The notes beneath the pieces are model-generated. The model did no database searches. It had not been told where the DNA came from and saw nothing but the letters and a program-made list of their open reading frames with translations. The position numbers and the translations under genes were made by a program. Shown here piece by piece: positions 1 to 64,000 of a stretch of DNA of 64,000 nucleotides. The DNA lies in NCBI RefSeq assembly GCF_012275445.1, contig NZ_JAAZQK010000008.1, positions 124,001 to 188,000 on the forward strand. Direction: 5' to 3'. The stretch's first letter is position 1; each line of letters starts with the position of its first letter. Source of the DNA: Rhizobacter sp. SG703 (lineage in GTDB: Bacteria; Pseudomonadota; Gammaproteobacteria; Burkholderiales; Burkholderiaceae_C).

Positions 1-60
1 CTGGTGAGGGCGGTTGCGTCGGGTTGACAACTGGACTCTAGGCGCCGAGCATCCATCCGT

Positions 61-75
61 GAATCAGTTTGATTC
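61..75. promoter_or_regulatory. Perfect inverted repeat upstream of the LysR gene (candidate operator)
   Basis: GAATCA-GTT-TGATTC is a perfect 6-3-6 inverted repeat centred 31 bases before the LysR-family start codon. LysR proteins typically bind AT-containing dyads of about 15 bp (T-N11-A) in the space between themselves and a divergent target. The target gene would lie off the left edge of the window. The dyad is seen; its role as an operator is inferred. Confidence 0.4.
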
Positions 76-98
76 GATGGCATTGATGGACGATTCAG

Positions 99-941
99 AT
101 GAATGACCTCGACCCGCTGTGGCTGCGCAGCTTCATCGCGATCGCGCAGGCCGGCTCGGTCACGCGAGCGGCCGATCGCGTCAACCGCACGCAGTCGGCC
201 GTCAGCACCCACCTGCAGCAGCTGGAGGCGAGCGTCGGCGCGCGGCTGGTGCAGCGCAGCACGCGCGCGCTCGCGCTGACGGCCGAGGGCGAACGCTTCC
301 TGCCGCATGCGCGCCGGCTGATCGAGCTGCAGGAAGAAGCCCGCGCCGCGGTGCAGCCGGCGCCGCAGGCGGCGGTGTGGCGCATCGGCCTCAGCGAATA
401 CTTCCTGCCGGCGCGCCTCGCCGACCTGCTGGCGCTGCTGCGCGACGCGCAACCACAGGCCCGTTTCGAGCTGCTGTGGGCGAGCTCCGCTGCACTGCAG
501 CAACTGTGGGCCGCCGATGCGATGGACCTGGCCGTCGTCACCAGCGACAAGGCCCTGCCCGGCGCGCGGCTGCTGCGCCGCGAGCCGCTGTCGTGGGTGG
601 CCGCCGCCGGCTGGCAAGCGCCGGCCAACGCGCCCGCACCGCTGGTGCTGCTCGGCCCCGACTGCCCGGTGCGCGCGATGGCGCTGGCGGCCTTGGCCCG
701 CAGCGCGCGGCCGTACCACCTGCAGCTCAGCTGCACCGGCAGCCACGGCGCGGTGGCCGCGATGCGCGCCGGCTGGGGCATCGGCTGCCTGAACCAGTCG
801 GCGATCCCGGCCGACCTGGACGTGCTGACCCGGCGCGACCCGCGCGGCTGGCCGTCGCCCGGCCGGCTGTCGTTCCACGTGCTGGCCCGGCCGGCGTTGC
901 GCGACACCGAACGCCTGTTGCGGCAATGGGCAGCCGGCTGA
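99..941 (+). CDS. LysR-family transcriptional regulator
   Basis: A 280-residue LysR-type regulator. Residues about 5-62 form the winged helix-turn-helix, with the typical phrase SFIAIAQAGSVTRAADRVNRT followed by QSAVS and an L-x-x-LE motif. The rest is a LysR substrate-binding fold. The ATG at 99 puts the helix-turn-helix at the expected distance from the N-terminus. The gene is followed by proC after 29 bases, so the two may be cotranscribed. The true target may instead be a divergent gene left of the window, given the dyad at 61-75. The ligand cannot be deduced. Confidence 0.9.
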   Translation: MNDLDPLWLRSFIAIAQAGSVTRAADRVNRTQSAVSTHLQQLEASVGARLVQRSTRALALTAEGERFLPHARRLIELQEEARAAVQPAPQAAVWRIGLSEYFLPARLADLLALLRDAQPQARFELLWASSAALQQLWAADAMDLAVVTSDKALPGARLLRREPLSWVAAAGWQAPANAPAPLVLLGPDCPVRAMALAALARSARPYHLQLSCTGSHGAVAAMRAGWGIGCLNQSAIPADLDVLTRRDPRGWPSPGRLSFHVLARPALRDTERLLRQWAAG

Positions 942-970
942 ATCGGGCCTGAAACTCCTACACTGCGCCG

Positions 971-1777
971 ATGAACAGCATTGCATTCATCGGCGGCGGC
1001 AACATGGCCAGCGCCATCATCGGCGGCCTGCTCAAGAGCGGGCGCGCGCCCGGCGACATCCTGGTGCTCGAACCGAATGCCGAGCAGCGCTCGCGGCTGC
1101 AGCGCGACCTCGGCGTGATCACGCTCGAGGCGCCCGGCTCGGTGCTGCAGCGCGCCGGCATCGTCGTCTGGGCGATCAAGCCGCAGCACTTCAAGGAAGC
1201 GGCCGCTGCGTGCGCCGCGCACATCGCCGCGGCGCTGCAGTTCAGCGTGATGGCCGGCATCCGCAGCCATGACATTGCGCGCGCACTCGGCACCGAGCGC
1301 GTCGTGCGCTCGATGCCCAACACGCCGGCGCTGATCGGCCAGGGCATCGCCGGGCTGTTCGCGCGGCCGGCTGTCGGCGACGACGAACGCGTGCAGGTCG
1401 AGCGCCTGCTCGCGCCCACCGGCCGCACGCTGTGGGTCGAGCGCGAGGAAGACCTCGATGCCGTCACCGCGCTGTCCGGCTCCGGCCCGGCCTACGTGTT
1501 CTATTTCGTCGAGGCGATGATGAAGGCGGCACAGGACATGGGCCTGAGCGCCGACCAGGGCCGCGTGCTGGCGCTGGCCACCTTCGCCGGCGCGTCGGCG
1601 CTGGCATTGCAATCCGGCGAAGCGCCGTCGCTGTTGCGCGAGCGCGTCACGTCGAAGGGCGGCACCACCTACGCCGGCCTGACGTCGCTCGAGCGCAGCG
1701 ACGTGCACGGCGCGATCGTCTCGGCGGTGAAGGCGGCGCAGCGTCGCGCGCGTGAACTGGGTGACGAATTCGGCTGA
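971..1777 (+). CDS. proC: Pyrroline-5-carboxylate reductase
   Basis: 268 residues, the usual length for ProC, which reduces 1-pyrroline-5-carboxylate to proline with NAD(P)H in the last step of proline synthesis. The N-terminus carries the Rossmann motif [15 protein letters not shown] (residues 5-19). The C-terminal dimerisation domain has the conserved stretches [22 protein letters not shown] and the signature [14 protein letters not shown]. The start ATG at 971 lies directly before the nucleotide-binding strand. It follows the LysR gene on the same strand with a 29-base gap. Confidence 0.97.
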
Positions 1778-1953
1778 TCCGCCTTGGCGGACCGCGCAAG
1801 GTATGTGATGCCTGGAACACATCATGCAAAGGAGGCATGAGCTTCGGTGAGAAATTCGGGCGCCGCGGGCCTACAGTCGCGCTCCATGCCGGCGGCGTGG
1901 GCCACGAGTTTGCGCAGCGCCAGGGCATGACGACTTCCCCCACGGAGACCCGC

Positions 1954-3225
1954 ATGAGCAACCTGTCCTATGTCACCCCGCACGCCGATAGTCCCTGGCA
2001 GACCTACCTGTCGCAGGTCGACCGCGTGCTCCCCTACCTCGGATCGCTGGCCAAATGGGGCGAGACGCTGAAGCGCCCGAAGCGCGCGCTGATCGTCGAC
2101 GTGCCGATCGAGCTCGACAACGGCACGGTGCGGCACTTCGAGGGCTACCGCGTGCAGCACAACCTGTCGCGCGGCCCGGGCAAGGGCGGCGTGCGCTACC
2201 ACCCCGACGTGACGCTCGAAGAGGTGATGGCGCTGAGCGCCTGGATGACGATCAAGTGCGCCGGCGTCGGCCTGCCGTACGGCGGTGCCAAGGGCGGCAT
2301 CCGGGTCGACCCGAAGGCGCTGTCGATGAAGGAGCTGGAGCGCATGACGCGCCGCTACACCAGCGAGATCGGCATCATCATCGGCCCGCAGCGCGACATC
2401 CCCGCTCCTGACGTGAACACCAACGGCCAGATCATGGCGTGGATGATGGACACGTACTCGATGAACACCGGCTCCACCGCGACCGGCGTCGTCACAGGCA
2501 AGCCGATCCACCTGGGCGGCTCGCTCGGCCGCGTGAAGGCCACCGGCCGCGGCGTGTTCGTGACCGGCCGCGAGGCGGCGCGCCGCATCAACCTGAACCT
2601 GGACGGCGCCCGCATTGCCGTGCAGGGCATGGGCAACGTCGGCAGCTCGGCGGCCGAGCTGTTCGTGCAGGCCGGCGCCAAGCTGGTCGCGGTGCAGGAC
2701 CACACCGGCACGCTTGCGAACCCGAACGGCTTCGACATGGCCGACACGATGGAAGTGCTGAAGCGCGACGGCGGCATCGCCAACTACAAGAACGCCGAGC
2801 GCATCGACAACGAAGCCTTCTGGGACGTCGACTGCGACATCCTGATCCCGGCGGCCCTCGAAGGCCAGATCACCGCGGCGCGGGCGAACCGCCTGAAGGC
2901 GAAGCTGGTGCTCGAAGGCGCGAACGGCCCGACGCTGCCGGATGCCGACGACGTGATGCACGACCGCGGCATCCTCGTGGTGCCCGACGTGATCTGCAAC
3001 GCCGGCGGCGTGACCGTCAGCTACTTCGAATGGGTGCAGGACTTCAGCAGCTTCTTCTGGAGCGAGGACGAGATCAATGTGCGGCTCGACAAGATCATGG
3101 TCGATGCGCTGCGCCACATCTACGAGACCTCGGAGAGGCACAAGATCACGCTGCGCACGGCGACCTTCGCGGTGGCCTGCGAGCGGATCCTCATCGCGCG
3201 AGAAGAACGCGGCTTGTATCCCTGA
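1954..3225 (+). CDS. gdhA: Glutamate dehydrogenase (Glu/Leu/Phe/Val family)
   Basis: 423 residues from the ATG at 1954. It interconverts glutamate and 2-oxoglutarate plus ammonia. Visible family motifs are [10 protein letters not shown] with the catalytic-lysine stretch [10 protein letters not shown], the PAPDVNTN loop, the Rossmann core [13 protein letters not shown], and [12 protein letters not shown]. The start at 1954 is preferred because a GGAG box (about 1945) sits at good spacing and the family homology begins there. The frame is open upstream to an ATG at 1837, but that adds 39 residues without family character and its AGGAGG box is only one base from the ATG. It converges with ubiA with 6 bases between the genes. 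Confidence 0.95.
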
Positions 3226-3231
3226 TCCGGG

Positions 3232-4107
3232 CTACGTCCACTGGCCGAGCAACACCCCGGCGAACACGGCGAAGCCCAGCCAGTGGTTCAGCCGGAAGGC
3301 ACGGAAGCAGCCGTCGCGGGTGCGCGTGCGGATCAGCGTCCAGTGCCAGCCGGCGATGCCGGCGGCCACCGCCAGGCCCGCGAAGAACGGCCAGCGCAGC
3401 CCTTGCTGCGCACCGAGCACGCCCCAGCTCGCGATGAACAGGCCGTAGCAGGCCATCACGCCGGCCACGTCGAAGCGGCCGAGCGTGATCGCCGAGGTCT
3501 TGATGCCGATCTTCAAATCGTCGTCGCGGTCGACCATCGCGTACTCGGTGTCGTAGGCGATCACCCAGCACAGGTTGCCCAGCAGCAGCCCCCAGGCGAG
3601 CGCCGGCACTTCGCCGCGCACGGCTGCGAACGCCATCGGGATGCCAAAGCTGAACGCGACGCCGAGCACCGCCTGCGGCATCGAGAAGAAGCGCTTGGTG
3701 AACGGGTAGACGATGCTGACGGCCAGCGCCGCGACGCTCCACGCGATGGTCGCGGCATTGGTCGTCAGCACCAGCCCGAAGGCGGCCAGCGCGAGCACCG
3801 CGCCGAGCAGCAGCGCCTCTTTCACGCTGACCGCGCCGCTGGTGACCGGGCGCTGCTCGGTGCGCTTCACGTGCCTGTCGAAATCTCGGTCGGCGACGTC
3901 GTTGACGGCGCAGCCGGCGCTGCGCATCAGGAAGGTGCCGAGCGTGAAGACGATCAGCAGGTGCCAGCCGGGGAAGCCGCCGGCCGCCATCCACAGTGCC
4001 GACAGCGTCGGCCACAGCAGCAGGTAGCTGCCGGCCGGGCGGTCCCAGCGGATCAGGTTCAGGTACAGCGACAGGCGCGACGGCGTCGGCGCGGTGGGTG
4101 CGGTCAT
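3232..4107 (-). CDS. ubiA: 4-hydroxybenzoate polyprenyltransferase
   Basis: 291 residues, an integral membrane UbiA-superfamily prenyltransferase that attaches the polyprenyl tail to 4-hydroxybenzoate in ubiquinone synthesis. Both Asp-rich motifs are present: NDVADRDFD (about residues 69-77) and [12 protein letters not shown] (about 186-197). The rest is a series of hydrophobic helices. The start is taken at 4107 because this ATG overlaps the TGA of the upstream reverse-transcriptase gene as ATGA, a classic translational-coupling junction. An in-frame start at 4131 would add 8 residues inside the RT gene. Being downstream of an RT is unusual. Confidence 0.95.
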
Positions 4108-5354
4108 GGCGACCAGTCTATGCGCTGCCACAGCGCGCGCAGGCGTTCAGCCTTGGCCGCATTCAGCTGCGCGGCCCACTGCACGCGGCCCCACAGATGG
4201 GCGCGGAAGTCGGGCCGGCCATCGACGTTCTGCGACGCCGGACCGTGCAGCGCGCACTGGTGCAGCATCGCGCGCAGCCGGTCGAATTCGCGGCGCGGCA
4301 GATTGGGGTGGGCATTGACGACCACGCCGCAGACGCGCTGCGCCGCGGCCTGCGTCGCCAAGCGCGTCTTGCGGTGGTTCAGCGCGTAGCCTTCTTCGAG
4401 CGCGATGCGGCCGACCCAGGCGGCGATGCGGTCGAACGAGCCGCGCAACGAGGCCGGGCCGGACAGTACCAGGTCATCGGCGTAGCGCGAATACGTCGCG
4501 CCGAGCGCATGGGCCAGGCCGTCGAGCCGCAGGTCGAGCTGGAACGCGCACAGGTTCGCGAGCATCGGCGAACTCGGCGCGCCTTGCGGCAGGTGGGCAC
4601 GGCGCAGCGCCTGCGCGTCCTGCCAGTCGACCCAGCCGTCGTCGCGCAGCCGCTCGATCACCGGCTCGGGCGTGCTGACGGTGCACAGCGCCGCCAGCTG
4701 CCGCGCCACGCCGCGTGGGTAGCCGAGCGTGTGGAACACCGCGGCGACCTGCGACGCCACGATGCGGCCGAAGAAGTTCTGCAGGTCGAAGTGCATCACC
4801 ACCGGTCGCCCGGTGTGCAGCCGCGCGTGCGTCAGCACCGAGCGGCCGGCGACGAAGCCGTGGCAGGCCTCGTGCACCGGCACGCGGTCCAGCAGGCCGT
4901 GCAGCACGCGTGCCTGCACGGCCTTGAGCCGGCGGCGCGGCGATTCGATCAGCCGGCCGCCGCCGCTGCGCTTGGGCTGCAACGTGAAACCGTAGTGCTG
5001 CGATGGCAGCGGCAGCCGATGCCGGCGCTCGTGCGTGAACCAGTCGAGGTCGTCGAGCGTGATCGCCAGCCACGCGGCGATGGCCGCGCTGTGCGGCAAC
5101 GGCGGCAGGCCGAGCTCGTCGAGCCCCAGCGGGGGCGGGTGCATGCGCGAGGCGCGCAGGATCCAGCGCCGCAGGAACGGCACACCGGAGGCGCGCCGGC
5201 CGTCGGAGAACGCGCGCGTCTGCTCGACACGTGCGGCCAGGTCGTCGACCTCCTGGCGTTGCCAGGTGGCGTCGCAGACGCGCGGCAGTTCAGCGATCAA
5301 CCGGCGCAGCCAGTCCGGCGACGCTCCCAGCGCATGCTCGGCCCGCGCCTGCAT
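4104..5354 (-). CDS. Retron-like reverse transcriptase (RNA-directed DNA polymerase)
   Basis: 416 residues from the ATG at 5354; the frame is open to a TTG at 5414. RT landmarks (ATG numbering): RT1/2 region [18 protein letters not shown] (about 165-182), catalytic Asp of motif A in [11 protein letters not shown] (D190), [13 protein letters not shown] (255-267), catalytic YADD (291-294), and the thumb-side QRVCGVVVN. Retron RTs usually carry NAxxH and VTG at two of these places; here they read HARLH and VCG, so both markers are altered. The last 30 residues ([10 protein letters not shown]...LWQRIDW) resemble the retron C-terminal end. The first about 125 residues are not recognised. No effector gene is attached; the next gene is ubiA, overlapping by ATGA. 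Confidence 0.88.
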
Positions 5355-5380
5355 GCGAATGCCAAGGTCGACTCGATGCC

Positions 5381-5395
5381 GTGGGGGTACCCCAC
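5381..5395. repeat. Short GC-rich hairpin upstream of the reverse transcriptase
   Basis: GTGGGG-GTA-CCCCAC forms a perfect 6-bp stem with a 3-base loop, between the DUF2214 stop (5460) and the RT ATG (5354). Only 105 bases separate the two genes, which leaves little room for a canonical retron msr-msd RNA. The hairpin is seen; any link to RT priming is speculation. Confidence 0.35.
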
Positions 5396-5459
5396 AGCCG
5401 GGCCCGTACTGCAACCCGTTTCTGCTCGGCGTGTGTGGCCGCGCGCGGATTCTAGGGGC

Positions 5460-5912
5460 CTAGAGACCGACCCCGTGCGCCATCAACGACGCCGAGACGA
5501 CGATCAGCACCAGCAGCGCCATCTGCGCCGTCAGCAGCCGCGAGATCAACCTGTGCTCGCGCTCGGTGACTTCCGGCGCGCGGCCGGCCTTCAGCGCCGG
5601 GGCCCAGCGGATGAAGCGCACCGTCGGGTAGATCGACAGCAGGCCGACCAGCACGAACAGCGTCAGCTTCAGGTGGAAGAACGGGCTGTGCGCATAGAAC
5701 GACCAGCCCTTCTCGAAGTGCGCCGCCCGCACGAAGCCGACCACCAGCAGCAGGCCCGCGAAGATGCCGTACCAGCGGTCGGCCAGCGCGATGCGCTTCG
5801 CCTCGGCGAACGTCGGCGTGCGGCTGAAGCTGAGCCATTCGAGGAACAGCGTCGCGGCGATGCCGAACGCAGCGATGAAATGCAGGGCGGCGACAAGCGA
5901 ACTGGCGAGCAT
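5460..5912 (-). CDS. DUF2214-family inner-membrane protein
   Basis: 150 residues with four strongly hydrophobic segments (about 2-20, 42-62, 80-98, 125-147) separated by short charged loops, matching the DUF2214 four-helix membrane family of unknown function. The motif RWYGIFAGLLLVVGFVR is typical. The ATG at 5912 has GGAGG eight bases upstream. It lies 23 bases after prfC on the same strand and before the reverse transcriptase, so prfC, this gene, the RT and ubiA could form one transcription unit. Confidence 0.85.
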   Translation of the reverse strand: MLASSLVAALHFIAAFGIAATLFLEWLSFSRTPTFAEAKRIALADRWYGIFAGLLLVVGFVRAAHFEKGWSFYAHSPFFHLKLTLFVLVGLLSIYPTVRFIRWAPALKAGRAPEVTEREHRLISRLLTAQMALLVLIVVSASLMAHGVGL

Positions 5913-5935
5913 GCGGTTCCTCCGGAGGGTTTGTT

Positions 5936-7564
<1,629 letters not shown>

Positions 7565-7662
7565 GGGCTCGGGGACTCGCGGGAGGGGCGCAGCCTGCTG
7601 GCGGCGCGAGAGGCGCATTGTCTCTCATCGACTGGACAAGGTGAGAGTCCGGCGGCAATCAA

Positions 7663-7709
7663 GTGCTCTGGAGGAATCATTTGTCCATATAACGTGCTCT
7701 TCAGGGCAC
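7663..7709. promoter_or_regulatory. Repeated GTGCTCT boxes and dyad upstream of hipBA (candidate autoregulatory operator)
   Basis: GTGCTCT occurs at 7663-7669 and again at 7694-7700, exactly 31 bp apart (about three helical turns). The second copy forms an imperfect dyad, GTGCTC-TTCA-GGGCAC (7694-7709). A TATAAC hexamer at 7688-7693 could be a -10 element overlapping the boxes. HipB proteins repress their own operons by binding paired dyads. The boxes are seen; binding is inferred. Confidence 0.4.
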
Positions 7710-7753
7710 TTTAACTTGCTCGCCACGAGGATCGCGTGCTACCTTGCGGCCCC

Positions 7754-8095
7754 ATGAGCACCCGCAACACGCTTCTTGCCGCACCTCCCCATGCTGTCGA
7801 GCAATCGCTCAGGCGCCTGGGAACCGACCTGCGTACCGCCCGCCTGCGCCGCAACTGGACCATCGAGCAGATGGCCGGGAAGATCGGCACTGGCAAACGG
7901 GCGGTGGCCGACGCCGAGCATGGCAAGCCATCGGCTTCGATCGCGACCTACGCCGCCATTCTGTGGGCGCTGGACCTGCTGCGCCAGCTCGACGACGTTG
8001 CCACGCCCGAGCGTGACGCCGAAGGGCAGACGCTGGCACTGTCGTCGGAGCGCGGGCGTGCCCGGACCAAGACGGGACTGAGCAATGACTTCTGA
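7754..8095 (+). CDS. hipB: HipB-like antitoxin, XRE-family DNA-binding protein
   Basis: 113 residues with an XRE-type helix-turn-helix at about residues 22-75 (LGTDLRTARLRRNWTIEQMAGKIGTGKRAV...). As the partner of HipA it should neutralise the kinase and repress the operon. The ATG at 7754 was chosen over an in-frame start at 7736 because it gives a normal HipB N-terminus. Its stop lies inside the start of hipA (11-base overlap), the standard arrangement of this toxin-antitoxin class. Confidence 0.85.
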   Translation: MSTRNTLLAAPPHAVEQSLRRLGTDLRTARLRRNWTIEQMAGKIGTGKRAVADAEHGKPSASIATYAAILWALDLLRQLDDVATPERDAEGQTLALSSERGRARTKTGLSNDF

Positions 8096-9365
8096 GTCGT
8101 CCGGCGAGTGCTTCGTCTACATCACATTGCCCGGTGCGACCGAGCCGGTGACCTGCGGCCGCTTCGAGCTGAGCGTCAATCGGCACGGCGTCCCCGAGGG
8201 GCGCTTCGTTTACGGGCGTAGCTACCTGGCGCGGCAGGACGCGGTGCCCATCGACCCGGTCGACCTCCGGTTGACCGACCGCACCAGCACGACGAACGCG
8301 CTGAACGGCGTCTTCGGCGCGCTGCGCGATGCAAGTCCGGATCACTGGGGACGCCGGGTCATCCAGCGCCACCTCGGGCAGGCTCAACCGGGCGAGTTGA
8401 CCTACCTGTTGCACGCACCCGACGACCGTGCCGGCGCGTTGGGCTTCGGCCTCAACGCGACGCCGCCGGCACCGAAGCGCAGCTTCAACCAGACGCTGGC
8501 CCTGGCCGCCTTGCAGGCCACGGCCGATGCGGTCGTCGCCGATGACGAGCGTCCAGTCGATTCGATGACCGAGCAGGTTGTCAACCTGCTGCTGGTCGGA
8601 ACGTCGATGGGTGGCGCGCGCCCGAAAGCGGTGGTGGAGGACGAGGCTGGGCTGTGGGTCGCGAAGTTCAACCTGGCGACCGATGCCTGGAACAGTGCTC
8701 GCGTCGAGCATGCGATGCTGATGCTGGCACGGCGCTGCGGCCTGACGACGGCCGACAGCCGCGTCGTCGAGGTTGGCGGGCGCGATGTGCTGCTGGTCCG
8801 CCGTTTCGACCGCGAAAAGGTGCCGGATGGCTACCTGCGCGCGCGCATGGTCAGCGCGTTGACGATGCTGCGCGCCGAGGACACCTTCCAGTCGCGCGAC
8901 CGCTGGTCGTACGTGCAACTGGCTGAAGAGTTGCGGCGGGCCTGCAGCGAGCCGCGGGCGAATGCGGCCGAGCTGTTCCGGCGCATGTGCTTCAACGCGC
9001 TCATTTCCAACACCGACGACCACCCCCGCAACCACGCGTTGATCGCCAGGGGGCGCGACTGGCAGCTGTCGCCTGCTTACGATCTGACGCCGGCCGTGCC
9101 GGTCCGCATCGAGCGGCGCGATCTGGCGATGGCCTGCGGCGATGCGGGCCGATTCGCGAATGCCGGCAATCTGATGTCGCAGCACATGCGCTTCCTGCTG
9201 CAGCGAGACGAGGCGCAGCACCTGATCGACGAGATGGAGGCGCAGGTGCGCAGCACCTGGTTTGCAACGGCCCGCGAAGCCGGCGTCTCGCCGGCCGATT
9301 GCAACCGCATTGCCGGCGCGTTCGCGTATGAAAGCTTCCGTCAAACGCCGTCGCCGGCGCTCTGA
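8085..9365 (+). CDS. hipA: HipA-family serine/threonine kinase toxin
   Basis: 426 residues, full length for HipA. The N-terminal HipA couple domain (about 10-130) is followed by the kinase-like domain with the Gly-rich GTSMGGARPKAVV, a catalytic loop NTDDHPRNHA (about 310) and the metal-binding Asp in SPAYDLTP. No active-site residue seems to be lost. The E. coli relative phosphorylates glutamyl-tRNA synthetase and causes persistence; the target here is unknown. It overlaps hipB by 11 bases. Confidence 0.92.
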   Translation: MTSESSGECFVYITLPGATEPVTCGRFELSVNRHGVPEGRFVYGRSYLARQDAVPIDPVDLRLTDRTSTTNALNGVFGALRDASPDHWGRRVIQRHLGQAQPGELTYLLHAPDDRAGALGFGLNATPPAPKRSFNQTLALAALQATADAVVADDERPVDSMTEQVVNLLLVGTSMGGARPKAVVEDEAGLWVAKFNLATDAWNSARVEHAMLMLARRCGLTTADSRVVEVGGRDVLLVRRFDREKVPDGYLRARMVSALTMLRAEDTFQSRDRWSYVQLAEELRRACSEPRANAAELFRRMCFNALISNTDDHPRNHALIARGRDWQLSPAYDLTPAVPVRIERRDLAMACGDAGRFANAGNLMSQHMRFLLQRDEAQHLIDEMEAQVRSTWFATAREAGVSPADCNRIAGAFAYESFRQTPSPAL

Positions 9366-9461
9366 CGCCTGGCCCTCGCACCTGCGCCTCCCCTGCCAAA
9401 CTGCTCGACTCGTTTGTCGACGCTGGCCGCGTCCGGGGCCAGGAACACCGCCGCCTGCCTG

Positions 9462-10235
9462 TCAGGGGCTGAAGTACCGGCCCGGTGTCGTACCGAACTG
9501 GCGGCGGAACATCGCGATGAACGCACTCAGGTTGTCGTAGCCCAGGTCGAGCGCGACGTTCGTCACCGGCGTGCCGGCGGCCAGCAGCTCGAGCGCCCGC
9601 ATCAGCCGCGCACGCTGTCGCCATGCACTGAAATGGAAGCCGGTCTCGGCGACGAAGCGGCGTGTCAGCGTGCGCTGCGCGATGCCGGCCCACGCGGCCC
9701 AGTCGTCGAGCGAGCGCGCATCGGCCGGGTCATCGCCGATCGCCCGGGCGATGCGCAACAGGCGTGCGTCGCTGGGCAGCGGCAGGCCGAAGGATTCGTG
9801 CGGCAGCTCGTGCAGCTCGTCGCGGATCACCTCGGCAAGGCGCATCCTCGGCGCATCGAGCGGGCTGCCGTCCCAGCCTGCCGCTCGGTGCACCGCTTCG
9901 CGCAGCAGCCCCGAGGTGCGCATCGTGCACGGCATGGTGGGCAGGTCCGCGCAGAAGGATTCGGCCAGGTACACGCTCCACCCGGCGAACGCGCCATGCG
10001 AGCGCAGCGAGTGCTTGTGGTGCGGCGGCACCCACACCGCGTGGATGGCGGGGACGACCCACTGGCCGCCTTCGGTGCCGACCGTCAGCAGCCCGCGCTT
10101 CGCACCGAACAACTGGCCCCGCGCATGCGCATGCGGCGCGGTGACGCGCGGGTCGGCGCCTTCGACCTCGACGGCGAGCAGCGCGGGGCCGTCGGCCGAA
10201 TCGAGCAGCGACGACACGAGCAGGGGCGAGGTCAT
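9462..10235 (-). CDS. AraC-family transcriptional regulator with N-terminal cupin
   Basis: 257 residues. The N-terminal half is a cupin-type sensor (VTAPHAHARGQLFGAKRGLLTV) and the C-terminal half has the two AraC helix-turn-helix motifs, including the hallmark NVALDLGYDNLSAFIAMFRRQFGTTPGRYF. The pattern resembles NimR/YeaM-type regulators, which usually control a neighbouring divergent gene. Here the divergent neighbour is the 84-residue protein at 10333, 97 bases away. Its ligand is unknown. Confidence 0.9.
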   Translation of the reverse strand: MTSPLLVSSLLDSADGPALLAVEVEGADPRVTAPHAHARGQLFGAKRGLLTVGTEGGQWVVPAIHAVWVPPHHKHSLRSHGAFAGWSVYLAESFCADLPTMPCTMRTSGLLREAVHRAAGWDGSPLDAPRMRLAEVIRDELHELPHESFGLPLPSDARLLRIARAIGDDPADARSLDDWAAWAGIAQRTLTRRFVAETGFHFSAWRQRARLMRALELLAAGTPVTNVALDLGYDNLSAFIAMFRRQFGTTPGRYFSP

Positions 10236-10332
10236 GGCGGCGATGCGGTAGTGATTGACCGGACTACCGTAGCGCAGCCAGAAGAGGCTGTCCAGAATCG
10301 TGGCTTACACCCACTGACCCCGGAGAGAACCG

Positions 10333-10587
10333 ATGCGAGCCGACGACGTATTGCCAGACCATGCCGACCAGGGCGACTTCAACGGCATGACGGTCCGCAA
10401 GGGCACGATTGCCGCCTTCCTCGCGAACGCGACGGTGTGGAGCGACCCTGCGTCGAGCGCCGCGCAGCGCGATGCGGCCGCGGCGCACATCGCCGAGGCC
10501 CTGCCGGCGCTGCGCGCCGTCGGGTTGTTCGATGTGCTGGAAGTGCGCGACCCGGCGCTGCGGGACTGGCTGGCCGCAACCCGTTGA
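10333..10587 (+). CDS. Small conserved hypothetical protein
   Basis: 84 residues, no signal peptide or membrane segment, predicted helical. I recognise it only as a small uncharacterised proteobacterial type (possibly the DUF7709 family). The start is supported by GGAGAG about 8 bases before the ATG. It is divergent from an AraC regulator and converges with the PHP lipoprotein gene. A role as the regulator's target is an inference from position only. Confidence 0.6.
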   Translation: MRADDVLPDHADQGDFNGMTVRKGTIAAFLANATVWSDPASSAAQRDAAAAHIAEALPALRAVGLFDVLEVRDPALRDWLAATR

Positions 10588-10608
10588 CGGGCCGCCCCGG
10601 AGCGAGGC

Positions 10609-12225
10609 CTATGGCGCGACCGTCACGAACACCGGGTTCGAATAGAACCACAGGCTGCCGTAGTTGCGGTCGTTGATCGCGTTGACGCGGGCCGCGTTGT
10701 CGGCACCGGTGGTCTGCGGGTCGGCCAGCGGTTCGCCGTTGGCGGTCAGCCCGGCCACGTCCGGGGCCAGGTTGGTGCCGCGCAGGCGGAAGTACTGGCT
10801 CTTCTTCGCCTCGACCTGCAGGCTGACCGAGAAGTAGCCGTCGGCCTCGAGCTTCCAGTCGGCCGCGGTGAAGCGGCGCAGCACCTGGGTCGAGGCGTTC
10901 GTCGCCACCGCATAGGCGGGCGTGCCCGGCAGCGCCTTGCCGGTCACGTCGCCGACGATCAGGTCGACGTGGTCGACGACCGGCTTCATGTTGCCCGGCG
11001 TGCCGCTGTCCACCGGCTTCTGGTAGTTGTTCAGCGCGGGGCTCTTGAACCTGATCGTGACCGTCACGCGCTCGCCGGCGGGCACCTTGATCTCCTGGCC
11101 CATGAAGCCCTTGCCGGTCGACCCGCCGATGCGGAAATCCAGCGCGTCGATCAGGTCGCCGAACACGCCGAACATGCGGCCGTCGCGCAGGCTCTTCGTC
11201 AGCCCGCCGATGCCGGCCTGGCCGTCGGCCACCCAGACGTGGTTCTTCGAATACTCGCCCGGGTAGTAGCCGCTGCTGTTGCTGGCCGCGTCGATCTCGA
11301 AGTGCGAATCGGAGTCGGCGATGTTCCAGATGCGCCGGCCTTCGCCGAGCAGCGCATCCCAGGTACCGCCCAGCCGGGCCACGAGGGCGTCGACGCCGCC
11401 GTAGGTGCGGTTCGGCGCGTTCTCGGGCACGTAGGCCGAGGTGTAGCCGCCGCGGTTCGGCTCCATCTGGTTGCCGACCATGCCTTCGATCATGAACACG
11501 ATGTCCGGTGCCAGGTCGTTCATCTGGCGCAGGTCGCTGACCGTGTACTTGCCGGGGTTGCGCGACGGGTGGTTGAGGGTCGCGAAGCTGGTCGTCGGGT
11601 AGTTCGTCTTCAGCCACGAGATGGCCTGCAGCGCGTCCGCGGCCGTGCTGTTGAAGCGCTGCGGGTACTTCGCCTTCCAGACGGCCACGTCGGCGGGATC
11701 GAACTGGGATTCCGCCAGCGTCGTGAACGCGTACTGGAATTCCTTCGCGCCGCCGGTCGACGCCTGCAGCGTCGGGGCGCCTTCGAACAACGCGATGCCC
11801 AGGTGGTCATGGGTGGGCATGTCCCATTCGAAGCCCGAGAAGATCAGCTTGTCGGCGTAGGTGCCGCCGGCTTGCAGCGCCTTGACGCGCGGGATCTCGT
11901 GCGACGCCATGCCGTACGCGAACGGAACCGGCGTGGCGAGCAGCGTGCCGTCGTTGTCGTACTTGGACGAACGCAGGTGGTTGGTCAGCGCCATCCAGTC
12001 CAGCTTGTAGGTGGCGAAGGCCTTGTTCAGCACGAAGTCCAGCGTCTGCGTCGTGCGCGAATCGTCGGATTGCACGGTGTGCACGTGCAGGTCGCCGGCC
12101 GTCCACTTGCCGGCCGGCTCGTTGATGGCGCTGTTGCCGCTGTCGCCATCTCCGCCGCAGGCGTAGATCAGGGAGAGGCTTCCCAACAACAACGACAGAA
12201 GCTTGATCCGATGGGACATGGACAC
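10609..12225 (-). CDS. Exported PHP-type (CehA/McbA-like) metallohydrolase lipoprotein
   Basis: 538 residues. A type II signal peptide ends in LSLIYAC with the lipidated Cys at 23. The first PHP metal motif DLHVHT (about 45-50) follows, with further His/Asp-rich motifs (TNHLRSS, SGFEWDMPTHDHLG, NHPSRNPG, DSDSHFE) that together look like a PHP-superfamily active site. The protein therefore probably acts as a phosphoesterase or similar hydrolase on the periplasmic face of a membrane. It is divergent from another lipoprotein phosphoesterase (12379), and the pair may share regulation. Confidence 0.8.
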   Translation of the reverse strand: MSMSHRIKLLSLLLGSLSLIYACGGDGDSGNSAINEPAGKWTAGDLHVHTVQSDDSRTTQTLDFVLNKAFATYKLDWMALTNHLRSSKYDNDGTLLATPVPFAYGMASHEIPRVKALQAGGTYADKLIFSGFEWDMPTHDHLGIALFEGAPTLQASTGGAKEFQYAFTTLAESQFDPADVAVWKAKYPQRFNSTAADALQAISWLKTNYPTTSFATLNHPSRNPGKYTVSDLRQMNDLAPDIVFMIEGMVGNQMEPNRGGYTSAYVPENAPNRTYGGVDALVARLGGTWDALLGEGRRIWNIADSDSHFEIDAASNSSGYYPGEYSKNHVWVADGQAGIGGLTKSLRDGRMFGVFGDLIDALDFRIGGSTGKGFMGQEIKVPAGERVTVTIRFKSPALNNYQKPVDSGTPGNMKPVVDHVDLIVGDVTGKALPGTPAYAVATNASTQVLRRFTAADWKLEADGYFSVSLQVEAKKSQYFRLRGTNLAPDVAGLTANGEPLADPQTTGADNAARVNAINDRNYGSLWFYSNPVFVTVAP

Positions 12226-12268
12226 GATGGGTTCCTTCGCGAAAAGGGATGGATCCTAGGAAGCCCTC

Positions 12269-12330
12269 GTGACACCTCGGTGACCCGCTGTTGCGCGCGC
12301 GCGATCATCGAACTGTCACGGCAACTGCAC
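12269..12330. promoter_or_regulatory. Pho-box-like direct repeats between divergent phosphoesterase genes
   Basis: GTGACA (12269) and GTGACC (12280) are spaced exactly 11 bp. On the minus strand they read as two GTCAC cores at the spacing of a PhoB box. A further CTGTCA at 12313 is followed by CTGCAC at 12325. The match to the full 18-bp consensus is partial. The location between two exported phosphoesterases makes phosphate control plausible but unproven. Confidence 0.3.
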
Positions 12331-12378
12331 ATGGCATCCCTAGAGTGGGCCGCCTCCCGATGCCGATGAGAGCCGTTG

Positions 12379-14418
12379 ATGAAGAAGTCCCCCTCGATCC
12401 AGCGCCGCCGCCTGCTCAAGATGAGCCTTGCGTCCGCGTCCACCGTCGCCGCAGGCGGCCTGCTGGCCGCTTGCGGCGGCGGCGACGATGACGCTGCGCC
12501 CGCGTCGACGCAGATTTCCAGCTTTGCGCTGGCGGTGCTGCCCGACACCCAGTTCTATTCGCGCTACGCCACGTCCACCGAGAGCAGCCAGTACGAGCGC
12601 CACTACGGCAGCGAGCCGTACTACGCGCAGACCCGGTGGATCGCCGACAACGCGCAACGCCTGAACATCCCCTTCGTCATCCACCTGGGCGACGTGGTGG
12701 ACCAGGTCGGCAAGCCCGAGCAATGGAAGGTGGCCGACACCGCGATGCAGGTGCTGGAAGTGGCCAAGGTGCCGTACTCGATCCTGGCGGGCAACCACGA
12801 CGTGCTGAACGACGTCGACTACGACGCGAGCCCGGCGACCGGCACCGACACCCAGCGCGTGCTGGCCAACGAACCGTACCTGCAATGGTTCGGCGCGAAG
12901 CGCGCCAGGCGCCAGTCGACCTTCGGCGAGCGCGACGGCACCGGCTTCCACGAGTACCACGTCTTCAAGGCGCAGGAGCAGCAGTTCCTGGTGCTGTCGC
13001 TGTCGTGGCGCATCTCGGACGCCGGCATCGCCTGGGCGCGCGGCGTGATCGCGAGCCACCCGACGCTGCCGGTCATCCTGGTCAACCACCAGTTGCTGAA
13101 CATCGCGCCGGACGCGGTGAGCCCGCTGGAGACCGGCTACGGCCTGATGCTGTGGGAGAAGCTGATCCGCGACAACGACCAGATCTTCATGACGCTCAAC
13201 GGCCACCACCATGGCGGCGCCCACCTGACCAAGACCAACGACTTCGGCCACGCGGTCGAGGAGATGGTGGTGGACTACCAGATGGCCTACCAGGGCGGCA
13301 ACGGCCTGATGCGCCTGTACGAGTTCGACCTGACGAACCGGCAGATCAACGTGCTGTCGTTCTCGCCGTGGGTGCCGATGAAGCCGGCGGATACGCTGAA
13401 TGCCTTCGACCAGGCCGTGCTGGCCGAGCCCAACCACAGCTTCTCCATCGGCATGGATTTCGCGAAGCGCTTCGCCCGCTTCAACCCGGGCTTCGGCACC
13501 GGCCCGGCCACGGTGGCGTCGTCGCTCGCGGCGCAGGCGAGGGCCCTGGTCCTGAAGGGCTACGACGAGCCCGCGGCGCCGACCCCGCTGGTGGCCAAGG
13601 ACACCGACGACTACCCCAAGGTGGCCTCCACCGTCGCGCACTGGCGCTTCTTCGGCGGCGCCGACGGCACGGCGGTGGCGCCGGGAGCGCAGATCGCCGA
13701 CGTCACCGGCGCCAACCCGCTCAGGCGCGATGCGCTGAACAGCAGCGTGATCGTCGGCGCCGAGGCGGCGGACATCGTGTGGAGCAGCGACCACCATCGC
13801 CTGTCGGCGGCGCCGGGCTCGGTGGCCTTCCTGAACACCGACAAGAACACGCCGCGCATGAGCTACTTCCTGACCGACACGACGGCGGCCCTCAATGCGC
13901 TCACCTTCACCGCCACCGGCTACACCATCGAAGCCTTCATCAAGATCGACAAAGCCTGGGACAAGTCGAAGCACGCCTGGATGAACATCATGACGCGCGA
14001 CGGCAAGCGTGGCGACCTGTCCGGCTTCGACGGCGGCGATCCGGAATCCCCGCCGATGCTGTTCGCGATCTCCAGCCTGCGCGAGGTGCAGTGGGAGGTG
14101 GTGCCGGACATCGCCGGTGCGCGTGGGGGCGCTGCCAGCTGGTCCGGCGAGATCATCGCCGACACCTGGGTGCACATCGCGATCGTCAACGACCCGGCGA
14201 CGCACGACACCGTGATGTACGTCGAAGGGGCGCCGGTGCTGCGCAACACCAGCAACGTGCCCGGCCTCGCGACGCTGTCCGCCGGCTCGCCGTGGGTGGT
14301 CGGCGCCGGCTCGTGGGACGGCGATCGGGCCGACGGCTTCTTCGGCAAGATCGGTGAAGTGCGCGTGGTGGCCGAGGCGTTGAAGTCAGGCCAGTGGCTG
14401 ACGGCAAGGCGGGCCTGA
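12379..14418 (+). CDS. Tat-exported metallophosphoesterase lipoprotein with C-terminal LamG-like domain
   Basis: 679 residues. A twin-arginine signal (RRRLLKMSLASA) runs into a lipobox LLAAC with Cys at 32. The calcineurin-like metallophosphoesterase core has PDTQ (55-58), GDVVD (104-108), GNHD (138-141), VNHQ and GHHHGG (about 275), so all metal motifs are present. Residues about 440-675 look like a concanavalin/LamG domain (YTIEAFIKID...GFFGKIGEVRVV). Tat export suggests folding with cofactor metal before secretion. The ATG at 12379 is preferred over the TTG one codon earlier. It is divergent from the PHP lipoprotein gene. Confidence 0.85.
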   Translation: MKKSPSIQRRRLLKMSLASASTVAAGGLLAACGGGDDDAAPASTQISSFALAVLPDTQFYSRYATSTESSQYERHYGSEPYYAQTRWIADNAQRLNIPFVIHLGDVVDQVGKPEQWKVADTAMQVLEVAKVPYSILAGNHDVLNDVDYDASPATGTDTQRVLANEPYLQWFGAKRARRQSTFGERDGTGFHEYHVFKAQEQQFLVLSLSWRISDAGIAWARGVIASHPTLPVILVNHQLLNIAPDAVSPLETGYGLMLWEKLIRDNDQIFMTLNGHHHGGAHLTKTNDFGHAVEEMVVDYQMAYQGGNGLMRLYEFDLTNRQINVLSFSPWVPMKPADTLNAFDQAVLAEPNHSFSIGMDFAKRFARFNPGFGTGPATVASSLAAQARALVLKGYDEPAAPTPLVAKDTDDYPKVASTVAHWRFFGGADGTAVAPGAQIADVTGANPLRRDALNSSVIVGAEAADIVWSSDHHRLSAAPGSVAFLNTDKNTPRMSYFLTDTTAALNALTFTATGYTIEAFIKIDKAWDKSKHAWMNIMTRDGKRGDLSGFDGGDPESPPMLFAISSLREVQWEVVPDIAGARGGAASWSGEIIADTWVHIAIVNDPATHDTVMYVEGAPVLRNTSNVPGLATLSAGSPWVVGAGSWDGDRADGFFGKIGEVRVVAEALKSGQWLTARRA

Positions 14419-14444
14419 CGGCGAGGCCCGCCGCCGCCAGCGCA

Positions 14445-15224
14445 TCACAGCCCGCCGAACCAGTTGTAGCCGTGCAGGTCTTCCCAGTAGCCGCTGCTGA
14501 ACTCGTTGGTGACCGCGATCCCGACCAGGTGCTTCGGGTTCTTGAAGCCGAGCTTGATCGGGATGCGCAGCCGCAGCGGGAAGCCGAACTCGTCGGGCAG
14601 CCGGTCCGCGCCGGCAAAGCCGTGCGCGAGCAGCGTCTGCGGATGCATCGCGCTTTCCATGTCGATGCTGGTGTAGTAGCCGTCGACGCAGCGGAAGGCC
14701 ACATAGCGCGCCGACAGGTCGGCCCCGATGCGCCGCAGGAAGTGCGACAACGGCACGCCGGTCCACTGCCCGACGGCGCTCCAGCCTTCGATGCAGATCA
14801 GGCGCGTGATCTCGGTGACGACCGGCAGCGCCCGCAGCTGCGGCAGCGTCCACGCATCGGCGTGCTGCACCCGGCCGCCCACCTCCAGCCGCCAGCTCGC
14901 CTCGTCCACCTCGGGCACCGAGGCTTCGGAATAGAACGCGTTGAAGCGGAACGGCTTCGTCAATTGCGCGGCGCTGTATTCGGGCGCGCGCAGGCCGGGC
15001 CGCAGCAGCGCGGCCTGGGCGCCGTCGTTGAAGCGCGAGATGCGCCGCAACACCTGCTGCAGGCCGTCGGTGTCGGTCACGTTGCAGCCGGCCAGCAGCG
15101 CCGAGGCGCCGCCGGCCGCCGACAGGCGCAGCCAGGCGCGCCGGTCCAGCCGCAGCCCGCGGGCCTGCAGTTCGCGCGACAGCCGCCGCAGCGCGGCGGC
15201 TTCGTCGACCGGGGGGCGGTTCAT
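14445..15224 (-). CDS. Sulfite-oxidase/MsrP-type molybdopterin oxidoreductase
   Basis: 259 residues. A twin arginine at 28-29 and a lipobox-like LLAGC (Cys47) suggest Tat export and possible lipidation. The molybdopterin domain has the conserved cysteine in RLICIEGWSAVGQWTG (Cys144), which ligands molybdenum in this superfamily, and LRIPIKLGFKNPKHLVGI near the end. It overlaps the cytochrome b gene as ATGA, so the two form a matched enzyme and membrane electron-donor pair, as in MsrPQ. The partner is not MsrQ-like, so calling the substrate methionine sulfoxide would be a guess. Confidence 0.85.
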   Translation of the reverse strand: MNRPPVDEAAALRRLSRELQARGLRLDRRAWLRLSAAGGASALLAGCNVTDTDGLQQVLRRISRFNDGAQAALLRPGLRAPEYSAAQLTKPFRFNAFYSEASVPEVDEASWRLEVGGRVQHADAWTLPQLRALPVVTEITRLICIEGWSAVGQWTGVPLSHFLRRIGADLSARYVAFRCVDGYYTSIDMESAMHPQTLLAHGFAGADRLPDEFGFPLRLRIPIKLGFKNPKHLVGIAVTNEFSSGYWEDLHGYNWFGGL

Positions 15225-15838
15225 CGCGTCTCCTCTCGCGCCTTGCGGCGCAGGCCCAGCATCGGCAGCAGCAGCTGCGGCGATGCCAGCGCCAGTGCCA
15301 CATGCCCGACGACGAAACAGGCCAGCGTGGCCATGCCGGCGAAATGGAGGCGGCGCGTCATCTCGTAGCCGCCCAGCAGCGCCGACAGCGCCTGGAACTG
15401 CACCGGCTTCCACAGGCTCAGGCCCGAAGCCACTTCCAGCGCCAGCACCACCAGCACGCCGAGGTAGGCCAGCTTCTGGACCGCATTGCGGCCGCCGTCG
15501 CCATGGTCGAACGGGTGGCGCACGAAGCGCGCCACGTCGGCCTGGAATCCGGCCCAGCTCACCGACAGGTAGAGCCGGCGCAGCCGGCCGCTGGCCACCA
15601 ACGTCGTCACGGCCACCAGCCCGTTCGCGACGAACAGCCACATCGCTGCGAAATGCCATTGCAGTGCGCCGGGCAACGAGCCGCCGAGCGTCGCCCAGTC
15701 GGGAAACGCCGGCACCCAGAACGGATCGGCAGCGTAGATCTGCCAGCCGCTGGCCAGCAGCGTGAAGAAGCTGGCCGCATGGATCCAGTGGGTCGCACGG
15801 ACCCAGCGGGGCGGCCGGTCGTTGCCCGGCGTGCTCAT
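15221..15838 (-). CDS. Membrane cytochrome b (b561-type) partner of the molybdoenzyme
   Basis: 205 residues with four hydrophobic segments. Histidines lie in the helices at RATHWIHAASF, LQWHFAAMWLF, RRLHFAGMA and FVVGHVALA, a bis-haem b pattern as in cytochrome b561 / Ni-Fe hydrogenase b subunits. It should carry electrons between the quinone pool and the periplasmic molybdoenzyme encoded immediately downstream (ATGA overlap). The start ATG at 15838 is 14 bases after the secreted-protein gene. Confidence 0.85.
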   Translation of the reverse strand: MSTPGNDRPPRWVRATHWIHAASFFTLLASGWQIYAADPFWVPAFPDWATLGGSLPGALQWHFAAMWLFVANGLVAVTTLVASGRLRRLYLSVSWAGFQADVARFVRHPFDHGDGGRNAVQKLAYLGVLVVLALEVASGLSLWKPVQFQALSALLGGYEMTRRLHFAGMATLACFVVGHVALALASPQLLLPMLGLRRKAREETR

Positions 15839-15852
15839 CGTGGATCCCGCGC

Positions 15853-16488
15853 TCAGATCGGCGGAATGAAGCCGTCGCGGCCGACCAGCACGATGCGGGC
15901 GGTCACCGGGCCGCCGTCGGTCGGCTGGCCGATCACCATCACCTTGGCGCCGGACACGACCAGTGCCGGCTGGCCCGGCACGAACTGGCCGAACACGGTG
16001 GCGTTGTCGAGCAGCACCGCCTGCTTCTTGTCGCCGAAGCGCATCTCCAGCTCGCTGGTGCTGCCCTTCTTGACCAGCTTCGCGACGGTGGCGTTGGTCA
16101 TCGTGCCCTTGTTGCCGAGGTCCCACGGGAAGTGGCCTTCGTTGAGGCCGCGGGCGCCTTCGGGGAACACCATCACGCCGAGGGCGCGCACCTTGCCGCC
16201 GTCAGCGGGGGCCGCGGCGATGCCGAGGTAGCTGTTCTCGCTGACCGCGGCGATGCTGGTCTTCGAGACGTCCATCACCTGGTAGCCGTCGGGCAGCTGC
16301 ACGGTGGTCACGGTGCCGTTGCGGGCCTTGACGTCGACCTGGTGGTCGCGCACCGCGACGACCTCGCCGCGCAGGTGCACGGTGGGGTCGGCGGCCGAGG
16401 CGGTGCCGGCGAGCAGCAGGCCGCCGACGAGGGCGAATGCCGACGCGACGCGCGGCAGCAGGGGGGAAGCAGATCGGAAGGAAAACAT
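15853..16488 (-). CDS. Secreted protein of unknown function (DUF5666-like)
   Basis: 211 residues with a Sec signal peptide (AFALVGGLLLAGTASA, cleavage near residue 32). The mature part is beta-rich with repeated OB-like phrases (VHLRGEVVAVRDHQVDVKARNG, ARIVLVGRDGF), reminiscent of DUF5666 repeats. It contains no cysteines. It is the first gene of the operon with the cytochrome b and the molybdoenzyme, which suggests an accessory or substrate-binding role in the periplasm. That role is inferred from position only. Confidence 0.75.
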   Translation of the reverse strand: MFSFRSASPLLPRVASAFALVGGLLLAGTASAADPTVHLRGEVVAVRDHQVDVKARNGTVTTVQLPDGYQVMDVSKTSIAAVSENSYLGIAAAPADGGKVRALGVMVFPEGARGLNEGHFPWDLGNKGTMTNATVAKLVKKGSTSELEMRFGDKKQAVLLDNATVFGQFVPGQPALVVSGAKVMVIGQPTDGGPVTARIVLVGRDGFIPPI

Positions 16489-16582
16489 GGGAGGGAACTC
16501 CTGTGGTCGAGTTCCCGACTGTCCCCGGATCGGCGCCGCGGCGGCATCGGTCGAATGTCCGATGCCGGTCCGGCGTCGTGCG

Positions 16583-18031
16583 TCAGCTGCCCGCGGCTGA
16601 CGCGCCGCTCGCCCCCTTCACCCCGCACTGCCAGTCGCCCCCGAGCGCCTTCACCAGGAACACCGAGCCGAGCTGCCGCTGCCCCAGCAGCTGCGCCGCC
16701 TGGCGCTCGCTGGCCAGCAGCGACTGCTGCGCGGTGATCACGTCGAAGTAGGTCGACGCGCCGCCTTCGTAGCGGCTGGTCGCCATCTCGAGCACCCGCC
16801 GGGCGGAAGCCACCGCGGTCTGCGCCTGCGTGCTCGCACGGTCCAGCGCGGCCAGGCCGGTGATGCCGTCCTCGACCTCCTGCATCGCGGTCAGCACGGT
16901 GCGGCGGTAATTGGCCACCGTCAGGTCGTAGCCGGCCTTCGCGAAATCGACGTTCGCGCGCACCCGGCCGCCGTCGAAGATCGACTGCGTCGCCGACACG
17001 CCGATCGACCACAGCAGGCTGGGTGCGTTGAACAGAGAACTCAGGTCGCGGCTTTCGTAGCCGACCGACGGCCCGAGCAGCACGCTCGGGTAGAAGGCAG
17101 CACTCGCGACGCCGATCTGCGCATTGGCCGCGGCCATCGCGCGCTCGGCCGCCGCCACGTCGGGCCGGCGCTGCAGCACTTCGGACGGCACGCCCAGCGG
17201 GATCGCCGGCGGCTCGTAGCGGCGCACCTCGGGCGCCAGCGAGAACAGCGGCGCCGGCGTGCCGGTCAGCGTCGCGATCGCATGCTCGAACTGCGCGCGC
17301 TGGCGGCGCAGCACGTCGACCTGCGTCAGCGTGGTGTCGAGCAGCGCCTGCTGCTGCGCGACGTCGAGCCCCGAGGCCGCGCCGAGGTCGCGGCGCGCCG
17401 TCACCAGCTCGAGCGAGCGCCGCTGCAGCGCGATCGAGCGCGTCAGCACGTCGAGCTCGGTGTCGAGCGCGCGCAGGCTGAAGTAGTCGACCGCCAGCTC
17501 GGCCGTCAGCAGCAGCCGCGTGTTCTCGACATCGGCCGCCGACTGCTCGGCCGACGCGCGTGCGCCTTCGACCGAACGCTGCACGCGGCCGGCCAGGTCG
17601 ACCTCGTAGCTGGCCGCGAGCGACAGCGTGAAGTCGTTCTGGATCGTCGTGAAGTTGGTCGAGTTGTAGTTGGTCAGCGGCCGGTTGGCCGAGATGCGCT
17701 GGCGCGCGTCGCGGGTGTTGAGCGTCAGCTGCGGCAGCTGCGACGACGAACTCGACGCCACCACCGCCCGCGCCTGCGCCAGCCGCGCCGCGGCGGCCGC
17801 GAGCGTCGGGCTGCCGCTGAGCGCCTGCTGCGCCAGCGCGTCGAGCTGCGCGTCGCCGAAGCGCTGCCACCACGGGCCCTTCAGCGCGGCGTCGTCCGGC
17901 GTCGCCTCGCGCCACGGCGCATCGAGCTGCCAGCTGACCGGCAGGTCGAGCTTCGGCGGCCGGTAGTCGGGACCGGCGGCGCACGCGGAGAGCGCGAGCG
18001 CGACCGCGCACAGCGACCCGCGCAGCGTCAC
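16583..18031 (-). CDS. NodT/OprM-family outer-membrane efflux lipoprotein
   Basis: 482 residues from a GTG at 18031. The signal ends in LALSACAAGPDYRPP, with a lipidated Cys and the typical GPDY start of RND outer-membrane factors. Two long repeats of heptad-rich helices follow, with phrases AAARLAQARAVV and ERAMAAANAQIGVASAAFYPSVLLG. The GTG overlaps the adaptor stop as GTGA, which fixes the start. It completes the tripartite pump as the trimeric outer-membrane channel. Confidence 0.95.
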   Translation of the reverse strand: MTLRGSLCAVALALSACAAGPDYRPPKLDLPVSWQLDAPWREATPDDAALKGPWWQRFGDAQLDALAQQALSGSPTLAAAAARLAQARAVVASSSSSQLPQLTLNTRDARQRISANRPLTNYNSTNFTTIQNDFTLSLAASYEVDLAGRVQRSVEGARASAEQSAADVENTRLLLTAELAVDYFSLRALDTELDVLTRSIALQRRSLELVTARRDLGAASGLDVAQQQALLDTTLTQVDVLRRQRAQFEHAIATLTGTPAPLFSLAPEVRRYEPPAIPLGVPSEVLQRRPDVAAAERAMAAANAQIGVASAAFYPSVLLGPSVGYESRDLSSLFNAPSLLWSIGVSATQSIFDGGRVRANVDFAKAGYDLTVANYRRTVLTAMQEVEDGITGLAALDRASTQAQTAVASARRVLEMATSRYEGGASTYFDVITAQQSLLASERQAAQLLGQRQLGSVFLVKALGGDWQCGVKGASGASAAGS

Positions 18032-19260
18032 AGCGCCCCCTTCGGCGCCGATGCTGCCGCGGCCACCGTCACCTGGTCGCCGTCGGCCAGCGAATCGGAC
18101 GGGTTCAGCACCAGCCGCTGGTCGGCGGCCAGGCCGTCGAGCACCTCGACCGACTCGCCGTAGTTGCGCCCCAGCGTCACCGCCTTCAGCGTGACGCGGC
18201 CGTTGCCGTCGACCACCGCGACGCGCGCGCCCTCGGCGCGGAACAGCAGCGCATTGGTCGGCACCAGCATCGCCTGGCTGGCCGACAGCGGCAGCGCCAC
18301 CTGCACGTAGGCGCCGGGCAGCAGCGTGCCGTTCGGGTTGGGCAGCGCGATCTCGACCTGCATCGTGCGGGTACCGGTGTCGATCGACGCCGCGGTGCGC
18401 GCGACCGTGCCCTTGAAGCTCTGGCCGCGCAGCTCGCCCTGCGTGACGACCACCGGCTGCCCCGGCTTCACCAGCTGCGCCGACGACTGCGGCACGTTCA
18501 CGTAGACGCGCAGCGGATCGGTCTGCGACAGCGTGAACAGCGGCTTGCCGCTCATGTCGATCAGGTCGCCCACATCGACGTAGCGCCGCGTGATCACGCC
18601 GGCGAACGGCGCCACGACGCGCTTGAAGCCTTCGAGCTGTCGTAGCCGCTGCACGTTCGCGTCGGCCGCGGCCAGGTTGGCGCGCGCCTGCGCGGCGCTG
18701 CCGCGGCGCTCGTCCAGGTCCTGCTGCGAGACGACGTCTTTCTTGCGCAGGCTTTCCCAGCGCTCGACGGTGCTGGTCGCCAGCTGCAGCCCGGAGGCAG
18801 CCTGCTCGCGCGCCGCCACCGCCTGCGACAGCTGCTGGTCGAGCTCGGGCGATTCGATCTCGGCCAGCACCTCGCCCTTCTCGACGCGCGCCCCGATGTC
18901 CTTGGTCCAGCGTCGCAGGTAGCCGGCCGCGCGTGCCGCAATGGGCGACTGCACGAAGCCCTGCAGCGTGCCCGGCAGCGCGAGCGTCTGGCCGGCCTCG
19001 GCAGTCTTCGGCAGCGTGGTCTTCACGTACTGCTTCGCGCGCTCGGTGGTGCCGGCCTCGAGGGCCTTGGCGTTGCCCATGCGGCTGATCACCGTGCGGC
19101 CGGCGCCGAGCGCCAGCAGCACCAGCACGACGACGGTCAGCCAGCGGATGCGGCGGGCCACCTGCTTGCGCTGCAGCGGGTCGGCCAGGTGGATGGCATC
19201 GGGCGAATCGTTCGCATCGGCGGCGTGGATGCCCAGGGCGGCGTGGCGCTGCTCGGTCAT
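18028..19260 (-). CDS. RND efflux periplasmic adaptor (membrane fusion protein)
   Basis: 410 residues. One membrane anchor at about 40-58 (WLTVVVLVLLALGAG) is followed by the lipoyl/barrel-sandwich halves (SPIAARAAGYLRRWTKDIGARVEKGEVL and VVAPFAGVITRRYVDVGDLI), a coiled-coil hairpin between them, and a beta-barrel domain. It bridges the inner-membrane pump and the outer-membrane factor. It begins 3 bases after the pump stop, so it is tightly coupled. Confidence 0.95.
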   Translation of the reverse strand: MTEQRHAALGIHAADANDSPDAIHLADPLQRKQVARRIRWLTVVVLVLLALGAGRTVISRMGNAKALEAGTTERAKQYVKTTLPKTAEAGQTLALPGTLQGFVQSPIAARAAGYLRRWTKDIGARVEKGEVLAEIESPELDQQLSQAVAAREQAASGLQLATSTVERWESLRKKDVVSQQDLDERRGSAAQARANLAAADANVQRLRQLEGFKRVVAPFAGVITRRYVDVGDLIDMSGKPLFTLSQTDPLRVYVNVPQSSAQLVKPGQPVVVTQGELRGQSFKGTVARTAASIDTGTRTMQVEIALPNPNGTLLPGAYVQVALPLSASQAMLVPTNALLFRAEGARVAVVDGNGRVTLKAVTLGRNYGESVEVLDGLAADQRLVLNPSDSLADGDQVTVAAAASAPKGAL

Positions 19261-19263
19261 GGC

Positions 19264-22200
19264 TCAGGTCTCCTGGAGGTTGGCAGCGGGCGGCAGCGCG
19301 GCATCGGGGGCAGGGGCGTGCGCCGTGCGGCGCTGCGCCAGCCGGCGGTGCACGCCGGCGTAGACCACCGGCACGAAGAAGAGGGTCGACACGGTGGCGA
19401 ACAGCAGCCCGCCGATCACTGCGCGGCCGAGCGGCGCGTTCTGCTCGGCGCCTTCGCCGAGACCGAGCGCCATCGGGATCATGCCGATGATCATCGCGAG
19501 CGCCGTCATCAGCACCGGCCGGATCCGCGTCGCGCCGGCTTCGAGCGCGGCCGACAGCGCCGGCACGCCTTCCTGCAGCCGCTGCCGCGCGAACGACACC
19601 AGCAGGATGCTGTTCGCGGTGGCCACGCCCATCGTCATGATCGCGCCGGTGAGCGCCGGCACGCTCAGCGTGGTGCCGGTGATGAACAGCATCCACGCGA
19701 TGCCGGCCAGCGCCGCGGGCAACGCGGCAATGATGATCAGCGCATCGATCCAGCTCTGGAAGTTGACGACGATCAGCAGGTAGACCAGCACGATCGCCAT
19801 CGCGAGGCCGACGCCCAGCCCGATGAACGAGGCCTGCATCGTCTGCACCTGGCCGCGCAGCACCACCTGGCTGCCGCGCGGCAGCTTCGGCTGCAGCTCG
19901 TCGACCAGCTGCTGCACCCGGCCGGCGACGGTCGCGAGGTCGGTGCCCTGCACGCTGACGTAGACGTCGATCGCCGGCAGGATGTTGTAGCGCGACGCGA
20001 CCGCCAGCTGCCGCCCCGGTGCGGCCTCGACCAGGTTGCCCAGCAGCTGGGTGCTGCCGGCCGCGCCCGCGGCCGTGCCCGCCGTGGCCCCGCCCACCGC
20101 GCCGACCGGCATGTTCAGCAGCGCATCCAGCGAATCGATCTTGTACTGCGGCGTCTGCACCGCGATGCTGTAGACCACGCCGTTCTGCGGGTTCAGCCAG
20201 AAGGCCGGCGCCGTCTGCGAACTGCCCGACAGCGAGATCAGCACGTTCTGCCCGACGTTCGACGCGGTCAGCCCGAGCTGCTGCAGCCGCGAGCGGTCCA
20301 TGGTCAGGTTGAGCGCCGGCAGGTCGTTGCGCTGGTGCACGTGCGCATCGACCGCGCCGGGAATCTGCCGGATCCTGCGCGTCAGCTCGGCGGCCAATGC
20401 CGCGTTGGCGGCCAGGTTCTGGCCGGTGAACTGCACGTCGATCGCCGCCGGCAGCCCGAAGTTCAGGATCTGCGTGACGATGTCGGCCGGCTGGAAGAAG
20501 AACTCGGTGCCGGGGAAGCGCTTCGGCAGCTCGGCACGCAGCAGGCTGACGAATTCGTCGGTCGGCCGGTGGCCTTCCTTCAGCGACAGCTGCAGCTCGC
20601 CGTCGAGCGTGCCGATGGTGCCGGCGTTGCTGTACGACAGGTTGATGCCGCTGTTGGGCACGCCGAGGTTGTCGAGGATGGTCTCCAGCTGGTCGGCCGG
20701 GATCATCTCGCGGATGGCGGCTTCGACCTCGTCGGCCAGCCTTGCGGTCTCTTCGATGCGGGTGCCGGTCGGCGCGCGCAGGTGCAGCCGGATCTGGCCG
20801 GAGTCGACGCCCGGGAAGAAGTCGCGGCCGAGGAACGGGATCAGCCCGCACGACAGCAGGCAGAAGCCGGAGAACAGCAGCGCAAAGCGCTTGCGCTGCG
20901 CCAGCAGCCCGGACAGCGCCAGCGTGTAGACGCGGCGCACGCGCTCGAACTGGCGGTCGAAGGCGCGGTACAGGCGCTGCAGCGCATGGGGCGGCGTGTC
21001 CGCGGATGGCGCATGCGACTTCGCCATCAGCAGCATCACCAGCGTCGGCACCAGCGTGCGCGACAGCAGGTACGACGCGATCATCGCGAACACCACCGCC
21101 TCGGCCATCGGCACGAACAGGAAGCGCGCGACGCCCGACAGGAAGAACATCGGCACGAACACGATGCAGATGCACAGCGTGGACACGAAGGCCGGCACGC
21201 CGATCTCGCCGGCGCCGACCTCGATCGCCTCCAGCAGCGGCGTGCCCAGGTGCAGGTGGCGCTCGATGTTCTCGATCGTCACGATCGCCTGGTCGACCAG
21301 GATGCCCACCGACAGCGCGAGCCCGCCCAGCGTCATCAGGTTCAGCGTCTCGCCGAGCATCTGCAGCACCAGGATCGATGCGAGGATCGACAGCGGGATC
21401 GTTGCCGCGATGATCAGCGTGCTGCGCCAGTTGCCGAGGAACAGCAGCACCATCGCGGCCGTCAGCAGCGCGGCGATCACCGCTTCGGCGACCACGCCCT
21501 TGACGGCCGCCTTCACGAACACCGACTGGTCGAACAACGGCGTCACCTTCACGTCGGCCGGCAGCGTCTGCGCGGCGCGCGGCAGCAGCGCGCGCAGGTT
21601 GTCGACGATGTCGAGCGTCGACGCGCCGCCGTTCTTCAGCACCGACAGCAGCACGCCGCGCGCGCCGTCCTGGCGAACGATGTTGGTCTGCGGCGAGAAG
21701 CCGTCGCGCACCGACGCGACGTCGCGCAGGTAGGTGGTGGCGCCGGTGTTGCCGCTGAGGGTGGTGCGCACCGGCAGGTCGCCCAGTCCGGCGATCGCGT
21801 CGGGCGAGCCGTTCATCTTGACGGTGTACTCGGTGGCGCCGAACTTCGCGGTGCCCGACGGCAGGATCAGGTTCTGCAGGTTCACCGCATTGACCACGTC
21901 GGCCGGCGACAGCCCGCGCGCCTGCAGCGCCGCGGTGTCGAGGTCGACCGAGATCAGCCGGTTCTTGCCGCCGTACGGAAAGGGCACGGCCACGCCGGGG
22001 ATCGTGATCAGCTGCGGGCGCAGCTGGTTGACGGCGGCGTCGAACACCGCCTGCTCGGGCAGCGTCGGGCTCGACAGCGCGAGCTGGATCACCGGGATGC
22101 TGGAGGCCGAGTACTTGATGACCAGCGGCGGCGTGATGCCCGGCGGCAGCTGGCGCACCTGGGTCTGCATCGACGCGACCACCTGCGCGATCGCGGTCTG

Positions 22201-22506
22201 GATGTTGGCGGTCGGCTGGAAGAAGACCTTGATGACCGCGATGCCGGCGAGCGATTGCGACTCGATGTGCTCGATGTCGCTGACGGTGGTGGTGAGCCCG
22301 CGCTCGCTCTGGGCCGAGATGCGCTGGCCCATCTCCTGCGCCGACAGCCCACCGTAGTTCCAGATGATGCTGATCACCGGAATGTTGATTTCCGGGAAGA
22401 TGTCGGTCGCCATGTTGCGCAGCGCGAACGGCGTGGCCAGCACGATCAGCAAGGCCATCACGATGAACGTGTAGGGGCGACGCAGCGCCAGCTGGACCAT
22501 CGACAT
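19264..22506 (-). CDS. RND-family inner-membrane efflux pump
   Basis: 1080 residues, normal for RND pumps: N-terminal helix (LALRRPYTFIVMALLIV), two large periplasmic loops and twelve membrane segments. The proton-relay helix 4 reads SVGILVDQAIVTIENIE, with D405 followed by Q406 where AcrB-like drug pumps have two Asp. Single-Asp relays occur in other RND groups. The gene comes first in the order pump-adaptor-outer membrane factor, while most operons start with the adaptor. Substrates cannot be deduced, and there is no local regulator gene. Confidence 0.93.
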   Translation of the reverse strand: MSMVQLALRRPYTFIVMALLIVLATPFALRNMATDIFPEINIPVISIIWNYGGLSAQEMGQRISAQSERGLTTTVSDIEHIESQSLAGIAVIKVFFQPTANIQTAIAQVVASMQTQVRQLPPGITPPLVIKYSASSIPVIQLALSSPTLPEQAVFDAAVNQLRPQLITIPGVAVPFPYGGKNRLISVDLDTAALQARGLSPADVVNAVNLQNLILPSGTAKFGATEYTVKMNGSPDAIAGLGDLPVRTTLSGNTGATTYLRDVASVRDGFSPQTNIVRQDGARGVLLSVLKNGGASTLDIVDNLRALLPRAAQTLPADVKVTPLFDQSVFVKAAVKGVVAEAVIAALLTAAMVLLFLGNWRSTLIIAATIPLSILASILVLQMLGETLNLMTLGGLALSVGILVDQAIVTIENIERHLHLGTPLLEAIEVGAGEIGVPAFVSTLCICIVFVPMFFLSGVARFLFVPMAEAVVFAMIASYLLSRTLVPTLVMLLMAKSHAPSADTPPHALQRLYRAFDRQFERVRRVYTLALSGLLAQRKRFALLFSGFCLLSCGLIPFLGRDFFPGVDSGQIRLHLRAPTGTRIEETARLADEVEAAIREMIPADQLETILDNLGVPNSGINLSYSNAGTIGTLDGELQLSLKEGHRPTDEFVSLLRAELPKRFPGTEFFFQPADIVTQILNFGLPAAIDVQFTGQNLAANAALAAELTRRIRQIPGAVDAHVHQRNDLPALNLTMDRSRLQQLGLTASNVGQNVLISLSGSSQTAPAFWLNPQNGVVYSIAVQTPQYKIDSLDALLNMPVGAVGGATAGTAAGAAGSTQLLGNLVEAAPGRQLAVASRYNILPAIDVYVSVQGTDLATVAGRVQQLVDELQPKLPRGSQVVLRGQVQTMQASFIGLGVGLAMAIVLVYLLIVVNFQSWIDALIIIAALPAALAGIAWMLFITGTTLSVPALTGAIMTMGVATANSILLVSFARQRLQEGVPALSAALEAGATRIRPVLMTALAMIIGMIPMALGLGEGAEQNAPLGRAVIGGLLFATVSTLFFVPVVYAGVHRRLAQRRTAHAPAPDAALPPAANLQET

Positions 22507-22693
22507 CGATCAGGACTCCTGCGTGCGCCCCATCGCGCAGCCGACGATGATATTCAGATCGCGTTGCCGGCGTGTTGCTGATTCGGCCGATCGATCCTCG
22601 TTGCCGATGCGCCGACACCCAACACCCCTGCGCGCGGCGTGGCGGTCAGCGCGGCGTAAGCTGCCTGGCGCGGCGGCTCAAGGAGTGGCGAGA

Positions 22694-23119
22694 GTGGCAA
22701 GGACGCGCACCGGGCGAGGGATCATGGCACTGGCATGGGGCGCGTGGGCGCTGTCCGTGCAGGCTGCCGAGGCGCCGCTTCCGGCACCGGGCAACGTCGC
22801 CGGCGTGCCGAGTTGCGTGAGCGCCGACTGGATCCAGTTCGGGCGCGATGACCAGAGCGCGCTGCTCGACGACACCGACCGCCGCACGGTGCTCGCCGAG
22901 ATGCACCGGCTCTACCCGGTGATCGAGCACGACGGGCTACCGGTGTCGCGCATCGTGCTGTGGCGGCGTGGCAGCGGCCAGTTGCTCTTCATCGCCGCGA
23001 TGGACAACCCGCGCCAGGCCGGCGAGTCCTGCTTCATTGCGACGGTGTCGGCGGCGCGCTTCAGCATGACGGTGCCGTTGCTGCGCAAGTACCTGCCGCA
23101 GGAAGCCGCGCCGCCCTGA
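22694..23119 (+). CDS. Small exported hypothetical protein
   Basis: 141 residues from the GTG at 22694, which has AAGGAG nine bases upstream and gives a positively charged n-region before the hydrophobic stretch IMALAWGAWALSVQA. An alternative ATG at 22724 would still leave a short signal. The mature part has two cysteines (in VPSCVSADW and ESCFIATV) that could form a disulfide. The family is not recognised. It is divergent from the RND operon and abuts the SUI1-like gene tail to tail with no gap. Confidence 0.65.
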   Translation: MARTRTGRGIMALAWGAWALSVQAAEAPLPAPGNVAGVPSCVSADWIQFGRDDQSALLDDTDRRTVLAEMHRLYPVIEHDGLPVSRIVLWRRGSGQLLFIAAMDNPRQAGESCFIATVSAARFSMTVPLLRKYLPQEAAPP

Positions 23120-23497
23120 TCAGCCGCCGGCGCGCTTCGCGGTGTGGCCGGCCTTCTTCAGCCGCTCGACCACGGTGTCGATGTGGTCGCCCTGCAGTTC
23201 GATCACGCCGTCTTTCACGGTGCCGCCGACGCCGCAGGCCGCCTTCAGCTCGCGCGCCATCTGGTTCAACGCGTCGTCGTCGAGCAGCAGGCCCTTGACC
23301 AGCGTGACGCCCTTGCCCTTGCGGCCCTTGGTCTCGCGCGACACCCGCACGATGCCGTCGCCCTGCGGCAGCGCCTTCTGCGCCTTGCAGATGCATCGCG
23401 CGATCGGCTGGCGGCAGTCGGGGCAGGTGCGGCCGGTGTCGGTCGAATAGACCAGCGACGACAGGCCGGCGAGGCCGGACACGCTTTTCTTCGTCAT
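23120..23497 (-). CDS. yciH: SUI1/eIF1-like translation factor (YciH family)
   Basis: 125 residues. The N-terminus has a CPDCRQPIARCIC cluster of four cysteines typical of bacterial YciH proteins. The C-terminal SUI1 fold carries RETKGRKGKGVTLVKGL and ends in the helix VVERLKKAGHTAKRAGG. YciH proteins are thought to influence start-site fidelity. The ATG at 23497 is chosen because the in-frame extension upstream (to 23587) has no family character. Confidence 0.9.
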   Translation of the reverse strand: MTKKSVSGLAGLSSLVYSTDTGRTCPDCRQPIARCICKAQKALPQGDGIVRVSRETKGRKGKGVTLVKGLLLDDDALNQMARELKAACGVGGTVKDGVIELQGDHIDTVVERLKKAGHTAKRAGG

Positions 23498-23574
23498 GGG
23501 GATCCTTTCGGGCGGCCATGCTAACGCCCGGGGTGCGACGTATCCTGGCGCGACCCCCCGACCAGGAGACGCCC

Positions 23575-24168
23575 ATGAGCCGCCCACCCCTCAGCCGCTA
23601 TCCGGTGCCCGACATCGCCGGCCTGCCCGACGACATTCGCTCGCGCATCCTCGAGGTGCAGCAGAAGGCCGGCTTCGTGCCGAACGTGTTCCTCGGCTTC
23701 GCGCACCGGCCCGACGAGGCGAGGGCCTTCTTCGCGTACCACGACGCGCTGCTGCTGAAGGAAGGCGGGCACCTGACGAAGGGCGAGCGCGAGATGATCA
23801 TCGTCGCGACCTCGGGGGCGAACAACTGCCTGTACTGCGTGGTCGCGCACGGCGCGATCCTGCGGGTCTACGAGAAGCAGCCACAGGTCGCCGACCAGGT
23901 CGCTGTCAATTACCTGAAGGCCGACATCACGCCGCGGCAGAAGGCGATGCTCGGCTTCGCGATGAAGGTCTGCAACGACGCGGCGAACATCGTCGACGCG
24001 GACTTCGAGGCGCTGCACGCGCACGGCTTCGACGACGAGGACATCTGGGACATCGGCGCGATCACCGCGTTGTTCGGCTTGAGCAACCGGATGGCGAACC
24101 TGATGAGCCTGCGGCCGAATGATGAGTTCTACCTGATGGGAAGGGTGCCGCGGGAGAAGAAGGCGTAA
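23575..24168 (+). CDS. Peroxidase-related AhpD/carboxymuconolactone decarboxylase-like protein
   Basis: 197 residues, all-alpha AhpD-like fold with the CxxC-x6-H motif NNCLYCVVAHGAILR, the thiol pair used by alkylhydroperoxidases. The length and N-terminal phrase match the group annotated as uncharacterised peroxidase-related enzymes. The ATG at 23575 follows AGGAG at about 23563. It is divergent from yciH. G+C drops sharply right after its stop. Confidence 0.88.
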   Translation: MSRPPLSRYPVPDIAGLPDDIRSRILEVQQKAGFVPNVFLGFAHRPDEARAFFAYHDALLLKEGGHLTKGEREMIIVATSGANNCLYCVVAHGAILRVYEKQPQVADQVAVNYLKADITPRQKAMLGFAMKVCNDAANIVDADFEALHAHGFDDEDIWDIGAITALFGLSNRMANLMSLRPNDEFYLMGRVPREKKA

Positions 24169-24440
24169 GCAGCGCCGGCGTAGCAGGTGGTCATCACACA
24201 ACGCGCGGCACGCGCGATGTCCTACCACGAATATCTTCATCGCCAGAGTTGAATCCACATATTCGGCTCATACCGCCATCTGGTTTATAGATATCCTCAA
24301 GAAAGAGGAGTCCACATGGCATGTCGACTCGGCCTATCCTCTTGAATAGACTCGCTCATCTGCGAGCCAACTGAAATATCGTTGGCTACTGATGACGAAA
24401 ATCGAGCGTCGGTTCTCGATATTTTTCAAACGAGGAAATC
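24169..24440 (+). promoter_or_regulatory. AT-richer leader region of the microcin-like locus, with hairpin and unused ribosome-binding site
   Basis: A non-coding stretch of visibly lower G+C than its surroundings. ATCGAG-N8-CTCGAT (24401-24420) forms a 6-bp stem followed by ATTTTTC, ending 12 bases before the ribosome-binding site of the precursor gene. A strong GAGGAG (24305-24310) sits before ATG 24316 (9 codons) and ATG 24321 (17 codons), so a short leader peptide could be made. A second small dyad, CTCGC-N6-GCGAG, lies near 24350. The promoter is probably here, but no convincing -35/-10 pair was found. Confidence 0.4.
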
Positions 24441-24629
24441 ATGGAAGAATTGTCATTGGCTGAAATTGATGAAGTGAGTGGTGCGCTCGGTCTCCGAGAT
24501 GTTGTGGTAATCATCAAAGCTGCATACCAGACGGTTAAAGGAGGCCTGAACGGAGCCCAAAATGTCATGCAATTCACTGGCCAAGACATGTTTCTTGACG
24601 CCTTGAACGGCGGAAACCTGGGCGCCTAA
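24441..24629 (+). CDS. Microcin/bacteriocin precursor peptide with double-glycine-type leader
   Basis: 62 residues. The first 15, MEELSLAEIDEVSGA, match the double-glycine leader of class II microcins exported by C39 transporters: hydrophobic residues at the L-x-x-x-I-x-x-V spacing and a GA cleavage pair (14-15). The microcin V leader is the same length. The predicted 47-residue product is Cys-free, starts with a hydrophobic/amphipathic stretch (LGLRDVVVIIKAAYQTV) and ends Gly/Asn-rich (LNGGNLGA). GAGGA sits four bases before the ATG. CPBP, HlyD and C39 ABC genes follow on the same strand, so function as an exported bacteriocin is a strong inference. The activity spectrum is unknown. Confidence 0.82.
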   Translation: MEELSLAEIDEVSGALGLRDVVVIIKAAYQTVKGGLNGAQNVMQFTGQDMFLDALNGGNLGA

Positions 24630-24638
24630 TTCTCTACA

Positions 24639-24667
24639 GTCCGGCCGCTGCCCGTAGGTGGCCGGAC
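24639..24667 (+). terminator. GC-rich stem-loop after the precursor gene (attenuator or mRNA-end hairpin)
   Basis: GTCCGGCC and GGCCGGAC form a perfect 8-bp stem around a 13-base loop, starting 10 bases after the precursor stop and ending about 10 bases before the ribosome-binding site of the CPBP gene. No T-tract follows, so it is probably a partial terminator or an RNA-stabilising hairpin giving more precursor than downstream message. That role is inferred. Confidence 0.5.
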
Positions 24668-24688
24668 AAACAATCACGGGGGACACAA

Positions 24689-25168
24689 GTGTCGACTTTT
24701 CCGAAAGCACTCCTGGGCTGGACAAGAGAGAATCCGTGGTTATTTTCACTGTTGGCAGCCATCGCCGCCATTCTGCCCCCGTTCGTCCTGCTGGCATTAC
24801 TGAGAAATAGCATACCCTCAGCAGAAACAGAGCCCTACAACCCGATCATTGATGGCATTGCGGCTTTGATCATCGCGCCACTCTTCGAATCAGCCATATT
24901 GGTTCCAATGATGGTGATAGCAGAGAGAATAATCCAAGGCAGAGTTGGTCCTTCCCTTCTATGTGCTTCGGTATGGGCGGCATTGCATGGAATGATAGTT
25001 CCGCTCCAGGCAGTTGTGGCGTTCTGGGCATTTCTGATATTCAGTCTCACGCTTCTTCACTGGCGCGAAAGATTGCCGCACTCATACTACTGGGTCCTGG
25101 TTTTGACTCATTTCTTTGCCAACCTGCCTTCAACGATTGTTCTTGCATTCGATATTGCCCAATCCTGA
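24689..25168 (+). CDS. CPBP/Abi-type intramembrane protease-like protein, candidate immunity protein
   Basis: 159 residues from a GTG at 24689 with GGGGGA five bases upstream. Four hydrophobic segments lie at about 17-39, 52-76, 88-122 and 132-153. CPBP landmarks are recognisable: APLFES (E67), WAALHG (H100) and HFFAN (H141, N145). The usual EE pair of motif 1 is reduced to one Glu, so catalysis may be weakened or lost. CPBP proteins are common in bacteriocin loci, where some provide self-immunity and others help process peptides. The position between precursor and exporter fits either role. Base composition is low in G+C like the precursor. Confidence 0.72.
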   Translation: MSTFPKALLGWTRENPWLFSLLAAIAAILPPFVLLALLRNSIPSAETEPYNPIIDGIAALIIAPLFESAILVPMMVIAERIIQGRVGPSLLCASVWAALHGMIVPLQAVVAFWAFLIFSLTLLHWRERLPHSYYWVLVLTHFFANLPSTIVLAFDIAQS

Positions 25169-25201
25169 GGGCATGGACTGACAATTGGAAAAGAGGTATT
25201 G

Positions 25202-25315
25202 ATGTACTTAATTGAAGCTATCTTAGCTTGGGCCACCATGGGCGTCGTGGCCCTGCCGGTTGTTTTTTGTGCGCGAAGACATTTCCGCTGGCTCGCAAAC
25301 GAAGAACTGATGTAG
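25202..25315 (+). CDS. 37-residue single-span membrane peptide in the microcin-like locus
   Basis: A short frame with a good ribosome-binding site (AGAGG, five bases before the ATG), starting 33 bases after the CPBP stop. It encodes a hydrophobic segment (LIEAILAWATMGVVALPVV), then a basic patch (ARRHFR) and an acidic end (NEELM). This layout is that of a small inner-membrane protein, such as the tiny immunity proteins of class II microcins. No leader or GG motif is present, so it is not a second precursor. Function inferred from location only. Confidence 0.55.
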   Translation: MYLIEAILAWATMGVVALPVVFCARRHFRWLANEELM

Positions 25316-25484
25316 CGACGCATCGAAGGGTCATCGTCATCTTGATGGCGATTGCAATTGAACACGGGGCGAAGCTAGGTTGATCTCGTGATGATTTGAA
25401 TCTGCGTGTCCACATGAAGAATCATCGCAAGCGGTCAGCCCTTTTTCCAACAGCACAGCCATCACCGCACCTCGAGCCTTCCCC
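25316..25484 (+). other. Spacer before the HlyD gene, with a 24-codon frame overlapping its start
   Basis: No recognisable gene or terminator was seen. A frame at 25414-25488 (MKNHRKRSALFP...) ends in a TGA that overlaps the HlyD ATG as ATGA. Neither start has a good ribosome-binding site, so the small frame may be accidental or may help re-initiation at the HlyD gene. G+C rises back to the chromosomal level across this spacer. Confidence 0.3.
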
Positions 25485-26750
25485 ATGACGCTCCCGCTGT
25501 TCAGAGAGCAAGCCTTGCAGCACGCCGCCGCCCGCGGCTTCGGCGACATCCTGCTCACCCGACCACCCTCGTTCGCGCTGCTGACTGGCCTCTTCACGTC
25601 GCTCGCGATCGCCATCGTCCTGTTCTTCTCGTTCTTCAGCTACACCCGCAAGGCCCAGGTGTCCGGCGTGATCCTGCCGAGCGCCGGCGTGATCCGCGTC
25701 GTGTCGTCGCAATCGGGCCTGGTTGCCGAGCGCCGCGTGGTGGACGGGCAATCCGTGAAGGCGGGCGACGTGCTCTTCGTGCTGCGCAGCGAGCACGCCA
25801 CCGCGACGCAAGGCAACGCCGAGCAAACGGTGTCCGACCTGTTGCGATCCCGTCGCGACAGCTTCGAGGCCGACGCCCTTCAGCAGTCGCGCCAGTCCAC
25901 GCAACGCAGGCAAGCGACGGAACACCGTGCACGCGACCTCGCCGACGAGATCAAGCGAGTCGATGGACAGCGGACACTTCAGGCCCGCCGCGTCGCGCTC
26001 GCCGATGAATCGGTCCGCCGCTATACCGATCTGCAGGCCGCCCACTTCATCTCCGCCGCGCAGTTGCAAGACCGCTTGGCCGAACTGCTCGACCAGCGGC
26101 AACGCCTCGGCGATCTCGAGCGTGCCGCGGCCTCGGCCGCGCGCGAGCTCGCAAGCAGCCAGGCCGAGCTTCGCGACCTCGTCGTTCAGGGCGAGCGCGA
26201 CCAGCAGGCGGCGCGCCGCAACATGGCGGCCGTCGAACAGGAGCTCATTGAGAACGAAGCGCGACGCCAGATCTGGGTGCGTGCGCCGCACGATGGCATC
26301 GTCGCCGCCATCGCAGCAGAGCCGGGACACACCGTGGCACCGAACCAGGCCTTGGCCATCGTGTTGCCGGACGACGGTCTGCTCGAAGCCGAGCTCTACG
26401 CACCTTCGCGCGCCGCCGGATTCATCCAGGCCGGCATGACCGTCATGCTGCGCTACCAGGCCTTCTCCTACCAGAAGTTCGGGCAGCACGGGGGTCGCGT
26501 GCGAGAGGTGTCCCGCATCGCGATGCGCCCTGAGGATTTACCGTTTCCCGGCGTCGTCGCGTCCGCGGGCTCGACGTCGGAGCCGCTCTATCGCATCCGC
26601 GTCAGCCTCGACCGGCAAGACATCCAGGCCTATGGAATCGCACAGCCGCTCAAATCGGGCATGGTGCTGGAGGCGAGCGTGCTGCTCGAACAGCGCCGGC
26701 TCCATGAGTGGATCCTCGAGCCGCTGTACAGCATCACGGGCCGAGCCTGA
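25485..26750 (+). CDS. HlyD-family adaptor of a microcin-type (CvaA/MchE-like) secretion system
   Basis: 421 residues. The N-terminal phrase PLFREQAL, a single membrane helix (about 34-54) and FSYTRKAQVSGVILP are typical of CvaA/MchE adaptors for peptide exporters. A long coiled coil (about 105-255) precedes the second lipoyl half (IWVRAPHDGIVAAIAAEPGHTV) and a C-terminal barrel ending in EWILEPLYSITGR, also a microcin-adaptor signature. It should link the C39 ABC exporter to a TolC-like channel encoded elsewhere. The ABC gene follows after 12 bases. Codon use is GC-rich, unlike the precursor. Confidence 0.92.
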   Translation: MTLPLFREQALQHAAARGFGDILLTRPPSFALLTGLFTSLAIAIVLFFSFFSYTRKAQVSGVILPSAGVIRVVSSQSGLVAERRVVDGQSVKAGDVLFVLRSEHATATQGNAEQTVSDLLRSRRDSFEADALQQSRQSTQRRQATEHRARDLADEIKRVDGQRTLQARRVALADESVRRYTDLQAAHFISAAQLQDRLAELLDQRQRLGDLERAAASAARELASSQAELRDLVVQGERDQQAARRNMAAVEQELIENEARRQIWVRAPHDGIVAAIAAEPGHTVAPNQALAIVLPDDGLLEAELYAPSRAAGFIQAGMTVMLRYQAFSYQKFGQHGGRVREVSRIAMRPEDLPFPGVVASAGSTSEPLYRIRVSLDRQDIQAYGIAQPLKSGMVLEASVLLEQRRLHEWILEPLYSITGRA

Positions 26751-26762
26751 AGTACCTGACGT

Positions 26763-28901
26763 ATGGAGTTCCGCCGGCCAGACTTCGCCTTCTGGCGCAC
26801 GCAGCGCCTGCCCGTGATCCTGCAGACCGAGGCGGCCGAATGCGGTCTCGCCTGCCTCGCGATGGTGGCCTGCTTCCACGGTCATCGGATCGATCTGCCG
26901 CACATGCGCAGGCGCTTCCCGGTATCGCTGAAAGGCGCCACGCTGAAGAGCCTCATCACGATCGCGCGCGGCCTGCAATTGCACACACGCCCGCTGAAGC
27001 TGGCGTTGGAGCGCATCGGGGACTTGAAGCTGCCCTGCGTCCTGCACTGGGACATGAACCACTTCGTGGTGCTGAAGGCCGCGACGGCAGGTCATGCGAC
27101 CCTGCACGACCCGGCGGTCGGCGAGCGGCGCCTGTCGCTGGAGCAACTGGGCAGGCACTTCACCGGCGTCGCACTGGAAGCCTCGCCCGATGCGCAGTTC
27201 ACGAAGAAGGAAGAGCGCCAGCAGATCAGCCTGCGCTCGTTGATGGGCCGGGTGAGCGGCCTGCGGGCCGGGCTGCTGCAGTTGCTGCTGCTCGGCTCGG
27301 CGCTGCAGGTCTGCGCGCTCACCGCGCCGTTCTACCTGCAATGGGTCATCGACGAGGCCGTGGTGTCGGCTGACCGCGACCTGGTGACCGTTCTCGGCAT
27401 CGGCTTCCTGTTGCTGGCGCTGGTGCAGGGCTCGCTGTCGGGCGTGCGCTCCTGGGTCACCACCGTGCTCGCGACGAACCTCAACTTCCAATGGCTCGGC
27501 CATGCATTCGGGCACCTGATGAAGCTGCCACTGGCTTGGTTCGAGAAGCGGCACCTGGGCGACATCGTCTCGCGCTTCGGTTCGATCCAGGCGATCCAGC
27601 GCAGCTTGACCACCCAGTTCGTCGAAGGTGTCATCGACGGCGTGCTGGTGCTGGGCACGCTGGTCGTGATGTGCCTCTACAGCCTGCGCCTCACGCTGGT
27701 GGCCGGCGCGGCCGTGCTGCTCTATGCGTTGCTGCGCTGGGCGCTCTTGCGCTCGATGCGCGAAGCCACCGCAGAGCAGATCATCCATGCCGCCCGGCAG
27801 CAAAGCCACTTCATCGAATCGACGCGCGGCGTGCAGAGCCTGCGCCTGTTCAATCGTGTCGAGGTGCGCCGAATCGGCTACATGAACGCGCTGGCCGACC
27901 AGTTCAATGCCGACCTGCGGATCGCGCGGCTGAGCGTCTCGTACCAGACGGCCAACACGCTGCTGTTCGGCGCCGAGCGCGTGATCGTCGTCTGGCTGGC
28001 GGCGCTGGCGGTGCTGGACACGCGCTTCTCGGTCGGAATGCTGTTCGCCTTCATCAGCTACAAGGATCAATTCACGCAGCGCATGGCCGCGTTGATCGAC
28101 AAGCTCTTCGAGCTGCGCATGCTGCGCCTTCACGGCGAGCGCGTGGCCGACATCGTGCTGACGCCGCCCGAGGATGAATCGCAGGATGTCGAGGTCGACC
28201 CCAGGCACGTGCAACCGGAGATCGAGTTGAAGGGCCTGTCGTTCCGCCATGCCGACGGCGAGCCGTGGGTACTCGAAGACGTGTCGCTGAAGATCCCCGC
28301 CGGGCAGTGCCTCGCGATCACCGGGCCCTCGGGCTGCGGCAAGACGACGCTCGTCAAGCTGATGCTGGGCCTGCTCGAGCCGACGGCCGGCGACGTGCTG
28401 GTCGGCGGCGTCAAGCTGAAGCAGTTGGGGCTGCGCAACTTGCGCGAGATGGTGGCCACCGTGATGCAGGACGACCAGCTCTTCGCCGGATCGATTGCCG
28501 ACAACATCAGCCTCTTCGACCCGTCACCGGCCCCCGAGCGGGTCGAGGCCTGCGCCCGGCTTGCATCGATCCACGACGAGGTCAGCGCGATGCCGATGCG
28601 CTTTCACACGCTCGTCGGCGACAGCGGCTGTGGCCTGTCGGGCGGACAGGAGCAGCGCCTGCTGCTGGCGCGGGCGCTCTACAAGAACCCGAAGATCCTG
28701 GTGCTGGACGAGGCGACCAGCCACCTCGATGTGTGGAACGAGCGGCAGGTCAATGCATCGATCAGGCAGCTCGCGCTGACGCGCATCATCGTGGCCCACC
28801 GCCCGGAAACCATCGCGATGGCCGAGCGCGTGGTCGTGTTGCAGCGTGGACGCATCGCGCAAGACCTCGACCCGCCGGCGCTGCTGCGCGGCGTGCTCTG
28901 A
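26763..28901 (+). CDS. C39-peptidase ABC exporter for double-glycine peptides (CvaB/RaxB-like)
   Basis: 712 residues in the standard three-domain order. The C39 peptidase domain (1-130) has Gln21 and Cys27 in QTEAAECGLACLAM, His100 in WDMNHFVVL and Asp116 in HDPAVG, so the catalytic set is intact. A six-helix membrane domain (about 160-460) and an ATPase follow, with Walker A GPSGCGKTT (521-529), signature LSGGQ (625-629) and Walker B ILVLDE (645-650). These proteins remove the leader after the GG/GA pair and export the peptide in one step. It is the only such exporter in the window, so the 24441 peptide is its natural substrate. Confidence 0.95.
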   Translation: MEFRRPDFAFWRTQRLPVILQTEAAECGLACLAMVACFHGHRIDLPHMRRRFPVSLKGATLKSLITIARGLQLHTRPLKLALERIGDLKLPCVLHWDMNHFVVLKAATAGHATLHDPAVGERRLSLEQLGRHFTGVALEASPDAQFTKKEERQQISLRSLMGRVSGLRAGLLQLLLLGSALQVCALTAPFYLQWVIDEAVVSADRDLVTVLGIGFLLLALVQGSLSGVRSWVTTVLATNLNFQWLGHAFGHLMKLPLAWFEKRHLGDIVSRFGSIQAIQRSLTTQFVEGVIDGVLVLGTLVVMCLYSLRLTLVAGAAVLLYALLRWALLRSMREATAEQIIHAARQQSHFIESTRGVQSLRLFNRVEVRRIGYMNALADQFNADLRIARLSVSYQTANTLLFGAERVIVVWLAALAVLDTRFSVGMLFAFISYKDQFTQRMAALIDKLFELRMLRLHGERVADIVLTPPEDESQDVEVDPRHVQPEIELKGLSFRHADGEPWVLEDVSLKIPAGQCLAITGPSGCGKTTLVKLMLGLLEPTAGDVLVGGVKLKQLGLRNLREMVATVMQDDQLFAGSIADNISLFDPSPAPERVEACARLASIHDEVSAMPMRFHTLVGDSGCGLSGGQEQRLLLARALYKNPKILVLDEATSHLDVWNERQVNASIRQLALTRIIVAHRPETIAMAERVVVLQRGRIAQDLDPPALLRGVL

Positions 28902-28904
28902 GGG

Positions 28905-29666
28905 CTACGGCAGCAGCAAGCCTTCAGCGACCCATTGCTGGATCGTGCCGACCACGCGTGCCGCATCGCCCGCCATCGCGCACAGCACGATGAAATCCTC
29001 GCCCCGCATCGCTGCCGCCAGCAGCTGCGCCTCCAGCGCGTTGGCCGCCGTCCGCCAGCGCGTCTCCAGCATCGGCCGCCAGACGATCAGCGGATGCTCG
29101 CCCGCCTCGGGCTCCTCCAGCTCAGGCTCATCCTCGCCCTGCAGCGCGCGCCAGGCCGGCTCCACCTGCCAGTCGAGGGTCAGCACCTGCACGCTCGGGT
29201 GAAAGCGCAACACGCGCTGCGGCCAGCCATCGGCCGGCAACGCGGCCAGTTCCTGCGGCGTCATCGGCACCGCATCGGCCGCGTCGAAGGCCTCGCGCAG
29301 CGCCCACTCCATGCGCGCCAGGTCGACGAAGGCCGGGTGCGGCACCAGCGCCGGATGCGCGGCCATGAACTCCGCCAGCCGGTGCCCGAACCAGCGGATC
29401 GACGGATGCCGCGACGGGTGGGCCTGCAGGTAGGCTTCGGCCAGCGCGTCGAAGGCCTCGTCGCCCATCGCGCGCGGCAGCACGCCGTGGTTGTCGCGCA
29501 GCGCCGCGATCAACCGGGCGCGGTAGGCGTTCTGGTAGATGCGCAGCAGCGGCTCGCGCTGCGTGGGCTCGCGCAGCAGGCCAGGGCCGGCCGGTGCACC
29601 GAGCATCGCGGCGTGCAAGGCGCGCTGCTGGTCCGCCAGCGGCGTTGCGTCGGCATCGGCCCTCAT
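28905..29666 (-). CDS. bufC: BufC/HvfC-like partner protein of an MNIO enzyme (DUF2063)
   Basis: 253 residues with an N-terminal DUF2063 domain ([31 protein letters not shown]) and a C-terminal alpha/beta part. In bufferin and methanobactin-like systems this partner binds the precursor leader and presents it to the iron enzyme. The ATG overlaps the bufB stop as ATGA, so both are made together. It converges with the C39 exporter gene with 3 bases between them. Confidence 0.88.
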
Positions 29667-30511
29667 GCGGCAACCGCTTCGTTCAGTGCTGCCGCTTCCA
29701 CGGCCCGCGCCTGGTCCAGCTCGGCCACCAGCTCCGCCAGCGGCGGGATGTGGTCGTCGCGCTCGATCATCGCCGGCACGCGGCCCAGGCGCCGCACCGT
29801 GTAGCCATAGAGATCCCACACCGCTGCGCAGACCGGGTGGTCGTGCGTGTCGATCAGGTAATCGCCATGGTCCTCGTGCCCGGCCAGGTGAATCTGACGC
29901 ACCCGCTCGCGCGGCATCGCGTCGATGAAGCGGCGTGCGTCGAAGCCATGGTTCACGCTGCTGACGTGCACGTTGTTGACGTCCAGCAGCAGCTCGCAAT
30001 CGGCCCGCTGCAGCAGCTCGGCGATGAACTCCCATTCGCTCATCTCGTCGGCCGCGAAGCTCACATAGCTCGACACGTTCTCCAGCACCAGCCGCCGGCC
30101 GAGCAGGTCCTGCACCTGGCGCACGCGCGGCACCAGGTGGCGCAGCGCCGCCTCGGTGTACGGCATCGGCATCAGGTCGTGCAGGTTGTGGTGGTCGACG
30201 CCGGTCCAGCACAGGTGGTCGGACACCCACGCCGGCTCGATGCGCTGCGCCAGCGCCTTCAGGTCGCGCAGGTAGCCGGCGTTCAGCGGGTCGGCGCTGC
30301 CGATCGACAGCGACACGCCGTGCATCGCCATCGGGTGGTCGCGGCGGATGCGGTCGAGGTGGTGCAGCGGCTTGCCGCCGGGCACCATGTAGTTCTCGGA
30401 GATCACTTCCAGCCAGTCGACGCGCCGTCGCAACGACGCATCGCCGTCGCAGAAATCGCGGTAGTGCTCGGTGCGCAGACCGAGCCCGAAGCCGTGCAGC
30501 GAAGCGTTCAT
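29663..30511 (-). CDS. bufB: BufB-like multinuclear non-haem iron oxidative enzyme (MNIO, DUF692)
   Basis: 282 residues, DUF692/MNIO TIM-barrel family. Metal-ligand stretches are visible: [61 protein letters not shown] and DTHDHPV. Family members modify cysteines of a partner peptide (to oxazolone or thiooxazole groups), creating copper-binding sites. The ATG at 30511 is preferred over an in-frame start at 30544, which would place the start inside the upstream hairpin. It is coupled to bufC by ATGA and lies 64 bases after bufA2. Confidence 0.92.
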
Positions 30512-30527
30512 GGAGGTGGCCACCGAA

Positions 30528-30567
30528 TGAAAAGAGGCCGGCACGGGAGCAGGGCCCGCCGTGCCGG
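30528..30567 (-). terminator. Stem-loop with U-tract between bufA2 and bufB (attenuator)
   Basis: On the minus strand, CCGGCACGG (30567-30559) pairs with CCGTGCCGG (30546-30538), a 9-bp GC stem, followed by CCTCTTTTC. It starts 8 bases after the bufA2 stop. This is the arrangement expected for partial termination, so that the precursor is made in excess over the modifying enzymes. Confidence 0.6.
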
Positions 30568-30575
30568 AAGCGTTT

Positions 30576-30833
30576 TTACTTCAGCACGGTGCCGCCGGCG
30601 CTGGTGCACTCCGCGGCGGTCTTCTTGCCGACCCAGCCCTGGCCCTTGCAGCCGTTCTGGCCCTTGCATTCGCTCTTCGCGGTCTTGCAGTCGGACGTGC
30701 CCTTGCAGCTGTTGACGCCGGCGCACTTGACGCTGCCTTCGTCGGCGGCTTGGACGCTGGTGGCAACGGTGCCCAGCGAGAACAGGGCGGCAGCGGTGGT
30801 GGCCAGGGCGAGGCCGGACTTCAGGTTCAGCAT
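30576..30833 (-). CDS. bufA2: BufA2-family periplasmic bufferin-type metallophore precursor
   Basis: 85 residues with a Sec signal peptide ([22 protein letters not shown], cleavage near 29/30). The mature peptide has six cysteines (37, 43, 49, 56, 62, 76) in repeating [23 protein letters not shown] phrases typical of BufA2. Unlike double-glycine peptides it goes out by Sec. After cysteine modification by BufB/BufC it is expected to chelate copper in the periplasm. AAGGA lies seven bases before the ATG. It is the first gene of bufA2-bufB-bufC; no DoxX-type bufD is adjacent. Confidence 0.88.
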
Positions 30834-31153
30834 GATCGATTCCTTCAGGTTGGTATGGGGGTGCAGCCGAGGGTGAATCCCACGCGCTGGCGGGACTCTG
30901 TCGGCGGCGGGCCGGAGTCCTTACACAACCTTGTTCGCAAGCCGTTCGTTTCTGTCCGTCTTGACGGACGGCATATGAACTTCGGATGGAGCCGGGCACG
31001 TCGATCCGGCGACTCAGGGGGCCTTCGGCAAATCCATTGCAACAGGAGTCCGCTGCATGCCAAACGACATCACTCCCATCAAAAACCGATCCGCCCTGAG
31101 CACCTTCGTTCAGGGCGTGTCGCGGGCGCCGATCTGCCTGCACTCCCGCCCCC
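30834..31153. promoter_or_regulatory. Intergenic region upstream of bufA2 with a 16-bp perfect palindrome
   Basis: GTCCGTC-TT-GACGGAC (30954-30969) is a perfect 7-2-7 dyad, likely an operator or a small hairpin. On the minus strand, GTAAGG followed 15 bases later by CGACAG (about 30931-30905) loosely resembles an ECF-sigma promoter. Bufferin genes in other bacteria are under ECF sigma control, so this is worth testing. The rest shows no gene I can support; a frame at 31057-31320 is not convincing. Confidence 0.35.
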
Positions 31154-31396
31154 ATGTTCCGTGTGAGCAGCCTCCGGTCATTGAAAACGCTCGCGAAAGA
31201 GCCAAACGCCAATCTCGTCACTGTTCACAACAATTTCATGAGGTCGTCCGGCAAGCAGTTGACCGACGACGAAGCATCGCAACTGAAGGATGCCTCTCCG
31301 GTCAGCCAGGTCATGCATGACCGCGTGGTGGACCGCCTCATCGACCGCTACGAGCGGCTGGACGATCAGGGCCCGCAGGACTGGGTGAAGGTCTGA
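31154..31396 (+). CDS. Small hypothetical protein
   Basis: 80 residues, charged and probably helical (DDEASQLKDASPVSQVMHDRVVDRLIDRYERLDDQG), no signal or membrane segment. Amino-acid composition is protein-like, more so than the overlapping frame 31057-31320. No clear ribosome-binding site precedes the ATG at 31154, so an upstream non-ATG start is possible. Family not recognised. It lies between the bufferin promoter region and the convergent aminotransferase gene. Confidence 0.4.
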   Translation: MFRVSSLRSLKTLAKEPNANLVTVHNNFMRSSGKQLTDDEASQLKDASPVSQVMHDRVVDRLIDRYERLDDQGPQDWVKV

Positions 31397-31435
31397 CCGA
31401 CCTGCCGCGCCGATGTCCCCGGATTGGCATCCTGG

Positions 31436-32629
31436 CTACTTCAGCACCTCGGCCATCGCCACCGCCGTCGCCTCGACGTTGCCCGAGTTCAACCCGGCCA
31501 CGCACATGCGCCCCGAGCGCACCAGGTACACCGCGTGCTCCTCGCGCAGGCGGTCGCACTGCTCGGCGCTGAGCCCGGTGTAGCTGAACATCCCGCGCTG
31601 GCTCAGGAAGTAGCCGAAGTCGCGGCCCGGCAGCTTCGCGCTCAGCACCGCATGCAGCTTCTCGCGCATCGCCTTGATGCGCGCGCGCATCGCGTCGAGC
31701 TCGGCGGCCCACTGCGCGTACAGCGCCGGCGTCTGCAGCACCCGCGCGACGATCTGGCCGCCGTGCGTCGGCGGGCTGCTGTAGTTCTTGCGGATCGTCG
31801 CCTTCATCTGGCCGAGCACCAGCGCGGCCTCGGCCGCGTTCGGGCACACCACGCTCAGGCCGCCGCAGCGCTCGCCATACAGCGAGAAGCTCTTCGAGAA
31901 CGAACTCGCGACGAAGAAGCTCAAGCCCGCATCGGCCAGCGCGCGGATCGCGAACGCGTCCTGCGCAATGCCGTCGCCGAAGCCCTGGTACGCGATGTCC
32001 ACGTACGGAATCAGCTGGCGCCGCGCCAGCACCGGGATCAGCTCGGCCCATTGCGCCGCGCTCAGGTCGACACCGGTCGGGTTGTGGCAGCAGGCGTGCA
32101 GCAGCACGATGCTCTTCTCCGGCAGCACCGACAACGCGGCCAGCATCTCGGGGAAGCGCACGCCGCCGGTGGCCGCGTCGTAGTACGGGTAGGTGCTGAC
32201 GGCGAATCCGGCACCTTCGAACATCGCGCGGTGGTTGTCCCAGGTCGGGTCGCTGACCCACACGTTGGAATTCGGGAAGTAGCGCTTCAGGAAATCGCCA
32301 CCCACCTTCAGCCCGCCGGAGCCGCCGAGCGTCTGGATGGTCGCGACCCGGCCGCTGGTCACCGCCTCGTGCGTGGCGCCGAACAGCAGGTGCTGCACCG
32401 CCTGCCGGTAGTTGGCCGCGCCTTCCATCGGCTGGTAGGGGCGCGCGCCAATCGTCTGCAGCATCGCCGATTCGGCCTCGCGCACCGCGCGCATCACCGG
32501 CAGCCGGCCGTCGTCGTCGAAGTAGATGCCGATGCTCAGGTTGATCTTGTGCGGCCGGGGGTCGCGGCCGAAGGCCTCGTTGAGGGTCAGGATGGGATCG
32601 CCCGCGTAGGCGTCGACGTGCTCGAACAT
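31436..32629 (-). CDS. tyrB: Aromatic-amino-acid/aspartate aminotransferase
   Basis: 397 residues, PLP fold type I, class I aminotransferase. Landmarks: [25 protein letters not shown], the NPTGVD loop ([11 protein letters not shown]) with the cofactor Asn, DIAYQGFG, and the Schiff-base lysine in [16 protein letters not shown]. AspC and TyrB enzymes share these. The [10 protein letters not shown] phrase and overall look favour the TyrB/AspC group of betaproteobacteria, so the exact substrate is uncertain. It is divergent from the diguanylate cyclase gene. Confidence 0.93.
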
Positions 32630-32790
32630 GATGCTGCCTTGGGTGGAGAAGTCGGTGTCGGATGCAAATTATCGGCGACGGCCTTCAGCCCCCGGCCGAC
32701 GCGGCCGATATCCCTCGGGCGAGGCGCCGCCGATGTCCGGCCGGCGTCCGCGCCGTCCCGGCGCAGGACCAGACAAGCGAGTTCCCCCGA

Positions 32791-34899
32791 GTGACTGTCA
32801 GATCGATCCGCAACAAGGCGCACTGGGCCGCCTACCTCACCGTGGTGACGTTGGCGGCCGGCATCTTCGCGGTCGCCTGGTCGGCCCGCCAGGACCGGCT
32901 GTGGGGCGACATGCGGGACGCCGCGCACGAGGCGGCGCGCGAGGTCGGGTTGTCGACGCGCTCGGCGCGCAACAGCGTCTTCATGCTGCAGGGCGTCGCG
33001 AACGGCCTGTTCCAGCAGCAGGGGCTCGCGCTGTCGAAGGAGCACCAGGCGGCGCTCGCCGAACGGCTGGACCTGCCGGGCACCACCGTGCTGCTGCCGA
33101 CGACGCGCGCTGCGCACCACACCGCGCGCGCGTCCGTCAACAACCATTCCGATTCGCCGGCCTTCAGCATGGCCGGCCCGAAGGCGCTGCCGGACAGCGA
33201 CGCGGGCCGCGAGAAGGGCCGCGAGATCGAGATCGCGCTGTCGCTCGGCCCGGCGCTGATCCAGGCCCGCAGCACGCAATCGGCGGCCGCCGCGGTCTAC
33301 TACCTGTCGGGCCAGGGGTTCCACCTGATCTACCCGCCGGCCTCCGACGACCTGCAATTGTTCACGCCCGACATGCTGGCCCGCGACGCCTACCGCGACG
33401 GCCTGGTCGAGCGCAACCCCGGCCGTGCGCCGGTCTGGTCGGCCTCGTACGACGACCCGAAGGGCAACGGGCTGATCAGCACGCTGGCGATCCCGATCGA
33501 CGACGCCGAAGGCCGGTACCGGGCGATCGCGGCGATGGATTTCCAGCTCGACAGCCTGTCGCAGTACGTGCGCCGGCCCGCGCTCGGCATCGCGACCGCC
33601 TTCATCCTCGACGACCGCGACCGCGTGATCGCGCACCCGACGATGGTCGGCGGCGCTTCCGACAAGGCGCCGACGCTGCAGCAGGTCGCGCAGCGCGCCG
33701 GGGCGACTGGCGACTGGAGCGCGCTGCGCACCGCGCCGGCCAACAACCGGCAGGAACTGGCGGCCGACTGGGCGCTGGTCTACGACATCGAATCCACGCC
33801 GTGGCGCTACGCGATGGTGGTCGACCGCGCGCAGCTGCGCTGGGCCGCGCTGCGCACGATGCCGCTGGAGGCCGGCGCGCTCGCCGCGCTGCTGCTGTTG
33901 CTGGGCTATGCCGAGAAGCGCCGCCGCGAGGCGCTGGTGTCGCTGCGCCGCAAGGCCGCCGAAGACGTGCTGCAGGCCGCGCCGGCACCGGTCGCGGTGC
34001 TGCGCCAGGCCGACCTGTCGATCGTGATGGCCAACGCCGCGTTGCTGCGCCTGTTCGGCGACGACGGCACCACCGACGCCGCGAGCGCCCGCCAGAGCGC
34101 GCACGAGCAGCTGCACGACCTGATCAAGAGCCTGTCGTCGCAGGAGCAGATCGAGGCCGGCCGCGTCAGCGAGATGTGCCTGCAGCGCGGCGACAGCACG
34201 CCGTTCTGGGTGCTGGTGCGCTGCGTGCCGCTGGTGCATGAAGACGAGCCCGGCTGGCTGTGCAGCCTGACCGAGGTGACGGCGCTGAAGCAGGCGCAGG
34301 ACCAGCTGGAGACGCTGGCCACCACCGACCCGCTGACCGGCGCGCTGAACCGCCGCGCGATCGCGGCGCGCGGCGGCGTCGAGCTGAAGCGCGTCGGCCG
34401 CACCGCGGCGAGCTTCTCGGTGCTGCTGCTCGACATCGATCATTTCAAGCGCGTCAACGACGAGCACGGCCACCCGGCCGGCGACCGCGTGCTGCAGGCG
34501 GTGTCGCACGCCTGCCAGGGCGCGTTGCGCGAGCTCGACGTGTTCGGCCGCTGGGGCGGCGAGGAGTTCGTCGCGCTGCTGCCGGAGACCGGCCACGACG
34601 GCGCGGTGGCGGCCGCCGAGCGGCTGCGCGTCGCGATCGAGGCCTTGAGCGTCGACGACGACGCGGGCCGGCCGATCCGCCCGACGGTCAGCGTCGGCGT
34701 CGCGGTGATCCTGCCGGCGGGCGATTCGCTCGAGGCGCTGCTGTCGCGCGCCGACACCGCGCTCTACGTCGCGAAGGCGGCCGGCCGCAACCGCGTGTGC
34801 GTCGCGCCCGCGGGCAACGCGCCGGCCGAGCTGGTTCAGGCAGAGAGCGCCGCTTCGATGTCGGCCGACAACGATTCGGGCGTGTCGGTCGGCGCATAG
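32791..34899 (+). CDS. Membrane-bound diguanylate cyclase with periplasmic sensor and PAS-like domain
   Basis: 702 residues from the GTG at 32791; the frame is open to 32662 but the upstream part is unlike protein. A membrane helix (about 15-30) and another near 350-370 flank a periplasmic dCache-like sensor. A PAS-like segment (about 395-520) leads into the GGDEF domain. The active site is intact as RWGGEEF (GGEEF at 589-593), and the inhibitory RxxD site is present five residues earlier (RELD, 580-583), so product inhibition by cyclic di-GMP is expected. Its last 64 bases overlap the 3' end of the convergent gpx gene. Confidence 0.9.
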   Translation: MTVRSIRNKAHWAAYLTVVTLAAGIFAVAWSARQDRLWGDMRDAAHEAAREVGLSTRSARNSVFMLQGVANGLFQQQGLALSKEHQAALAERLDLPGTTVLLPTTRAAHHTARASVNNHSDSPAFSMAGPKALPDSDAGREKGREIEIALSLGPALIQARSTQSAAAAVYYLSGQGFHLIYPPASDDLQLFTPDMLARDAYRDGLVERNPGRAPVWSASYDDPKGNGLISTLAIPIDDAEGRYRAIAAMDFQLDSLSQYVRRPALGIATAFILDDRDRVIAHPTMVGGASDKAPTLQQVAQRAGATGDWSALRTAPANNRQELAADWALVYDIESTPWRYAMVVDRAQLRWAALRTMPLEAGALAALLLLLGYAEKRRREALVSLRRKAAEDVLQAAPAPVAVLRQADLSIVMANAALLRLFGDDGTTDAASARQSAHEQLHDLIKSLSSQEQIEAGRVSEMCLQRGDSTPFWVLVRCVPLVHEDEPGWLCSLTEVTALKQAQDQLETLATTDPLTGALNRRAIAARGGVELKRVGRTAASFSVLLLDIDHFKRVNDEHGHPAGDRVLQAVSHACQGALRELDVFGRWGGEEFVALLPETGHDGAVAAAERLRVAIEALSVDDDAGRPIRPTVSVGVAVILPAGDSLEALLSRADTALYVAKAAGRNRVCVAPAGNAPAELVQAESAASMSADNDSGVSVGA

Positions 34900-35321
34900 C
34901 GCTTGATCACCTGGCCGTCCTTGCCGACCAGGAACTTCGTGAAGTTCCACTTGATCGCCTTGGTGCCGAGGATGCCCGGCGCTTCGGCGGTCAGCCATTT
35001 GTAGAGCGGGTGGGCGTCGCTGCCGTTCACATCGGTCTTGGCCATCATCGGGAAGCTGACGCCGTAGTTCAGCTGGCAGAACGACGAGATCTCGTCGTTG
35101 CTGCCCGGGTCCTGGTGGCCGAACTGGTTGCTCGGGAAGCCGACCACGACCAGACCCTTGTCGGCGTACTTCTTCCACAGCGCCTCCAGCCCGGCGAACT
35201 GCGGCGTGAAGCCGCAGGCGCTCGCGGTGTTGACGATCAGCAGCACCTTGCCGCGTTGCGCGGCGAGCGGCGCCGGCTTGCCGTCGATGGTGGTGGCTTC
35301 GAAGTCGTAGGCGCTTGTCAT
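34836..35321 (-). CDS. gpx: Glutathione peroxidase (Cys-type)
   Basis: 161 residues, normal length. The peroxidatic Cys is in NTASACGFTPQ, with the catalytic Gln/Trp motifs GFPSNQFGHQDPG and IKWNFTKFLV. It reduces peroxides, in bacteria often with thioredoxin. The ATG at 35321 is 11 bases after the glutaryl-CoA dehydrogenase stop on the same strand, so they are cotranscribed. Its 3' end overlaps the convergent diguanylate cyclase by 64 bases. Confidence 0.94.
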   Translation of the reverse strand: MTSAYDFEATTIDGKPAPLAAQRGKVLLIVNTASACGFTPQFAGLEALWKKYADKGLVVVGFPSNQFGHQDPGSNDEISSFCQLNYGVSFPMMAKTDVNGSDAHPLYKWLTAEAPGILGTKAIKWNFTKFLVGKDGQVIKRYAPTDTPESLSADIEAALSA

Positions 35322-35332
35322 GTTCTTCCCTT

Positions 35333-36520
35333 TCAGTTGGAGAAAGCGGCGATGCCCGTCTGGGCCCGGCCGAGGATCAGCGCATGCACATCGTGCGTGC
35401 CTTCGTAGGTGTTGACCACCTCCAGGTTCACCAGGTGCCGGGCGACGCCGAACTCGTCGCTGATGCCGTTGCCACCCATCATGTCGCGCGCCAGCCGGGC
35501 GATGTCCAGGCTCTTGCCGCAGGAGTTGCGCTTCATGATCGACGTGATCTCGACCGCGGCCGTGCCCTCGTCCTTCATGCGGCCCAGCCGCAGGCAGCCC
35601 TGCAGGCCGAGCGTGATCTCGGTCTGCATGTCGGCCAGCTTCTTCTGCACCAGCTGGTTGGCCGCGAGCGGCCGGCCGAACTGCTTGCGGTCGAGCACGT
35701 ACTGGCGCGCGCGGTGCCAGCAGTCCTCGGCGGCGCCGAGGGCGCCCCACGCGATGCCGTAGCGCGCGCTGTTCAGGCAGGTGAACGGGCCCTTCAGGCC
35801 GCGCACCTCGGGGAAGGCGTTCTCCTCGGGGCAGAACACGTTGTCCATCACGATCTCGCCGGTGATGCTGGCGCGCAGGCCGACCTTGCCGTGCACCGCG
35901 GGCGCGCTGAGCCCCTTCCAGCCCTTCTCGAGCACGAAGCCGCGGATCGCGCCGCCGTCGTCCTTGGCCCACACGACGAACACGTCGGCGATCGGGCTGT
36001 TGGTGATCCACATCTTCGCGCCGCTCAGGCTGTAGCCGCCATCGACCTTGCGCGCCCGCGTGACCATGCTGCCAGGGTCGGAGCCGTGGTCGGGCTCGGT
36101 CAGCCCGAAGCAGCCGATCGATTCGCCGCGCGCCAGCTTCGGCAGGTACTTCTGCTTCGTCGCCTCGTTGCCGAACTCGTGGATCGGCACCATCACCAGC
36201 GACGACTGCACGCTCATCATCGAGCGGTAGCCGGAATCGACGCGCTCGACCTCGCGCGCGACCAGCCCGTAGCAGACGTAGTTCAGGCCGGCGCCGCCGT
36301 AGGCCTCGGGGATCGTCGGGCCGAGCAGGCCCAGCTCGCCCATCTCGCGGAAGATCGCCGCATCGGTCCTCTCATGGCGGAAGGCCTCGAGCACGCGCGG
36401 CGCGAGCCGGCCCTGCGCGTAGTCGTGCGCGGCCTCGCGCACCTGGCGTTCGTCGCTGGTGAGTTGCTGGTCGAGCAGCAACGGGTCGTCCCACTGGAAG
36501 GCGGCTTTGGCGGTGGACAT
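35333..36520 (-). CDS. gcdH: Glutaryl-CoA dehydrogenase
   Basis: 395 residues, acyl-CoA dehydrogenase fold. The FAD/substrate motifs [17 protein letters not shown] and [17 protein letters not shown], and the catalytic glutamate in [17 protein letters not shown], match the glutaryl-CoA group, which oxidises and decarboxylates glutaryl-CoA to crotonyl-CoA in lysine/tryptophan degradation. The neighbouring 3-hydroxyacyl-CoA dehydrogenase gene upstream fits continued degradation of the product. Confidence 0.93.
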
Positions 36521-36586
36521 GGGGGGATCTCCGGGGGTGTTGTCGGGGGGCAGTTCTCTGCGGCAATGCGGCAGGGTAGCGCGTTC

Positions 36587-38143
36587 TCAGGCGCCGCCGT
36601 CGGGCTGCCCTTCGTCGGCCAGCAGCGACAGCCCGAGCAGCGCGCGCCGCTTCAGCCACGGGCTCGGGCGGTAGCGCGGGTCGCCGCTGAAGGCGTGCAT
36701 GCGTTCGAGGATCGCGAGCACCGTGCGCGCGCCGAGCCGATCGCCCCAGGCCAGCGGCGGCAGCGGGTAGTTGAGGCCGAGCTTGACGGCGAGGTCGATG
36801 TCGGCCGGCGTCGCGATGCGCTGCTGCGCGATGTCGCAGGCGATGTTGACGATGGTCGCGACGACCCGCTGCGCGACGAGGCCGGCGCTGTCGCGGATCA
36901 CCGTGACCGGCACGCCGTCGGCCGCGAACAGCCCGTGCGCGGCGTCGCGCCATGCGGCGGCGGTGGCCGGCGTGGTCATCACGACGCGGCGGCGCGACAG
37001 GTCGAACAGCGTCTCGACCGCGACGCTGCGCCGCGCATCCAGCCCGAAGCGCTGCACGCAGGTGGTCGCGTCGTCGCCGACCGGCGCGACGACGCACAGG
37101 CTGCTGGCGCGCGGCGCGGCGCCGTCGTCGAGCGGCACGCCCAGCGTGTCCACCAGCGCGCGCAGCGTGGCTGGCGCATCGGGGGCGAGCCACACCGCCG
37201 CCGGCCGCGCATCGGGCGCCGGCGCTTCGGCGATCGCCTGCTTCTGCCCGCCGTCGTAGCGGTAGAACCCGCGCCCGGCCTTGCGCCCGACCAGCCCGGC
37301 CGCGAGCATCTGGCGCGTCAGCGGTTGCGGCCGGTAGCGCGGCTCGTCGTAGTACTGGCGGTAGATCGATTCCATCACCGGGTGCGACACGTCGAGCGCG
37401 GTGATGTCCATCAGCTCGAACGGTCCGACGACGAAGCCGGCCACGTCGCGCAGCACGCGGTCGACGTCGTGGAACTCGGCGACGCCCTCGGCCAGGATGC
37501 GCAGGCCTTCGGTGCCGAAGCCGCGGCCGGCGTGGTTGACGATGAAGCCCGGCGTGTCCTTCGCGCGCACCGCGGTGTGGCCCAGGCGCCGGCCGAGCGC
37601 CAGCAGGTTCAGCGTGACGGCCGGGTCGGTCAGCAGCCCGTCGACCGCCTCGACCACCTTCATCACCGGTACCGGGTTGAAGAAGTGGAAGCCGGCCACG
37701 CGCGCCGGCCGGCGCAGCGATGCGGCGATCGCGGTGACCGACAGCGACGAGGTGTTGCTCGCGAGCACGCAGTCGTCGCGCACCAGCGCCTCGAGCTGCG
37801 CGAACAGCGCCTGCTTGGCGCCGAGGTCTTCGACGATGGCCTCGATGACGACATCGCAGTCGCGCAGCGCATCCAGCGTGGCGACCGGCGCGAAGCGCGC
37901 GCTGGCCGCGGCCGCCTGCGCGGCGCTCAGCTTGCCGCGCTCGTGCAGCGTGCGCAGCGTGGCGGCCAGCTTGTCGCAGCCCGCCGCCGCGCCGCCTTCG
38001 CGCGCATCGAAGACCCGCACCGCCAGCCCGGCCTGGGCCGCGATCTGCACGATGCCCATGCCCATCACGCCGGCGCCGACGACGCCGACGGTCAGCGGGT
38101 CGGTCCCGAAACGGGGTTGTTCATCGCGGGGATCGGTGGGCAT
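36587..38143 (-). CDS. paaH: 3-hydroxyacyl-CoA dehydrogenase (PaaH-like, two C-terminal domains)
   Basis: 518 residues. The NAD-binding motif VGVVGAGVMGMGIVQIAA is near residue 20, followed by the catalytic stretch FHFFNPVPVMKVVE and KDTPGFIVNHAGRGF. Two copies of the C-terminal helical domain are present, as in the longer PaaH/PaaC type. It oxidises 3-hydroxyacyl-CoA to 3-ketoacyl-CoA. It lies upstream of gcdH on the same strand with a 66-base gap and may share its operon. Confidence 0.93.
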   Translation of the reverse strand: MPTDPRDEQPRFGTDPLTVGVVGAGVMGMGIVQIAAQAGLAVRVFDAREGGAAAGCDKLAATLRTLHERGKLSAAQAAAASARFAPVATLDALRDCDVVIEAIVEDLGAKQALFAQLEALVRDDCVLASNTSSLSVTAIAASLRRPARVAGFHFFNPVPVMKVVEAVDGLLTDPAVTLNLLALGRRLGHTAVRAKDTPGFIVNHAGRGFGTEGLRILAEGVAEFHDVDRVLRDVAGFVVGPFELMDITALDVSHPVMESIYRQYYDEPRYRPQPLTRQMLAAGLVGRKAGRGFYRYDGGQKQAIAEAPAPDARPAAVWLAPDAPATLRALVDTLGVPLDDGAAPRASSLCVVAPVGDDATTCVQRFGLDARRSVAVETLFDLSRRRVVMTTPATAAAWRDAAHGLFAADGVPVTVIRDSAGLVAQRVVATIVNIACDIAQQRIATPADIDLAVKLGLNYPLPPLAWGDRLGARTVLAILERMHAFSGDPRYRPSPWLKRRALLGLSLLADEGQPDGGA

Positions 38144-38290
38144 GGCGGAACCACTTCGGCAGGCAGGAGACAGCCGTCGATTGTTCATGGTGCCGTCTTC
38201 GACTGTCAAACGCCTCGCGGCTGACACCTTGGCGACAGCGGGATTCACCGTGTTTACAAGCCCCGGCCGCGCTCCTAGCATCGCTGTCCC

Positions 38291-40006
38291 ATGCCGCACG
38301 CCCACCTTGCCCACTGGCCCCCCGGCCTGCCGCACCACCTGACGCTGCCGCAGACCAACGTCTTCGACAACCTGCAGGTCTCGGCGCGGCGCTACCCGGA
38401 CAAGGCGGCGGTCATCTTCTACGACAGCGTGATGACCTATGCGCAGCTGCTTGCCGGCAGCGAGCGCCTCGCCGGCTGGCTGCAGCAGGCGGCCGGCGTG
38501 CAGGCCGGCGACCGCGTGCTGCTCTACCTGCAGAACAGCCCGCAGTGGGCGATGGCGTTCTACGGCATCCTGCGTGCCAACGCGGTGGTGGTGCCGGTCA
38601 ACCCGATGAACCGCAGCGAGGAGCTGCGCCACTACGTGCGCGACAGCGGCGCCCGCGTCGCGATCGTGCCGCAGGACCTGCTGCCGCAGATGCAGCCCCT
38701 GCTGGACGACGTGGACGAGGTCGGCGACGCGGGGCTGCGGCACCTGCTCGTCGTCACCTATGCCGATGCGCTGACCACGCCCACCGACCTGCCGGTGCCC
38801 GGGGCCGTCTCGGCCGCGCCGCTTGCGCTGCACGGCCCGGGCCTCACCGCGTGGCGCGATGCCGTCGCGCCGTCGCACGACCTGCGCCCGGGCCCGCTGA
38901 CCGCCGGCCCGCAGGACCTGTGCGTGATGCCCTACACCTCCGGCACCACCGGCCAGCCGAAGGGCTGCATGCACACCCACCGCAGCGTGATGAGCACGCT
39001 GGTCGGCGGCGTGCAGTGGTTCGGCCGCACGCAGGACGCGGTCTACCTGTCGGTGCTGCCGTTCTTCCACGTCACCGGCATGGCCGGCAGCCTGAACGGC
39101 CCGCTGTTCCTCGGCGCGACGATGGTGGTGCTGGCGCGCTGGGACCGCGACGCCGCCGCGCGGTGCATCCAGCGCCACCGCGTCACGGTGCTGCAGGCGA
39201 TCTCGACGATGGTCGTCGACTTCCTGTCGAACCCGCGCATCGCCGACTTCGACCTGTCCAGCCTGCAGGGCATCCGCGGCGGCGGCGCGGCGATGCCGGC
39301 CGCGGTGGCCGCGCGGCTGCGCGAGCTGACCGGGCTCGACTACGTCGAGGGCTACGGCATGACCGAGGCGATGGCCGCGACCCACATCAACCCGCCGCAC
39401 CGGCCGAAGCCGCAGTGCCTGGGCATCCCGGTGTTCGACGTCGACGCGCGGGTGGTCGATCCCGCGACGCTCGCCGAACTGCCGGCCGGCGAGACCGGCG
39501 AGGTGGTGGTGCACGGCCCGCAGGTGATGCGGGGCTACTGGAACGACGAGGCCGCGACCCGCGCCGCCTTCGTCGAGATCGACGGCCGCGCCTTCCTGCG
39601 CACCGGCGACCTGGCGCAGGTCGATGCCGACGGCTACTTCTTCATGGTCGACCGGCTGAAGCGGATGATCAACGCGTCCGGCTTCAAGGTCTGGCCGGCC
39701 GAGGTCGAATCGCTGATGTACCGCCACCCGGGCGTGCTCGAGGCCTGCGTGATCGCCGCGCACGACGAGCGCCGCGGCGAGACGGTGAAGGCGCTGGTCG
39801 TGCGGCGCGCCGGCCATGAGGCGTTGACCGCGCAGGCGCTGATCGCCTGGAGCCACGAGCACATGGCTGCGTACAAGAGCCCGCGCATCGTCGAGTTCGT
39901 CGACGCGCTGCCGAAGTCCGGCAGCGGCAAGGTGATGTGGCGCGAGCTGCAGGAGCGCGAACTCGCCGCGGCCTCATCAACGACACCCCGAGGAGACACC
40001 CGATGA
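38291..40006 (+). CDS. Acyl-CoA ligase (AMP-binding family)
   Basis: 571 residues. Adenylation motifs are in order: P-loop YTSGTTGQPKGCMHTH, YGMTEAMAATH, the hinge TGDLAQVDADGYFFMVDR and the lysine-containing KSGSGKVMWREL. It activates a carboxylic acid to its CoA ester; the acid is unknown. It opens a four-gene operon and overlaps the next gene by ATGA. The start at 38291 gives the family's N-terminus. It is divergent from paaH. Confidence 0.92.
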   Translation: MPHAHLAHWPPGLPHHLTLPQTNVFDNLQVSARRYPDKAAVIFYDSVMTYAQLLAGSERLAGWLQQAAGVQAGDRVLLYLQNSPQWAMAFYGILRANAVVVPVNPMNRSEELRHYVRDSGARVAIVPQDLLPQMQPLLDDVDEVGDAGLRHLLVVTYADALTTPTDLPVPGAVSAAPLALHGPGLTAWRDAVAPSHDLRPGPLTAGPQDLCVMPYTSGTTGQPKGCMHTHRSVMSTLVGGVQWFGRTQDAVYLSVLPFFHVTGMAGSLNGPLFLGATMVVLARWDRDAAARCIQRHRVTVLQAISTMVVDFLSNPRIADFDLSSLQGIRGGGAAMPAAVAARLRELTGLDYVEGYGMTEAMAATHINPPHRPKPQCLGIPVFDVDARVVDPATLAELPAGETGEVVVHGPQVMRGYWNDEAATRAAFVEIDGRAFLRTGDLAQVDADGYFFMVDRLKRMINASGFKVWPAEVESLMYRHPGVLEACVIAAHDERRGETVKALVVRRAGHEALTAQALIAWSHEHMAAYKSPRIVEFVDALPKSGSGKVMWRELQERELAAASSTTPRGDTR

Positions 40007-40989
40007 CCCACCTTCCCCTGCTGCGCCGGCGTTCGCTGATCGTCGCCGCCGGCGGCGCGGCCCTCGCGGCACCGCTGCGCGTGCTGCGTGCCGAAAGCTT
40101 CCCGAGCAAGCCCATCACGCTGATCGTGCCGTGGCCGGCCGGCGGCTCCACCGACCGCCACCTGCGCACGCTGGCCGACATCGCCGGCAAGCTGCTGGGC
40201 CAGAACATCATCGTGCAGAACCAGCCCGGCGCCGGCGGCACGCTCGGGCCGGGGATGATGGCCGGCACCGCCCGGCCCGACGGCTACACCATCGCGCAGT
40301 ACCCGATGGGCATGCTGCGGCTGCCGCACATGCAGAAGGTGGCCTGGCACCCGATCAACGACTTCACCTTCATCATGGGCGTCTCGGGCTACACCTTCGG
40401 CTTCACGGTGCGGGCCGATTCGCGGTTCAAGACCTTCAACGACTACATCGAGGCGGCGCGCCGCGAGCCCGGCAAGGTCGACTACGGCTCGACCGGCATC
40501 GGCACCTCGCCGCACCTGCTGATGGAAGAGCTGGCCGACAACGCGAAGGTCACGCTGAACCACGTTCCGTTCAAGGGCAATGCCGACCTGCAGCAGGCGC
40601 TGCTCGGCGGACACGTGATGGCGCAGAGCGACGCGACCGGCTGGGACAAGTTCGTCGACAACGGCCAGATGCGGCTGCTGGTGACCTTCGGCGACAAGCG
40701 CACGAAGCGCTGGCCGAACGTGCCGACCGCGAAGGACCTGGGCTACGGCGTGGTGTCCAGCTCGCCGTACGGGCTGGTCGGCCCGAAGGGCATGGACCCG
40801 GCGGTCGTGAAGACGCTGCACGATGCATTCAGGAAGGCGATGGACGACCCGCGGCACATCGAGCTGCTGGACCAGCTGAACCAGGAGGCCTGGTACCGCA
40901 GCGGTGACGACTACGCGAAGTGGGCGCGCGAGACCTTCGTGAAGGACAAGGCGCTGATCGAGCGCCTCGGCCTCGCGGCGAAAGCCTAG
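40003..40989 (+). CDS. TctC/Bug-family tripartite tricarboxylate transporter binding protein
   Basis: 328 residues. The signal peptide carries adjacent arginines (LLRRRSLIVAAGGAALAAPLRVLRA), possibly Tat-type. The mature protein has the family signature FPSKPITLIVPWPAGGSTD and NQPGAGGTLGP. Bug proteins bind small carboxylates in the periplasm; burkholderiads have many orphan copies without TctAB permeases, and none is adjacent here. The ATG overlaps the ligase stop (ATGA), so the ligand may be the acid activated by the operon's ligases. Confidence 0.93.
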   Translation: MTHLPLLRRRSLIVAAGGAALAAPLRVLRAESFPSKPITLIVPWPAGGSTDRHLRTLADIAGKLLGQNIIVQNQPGAGGTLGPGMMAGTARPDGYTIAQYPMGMLRLPHMQKVAWHPINDFTFIMGVSGYTFGFTVRADSRFKTFNDYIEAARREPGKVDYGSTGIGTSPHLLMEELADNAKVTLNHVPFKGNADLQQALLGGHVMAQSDATGWDKFVDNGQMRLLVTFGDKRTKRWPNVPTAKDLGYGVVSSSPYGLVGPKGMDPAVVKTLHDAFRKAMDDPRHIELLDQLNQEAWYRSGDDYAKWARETFVKDKALIERLGLAAKA

Positions 40990-40991
40990 GC

Positions 40992-41930
40992 ATGGCGACT
41001 GGGATGGGCGTGCTCGCGCTGCTGTCGCCGCTGCCGGTGGCGCCGTATGCCGACGCGCTGCGGCGCGCCGCACCCGGCCTCGACGTGTGGACCCGCGAGG
41101 ACGACGCGCCGCCGGAGCGCGTCGAAGCGATCCTCGCGTGGCGGCTGCAACCCGGCCAGCTCGCGCGCTACCCGAAGCTGCGGCTGGTGTGCAGCATCGG
41201 CGCCGGCGTCGACAAGCTGATGCCGTCCGACCTGCCGGCCTCGGTGCCGCTGACGCGCGTCGTCGACGCGAACCAGGGCTGCGAGATCGCGCAGTACGTG
41301 CTGGCCTGCGTGCTGGGTTTCACGCGCGACCTCGGGCGCTATGCGCAGCAGCAGGCGGCGGCGCAGTGGCTGCGGCATCCGGTGCGCGCAGCGGCGCAGT
41401 GCCGTGTCGGTATCCTGGGCCTCGGTGCGGTCGGCCAGGCGGTGGCACGGGCCTTCCTGCCGCTCGGCTACCCGGTGGCAGGATGGAATCGGCGCGGCGA
41501 GCCGGTGCCGGGCGTCGAGGTGTTCAGCGGCGACGCCGGCCTGGCTGCGTTGCTCGCGCGCAGCGACGTGCTGGTCTGCACGCTGCCGCTGACGCCAGCC
41601 ACGCGCGGGCTGCTGAACCGGACCAGGTTGTCGCAGTTGCCGCGCGGCGCCTTCGTCGTCAGCGTCGGGCGAGGCGAGCAGGTGGTCGAGGCCGACCTGC
41701 ATGCGCTGCTCGACGACGGCCAGCTGGCCGGTGCCGCGCTCGATGTGTTCGAACGCGAGCCGCCCGAGGCGTCGAACTGGGTCTGGCATCACCCGAAGGT
41801 GATCGCGACGCCGCACATCGCGGCGCAGGCCTCGTTCGACACCGTCGCGGCGCAATGCCTCGACGCGCTGCGCTGCGCGCGCGACGGCTTGCCGCTGCCG
41901 CATGCAGTCGATCGCGCGGCGGGTTACTGA
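40992..41930 (+). CDS. D-2-hydroxyacid dehydrogenase (glyoxylate/hydroxypyruvate reductase A-like)
   Basis: 312 residues. The Rossmann motif GILGLGAVGQAVARAF sits in the middle, the catalytic Arg in VSVGRGEQVVEADL, Glu in DVFEREPP and His in TPHIAAQ. It interconverts a 2-keto and a D-2-hydroxy acid using NAD(P)H. The length and ASNWVWHHPKVIATPH phrase fit the GhrA group. It starts two bases after the binding-protein stop. Confidence 0.9.
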   Translation: MATGMGVLALLSPLPVAPYADALRRAAPGLDVWTREDDAPPERVEAILAWRLQPGQLARYPKLRLVCSIGAGVDKLMPSDLPASVPLTRVVDANQGCEIAQYVLACVLGFTRDLGRYAQQQAAAQWLRHPVRAAAQCRVGILGLGAVGQAVARAFLPLGYPVAGWNRRGEPVPGVEVFSGDAGLAALLARSDVLVCTLPLTPATRGLLNRTRLSQLPRGAFVVSVGRGEQVVEADLHALLDDGQLAGAALDVFEREPPEASNWVWHHPKVIATPHIAAQASFDTVAAQCLDALRCARDGLPLPHAVDRAAGY

Positions 41931-41958
41931 GCCCGCCCACACTCACCGACCGCACCCC

Positions 41959-43473
41959 ATGGACGACGACTTCCGCACGCTGGCCTCGCTGATCCGCACC
42001 CATGCGCAGGCGCGGCCGCAACAGCCCGCGCTGGTGCAGGGCGATGAGCGGCTGTCGTACGCCGCGCTCGATGCGCTGATGGACCGCATCGCCGCCGCGT
42101 TGCAGCGCGACGGCGTGCAGCCGGGCGACACGGTCGCGGTGTGTGCCGGCACGTCGACCCGATATGCCGCGCTGTTCCTCGCCGCGCTGCGGGCCGGCGC
42201 GGTCGTCGCGCCGCTCGCGCCGTCGTCCACCGCGGCGAGCCTGGCGGCGATGCTGGCCGATGCGCAGCCGCGCGCGCTGTTCGTCGATGCAGCGGCCGGT
42301 GCGCTGATCGCGCCGTCGGACGTGCCGCGCATCGCGCTCGACGACGATGCGGCCTTCGAGCGCTGGCTCGCGCCGGTCGGCAGCTCGTTCGCCGAGCCGC
42401 CGCTGCCGCCCGACGCGCCGTTCAACATCATCTATTCGTCCGGCACCACCGGCGTGCCGAAGGGCATCGTGCAGTCGCACGGCATGCGCTGGTCGCATGT
42501 GCAGCGCGGCCGGCAGTACGGCTACACGCCGCAAGGCGTCACGCTGCTCGCGACGCCGCTGTACTCGAACACCACGCTGGTGGTGTTCTTCCCGACGCTG
42601 GCTTCCGGCGGCTGCGTCGTGCTGATGCCGAAGTTCGATGCGGCCGGCTACCTGGCGCTGGCCGAGCGGCACCGCGCGACGCACACGATGCTGGTGCCGG
42701 TGCAGTACCAGCGGCTGATGGCGCTGCCCGGCTTCGAGCGGCACGACCTGCGCGCCTTCGTCCACAAGTTCTGCACCAGCGCGCCGTTCAATGCCGCGCT
42801 GAAGGCCGACGTGCTGGCGCGCTGGCCGGGCGGGCTGGTCGAGTTCTACGGCATGACCGAGGGCGGCGGGACCTGCATCCTCGCGGCGCACGAGCATCCG
42901 GACAAGCTGCACACGGTGGGCCGGCCGGCCGACGGCCACGACATCCGGCTGATCGACGACGACGGCCGCGAACTGCCGCCCGGCGCCACCGGCGAGGTGG
43001 TCGGTCATTCGCCGGGGATGATGCTGGGCTACCACCGGCAGCCGCAGAAGACGCGCGAGGCCGAATGGTTCGATGCCGCGGGCCGGCGCTTCATCCGCAC
43101 CGGCGATGTCGGGCGCTTCGATGCGGACGGTTTCCTGGTGCTGCTCGACCGCAAGAAAGATCTGGTGATCAGCGGCGGCTTCAACATCTACCCGAGCGAC
43201 CTGGAGGCGGTGCTGCGCGAGCACCCGGCGGTGGCCGATGCGGCGGTGGTCGGCGTGCCGTCCACCGAATGGGGCGAGACGCCGGTGGCCTTCGTCGTGC
43301 TGCGGGCCGATGCCGTTCCCGGCACGGATGCCGAGGGGCTGAGGCAGTGGCTGAACGCGCGCGTCGGCAAGACGCAGCGGCTGGCCGGCGTCACGCTGAT
43401 CGACGAGTTGCCGCGCAGCGCGATCGGCAAGGTGCTGAAGCGCGAACTGCGCGAGCGCCACGCCGGCCGATGA
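41959..43473 (+). CDS. Second acyl-CoA ligase (class I adenylate-forming)
   Basis: 504 residues. Motifs: P-loop YSSGTTGVPKGIVQSH, FYGMTEGGGTCI, the hinge TGDVGRFDADGFLVLLDRKKDLVISGGFNIYP and the C-terminal lysine region RSAIGKVLKREL. Substrate unknown; it is clearly different from the first ligase of the operon. The ATG at 41959 gives a compact N-terminus; the frame is open to 41902, inside the previous gene. It is the last gene of the operon. Confidence 0.92.
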   Translation: MDDDFRTLASLIRTHAQARPQQPALVQGDERLSYAALDALMDRIAAALQRDGVQPGDTVAVCAGTSTRYAALFLAALRAGAVVAPLAPSSTAASLAAMLADAQPRALFVDAAAGALIAPSDVPRIALDDDAAFERWLAPVGSSFAEPPLPPDAPFNIIYSSGTTGVPKGIVQSHGMRWSHVQRGRQYGYTPQGVTLLATPLYSNTTLVVFFPTLASGGCVVLMPKFDAAGYLALAERHRATHTMLVPVQYQRLMALPGFERHDLRAFVHKFCTSAPFNAALKADVLARWPGGLVEFYGMTEGGGTCILAAHEHPDKLHTVGRPADGHDIRLIDDDGRELPPGATGEVVGHSPGMMLGYHRQPQKTREAEWFDAAGRRFIRTGDVGRFDADGFLVLLDRKKDLVISGGFNIYPSDLEAVLREHPAVADAAVVGVPSTEWGETPVAFVVLRADAVPGTDAEGLRQWLNARVGKTQRLAGVTLIDELPRSAIGKVLKRELRERHAGR

Positions 43474-43665
43474 GGCACTGGCGGCGGCCAAGCACAACGC
43501 GCAAGAAGTTTCTTGCAGGCGTGTGAAGGGCCGACGAGCCTCTCGGGTATCAGTCCTGTAACGGCAATGATCCAGGGTTTCTCCTAGCATGCGCCCCGCC
43601 GCGGTTTCCACTGCGGCCCGGCAGCAGACGAAGGCCGGTCCTTCCTGCACTACCTAGGAACCCCC

Positions 43666-44217
43666 ATGAAGAAGATCATCCTCAGCGCTTTCATCGCAAT
43701 CGCCGCCAGCGCCGGCGCGCACGCCGAAGGCATCTACGTCGGCGTGGCCGCCGGCGGTACCAACATCGACCTGGACTGCGAAGGTGCGCCCAGCTGCGAC
43801 AAGAGCGACACCGGCTTCAAGCTGTTCGGCGGCTACAAGCTGACCGAGAACATCGCCGTCGAGGCGCACTACGCCGACTACGGCAAGGCCAAGCTGAGCG
43901 GCGGCGGCGTCTCCGCCGACGTGAAGATGTCGGGCTTCGGCCTGGGCGTCGCGTACCTCGGCGACTTCACGACCGACTGGAACGGCGTGGTCCGTGCCGG
44001 CGTTGCACGCAACAAGATCAAGGTCGACGGTTCGGCCCCCGGTTTCACGTCCTCCGACTCGGAGAACAAGACCAAGGCCTACGTCGGCGCCGGCGTCGGC
44101 TACAAGCTGACCAAGGAAGTCGCACTGACCGCCGCCATCGACTACACCGAAGGCGAGTTCCAGGGCGACAAGGCCAAGACCACGCTGTACACGATCGGCG
44201 TCAACTACAACTTCTGA
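43666..44217 (+). CDS. Outer-membrane beta-barrel protein (OmpA/OmpW-like)
   Basis: 183 residues with a Sec signal (MKKIILSAFIAIAASAGAHA) and alternating beta-strands (GIYVGVAAGGTNI, GFKLFGGYKLTENIAVEAHYADYG), ending in YTIGVNYNF with a terminal Phe, as required for Bam-dependent barrels. An eight-stranded barrel is likely. Two cysteines (in DCEGAPSC) lie in the first loop. It has its own terminator and a 192-base upstream spacer, so it is a single-gene unit. Confidence 0.9.
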   Translation: MKKIILSAFIAIAASAGAHAEGIYVGVAAGGTNIDLDCEGAPSCDKSDTGFKLFGGYKLTENIAVEAHYADYGKAKLSGGGVSADVKMSGFGLGVAYLGDFTTDWNGVVRAGVARNKIKVDGSAPGFTSSDSENKTKAYVGAGVGYKLTKEVALTAAIDYTEGEFQGDKAKTTLYTIGVNYNF

Positions 44218-44234
44218 TCGGCTGACACCGCATG

Positions 44235-44269
44235 GCCGACCCCGCGCAGGCGGGGTCGGCTATTTTTTT
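44235..44269 (+). terminator. Rho-independent terminator of the outer-membrane protein gene
   Basis: GCCGACCCCGC-GCAG-GCGGGGTCGGC forms a perfect 11-bp stem with a 4-base loop, followed by TATTTTTTT. It begins 17 bases after the stop. The T-tract encodes the last lysine codons and stop of the convergent gene on the other strand. Confidence 0.95.
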
Positions 44270-44610
44270 GTCCGCTGCGCTTCGCCCCACAGGGCCTGGC
44301 ACTGTTGTGCCAGCGGACCCGAGGCGGCCGACGCGGGCGCCACCGGCGTCTTCTTCAGGCGCTTCTGCTCGGCGGCATAGGCGCTGCTCTTGCGCAGCGC
44401 GGCCAGCTTGCCCAGCATCTTCTGGTCTTCCGGCACGTGGTACAGCCGCAGGTAGGCGACGTCGCGCTGGCCTTTCATCTCCGGGTACATCGCCTCGCAG
44501 CGCTGGTAGCTGGCGTCGTAGCGGGCGAGCTTCTTCGCATCGAGCGTCAGCGCCTGGGCGGAGCCGGCGAAGAGCATGAGGACGGCGAGGGCGGGCAGGA
44601 GGATGCGCAT
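44260..44610 (-). CDS. Small exported hypothetical protein
   Basis: 116 residues from the ATG at 44610. It has a Sec signal peptide (LLPALAVLMLFAGSAQA) and a mature helical part with two cysteines (RCEAMYP and QCQALW) probably bonded to each other. The family is not recognised. An in-frame start at 44652 would spoil the signal. Its final codons lie in the T-tract of the convergent terminator. Confidence 0.7.
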   Translation of the reverse strand: MRILLPALAVLMLFAGSAQALTLDAKKLARYDASYQRCEAMYPEMKGQRDVAYLRLYHVPEDQKMLGKLAALRKSSAYAAEQKRLKKTPVAPASAASGPLAQQCQALWGEAQRTKK

Positions 44611-44834
44611 GGGGTGGGACTGCGAATGCGGAAGCCTGCAAGCATAGGCCACGGGCTGCGCCGGCGCGCATCCAGTTGCAACGGCGGCACGCTACGCCGC
44701 TTCCCGCCGATTGGATGCAAGCCCCTGCGGGCGGCAGGTCGACGCGGCATCGCTGCGTCCACCGCCCGCGTCCTGGCGTAACGCAAGGCAGCCGGCACTT
44801 CGCCGGCTGCCTTGCCCACACACCAGGAGAAGCC

Positions 44835-46361
44835 ATGACACCCACCCCTCTGCGCGCCGCGCCGCTCGCGCTGGCCGCGACCCTCGCGCTCTGCGCCGCC
44901 GCGCACGCCTCCAGCCACCGCGAGGCGCCGTTCATCACCACGCAACCCAAGGTCGACGCCACTGATTTCTACATGTTCCGCAGCTACGAGGCCGACCGCA
45001 CCGACTACGTGACGCTGATCGCGAACTACCTGCCGCTGCAGGACGCCTACGGCGGACCGAACTACTTCTCGATGGACCCGAATGCGCTGTACGAGATCCA
45101 CATCGACAACAACGGCGACGCGAAGGAAGACCTGAGCTTCCAGTTCCGCTTCAAGAGCACGCTGAACAACGTGAAGCTGCCGATCGGTGACCAGAACGTC
45201 GCGATTCCGCTGATCCAGGCCGGGCCGGTCACCGACCCGCGCTCGGCCTCGCTGAACCTGACCGAGACCTACACCGTCGACGTGGTGCGCGGCGACCGCC
45301 GCAGCGGCAAGCGCAGCGCGATCACCAACGCGGCCGGCGGCAGTGCCACCTTCGACAAGCCGGTCGACAACATCGGCGTGAAGACCCTGCCCGACTACGC
45401 CGCCTATGCGGGCAAGCACATCTACAGCGTGAACATCCCGGGCTGCGCGATGCCGGGCAAGGTGTTCGCGGGCCAGCGCAAGGATCCGTTCGCGGTCAAC
45501 CTGGGCACCATCTTCGACCTGGTCAACGCGCCGGTGGGCGTGATCACCGACCCGGCGCTGATCAATGCGGCGCCGAACACCCTCGACGACAAGAACGTCA
45601 CGACGCTCGCGCTCGAAGTGCACAAGAGCTGCCTGACCGCCGGCACCGACCCGGTGATCGGCGGCTGGACCAGTGCCAGCCTGCGCCAGGTGCGCCTGCT
45701 CGACCCGACGCCGAAGGCCGGCCACCAGACCACCGAGAAAGCCGGCGGCGCCTGGACCCAGGTCTCGCGCCTGGGCATGCCGCTGGTCAACGAGGTGGTG
45801 ATCGGCCTGCCCGACAAGGACCGCTTCAACGGCTCGAAGCCGAAGGACGATGCGCAGTTCGCCGCCTACGTCACGAACCCCACGCTGCCCGCGCTGCTGG
45901 AGATCGCGCTGAAGCTGCCCGGCACCGCACCGAAGAACCTGCCGCGCACCGACCTCGTGACGGCCTTCCTGACCGGCATCAAGGGCGTGAACCAGCCGGC
46001 GAACGTGACGCCCTCGGAAATGCTGCGGCTGAACACCGCGATCGCACCGGTGGCCTTCGCCGACCAGAACCGGCTCGGCATCGTCGGCAACATCCTCACC
46101 GGCGGCACCGACAACGCCGGCTTCCCGAACGGCCGCCGGCCGAAGGACGACGTGGTCGACGTCTCGCTGGTCGCGGTGATGGGCGGGCTGTGCATCGCCA
46201 ATGGCGACACCGACAAGCTCGGCTTCGGCGCGAGCTGCAAGCCGGCCAACGTGCAGCTGGGGGCCACCTCGCTGAAGCTGCACGACGCGGTCGACCAGGC
46301 CGTGCTGCCGCTGCTGCCGGGCTTCCCGTACCTGTCCACGCCCATCGGCGGCACGCATTGA
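44835..46361 (+). CDS. Exported DUF4331-family protein
   Basis: 508 residues. A Sec signal (APLALAATLALCAAAHA) is followed by the family opening SSHREAPFITTQPKVDATDFYMF and repeated phrases (YNP-like SMDPNALYEIHIDNNGDAKEDL, RRPKDDVVDVSLV). The family has no assigned activity; its many Asp/Asn loops suggest metal binding. GGAGA is seven bases before the ATG at 44835; the open frame upstream to 44676 is non-coding in character. It leads a cluster with a lipoprotein, a TPR protein and HupE/UreJ. Confidence 0.9.
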   Translation: MTPTPLRAAPLALAATLALCAAAHASSHREAPFITTQPKVDATDFYMFRSYEADRTDYVTLIANYLPLQDAYGGPNYFSMDPNALYEIHIDNNGDAKEDLSFQFRFKSTLNNVKLPIGDQNVAIPLIQAGPVTDPRSASLNLTETYTVDVVRGDRRSGKRSAITNAAGGSATFDKPVDNIGVKTLPDYAAYAGKHIYSVNIPGCAMPGKVFAGQRKDPFAVNLGTIFDLVNAPVGVITDPALINAAPNTLDDKNVTTLALEVHKSCLTAGTDPVIGGWTSASLRQVRLLDPTPKAGHQTTEKAGGAWTQVSRLGMPLVNEVVIGLPDKDRFNGSKPKDDAQFAAYVTNPTLPALLEIALKLPGTAPKNLPRTDLVTAFLTGIKGVNQPANVTPSEMLRLNTAIAPVAFADQNRLGIVGNILTGGTDNAGFPNGRRPKDDVVDVSLVAVMGGLCIANGDTDKLGFGASCKPANVQLGATSLKLHDAVDQAVLPLLPGFPYLSTPIGGTH

Positions 46362-46371
46362 GGAGCGCAGC

Positions 46372-46635
46372 ATGAACAAGCAGCTTCTTCGGGCGTTCGG
46401 CCTGGCCTTGGTGGGCGCTGCCCTGGTGACAGGGTGCGGTGGCGGAGGGTCCGGCGACGGTGCGCCGGCCCCGGACGAGACCGCGGTGCCGGCCAGCGCG
46501 GCGGCCACGCCGGCGGCCTACACCGCGTACGCCGCGGCGCGGGTGAACGTGGCGTCCGACAGCAGCGAGCCGCTGAGCCTGGACGCCATCGCGAGCGTGC
46601 CGACCAGCGAGACCGACGAACCGGCCACGTTGTAG
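46372..46635 (+). CDS. Small lipoprotein with Ala/Pro-rich tail
   Basis: 87 residues. The signal peptide ends with a lipobox VTGC (Cys at 22) followed by GGGGSGDG, a flexible linker. The rest is low-complexity (Ala, Pro, Thr, Ser) and acidic. GAGGAG precedes the ATG, 10 bases after the DUF4331 stop, so it is cotranscribed. A strong hairpin follows at 46680. Function unknown. Confidence 0.75.
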   Translation: MNKQLLRAFGLALVGAALVTGCGGGGSGDGAPAPDETAVPASAAATPAAYTAYAAARVNVASDSSEPLSLDAIASVPTSETDEPATL

Positions 46636-46679
46636 CGGACCCGTCGCCCGGACGTTCACCCGGGCTACATGACAACCCC

Positions 46680-46703
46680 TCGACCGGTGGGTACACCGGT
46701 CGA
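46680..46703. terminator. Strong stem-loop after the lipoprotein gene
   Basis: TCGACCGGTG-GGTA-CACCGGTCGA is a perfect 10-bp stem with a 4-base loop, nested in a wider CCCCTCG / CGAGGGG pairing. No T-tract follows. It may reduce read-through into the TPR-hupE pair or protect the upstream message. Confidence 0.5.
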
Positions 46704-46789
46704 TCCCCCGAGGGGATGCGGGCCGGCTTGGGGCGGCCCGGCGCTCGGCCCGCTTGACGCCAGACATAGAACCTACCGCTGAGGTGACC

Positions 46790-47989
46790 ATGCTTCACTC
46801 GATCTTCCGGTGGTGGCCGGTCGCGCTGCTGCATGCCGCGCTGTGCCACGCCGTCCCGTTCACCCCGGCCGGCGAAGACACTGTCGTCGAACGCCTGCCG
46901 GCCCGCATCGGCACTGGTGCCGAGCGCCAGCAGCAACGCGCGCTGCGCGAGCAGCTGCGCCAGCACCCGGCCGAACTGCCGCTGGCAACGCGGCTGGCGC
47001 GCGATGCGATCGAACGCGCCCGCCGCGACGGCGACCCGCGCGAACTCGGCCAGGCCGAGGCGGCGCTGGCGCCGTGGTGGCGCCAGCCCGCGCCACCGCC
47101 GCCGGTGCGCCTGCTGCGCGCGATCGTGCGGCAGAGCCAGCACGACTTCGAGCCGGCGCTGCAAGACCTCGACGCGCTGCTGCAGCCCGGCCCGCAGCCG
47201 GTGCCGCTGGCCCTGCAAGCCCAGGCCGAGCTGACGCGGGCCTCGGTGCTGCAGGTGCAAGGCCACTGGCGCGCGGCCGACGCCGGCTGCGAGCGCCTGC
47301 TGGGCGCGCACTACGCGGCCCTCGGCAGCGCGGTGCGGCGGCCGGCGCAGGTCTGCCGCGCCGAGTTGATGAGCCTGCAAGGCCAGGCCGCAGCGGCCGC
47401 GCAGGCGCTGGCCGTGCTGGCCCGGGAGCCCGGCGCCGATGCCGGCTGGCTGGCGCTCGTGCAGGCCGAACTGGCCGAGCGCCGCGGCGATGCGTCGGCC
47501 GAGGCGTTCTACCGGCACGCGGTGGCCGCGTCATCGCCGCCCGACGTCTACACGCTGGCGGCCTGGGCCGACTGGCTGCTGGCGCAGCACCGCGAACGCG
47601 ATGCGGCGGCCCTGCTGGCCGGCCGCGAGGATGCGGACGCGTTGCTGCTGCGCCTGGCGATCGCGTGGAAGCGCAGCGCCGATCCGCGCGCGCCGCAAGC
47701 CATTGCCACGCTGGCCGCGCGCTTCGACGCGGCCCGCCTGCGCGGCGACCGCAGCCACGGGCGCGAGCTGGCGCGCTACCAGCTCGACCTGCTGGGCGAC
47801 GCGCCGGCCGCGCTGGGGAGCGCGCAGGCGAACTGGGTCGTCCAGAAGGAACCGGCCGATGCGCTGCTGATGGTGCGCGCCGCGCTGGCGGCGAGGCGGC
47901 CGCAGGCCGCGCAGCCGGTGTGGCAACTGGTTCGCGACACCGGCTGGCAGGACATGCGGCTGCTGGCGCTGGCCGGGAGTGGCGAATGA
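46790..47989 (+). CDS. Exported TPR-like repeat protein
   Basis: 399 residues. A signal peptide (WWPVALLHAALCHAVP) precedes an Ala/Arg/Leu-rich helical-repeat protein reminiscent of degenerate tetratricopeptide repeats. A catalytic motif is not seen. GAGGTG precedes the ATG at 46790, which I prefer over the in-frame start at 46754. The stop overlaps the hupE-like start as ATGA. Likely a scaffold or partner of the HupE-like protein and DUF4331 protein in the envelope. Confidence 0.8.
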   Translation: MLHSIFRWWPVALLHAALCHAVPFTPAGEDTVVERLPARIGTGAERQQQRALREQLRQHPAELPLATRLARDAIERARRDGDPRELGQAEAALAPWWRQPAPPPPVRLLRAIVRQSQHDFEPALQDLDALLQPGPQPVPLALQAQAELTRASVLQVQGHWRAADAGCERLLGAHYAALGSAVRRPAQVCRAELMSLQGQAAAAAQALAVLAREPGADAGWLALVQAELAERRGDASAEAFYRHAVAASSPPDVYTLAAWADWLLAQHRERDAAALLAGREDADALLLRLAIAWKRSADPRAPQAIATLAARFDAARLRGDRSHGRELARYQLDLLGDAPAALGSAQANWVVQKEPADALLMVRAALAARRPQAAQPVWQLVRDTGWQDMRLLALAGSGE

Positions 47990-49161
47990 ACGCGCGCCTG
48001 CTGCTGATCGCCTGCCTCGGGCTGCTGCCGCTGGTCGCGCAGGCCCACAAGCCGAGCGATGCCTACGTCCACCTGCAGGTGGACGGCGTCGTCGTCGCGC
48101 AGCGCTTCGACATCGCGCTGCGCGACCTGGAGCGCGAGCTCGCACTCGATGCCGACGACGACGGCCAACTCACCTGGCGCGAGGTGCGGACGCGCTGGGC
48201 CGACATCGACCGGCTGTCGCTGCAAGGCCTGTCGGTGCAGGCCGATGGCGCATCGTGCGCGCCCGGACCGCTCGGCGCGCAGCAGCTCGACGAGCACAGC
48301 GACGGCCGCTATGCGGTGCTGACGCGGCGCTGGACCTGCCCCGCGCCGGTCGGGACCTTGACGCCCGTCTACCGGCTGTTCGCGCAGACCGACCCGACGC
48401 ACCGCGGCATCGTCCGCGTGCAACAGCCCGGTCGCGACGAGACCGCCGTGCTGGTGCCCGGCGCTGCGCCACGCAGTTTCGGCACCGCTGTCGGGCCAGC
48501 GTTCTCCGGCTTCGTCCGCGAGGGCGTGCACCACATCCTGATCGGCAGCGACCACATCCTGTTCCTGCTCGCGCTGCTGCTGCCGGCGGTGCTGGCCTCA
48601 CCAAGGCTGCGACCGGTGCTGGCCGAGGTGCTGCGCGTCGTCACCGCGTTCACCGTGGCGCACTCGATCACGCTGGCATTGGCCGCGTTCGACCTGGTGA
48701 ACCCGCCATCGCGCTGGGTCGAATCGATCATCGCGGCCAGCGTCGTGTTCGCGGCGCTGAACAACCTGGTGCCGATGGTGCGCGAGGGCCGCTGGAAACT
48801 GACCTTCGCGTTCGGGCTGGTGCATGGCTTCGGGTTCGCCGGCGCGCTGAAGGATGCCGGGCTTGCGCAAGGTGCTCTCGCGCTGCCGCTGCTCGGCTTC
48901 AACCTCGGGGTCGAAGCGGGGCAGCTCGCGATCGTCGCCGTGTTCGTCGCAAGCGTCTGGGCGCTGCGCATGACGCGCTTCTACCGGCAGGTGCTGCTGC
49001 GCGGCGGCTCGGCGGTGATCGTGGCCGTCGCGGCGCTGTGGCTGGCCGAACGCGCGTTCGACGTCCAGCTGGGGGTCGCGGGTGCCCGGGCAGCGATGGC
49101 CCGCGCCGCAGGCGAGGCCGACCGGCATGTCCACCCGGCGGAGCCGCGCAGCGCGCGGTGA
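47986..49161 (+). CDS. HupE/UreJ-family membrane protein with an EF-hand-like loop
   Basis: 391 residues. After a signal peptide, a periplasmic domain (about 21-180) contains D55-x-D57-x-D59-G-x-L-x-x-x-E66, which fits the 12-residue EF-hand calcium loop. The membrane part holds the HupE_UreJ_2 signature (VHHILIGSDHILFLLALLLP, HGFGFAGALKDAG) and about seven helices. Related proteins move nickel or other divalent metals, but this subfamily is uncharacterised. It ends in a His-containing tail. Coupled to the TPR gene by ATGA. Confidence 0.9.
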   Translation: MNARLLLIACLGLLPLVAQAHKPSDAYVHLQVDGVVVAQRFDIALRDLERELALDADDDGQLTWREVRTRWADIDRLSLQGLSVQADGASCAPGPLGAQQLDEHSDGRYAVLTRRWTCPAPVGTLTPVYRLFAQTDPTHRGIVRVQQPGRDETAVLVPGAAPRSFGTAVGPAFSGFVREGVHHILIGSDHILFLLALLLPAVLASPRLRPVLAEVLRVVTAFTVAHSITLALAAFDLVNPPSRWVESIIAASVVFAALNNLVPMVREGRWKLTFAFGLVHGFGFAGALKDAGLAQGALALPLLGFNLGVEAGQLAIVAVFVASVWALRMTRFYRQVLLRGGSAVIVAVAALWLAERAFDVQLGVAGARAAMARAAGEADRHVHPAEPRSAR

Positions 49162-49238
49162 CGATGGCGTGGCCAGTTCCGCTGCGCGGCGTTGCCGGAT
49201 AGCATGGGCTGTGCGGGACCCTCTCGCCGGGAGACGAG

Positions 49239-50060
49239 ATGACAGCAGCCCTTCTATCGCCAGTGCGCGCGGCGACCGTCGCCACCGCCGTGCTGGTCGG
49301 TGCCCTGGCGGTGCGGCAGGCCCATGCCGCGGACGCGATCACCACCGACCGCCCCGACTTCGTCGAATCCAGCGACGTCGTCGGCCGCGGCCGCGTGCAG
49401 ATCGAGACCGGTGTCGGCTTCGAGCGCAACGAGGCCGACGGCCTGAAGACCCGCACGCGCAGCACGCCGACGCTGCTGCGGCTGGGGTTTCGCGACGACA
49501 TGGAATTCCGCATCGAGACCGACGGCCTGCTGCGCACCCGCGTGCAGGACCTGTCGACGGGGGCCGCGCAGACCGAGCGCGGCAGCGCCGACACCTCGAT
49601 CGGCATCAAGTGGCGCACGCAGGAAGGCGACGACGCTCGCGGCACGCCGGGCATGGCCTGGCTCGCGCACGTCGACCTCGACACCGGCTCCGCCGCGTTC
49701 CGCGGCCAGGGCCTGCGGCCGTCGCTGCGCTTCGTCGCCGAATGGGACCTGCCGCACGACCTGTCGATCGGCGTGATGCCGGGCGTTGTCGCCGACAAGG
49801 CCGACGACGGCTCGCGCTTCGCCGCCGGGATGTTCGCGGTGACGCTCGGCCAGGGCTGGTCGCCGGCCTGGCACGGCTTCGTCGAGATCGCCGCGCAGCA
49901 GCTGGCGAGCCGGGCGCACGGCGGCAACGTCGTCAGCTTCGACTTCGGCGCGACGTACCTGGTGAACGATGCGTTGCAGCTCGACCTCAGCGCGTCGCGC
50001 GGGCTGACCCGCGACACGCCCGATTTCCAATGGGGCGTCGGCGTTTCGTTCCGGTTTTGA
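49239..50060 (+). CDS. Outer-membrane transporter-like beta-barrel protein
   Basis: 273 residues. A signal peptide (TAVLVGALAVRQAHA) is followed by TTDRPDFVESSDVVGRGRVQIETGV, the usual start of MetA-pathway/phenol-type outer-membrane transporters. Amphipathic strands follow, ending in WGVGVSFRF with a terminal aromatic residue. Substrate unknown. Downstream lies a degenerate region (50083-50500). Confidence 0.85.
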   Translation: MTAALLSPVRAATVATAVLVGALAVRQAHAADAITTDRPDFVESSDVVGRGRVQIETGVGFERNEADGLKTRTRSTPTLLRLGFRDDMEFRIETDGLLRTRVQDLSTGAAQTERGSADTSIGIKWRTQEGDDARGTPGMAWLAHVDLDTGSAAFRGQGLRPSLRFVAEWDLPHDLSIGVMPGVVADKADDGSRFAAGMFAVTLGQGWSPAWHGFVEIAAQQLASRAHGGNVVSFDFGATYLVNDALQLDLSASRGLTRDTPDFQWGVGVSFRF

Positions 50061-50182
50061 GGCCGCCCGGACGCTCGAATCGTTGCCGCTCGACGACGAC
50101 GCGCGCGGCTATTGCGAAGGTGCGCCCGGCATCGAAGACGGCGCCAGGAAGACGCAGGCCGACAGCGAGGCCACCGCGGTGA

Positions 50183-50370
50183 CCGCGTGGCTGGCCCGGC
50201 GCACTGAAGTCGTACGGCTGCCAGGTCGTCACGGTGTCGAACGGCGAGCAGGCGCTCGACGCGGTGCAGGCGAAGGCCGCGCTGCAGGACAGCGGCCGCG
50301 CGACGGCCTTCGACTTGGTGTCGATGGACTTCCACATGCCGGTGATGGACGGTTGCCAGAGCGCTGGTTG
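50183..50370 (+). pseudogene. Remnant of a response-regulator receiver domain
   Basis: A stop-bounded frame reads ALKSYGCQVVTVSNGEQALDAVQ and then FDLVSMDFHMPVMDG, the helix 1 to strand 3 part of a CheY-like receiver, with the phosphorylatable Asp in MDF. An in-frame TGA at 50180 removes the N-terminal DD motif. After about 50370 the homology stops, so neither half of the gene survives. It probably comes from a hybrid kinase or regulator that once stood here. The region to 50506 shows nothing else. Confidence 0.7.
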
Positions 50371-50506
50371 CGCCGCGAGTGGCCTGATCTCCAGCAGCAC
50401 AAACAGACCTGTGGCGGAACGAGTCCGGCCGGGGCGCCACCAACAGGCTTGCCCTGGCGCATCGACAAAGCTGTTTCTGTCGTCGGCAGGTTGAGGAGTT
50501 GTTGTC

Positions 50507-51421
50507 ATGCGTACCGGAGCGCCTACCGGCCTTTCCTCGCCCAGCGCGCCGAGCGTGCCAAGCACCCGTGGGTCCCCGGCCTTGCGACCGGACCTCAAAC
50601 CACAGCTCGAGAATGCGGCGAAGACCGTTGCCTGGGTGCTGGGTTCGCCCCACGACAACAACGATGCGCCGCAGCCGAGAAAGAACATTGATGGCTGGGT
50701 GCAGCATCGCTTGCGGCAGCACTTTCGTCGCATCGAGCGACGGCTCGGCCGCCTCGACGTCGATGCTTGCACCCAGGACCTTCAAGATCTGACCCGGATG
50801 CTCGCCGATCGCTTGCGTGCCGATCACCGGCGCCATCGGAGCACCTCACCGGACGCGGTCCGGTTGCTGAAAAAGACATTCGGGTCGGCGATTCGTGGGC
50901 TGTGGGCTGCGGCAGAGAACGGCGACCTGCCGCGCTACCGAGAGGCCCTGCAACAGTTCCGTTCGACGGTTTGTGCGCACCGCCTGCACAGGACGGCGCC
51001 GGGCCGTGCGAGTTCCACCGATCGGTGTCTCGCCGTCCTGGCACAGCAGATCACCCTGCTCGACAAGGCACACGTCCCGCACAAGAACCGGCGCCGTTCG
51101 CTGGCTCGGACGACGGACAAGGCCTCGCTCGCACCATCGCTGCCGGCATTGCCCGATGAGCTGGCGGTGCGTCGACGTGTTGGCGAGCGCGCGATGAAGG
51201 CTCGCACTGCGTTGCGTTGGTTGTGCCCTGACCTGCTCAAGTCCGTCGATGCGATGAAGAACTCATGGACCGACGGACAACGGTGCGAGCTTCTTCCGCT
51301 GCTGACAAATTGCCGGAAGGCGGCCGACAAAGACGACCACAAGGCGTACCGGAAGGCACTCGAACCACTGTCGGATGCCATCGAAGGGTTCGACTCGACA
51401 ACAGCCACGCTCAAAGGGTGA
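50507..51421 (+). CDS. Orphan hypothetical protein (Ser/Pro-rich N-terminus, helical body)
   Basis: 304 residues. GAGGAG lies eight bases before the ATG. The first about 30 residues are rich in Ser, Pro, Thr and Gly without hydrophobic stretch; the rest is basic and helical with repeated features (two segments with R/K-x-ALxxLxxC patterns). No family is recognised. The N-terminal composition resembles type III effector signals, but no secretion genes are seen here. It sits between the receiver remnant and mscS and has less G+C-biased codon use than neighbours, hinting at transfer. Confidence 0.65.
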   Translation: MRTGAPTGLSSPSAPSVPSTRGSPALRPDLKPQLENAAKTVAWVLGSPHDNNDAPQPRKNIDGWVQHRLRQHFRRIERRLGRLDVDACTQDLQDLTRMLADRLRADHRRHRSTSPDAVRLLKKTFGSAIRGLWAAAENGDLPRYREALQQFRSTVCAHRLHRTAPGRASSTDRCLAVLAQQITLLDKAHVPHKNRRRSLARTTDKASLAPSLPALPDELAVRRRVGERAMKARTALRWLCPDLLKSVDAMKNSWTDGQRCELLPLLTNCRKAADKDDHKAYRKALEPLSDAIEGFDSTTATLKG

Positions 51422-51525
51422 CCTGAGATCAAAGGTCCGCGCCGGTCCGACCCTGCGTTTGCCAAGCCATCGCGCACGATGGCAGGATGTGCGATCACAT
51501 CGTCCCTTCGAATGGAGTCGCAGGC

Positions 51526-53958
51526 ATGGCAGGTCGACCGCAGGCTGTTCCTTTCACGACCGGGTGGCTGATCGCGCTGCTGCTCGCCATCTGCGCCGCG
51601 GCAGCTTCCGCCCAGCCCGTCGACGACCCCGACGCGATCCTCGAAACGGCCCGCCAGCGCGTCGATTCGATCGAGAAACGCCTGCAGGGCGACAGCACCG
51701 ATGCCGAGCTGGTCGCGATGCGCGACGCGCTGCTCGAGGTGCAGCAGGGCGCCGAGCAGATCGCGCAGACGCAGGCCCCCGACCTCGCCCGCGCTCAGGC
51801 ACGGCTGACCGAACTCGGCGCCGCGCCCGACGGCGCGCGCGAGGACAGCGACGTGGCGGCGCAGCGCGCCAGCCTGCAGAAGACCACCGAGGCGCTGAAC
51901 GCACGCATCAAGCTCGCGCGGCTGCTGTCGGTCGAGAGCCTGCAGCTCGCCGACCAGGCCGCGAAGCAGCGCCGCTCGCGCTTCCAGGCGCACCTGTTCG
52001 AGCGCACCGATGCGCTGCTCAGCCCCTCGTTCTGGCACGACCTGCGCGATCTCTTCAGCACCGACGAGGCGCCGCATTCCCCGTGGCAGGGCCAGCTCGC
52101 GGCGGCGTTCGCGCGCATGTCGGCCGCCGCCTGGCTCGCGTGGTTCGGCGTCGCGCTGATCGGCATCGCACTGCGCATCGCGCTCGGCCGCGTCGTCGCG
52201 CGGCTCGCGGCCACGCACTCGCCGGCCGCGCGCGTGCGGCGCACGCTGTACGCGCTCGCGCAGACGCTGCTGTGGATGCTGGTGCCCGGCGCGCTCGCAT
52301 GGGGCCTGGTGCTCGGCCTGAACTGGCAGCGCCCGACGCCCGAACCGCTGCATGGCCTGCTGGCGAGCTTCTTCGGCGTGGTGCTGTTCTCGTCCTACCT
52401 GGCCGGGCTCGGGCGCGCGCTGCTCGCAGCCGACCAGCCCGCGTGGCGGTTGGTGCCGATGCCCGATGCGCTGGCGCGCGCGCTGCGCTGGCAGCCGGCG
52501 GTGATCGGCTCGGTCACGCTGGCCGGCTGGCTGCTGCAGCGGCTGGCCGCGCTGGCGCAGGCCGACCTGGCGGCCGAGGTCGCGATCAACTGCGTCTATG
52601 CGCTGGTGCTGGCGCTGGTCGTCGGCCGCAGCCTGCGGCAGGGCGAGCGGCTGCGCCGCGCGGCGCTGGCCGCGGCAGCCGCCGCGCCACCCGGCGATGC
52701 AGCGGCCGAGGCGCCCGACGAGACCCCGCCGCGCCCGCTGTGGGTGTCGCTGATGCTGGCCGGCGTGTGGCTCGCGCTGGTGGCGAGCGTCGTCTGCATC
52801 GTGATCGGCTATGTGGCGCTCGGCGGCTTCGTCGCGCGCCAGGTCATCTGGGTGTTCGCGGTCTCGCTGACGGCCTACCTGCTGACGCTGCTGGTGGCCG
52901 ATGTGTTCGACACCTGGGTGCGCTCGCCGCCGGTCGACGGCGCGGACGGCAGCGAGCCCGACGGCGCGATGCCGGCGCAGTCGGACGCCGCGGTGTCGCC
53001 GTCGCACCTGCGCAACCAGGCCGCGGTGATCGCCGCCGGCGGGCTGCAGCTGGCGGTGCTGCTGGTGGCGCTGGTGCTGATCCTCGCGCCGTTCGGCGAA
53101 GGCCCGGGCGACCTGTGGCAGCGCCTCGGCCAGCTCGACGTCGGCGTCGCGGTCGGCGAACTGCAGGTGCGGCCGGTCGCGGTGCTGCGCGCGCTGCTGG
53201 TGTTCGGCCTCAGCATGCTGGCGGTGCGCGCGCTGAAGCGCTGGCTGGCGAACAGCTTCCTGCCGACCACCCGGCTCGATGCCGGCATGCGCAGCTCGGC
53301 GACCACGCTGTTCGGCTTCGTCGGCACGGTGCTGGCGATCGCGTTCGGGCTGTCGGCCATCGGGCTCGCGCTCGACAAGATCGCGTGGATCGCGAGTGCG
53401 CTGTCGGTGGGCATCGGCTTCGGCCTGCAGGCGGTGGTGTCGAACTTCGTGTCGGGGCTGATCCTGCTGGCCGAGCGGCCGGTGAAGGTGGGCGACTGGG
53501 TCACGCTGGGCGGCATCGAAGGCGACATCCGCCGCATCAACGTGCGCGCCACCGAGATCCAGATGGGCGACCGCTCGACGGTGATCGTGCCGAACTCCGA
53601 GTTCATCACGAAGACGGTGCGCAACGTGACGCTGGCGAGCCCGCTCGGGCTGGTGCAGATCAAGCTGCCGATGCCGCTGGACACCGACACCGAACGGGTG
53701 CGCGACCTGCTGTTGCAGGCCTTCGAGCAGCACGACGACGTGCTGGAGTCGCCGCAGCCGAAGGTCTACCTCGACGGCTTCGACAACGGCAACCTGGTGT
53801 TCAACGCGACCGGCTACGTGGTGTCGCCGCGGCAGTCGTATGCGGTGAAGAGCGCGCTGTTGTTCCGCGTGCTGAAGGAACTGCGCGACGCCGACCTGCC
53901 GATGTGGCGGCCGCCGTCGCTGGTGCTGCGCGATCCCCGCACCGACGCGCCGGCCTGA
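51526..53958 (+). CDS. Large MscS-family mechanosensitive channel with DUF3772-like N-terminus
   Basis: 810 residues from the ATG at 51526 (GGAG upstream); an in-frame ATG at 51487 would add 13. A signal peptide precedes a periplasmic coiled-coil domain (about 35-170), then about ten membrane helices. The MscS core near residues 620-800 has the pore helix ALSVGIGFGLQAVVSNFVSGLILLAERPVKVGDWV and the beta domain GIEGDIRRINVRATEIQ. It releases osmolytes when membrane tension rises. Related to the MscK/YbiO-size class. Confidence 0.93.
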   Translation: MAGRPQAVPFTTGWLIALLLAICAAAASAQPVDDPDAILETARQRVDSIEKRLQGDSTDAELVAMRDALLEVQQGAEQIAQTQAPDLARAQARLTELGAAPDGAREDSDVAAQRASLQKTTEALNARIKLARLLSVESLQLADQAAKQRRSRFQAHLFERTDALLSPSFWHDLRDLFSTDEAPHSPWQGQLAAAFARMSAAAWLAWFGVALIGIALRIALGRVVARLAATHSPAARVRRTLYALAQTLLWMLVPGALAWGLVLGLNWQRPTPEPLHGLLASFFGVVLFSSYLAGLGRALLAADQPAWRLVPMPDALARALRWQPAVIGSVTLAGWLLQRLAALAQADLAAEVAINCVYALVLALVVGRSLRQGERLRRAALAAAAAAPPGDAAAEAPDETPPRPLWVSLMLAGVWLALVASVVCIVIGYVALGGFVARQVIWVFAVSLTAYLLTLLVADVFDTWVRSPPVDGADGSEPDGAMPAQSDAAVSPSHLRNQAAVIAAGGLQLAVLLVALVLILAPFGEGPGDLWQRLGQLDVGVAVGELQVRPVAVLRALLVFGLSMLAVRALKRWLANSFLPTTRLDAGMRSSATTLFGFVGTVLAIAFGLSAIGLALDKIAWIASALSVGIGFGLQAVVSNFVSGLILLAERPVKVGDWVTLGGIEGDIRRINVRATEIQMGDRSTVIVPNSEFITKTVRNVTLASPLGLVQIKLPMPLDTDTERVRDLLLQAFEQHDDVLESPQPKVYLDGFDNGNLVFNATGYVVSPRQSYAVKSALLFRVLKELRDADLPMWRPPSLVLRDPRTDAPA

Positions 53959-53974
53959 GGCCGCTCGCACGGCG

Positions 53975-54781
53975 TCAGCTGCGCATCTGCCGCAGCCACG
54001 CCCCGGGCGACAGCCCGGTCGCGCCCTTGAAGCGCCGCGTGAAGTGGCTCTGGTCCGCGAAGCCCACCTCGGCCGCCACCTGGGCCAGCGCGGTGCCGTG
54101 CAGCAGCAACGCGCGCGCCTTCGCGAGCCGGACGGCATTCAGGTACAGGTGCGGCGGCACGCCGAAATGCTGCGCGAACGCCCGGCTCAGGTAGACGCGG
54201 GACACCCCGGCGTCGCGCGCGAGCTCGCCGATCGACAGGTCCCGGTCGGCGTTCTCGCGGATGTGGTCGCGCACCCGCAGCAGCCGCTTCAGCCCGGCGC
54301 CCACCGGCGGCATCGCCGCCCGGGCCGACTCGCCATGCCGCAGCAGCAGGTGCACGAACGCGCCGGTCAGCAGCGCTTCGGCCCGCATCGACTCCTGCGG
54401 CTGGTCCGAGGCCGCGATCGCCCGGTGAAGGGCCGCGGCCAGGGCCGGGTCGCGCACGACCGCGTCGCGGAAGTGGCGGCTGCCCTGCGTCCCCGCTTCA
54501 GGCTCCAGCAGGCCCGGCAGCACCTCGGTGTCGACGTACAGCATGCAGTAGCCGTAGCCGCCGGCGCTGCCGCGCAGCCCGTCGTGCGCCTGGTCGGGGT
54601 TCAGGAAGATGACGTCGCCCGGCGTGCTGGTCTGCGTCGTGCCGCGGCAATTGAAGGTCTGCACGCCGCTGCAGGTCAGGCCGATGCCGTACTCCGCATG
54701 GCTGTGCCGCTCGAACGCATGGTCGGTGAAATGCGCCCGCATCAGCGTCACCCCCGGCATGCCGGCGGGGCGGTAGCGCAC
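53975..54781 (-). CDS. AraC-family transcriptional regulator
   Basis: 268 residues from a GTG at 54781. A cupin sensor domain (HAFERHSHAEYGIGLTCSGVQTF, PGDVIFLNPDQAHDG) is followed by a C-terminal double helix-turn-helix (SIGELARDAGVSRVYLSRAFAQHFG; AQVAAEVGFADQSHFTRRFKGATGLSPGAW). The start is uncertain: an in-frame GTG at 54877 and an ATG at 54760 are alternatives. It is divergent from the GNAT gene, which it may regulate. Inducer unknown. Confidence 0.88.
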   Translation of the reverse strand: MRYRPAGMPGVTLMRAHFTDHAFERHSHAEYGIGLTCSGVQTFNCRGTTQTSTPGDVIFLNPDQAHDGLRGSAGGYGYCMLYVDTEVLPGLLEPEAGTQGSRHFRDAVVRDPALAAALHRAIAASDQPQESMRAEALLTGAFVHLLLRHGESARAAMPPVGAGLKRLLRVRDHIRENADRDLSIGELARDAGVSRVYLSRAFAQHFGVPPHLYLNAVRLAKARALLLHGTALAQVAAEVGFADQSHFTRRFKGATGLSPGAWLRQMRS

Positions 54782-54888
54782 CCAGTCCGACGTGGCCTGC
54801 GGCGTCGCGTTGTCGTCTACAGCGGTACAAGACGCCGGCCGGCGCGCTGGCGACAGTGGGGGATTCCTCGGCTTCACTCGACACCTCC

Positions 54889-55446
54889 ATGCACATCCGG
54901 CCTGCAAGCCTCGACGACATCCCCACAATCCAGGCGCTCTATGCCGAAGCCATCGCGTTCCAGCGCGGCGGCGGACATCCGTCGTGGCGGGCACTCGACC
55001 TGGGCGTCGTCGAGCAGGACATCGCCGCGCGCAGCCAGCACGCCGTCGTGCTCGACGGCCAGGTGGCGGGCATCTTCAGCTTCTGCCCGCCGTCCGCGAT
55101 GGACCGCGAGATCTGGGACGGCATGGCGCCGGAATCGGCACGCTACATCCACCGGATCATCGTCGGGCGGGCCTGGAAGGGCCGGCAGCTGTTCGCCCCC
55201 ATGCTGGCCTGGTGCGAGGCGGAGGCCCTGCGCCTGGGCCTGGGCAGGCTGCGCCTGGACACCTGGGCCGAGAGCGCCGCGCTGATCCGCCACTACGCGC
55301 ACTTCGGCTTCCGCTGGGTGGGCGAGCGCACCACCTCGGCGAACGATGCGCTGCCGCCGCCGTACCGCGGCCTCCGCCTGGCGATCATGGAGAAGCCGGT
55401 CGGCGCCGGGCGCCTCGGTCGGCCGACCGAGGTGGCGATGCCCTGA
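54889..55446 (+). CDS. GNAT-family N-acetyltransferase
   Basis: 185 residues, GNAT fold: MHIRPASLDDIPTIQALYAEA at the N-terminus and the acetyl-CoA loop region RIIVGRAWKGRQLFAPMLAW in the middle. Usually transfers acetyl groups to small amines or N-termini; substrate unknown. Start at ATG 54889 rather than GTG 54856 because the fold begins at once. No strong ribosome-binding site is present. Convergent with aceE. Confidence 0.88.
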   Translation: MHIRPASLDDIPTIQALYAEAIAFQRGGGHPSWRALDLGVVEQDIAARSQHAVVLDGQVAGIFSFCPPSAMDREIWDGMAPESARYIHRIIVGRAWKGRQLFAPMLAWCEAEALRLGLGRLRLDTWAESAALIRHYAHFGFRWVGERTTSANDALPPPYRGLRLAIMEKPVGAGRLGRPTEVAMP

Positions 55447-55449
55447 GGG

Positions 55450-58143
55450 TCAGCCCTGCCACGGCGCCTGCGCCGCGGCGTCCACGCCGTACTTCGCCAC
55501 CGCCTGCGCCAGCACCGGGCGCTCCAGCGTGCCGTCGCGCACCAGCGCCTGCAGCGCGGCCAGCACCACCTGGTGGCGGTCGACCTCGAAGAAGCGGCGC
55601 AGCTGCTGGCGGGTGTCGCTGCGGCCGAAGCCGTCGGTGCCGAGCGTCACGTAGCGCGCGTCGACGTATTCGGCGATCAGCTGCGGCCAGGCGCGCACGT
55701 AGTCGGTCGCGGCGATCACCGGGTCTCGTCCCTTCAGCAGTGTCGCGACGTGCGAGGTGGCCGGCTCGCCGCCCAGCCGCTCGGCGCGGTCGCACGCGCG
55801 TGCGTCGCGCGCCAGCTCGCTGAAGCTCGTCACGCTGAACACCTCGCTCGCCACCTTCCAGTCGGTGGCCAGCAGCTCGGCCGCGGCGATGACCTCGCGC
55901 AGGATCGCGCCGCTGCCGAGCAGCCGCACGCTGCCTGCCTGCTTCTTCACCGGCTGCGCCTGCAGCCGGTACATGCCGCGCAGCAGGTCGGCCTGCGCCG
56001 CGTCGGGCAGCGACGGCTGCGCGTAGTTCTCGTTCATCAGCGTGACGTAGTGGAACTCGTCGCACTGCTGCTCCAGCATGCGCCGCGCCGCGTGGTCCAC
56101 GATCACCGCGACCTCGCCGGCGAACGCCGGATCCCAGGCGCGGCAGTTCGGCACCATCGCGGCCATCACCAGGCTGCTGCCGTCCTGGTGCTGCAGGCCC
56201 TCGCCGCCGAGCGTCGTGCGGCCCGCGGTCGCGCCGAACAGGAAGCCGCGCACGCGCTGGTCGGCGGCCGCCCAGATCAGGTCGCCGACGCGCTGGAAGC
56301 CGAACATCGAGTAGTAGATGTACATCGGCAGCATCGGCAGCCCGTGCACGCTGTACGAGGTGCCGGCGGCGATCCACGACGCCAGCGCGCCGGCTTCGGT
56401 GATGCCCTCCTCGAGCAGCTGCCCGTCGCGCGCCTCGCGGTACGACAGCATCGAGCCGGCATCCTCCGGTTCGTACAGCTGCCCGTGCGGCGAGTAGATG
56501 CCGATCTGCCGGAACAGGCTCGCCATGCCGAAGGTGCGCGCCTCGTCTGCGACGATCGGCACGATGCGCGGGCCGAGCGCCTCGTCCTTCAGCAGCCCGG
56601 CGACCATGCGCACCGCGGCCATCGTGGTCGACATCTCCTTGCCGTCGGCCTGCAGCGCGAAGCCGCCCCAGCCGGACAGCGCCGGCACCGGCAGCACCGG
56701 CGCCTGCGGCTTGCGCGCCGGCAGCGCCCCGCCGAGCGCGCGGCGGCGCTCGTGCAGGTACTGCATCTCGGGGCTGTCGTCGGCCGGCTTGTAGAAGCGC
56801 AGCGCGGCGACGTCGTCGTCCGACAGCGGCAGCGCGAAGCGGTCGCGGAAGGCCTTCAGCGCGCTGACGTCGAGCTTCTTCGCCTGGTGCGAGGTCATGC
56901 GCGATTCGCCGACCCCGCCCATGCCGAAGCCCTTCTTGGTCTTCGCGAGGATCACCGTCGGCCGGCCTTTGTGCGCCCGCGCCGCCGCGAAGGCCGCATG
57001 CAGCTTGCGGAAGTCGTGGCCGCCGCGCTTCAACGCGTCGATCTCGTCGACGCCCATGTGCGCCACCAGCGCCTGCACCTGCGGGTCCTGGCGGAAGAAG
57101 TGCTCGACGTTGTAGGCCCCGTCGTTCGCGCCCAGCGTCTGGTACTGGCCGTCGACGGTGGCGGCCAGCCGCTGCAGCAGCACGTGCTGGGTGTCGCGGG
57201 CGAACAGCGCATCCCAGTCGGAGCCCCACAGCACCTTCACGACGTTCCAGCCGGCGCCGGTGAACAGCGATTCGAGCTCCTGGATGATCTGGCCGTTGCC
57301 GCGCACCGGGCCGTCCAGGCGCTGCAGGTTGCAGTTGACGATGAAGGTCAGGTTGTCGAGCTGCTCGCGCGCAGCGAGCGTGAGCCCGGCGATCGATTCG
57401 GGCTCGTCCATCTCGCCGTCGCCGAACACGCCCCAGACGTGGCGCGGCGCGGTGTCGGCCAGCCCGCGGTGCGCCAGGTAGCGCATGAAGCGCGCCTGGT
57501 ACACCGCGCTGATCGGGCCGAGCCCCATCGAACCGGTCGGGAACTGCCAGAACTCGGGCATCAGCCATGGGTGCGGGTACGAGCACAGCCCGCGGCCGCC
57601 GACCTCCTGGCGGTAGTTCGCGAGCTGCTCCTCGCTGAGCCGCCCTTCGAGGAAGGCGCGCGAGTACACGCCCGGCGCCGAATGCGGCTGGAAGTACACC
57701 AGGTCGGCATCGCGGCCGCCCGGCGTGCGGCTGTCGTCGCCGCGGAAGAAGTGGTTGAAGCCCATCTCGAAGAGCTCGGCCGCCGACGCATAGCTCGCGA
57801 TGTGGCCGCCCAGCTCGCCATAGGCCTGGTTCGCGCGCACCACCATCGCGAGCGCGTTCCAGCGGGTGATCGCGGTCAGCCGCTCCTCGATCGCCAGGTC
57901 GCCCGGGTAATGGCCCTGGCGCTCCAGCGGGATGGTGTTGCGGTACGCCGAATACGGCTGCACGTGCGGCACGATGCCCAGCTGCTGCGCCTGCTCCTCC
58001 AGCTGCTCCAGCAGGTAGAGGCCGCGCTCGCTGCCGCTTTCGGCGACGGTCGCGCGCAGCGCGTCGAGCCACTCCCGGGTTTCCAGCGGGTCGGTGTCGC
58101 TCGCGGCCTGGGCGAGCAGGTGGCGGGGGGTCTGGCCGTTCAT
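55450..58143 (-). CDS. aceE: Homodimeric 2-oxoacid (pyruvate) dehydrogenase E1
   Basis: 897 residues, length of the homodimeric E1. The thiamine-diphosphate motif GDGEMDEPESIAGL...FIVNCNLQRLDGPVRG is intact, and the C-terminal phrase YVTLGTDGFGRSDTRQQLR is typical. It decarboxylates the 2-oxoacid and transfers the acyl group to lipoyl-E2. No aceF (E2) or lpd (E3) gene is next to it, unlike standard PDH operons. It may be the extra E1 paralog (MdeB type) found in pseudomonads and burkholderiads, acting on 2-oxobutyrate or pyruvate. The distinction cannot be made by eye. Confidence 0.9.
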   Translation of the reverse strand: MNGQTPRHLLAQAASDTDPLETREWLDALRATVAESGSERGLYLLEQLEEQAQQLGIVPHVQPYSAYRNTIPLERQGHYPGDLAIEERLTAITRWNALAMVVRANQAYGELGGHIASYASAAELFEMGFNHFFRGDDSRTPGGRDADLVYFQPHSAPGVYSRAFLEGRLSEEQLANYRQEVGGRGLCSYPHPWLMPEFWQFPTGSMGLGPISAVYQARFMRYLAHRGLADTAPRHVWGVFGDGEMDEPESIAGLTLAAREQLDNLTFIVNCNLQRLDGPVRGNGQIIQELESLFTGAGWNVVKVLWGSDWDALFARDTQHVLLQRLAATVDGQYQTLGANDGAYNVEHFFRQDPQVQALVAHMGVDEIDALKRGGHDFRKLHAAFAAARAHKGRPTVILAKTKKGFGMGGVGESRMTSHQAKKLDVSALKAFRDRFALPLSDDDVAALRFYKPADDSPEMQYLHERRRALGGALPARKPQAPVLPVPALSGWGGFALQADGKEMSTTMAAVRMVAGLLKDEALGPRIVPIVADEARTFGMASLFRQIGIYSPHGQLYEPEDAGSMLSYREARDGQLLEEGITEAGALASWIAAGTSYSVHGLPMLPMYIYYSMFGFQRVGDLIWAAADQRVRGFLFGATAGRTTLGGEGLQHQDGSSLVMAAMVPNCRAWDPAFAGEVAVIVDHAARRMLEQQCDEFHYVTLMNENYAQPSLPDAAQADLLRGMYRLQAQPVKKQAGSVRLLGSGAILREVIAAAELLATDWKVASEVFSVTSFSELARDARACDRAERLGGEPATSHVATLLKGRDPVIAATDYVRAWPQLIAEYVDARYVTLGTDGFGRSDTRQQLRRFFEVDRHQVVLAALQALVRDGTLERPVLAQAVAKYGVDAAAQAPWQG

Positions 58144-58278
58144 GGGGCGGGTCCTGCAGCGGGGGAGCCGAGACTATAGGAGCAACCCACCGACACATCT
58201 TCCCGCAGGACATTGCATAGACTCGCCCACCCGGCCCGCCGTTTGCCCCTGGTGGGTCTGCCGCATGGAAGGACCTGG

Positions 58279-60741
58279 ATGCCGAGTTTCCGCCCCGACC
58301 CGATGCCCACCGCGCCCGGCTTCGAGCCGGCGCCCGCATGGCGCGGCCGCCTGAAGCGCATCGCGTTGTGGTCGGCGCTGGGCGCCGCCGTGTTCGCCGT
58401 CGCGCTTGGCATCTACGTCGCGGTGCTGCTGCGCATCACGCCCAGCGTCGACGACCTGAAGCAGGTGCAGGCGCAGCAGCCGAGCGTGCTGCTGTCGGCG
58501 GACGGCCAGCAGATCGCGAGCTTCCGGCGCGCACAGCAGGAACGGCTGACGCTGGACCAGGTCTCGCCCTTCGTCGTGCAGGCGCTGATCGCCACCGAGG
58601 ACCGGCGCTTCTACGACCATGGCGGCATCGACTTCATCCGCTCGGTCGGCGCGGTGCTGCACAGCGCCACCGGCGACATGCAGGGCGGCTCGACGATCAC
58701 GCAACAGCTGGCGCGCAACCTGTTTCGCGACGAAGTCGGGCGCGCCCGCAACCTGCACCGCAAGGGCAAGGAATGGGTCACGGCGCTGCGCATCGAGCAT
58801 GTCTACGACAAGAAGCAGATCCTCGAGGCCTACCTGAACACGGTGCCGTTCCTGTACAACGCGGTCGGCATCGAGATGGCGGCGCGCACCTACTTCGACA
58901 CCTCGGCGGCCGAACTCGACGTGCTGCAGAGCGCCACGCTGGTCGGCATGCTGAAGGGCACGCAGTACTACAACCCGGTGCAGCACTCCGAGCGCGCGCT
59001 CGCGCGGCGCAACGTCGTGCTGTCGCAGATGGCGAAGGCGCAGGCGATCACCGAGGACCAGCTGCGCACGCTCAGCGCGCAGCCGCTGCAGCTGCACTGG
59101 AGCCGGCAGCCCGATTTCCCGGCCACCGCGCCGCACTTCGCGGCCTATGCGCGCAAGTGGCTGCTCGACTGGGCCGACGAGCATGAGCAAGACCTGTACG
59201 CCGATGGCCTGGTGATCGAGACCACGCTCGACAGCCGGTTGCAGGCCGAGGCGGAGCGCGCGGTGCAGGTGCAGGCCGACCTGCTGCAGCAGGTGGCGGA
59301 CGCCGAATGGAGCCGCCCGGTGCTGCCGCCGGTGTCGACCGCGCCCGAGGCCTACGCGAAGCTGCTCGGCAAGGCCGAGCCGTTCGGCTTCCTGTGGACC
59401 GGGCGGCGCGACCTCGTCACCGCGTTCGTGCGCGAGTCGCCCGAGTTCAGGAAGGCGGTCGACGGCGGTGCGAGCCCGGACGCTGCGCTGGAGAAACTGC
59501 GCGGCGACGCGCCGTTCATGGCGCGGCTGAAGGCGCAGAAGACGCGGCTGGAAGCCGGCTTCGTCGCGATGGACCCGCGCAACGGCGAGGTCCGCGCCTG
59601 GGTCGGCAGCCGCGATTTCGCGCAGGAGCAGTACGACCACGTCGCGCAGGCCGAACGCCAGCCCGGCTCGACCTTCAAGCCCTTCGTCTACGGCGCGGCG
59701 CTCGAAGCCGGGTTGTCGCCGGAGCGCACCTTCGTCGACGGGCCGGTCGAGGTGACGATGGGCGGCACCGTCTGGCGGCCGACCGACATGTCGGGCGCCA
59801 CCGGGCAGCCGATGACGATCCGCGACGGCCTGGCGCTGTCGAAGAACACCATCACCGCGCAGGTGATGCAGGAAGTGGGCATCCCGCGCGTGGTGGCGCT
59901 CGCGAAATCGTTGGGCGTCGACCAGAGCCCGCTGGAGCCGGTGCCGTCGCTCGCGCTCGGCACCAGCCCGGTCACGCTGCTGGAGATGGTGAACGCCTAT
60001 GCGTCGATCGCGCAGGTGGGCAGCGTGCACAAGCCGGTGTTCGTCAAGCGCATCAAGGACCGCACGGGGCGGGTGATCGCCGAATTCGGCGAGTCCCCGC
60101 GCCGCGGCATGTCGCCCGAGGCCGCGACCGACCTGATCGACATGATGCGCGGCGTGGTCGCGCGCGGCACCGGCACGCAGGTCCGCACCCGCTTCGGCGT
60201 CGCCGGCGACCTGGCCGGCAAGACCGGCACCACGCAGAAGAACACCGACGGCTGGTTCATCCTGATGCACCCGGAGCTGGTCGCCGGTGCGTGGGTCGGC
60301 TTCAACGACGCGCGGGTCACGCTGCGCAGCAGCTGGTGGGGCCAGGGCGGGCACAACGCGGTGCGGCTGGTCGGCGATTTCTTCCGCGATGCGCAGAAGA
60401 AGGGGCTGGTCGACCCGAAGGCGAGCTTCCCGCCGCCGCGCGTGCCGGTGCCGGCGGTCGAGCCGGCCGCGTCGGCGCCCGAGGGCGCCAACGAGGGCGA
60501 GGGCGGCAGCCTCGAACCGGCGAACGGCGACGACCAGCCGCCCAAGACCGCGGAGGAGCTCGGGCAGATCCTCAACGGCATGGGCCTGGACCCGAAGACC
60601 GGCGTGCCGAAGGCGCCGGGCGACCGGCCTGCGCCGCGGCCGCAACCGAGCGCTGCGCCGACGCCGTTGCCGACGTCTCCACCGAATGAAGAACCGGCGC
60701 CGTCACCCACGGCACCGGCGGCTTCCGACAGCAGCCCATGA
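58279..60741 (+). CDS. Class A penicillin-binding protein (bifunctional peptidoglycan synthase)
   Basis: 820 residues. A cytoplasmic tail and one membrane helix (about 27-50) lead into the GT51 glycosyltransferase with EDRRFYDHGGID (catalytic Glu) and GGSTITQQLARN. The transpeptidase has SxxK in PGSTFKPF, SxN in LSKNT and KTGTT. A Pro/Ala/Glu-rich C-terminal tail of about 100 residues follows. It polymerises and cross-links cell-wall peptidoglycan. AAGGA precedes the ATG at 58279; the in-frame start at 58213 is not supported. Closest to PbpG/PBP1A-type; exact subclass uncertain. Confidence 0.92.
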   Translation: MPSFRPDPMPTAPGFEPAPAWRGRLKRIALWSALGAAVFAVALGIYVAVLLRITPSVDDLKQVQAQQPSVLLSADGQQIASFRRAQQERLTLDQVSPFVVQALIATEDRRFYDHGGIDFIRSVGAVLHSATGDMQGGSTITQQLARNLFRDEVGRARNLHRKGKEWVTALRIEHVYDKKQILEAYLNTVPFLYNAVGIEMAARTYFDTSAAELDVLQSATLVGMLKGTQYYNPVQHSERALARRNVVLSQMAKAQAITEDQLRTLSAQPLQLHWSRQPDFPATAPHFAAYARKWLLDWADEHEQDLYADGLVIETTLDSRLQAEAERAVQVQADLLQQVADAEWSRPVLPPVSTAPEAYAKLLGKAEPFGFLWTGRRDLVTAFVRESPEFRKAVDGGASPDAALEKLRGDAPFMARLKAQKTRLEAGFVAMDPRNGEVRAWVGSRDFAQEQYDHVAQAERQPGSTFKPFVYGAALEAGLSPERTFVDGPVEVTMGGTVWRPTDMSGATGQPMTIRDGLALSKNTITAQVMQEVGIPRVVALAKSLGVDQSPLEPVPSLALGTSPVTLLEMVNAYASIAQVGSVHKPVFVKRIKDRTGRVIAEFGESPRRGMSPEAATDLIDMMRGVVARGTGTQVRTRFGVAGDLAGKTGTTQKNTDGWFILMHPELVAGAWVGFNDARVTLRSSWWGQGGHNAVRLVGDFFRDAQKKGLVDPKASFPPPRVPVPAVEPAASAPEGANEGEGGSLEPANGDDQPPKTAEELGQILNGMGLDPKTGVPKAPGDRPAPRPQPSAAPTPLPTSPPNEEPAPSPTAPAASDSSP

Positions 60742-60778
60742 GGCTTTTTCCATCGACCTGACCCGGGAGAACACAACG

Positions 60779-62620
60779 ATGACTTTTGCGACGACCTGGC
60801 TGCGTGCCGCGCAGCCTGCCGTGCTGGCGGTGCTGATCGCCGTGGCCGGCGCCCTCCAGGCGCAACCGGCGGCGCCGTCCGACGCGGCGGCCTCCGCAGC
60901 GCCGTCGGCCGCGGCCGCCGTGTTGCGCGGCCTGCTCGATGCCGACCTGGCCGAGAACTTCCGCCGCGAGCCGATGTGGGCGACGGTGTTGGGCATTCCC
61001 GGCTACAACGCGTTGCTCCCGGACCTGTCGGACGCCGAGAAGCTGCGCCAGCAGGCCTACGCGCGCGACACCCTCGCGCGCGTGCAGGCGATCGACCCGG
61101 CCGGCCTGCACGGGCAGGACCGGGTGTCGCGCGAGTTGCTGCTGGTCAAGATGCGCAGCGCCGTCGAATCGCAGCAGTTCGTGCATTCGAACGAGCTGGT
61201 GCTGACGACGCTGTGGGGCATCCAGTCGATGATGCCGTTGGCCGCGCAGATGACGCCGATGCGTGGCGCGGACGACTACCGCGACTTCACCGCGCGCGTG
61301 AAGGCGGTGCCGCGCATGGCGGAGCAGGTGCAGCAGCGCCTCGCGCTCGGCCTGCAGTCGGGCTGGGTGCAGCCGCGGGGCGTGGTGGACCGCGTGATCG
61401 CCGGCATCGACGCGCACCTGGTGGCCGATGCCGACGACAGCGTGCTGCTGAAACCGTTCAAGGCCTTCGTGCCCGCGGTGCCTGAAGACCAGCGCGACGA
61501 ACTGCTGCAGGCCGCGCGTGCCGCGGTGCGCGACGACTACCAGCCGGCGCTGCGCCGGCTGCGCGAGTTCCTCGCGACCACCTACCGGCCGAAGGCGCCG
61601 GTCGACGTGGGCCTGTCGGCACTGCCGGGCGGCGACGCGTACTACGATTTCCTGATCCGCACCGGCATCGTGCAGGACCTGGACGCCGGCAAGATCCATG
61701 CGCTCGGCCTGCGCGAGGTGGCGCGGCTGCGGCGCGAGATCGCGCAGGTGGCGCGGCAGACCGGTTTCAAGGGCAGCACGCAGGCCTTCATCCATTACGT
61801 GAGCCACGACAAGCGCTTCTTCTTCACGTCGGAAGAAGCGGTGCTGGCGAGCTTTCGCGCGATGTCGGCGCGCATCGATCCGCAGTTGCCGAAGCTGTTC
61901 CACACGGTGCCCCGCATGGCGTACCAGGTGCGCGGCATGACGGCCGCGGAGTCGGCGAGCAGCACGGCGGCCAACTACACGCCGGGCTCGCTGGAGCTCG
62001 GCACGCCCGGCTACTTCACGGTGAACGCGCGCGGCTTCGCCGGCGAGCCGACCTGGGAGGTCGAGACGCTGTTCATGCACGAAGCGGTGCCGGGGCACCA
62101 CCTGCAGACCGCCCGCGCGGCCGAGATCGAAGGGCTGCACGACTGGCGCCGCCGCGGTGGCTGGAACGTGGCCTATGGCGAAGGCTGGGCGCTGTACGCC
62201 GAATCGCTGGGCTTCGAGCTCGGCATGTACCGCGACCCGTACCAGCACTACGGCCACCTGCAGGGGCAGCTGTTCCGTGCGGCACGGCTGGTGGTCGACA
62301 CCGGCATCCACGCCTACCGCTGGCCGCGCGCGAAGGCGGTCGACTACATGATCCGGCAGGCCGGGCTCGAGCCGGCCAACGCCGCCAGCGAGGTCGACCG
62401 CTATTTCTCGAACCCGAGCCAGGCGCTGGGCTACCTGCTGGGCAAGCGCAAGCTGCTGGAGCTGCGCGAGCGGTCGCAGAAGGCCTTGGGCAGCCGCTTC
62501 GACCTGCGCGATTTCCACGCGGTGGTGATCGACAGCGGAACGATGCCGCTGTCGGTGCTGGAGCAGCGCGTGGATGCGTGGATTGCGCGCGGCGGCGGGC
62601 GGCCGGATGCCGAGGGGTGA
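60779..62620 (+). CDS. Exported DUF885-family metalloprotein (putative carboxypeptidase)
   Basis: 613 residues with a Sec signal (LAVLIAVAGALQAQP). DUF885 zinc-type motif FMHEAVPGHHLQ (around residue 433) is intact, with YGEGWALYAESLGFELG downstream supplying further ligands. Family members hydrolyse peptides or act as carboxypeptidases in the envelope. GGGAGA is ten bases before the ATG. It follows the penicillin-binding protein gene by 37 bases and may be cotranscribed, hinting at work on cell-wall peptides. Confidence 0.9.
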   Translation: MTFATTWLRAAQPAVLAVLIAVAGALQAQPAAPSDAAASAAPSAAAAVLRGLLDADLAENFRREPMWATVLGIPGYNALLPDLSDAEKLRQQAYARDTLARVQAIDPAGLHGQDRVSRELLLVKMRSAVESQQFVHSNELVLTTLWGIQSMMPLAAQMTPMRGADDYRDFTARVKAVPRMAEQVQQRLALGLQSGWVQPRGVVDRVIAGIDAHLVADADDSVLLKPFKAFVPAVPEDQRDELLQAARAAVRDDYQPALRRLREFLATTYRPKAPVDVGLSALPGGDAYYDFLIRTGIVQDLDAGKIHALGLREVARLRREIAQVARQTGFKGSTQAFIHYVSHDKRFFFTSEEAVLASFRAMSARIDPQLPKLFHTVPRMAYQVRGMTAAESASSTAANYTPGSLELGTPGYFTVNARGFAGEPTWEVETLFMHEAVPGHHLQTARAAEIEGLHDWRRRGGWNVAYGEGWALYAESLGFELGMYRDPYQHYGHLQGQLFRAARLVVDTGIHAYRWPRAKAVDYMIRQAGLEPANAASEVDRYFSNPSQALGYLLGKRKLLELRERSQKALGSRFDLRDFHAVVIDSGTMPLSVLEQRVDAWIARGGGRPDAEG

Positions 62621-62652
62621 CTCGGCGGGTCGACCACGGTTGCTCTTCGCTT

Positions 62653-62664
62653 CTAGACTAGACT
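62653..62664. promoter_or_regulatory. CTAGACT direct repeat upstream of the Phd/VapC pair
   Basis: CTAGACTAGACT is a short tandem repeat 24 bases before the antitoxin ATG. Phd-type antitoxins bind palindromic repeats overlapping their promoter. Only this short element is seen, so the assignment is weak. Confidence 0.25.
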
Positions 62665-62688
62665 TGGTCAACCCTTGAAGGCGCCGGC

Positions 62689-62925
62689 ATGAACCCCATC
62701 AACATCTACGAAGCAAAGACCAGGCTGTCCCAGCTGGTCGATCAAGCCGCCGCCGGTGAAGACGTGGTGGTCAGCCGCAACGGCAAGCCGCTGGTGCGAA
62801 TCACCCGTCTCGCGGCGCCCGAGCGCAAGATCCGGTTCGGAGTGCTCAAGGGCAAGGTCAAGATCCCGGCGGATTTCGACGCACCGCTGCCGGACGACGT
62901 GATCGCAGGTTTCGAGGGGCGTTGA
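62689..62925 (+). CDS. Phd/YefM-type antitoxin
   Basis: 78 residues. The Phd fold is clear: NIYEAKTRLSQLVDQAAAGEDVVVSRNGKPLVRITRL. The C-terminal part, from residue about 45, would wrap the PIN toxin. The stop TGA shares one base with the toxin ATG (TGATG), which couples the two. It also acts as the operon repressor in known systems. Confidence 0.92.
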   Translation: MNPINIYEAKTRLSQLVDQAAAGEDVVVSRNGKPLVRITRLAAPERKIRFGVLKGKVKIPADFDAPLPDDVIAGFEGR

Positions 62926-63302
62926 TGCGCTTGTTGCTGGACACGCACGTATTCCTGTGGGCTGTGACCGGGTCGTCGAAGTTGAAGGCGGGTTCCCGTC
63001 GACTGATGGAGTCGGCTGACGAGGTCTATGTGTCGGCGGCGTCGATCTGGGAAATTGCCATCAAGTCGCGCCTTGGAAAGCTCGATGCCGATGCCGACGA
63101 ACTCGCGGCCGCCATTGCGGCGAGCGGTTTCGTCGAACTGCCGGTGCGCTCGGTGCATGCTGCCGCGACGCATCGGTTGCCGATGCATCACGACGATCCT
63201 TTCGACCGCTTGCTCGTCGCTCAGGCGATGAGCGAGCCTCTGCGACTGCTCAGTGCGGACGCCATCCTCGGCCGATACACGGACCTCGTGATTCCGATCT
63301 GA
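62925..63302 (+). CDS. vapC: VapC-family PIN-domain toxin
   Basis: 125 residues. PIN acidic residues are conserved: D6 (LLLDTHVFLW), E43 (SIWEIAIKSRLG), and D92/D110 region (HHDDPFDRLLVAQA and LLSADAILGRY). VapC toxins are magnesium-dependent RNases. The ATG at 62925 is favoured over the TTG one codon earlier. It pairs with the Phd antitoxin. A further gene follows after 15 bases. Confidence 0.92.
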   Translation: MRLLLDTHVFLWAVTGSSKLKAGSRRLMESADEVYVSAASIWEIAIKSRLGKLDADADELAAAIAASGFVELPVRSVHAAATHRLPMHHDDPFDRLLVAQAMSEPLRLLSADAILGRYTDLVIPI

Positions 63303-63317
63303 ACCTTGCCTGCTGCC

Positions 63318-63908
63318 ATGACGACTTCCGAAGACGCCCTGATCCAGATCGCCCGCCGCTACTCGCACATCGGCATGCAGGTGGCGAAGGCCTACCACCA
63401 GCGGCAGGCCGAGCTGGAACTCGACAAGGTGCTGATGCCCGAACGGCTGTCGACGCCTGGCGGCACCCTCACCTCGCTTGCGACGCTCGAAGAATTGCGC
63501 GAGCTGACCGCGACCCACCGGCAGGCGTACCAGAAGCTGATGGTGGCGTTCGCCGGCGAGATGGCCCGGGCGCTCGAGGAACTGCCCGAGGCGGTGCGCG
63601 ACGCCGAGCGCGACCGCATCGTGCCGATGCTCGAATGGCAGTTCAACGCGCAGCGCGAGTTCTATGAAAACCGCGACCGCTGGATCGCCGCGGCGGAGCA
63701 GGTCTGCGAGCTGATCGAAGACCGGCGCGCCAGGCTGACCTTCACCGACGACGGCGTGCTGTTCGAGGCCGACGACGACCTCGACCGTTTCCAGGCGCTG
63801 ATGACGTCGCTCGACGAGATGCAGCAGCGCGAGACCCAACAGCTGGCGCAGCGCATCGAGCGGATGAAGCGCTCGGCGGCGGCACTCGGGATGAGCTTCA
63901 GCGAGTAG
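63318..63908 (+). CDS. Conserved hypothetical helical protein
   Basis: 196 residues, no signal or membrane segment, strongly helical with a coiled-coil-like end (DEMQQRETQQLAQRIERMKRSAAALG). Acidic and rich in Arg, Glu and Gln. The family is not recognised. It starts 15 bases after vapC on the same strand, so it could be a third member of that operon or simply a neighbour. The 92 bases after it, to the window end, show no gene I can support. Confidence 0.7.
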   Translation: MTTSEDALIQIARRYSHIGMQVAKAYHQRQAELELDKVLMPERLSTPGGTLTSLATLEELRELTATHRQAYQKLMVAFAGEMARALEELPEAVRDAERDRIVPMLEWQFNAQREFYENRDRWIAAAEQVCELIEDRRARLTFTDDGVLFEADDDLDRFQALMTSLDEMQQRETQQLAQRIERMKRSAAALGMSFSE

Positions 63909-64000
63909 GAAGAAGTCGCGCTCACGCGCGATGTTCTTTGCAGGGCCATGGCGTCCGGGCGGGCGCCTGACGGCTTACGATGGGCCTCAACTTGTCGAGA

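Follow-up and report, generated by a model that had tools for sequence, protein, structure and literature searches.

A probable class II microcin-like bacteriocin unit with a CPBP-type immunity candidate and replaceable cargo in Rhizobacter sp. SG703

Microcin V (colicin V; cvaC-cvi-cvaA-cvaB) combines a 15-residue leader, a C39 exporter with Cys/His/Asp and an HlyD/CvaA-type adaptor, and its immunity protein, Cvi, differs in type from CPBP. Class II microcin cores diverge strongly, and likeness to a known family is not required for membership. CPBP/Abi immunity proteins of lactic-acid bacteriocins were reportedly described by Kjos in 2010; these are membrane proteins with an E, H, HxxxN motif, encoded next to the bacteriocin gene. 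Microcin S of E. coli G3/10 (mcsS-mcsI-mcsA-mcsB) is described with the gene order peptide, CAAX-family immunity protein, HlyD adaptor and ABC exporter, a double-glycine leader and demonstrated immunity from mcsI, and its four-gene cluster includes no TolC gene (PMC3316575). For the Aliivibrio wodanis pAWOD920 cluster, a CAAX/Abi (PF02517) protein was proposed for self-immunity, and the Gram-negative leader consensus M(R/K)ELX3E(I/L)X2(I/V)XG(G/A) was given in the same report (PMC4462113).

The window analysed here is a 64,000-nucleotide stretch of Rhizobacter sp. SG703 DNA. It carries a locus that, judging from its sequence, probably serves to produce and secrete a short antibacterial peptide and to protect the cell against it. 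All five ORFs were found at the positions given by the original prediction, and the features are arranged as follows.

24169-25484, no strand: AT-rich cargo island with the peptide gene, the CPBP-like gene and the tiny ORF (from GC content)
24441-24629, plus strand: precursor peptide gene (62 aa, ATG start, ACGAGGAAA upstream as ribosome-binding site)
24639-24667, plus strand: RNA hairpin between the peptide and CPBP genes (folding prediction; putative function)
24689-25168, plus strand: CPBP-like membrane protein gene (159 aa, GTG start)
25199-25315, plus strand: tiny membrane ORF (38 aa from TTG; 37 aa from ATG at 25202 behind AAGAGG)
25485-26750, plus strand: HlyD/CvaA-type periplasmic adaptor gene (421 aa; Pfam)
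26763-28901, plus strand: C39 peptidase-containing ABC exporter gene (712 aa; Pfam)

Because this layout is that described for microcin S, the locus is not a new kind of system (PMC3316575). It differs in its 62-aa peptide without Cys, the extra tiny ORF and its location in a betaproteobacterium, on a contig of 376 kb; the MccS precursor (11.67 kDa) is described as glycine-rich, cysteine-containing and megaplasmid-borne (PMC3316575). McsI (216 aa) is reported without predicted membrane helices, unlike the CPBP-like protein, so the analogy is loose (PMC3316575). The pAWOD920 cluster shares the leader consensus, a secretion pair and the CAAX/Abi protein; its described MceIJ-like maturation genes have no counterpart here, and the comparison covers gene set and leader (PMC4462113). 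Leader type, exporter Cys/His/Asp and adaptor are shared with microcin V, whereas the core gave no match to Pfam MccV, nor to Bacteriocin_IIc, at E<=1. A RiPP (modified peptide) was rejected, as Pfam and NCBIfam identified no modification enzyme among the five ORFs. An MbnB/TglH-type gene at 29663-30544 on the opposite strand has a precursor-like ORF of its own and seems to form a separate cluster.

Residues 1-15 of the peptide, MEELSLAEIDEVSGA, form a leader of the Gram-negative double-glycine type that matches the published consensus except at residue 2 (E, not R/K) (PMC4462113). This leader was the sole full match to an 8-position motif on both strands of the window; 7-of-8 matches were absent from either strand, and 40 Markov-resampled copies of the window gave no match. 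A chance ORF was rejected on two grounds: the leader motif occurs nowhere else in the window, and protein-level conservation of the peptide C-terminus extends to the sister genome. The core (47 aa, without Cys, charge about 0) has a calculated average mass of 4880 Da, below the 10 kDa limit of class II microcins. No family in Pfam or NCBIfam matched the peptide at E<=1, which bears out the claim that the core is unlike any family searched. The suggestion of a new bacteriocin family stands in this respect for the core; it does not extend to the kind of system, which is known from the microcin S layout.

Where searched, relatives of the core were confined to Rhizobacter-like genomes. The whole peptide was present in one of 11 genus genomes, and the genus genomes G008 and G010 gave matches at chance level only (E 0.47-0.48). 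Searches with the peptide returned one weak plasmid match (E 0.8), no phage match and no match at E<=1e-3 in viral contigs. A 3-row peptide profile was run against 399 genomes of the order and matched four at E<=0.01. Only the match in the own genome was full length; the remaining three were partial along the profile (E 0.0014-0.008), and the one examined is a glycine-rich double-glycine peptide with likeness mainly in the leader. A neutral, not cationic, core would also suit a signal (pheromone) or an autolysis or self-acting factor, which the CPBP-like protein would process or sense. Dirix is said to have described Gram-negative double-glycine peptides in 2004, some of them proposed as signals. 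Such a role is unlikely here: presence of the whole peptide in so few genus genomes suits a rapidly changing weapon more than a signal, no regulator- or receptor-like ORF occurs among the five of the unit, and a CPBP-like gene stays open beside a broken peptide twice (see below). Published Neisseria Nap peptides resemble class II microcins, did not inhibit competitors and act on the producing cells themselves, which favours a self-acting role and weakens the bacteriocin reading (PMC11798529).

The adaptor matched Pfam HlyD_3 (E 3.1e-14) and the exporter Peptidase_C39 (1.9e-32), ABC_membrane (2.5e-31) and ABC_tran (4.3e-32). Exporter residues 19-701 match a solved bacteriocin transporter and residues 21-701 match ComA. 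Gln21, Cys27, His100 and Asp116 are conserved in 80 of 80 fetched relatives (tblastn alignment). Together with the leader motif, these domains and residues support the predicted pairing of a double-glycine peptide with its own exporter. An NHLP export system was rejected, since the best NCBIfam match, NHLM_micro_ABC1, scored 485 bits, below its cut-off of 853. Outer-membrane OEP/TolC-family matches were found at 34 places of the own genome, often two per protein. For cleavage, secretion, killing and immunity we infer the following course: the C39 domain would recognise the 62-residue precursor via its leader and cut after Gly14-Ala15, the unmodified core would leave the cell through the HlyD adaptor and an outer-membrane channel of TolC type, whose gene lies elsewhere, and act on the envelope of related bacteria, and the CPBP-like membrane protein would protect the producer, as CAAX-family McsI does for microcin S.

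The fetched loci of the 80 exporter relatives were titled as beta-, gamma- and alphaproteobacteria. Double-glycine ORFs occurred in 45 of them, compared with 1-6 of 80 across ten resampled sets; no ORF matched the leader pattern in the other 35. At least seven of the 62 ORF matches look spurious. These include five near-identical fragments (L029, L034, L036, L041, L047), which we take to be DnaA; L042:8782 and L072:12237 also look spurious. The 45-locus count stands because each locus concerned has another match. The view that class II microcins come mainly from enterobacteria therefore undersells their known range, and double-glycine peptides or close analogues have been published for Xanthomonas, Aliivibrio (PMC4462113), Neisseria (PMC11798529) and Caulobacter, in the last with RTX-like signals (PMC5380434). 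A conserved peptide next to homologous exporters, the lack of which had been named as a refutation, is indeed largely missing: of the 80 loci, that of the sister alone holds a 3' remnant, conserved as protein. Cargo turnover, rather than gene absence, explains this best.

In the sister genome (Rhizobacter sp. Root1238), unrelated DNA stands in place of the 5' half of the peptide gene, of which the last 22 codons survive (four silent changes, one replacement). The exporter is still present there, as is the CPBP gene that likely gives protection; the latter is intact with a pairwise dN/dS of 0.164, a value that averages both lineages and does not demonstrate continued selection after the peptide break. 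In the own genome, a second intact peptide and CPBP pair lies in the same surroundings as in G010 (pairwise dN/dS 0.285 and 0.148) and without an adjacent exporter. At a third locus, the peptide core is broken, without an in-frame leader, and the CPBP-like ORF is open. Another double-glycine substrate elsewhere in the genome had likewise been listed as refuting; a further double-glycine peptide is present, in the second pair, and broadens the reading instead of overturning it.

This further peptide, and the broken gene of the sister, could also mean that the cargo is decayed or non-functional, with the peptide ORF a remnant and the exporter now serving peptides elsewhere. That is highly improbable given the intact start, leader and stop, the ribosome-binding site and the C-terminus conserved as protein between species.

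The cargo island has 50.8% GC compared with 69.8% for the window and is its most AT-rich stretch. Cargo GC was also lower in 42 of 44 loci, a comparison biased by intergenic DNA and given without a P value because the loci are related to each other; the window-wide ranking of AT-rich stretches is the fairer test. The island, the sister's replacement and its open CPBP gene are, like the genes, the leader and the catalytic residues, established from the sequence. Second pair, sister replacement, broken third locus and AT-rich island support the view that a bacteriocin cassette, including CPBP-type immunity, is exchanged as cargo next to an exporter that is itself conserved. Peptide and CPBP genes would thus be horizontally acquired, replaceable cargo next to a more native-looking exporter, and the CPBP gene would remain after loss of the peptide gene. 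Tentatively, the exporter may be a constant platform flanked by an AT-rich slot for cargo, in which toxin-immunity cassettes are swapped by recombination. The joints would lie within the peptide gene, either at the leader or downstream of it; a toxin deprived of its leader end would be disarmed, with CPBP left as an orphan shield. On this view the genome would hold one armed unit, a second unit with export in trans and a lone orphan shield.

CPBP proteins carry conserved E, H and HxxxN in membrane helices, and usually an EExxxR motif. The CPBP-like protein retains E67, H100, H141 and N145; unlike in the lactic-acid proteins, the second Glu and the Arg of EExxxR are absent, and the PF02517 score is 11.2 bits against a cut-off of 22.4. 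The sister copy and CPBP2/3 also missed this cut-off; L005:9637 and L018:1796, from loci with other double-glycine peptides, exceed it. P64, E67, H100, H141 and N145 are the same in all 10 aligned rows, which is partly circular for the five rows (L005 twice, L018 twice, L070) preselected by an E...H...HxxxN/D filter. With regard to the Rce1-like fold of the CPBP intramembrane protease family, the predicted structure is all helical (pLDDT 84.3), and Foldseek against the PDB gave a best E of 0.71 and none at E<=0.001. CPBP-like ORFs were seen in 4 of 80 loci of exporter relatives. The proposal of the CPBP-type neighbour as candidate immunity is supported by its adjacent gene, open next to a broken peptide at two loci (sister; third locus).

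The tiny ORF matched no Pfam family at E<=1 and is possibly a second immunity or accessory peptide. With its ribosome-binding site and its place within the AT-rich island, the 37-aa membrane protein might itself be the real immunity, with the CPBP-like protein as a processing or maturation peptidase; in the published Caulobacter cdz system a nearby CaaX protease is dispensable and another small membrane protein gives immunity (PMC5380434). This arrangement is rather improbable, as the sister retains CPBP without the tiny ORF between the CPBP and adaptor genes, in the second pair the peptide gene directly overlaps that of CPBP2, and no hydrophobic ORF of 20-80 aa was found on the same strand behind CPBP2 in either genome (best mean hydropathy 0.1). 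The hairpin upstream of the CPBP gene has an 11-bp stem and no U tract downstream (z -2.41; 4 of 200 shuffles equally good); in the sister, a hairpin is predicted at the same position (z -3.51; 0 of 200).

A class II microcin-like bacteriocin unit with CPBP-type immunity, as replaceable cargo beside its exporter, is the reading we consider likely. It is supported by the exporter residues, the double-glycine ORFs at relatives' loci and the microcin S gene order, and weakened by a core without family match, a CPBP-like protein below the PF02517 cut-off and without PDB match, the dispensable CaaX protease as published for cdz, the relatives' loci without double-glycine ORF, the few with CPBP-like ORFs and the second pair without exporter. 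The system kind is already known; new are the peptide itself, the AT-rich cargo stretch, the sister's 5' replacement and the second and third peptide/CPBP loci. The locus adds a peptide family absent from the searched libraries to the Gram-negative double-glycine bacteriocins. The two sister genomes show replacement of cargo while exporter and probable immunity stay, and the sister with the CPBP gene and without the whole peptide is a natural test of CPBP-type protection alone.

All five ORFs of the original prediction were found in the window (contig C8:124001-188000 of the 6.5 Mb genome), with the predicted order and strand. They are given here with a hairpin and a neighboring minus-strand cluster.

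24441-24629 (+): precursor peptide
24639-24667: predicted hairpin between peptide and CPBP genes, also predicted in the sister Rhizobacter sp. Root1238
24689-25168 (+): CPBP-like protein
25202-25315 (+): 37-aa membrane ORF (tiny ORF)
25485-26750 (+): HlyD adaptor
26763-28901 (+): C39-ABC exporter
28905-30544 (-): MbnB/TglH/ChrH-type gene (PF05114, E 6.1e-113) and DUF2063 gene
30576-30833 (-): 85-aa Cys-rich ORF with signal-peptide-like start, preceding the MbnB/TglH/ChrH-type gene

The stretch 28905-30833 (-) is presumably a bufferin-type RiPP cluster. The hairpin had a z of -2.41 in the window and -3.51 in the sister and was not followed by a U run; in the sister, one stem pair seemed by eye to be altered on both sides. 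It may lower read-through or stabilize the peptide transcript. A promoter/terminator scan of 24160-25500 yielded a site count within the expected spread, with no excess.

The precursor consists of the leader MEELSLAEIDEVSGA and a cysteine-free, near neutral core of 47 residues (4880 Da). Scanned across both window strands, an 8-position leader motif had a single full match; 40 Markov-resampled copies gave none. Compared with the Gram-negative double-glycine consensus in PMC4462113, the leader agreed at all but residue 2. No Pfam or NCBIfam family matched the peptide at E<=1, in line with the proposed new peptide family, but the unit type was already known from microcin S (gene order mcsS, mcsI, mcsA, mcsB). 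Judged from sequence, we regard the bacteriocin unit as genuine and well formed: it is a double-glycine system of this known kind, with a new peptide of predicted activity. Among the listed open-licence papers on microcins, double-glycine peptides, CPBP/CAAX and Rhizobacter, no title or abstract dealt with the locus, which is weak evidence of absence. Candidate class II microcins from Pantoea, Erwinia and Xanthomonas have already been screened (PMC13174018).

Adaptor and exporter were clear members of their families, and the exporter's catalytic Q21, C27, H100 and D116, which include the predicted Cys/His/Asp set, were present in 80/80 relatives (best 80 of 579). Among solved structures, P-glycoproteins ranked highest, aligned over the transporter part only; exporter residues 19-701 matched the bacteriocin transporter 4ry2, which we take to be PCAT1, and residues 21-701 matched ComA, both with the peptidase domain included. 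Matches to the OEP/TolC family occurred at 34 places in the genome, none within the unit. Exporters of this type were present in 2 of 11 genus genomes (sister copy, 89%). Contig C7 carries another C39 exporter, which was 57% identical to that of the window and had counterparts at 56–58% identity in 11/11 genus genomes, own genome counted; a leader pattern scan of its surroundings (14 kb) detected no double-glycine ORF.

Searched alone in the 11 genus genomes, the whole window peptide was found in the own genome only, with residues 35-62 retained in G004; a 3-row profile of the peptide family was used for the order-level search. Another double-glycine peptide, considered in the original prediction, does exist in the own genome and may use the window's exporter.

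L002:1429-1611 (-): second peptide MQELTEEEIELVSGSGGLRDGVV..., paralogue on contig C13

Its gene overlaps the start of a CPBP-like gene (CPBP2) encoding 177 aa. Genome G010 has this pair too (78.3% and 82.5% identical), in the same surroundings, between ABC-transporter genes and a sugar-epimerase-like gene (as read from the ORFs), and neither genome has a hydrophobic tiny ORF behind CPBP2. Strong matches of the second peptide (E<1e-20) among 399 family genomes were confined to these two, the remaining 19 of 21 genomes being listed at E 0.009 to 0.1. Window and second peptides share GLRDxVV after the leader, which reads GVRDSLI in the G010 copy. The third copy (L110, contig C2) retains the core, without an in-frame leader and with its end out of frame; it is followed by an open CPBP-like ORF that has E, H and HxxxN by eye and matched no Pfam family.

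The window's CPBP-like protein scored under the PF02517 cut-off, which was passed by proteins in L005 and L018, two loci of exporter relatives that also contain double-glycine peptides. Its model was all helical with good confidence and had no Foldseek match in the PDB at E<=0.001. P64, E67, H100, H141 and N145 were common to ten aligned CPBP-like proteins, a conservation only partly independent because 5/10 rows had been found by an E, H, HxxxN/D filter. With this filter, plausible CPBP-like ORFs were obtained in 4/80 loci (L003, L005, L018, L070; best 80 of 579); matches in L007 and L042 were set aside. Homologues of the window's own CPBP-like protein at E<=0.001, own genome counted, were present in 2/11 genus and 3/399 family genomes, the third being borderline. 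A CAAX/Abi protein adjoining a double-glycine bacteriocin was proposed for Aliivibrio (PMC4462113), the CaaX gene near cdz in Caulobacter was dispensable (PMC5380434) and competitors were not inhibited by the Nap peptides of Neisseria (PMC11798529); the latter two weaken a simple bacteriocin/immunity reading.

Loci of exporter relatives (best 80 of 579) extended at most 7 kb to either side, many being ended by contig ends. Small ORFs with a double-glycine leader pattern, one or more per locus, were found in 45/80, compared with 1 to 6 loci when ten resampled sets were scanned; 35/80, sister locus L003 included, had no small ORF with this pattern. The peptides are very diverse: by tblastn (E<=0.1, 82 loci) the window peptide had no match outside its own locus, L002 and L003. 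Near Burkholderiales exporters of the 57–59% group (L022, L026, L030, L031, L038, L045, L046, L051, L054, L058, L061) there are short ORFs with long GG-ended leaders and tiny cores, e.g. LPKGGW and APGRRW; they may encode very short peptides for export, conceivably with a signalling role. The Chromobacterium peptide at L004:5432-5596 (-) contains an imperfect repeat, GEISAKYLKLRAENTKS / GEIQAQYLKLVSESTK, in its 34-residue core. Downstream of the L005 exporter (L005:9267-10688), two double-glycine peptides are followed by two CPBP-type genes; the first peptide is barely above the Bacteriocin_IIc cut-off (27.3 vs 27.1 bits), and the arrangement suggests a two-peptide bacteriocin.

Window bases 24169-25484 have 50.8% GC (rank 2 of 627 same-size windows), and each of the eight lowest-GC windows overlaps it. 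GC3 was 52–57% in peptide, CPBP and tiny ORF vs 85–91% in adaptor and exporter. The second and third pairs were less extreme (57.5–62.2% GC vs 67–69% for their loci). In 38 relatives of at least 9 kb whose exporter has a double-glycine ORF nearby, GC of the 700 bp surrounding the first of these ORFs was compared with the rest of the locus: 25 relatives ranked in the lowest tenth, 32 in the lowest quarter and 2 above the median, which fits frequent cargo acquisition.

Sister locus L003 aligned with the window upstream at 94.1% DNA identity (1160 bp, ending in a carboxymuconolactone decarboxylase-like gene), at 78.5% over 614 bp that start midway in the peptide gene and take in most of the CPBP gene, and downstream at 88.9% (5452 bp; adaptor, exporter and beyond). 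Window ~24160 to 24543 and ~25158 to 25478 had no aligned counterpart; the former is replaced by about 1.5 kb of other DNA, and the tiny ORF was not found in L003.

L003:3780-4001: candidate double-glycine peptide, leader MKDNMFEMTEADCDVAAGG, in the swapped-in segment
L003:3780-5025: swapped-in segment with candidate peptide, 225-aa ORF and 93-aa membrane-like ORF

None of these three ORFs matched a Pfam family. In L003, GC is 52–53% in the swapped-in DNA and in the CPBP segment vs 65–68% in neighboring genes. Only the end of the peptide gene is retained, its last 22 codons having 4 silent differences and 1 residue change. The CPBP gene is intact, its pairwise dN/dS of 0.164 being no proof of selection after peptide loss because such values average both lineages; dS was 0.80 for CPBP and 0.40–0.41 for exporter and adaptor. 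Thus in two places, L003 and L110, the peptide has lost its leader end and the neighboring CPBP-like gene is still open. Good comparative evidence argues for turnover of the cargo with retention of the CPBP-like gene, for which a role in immunity is predicted.
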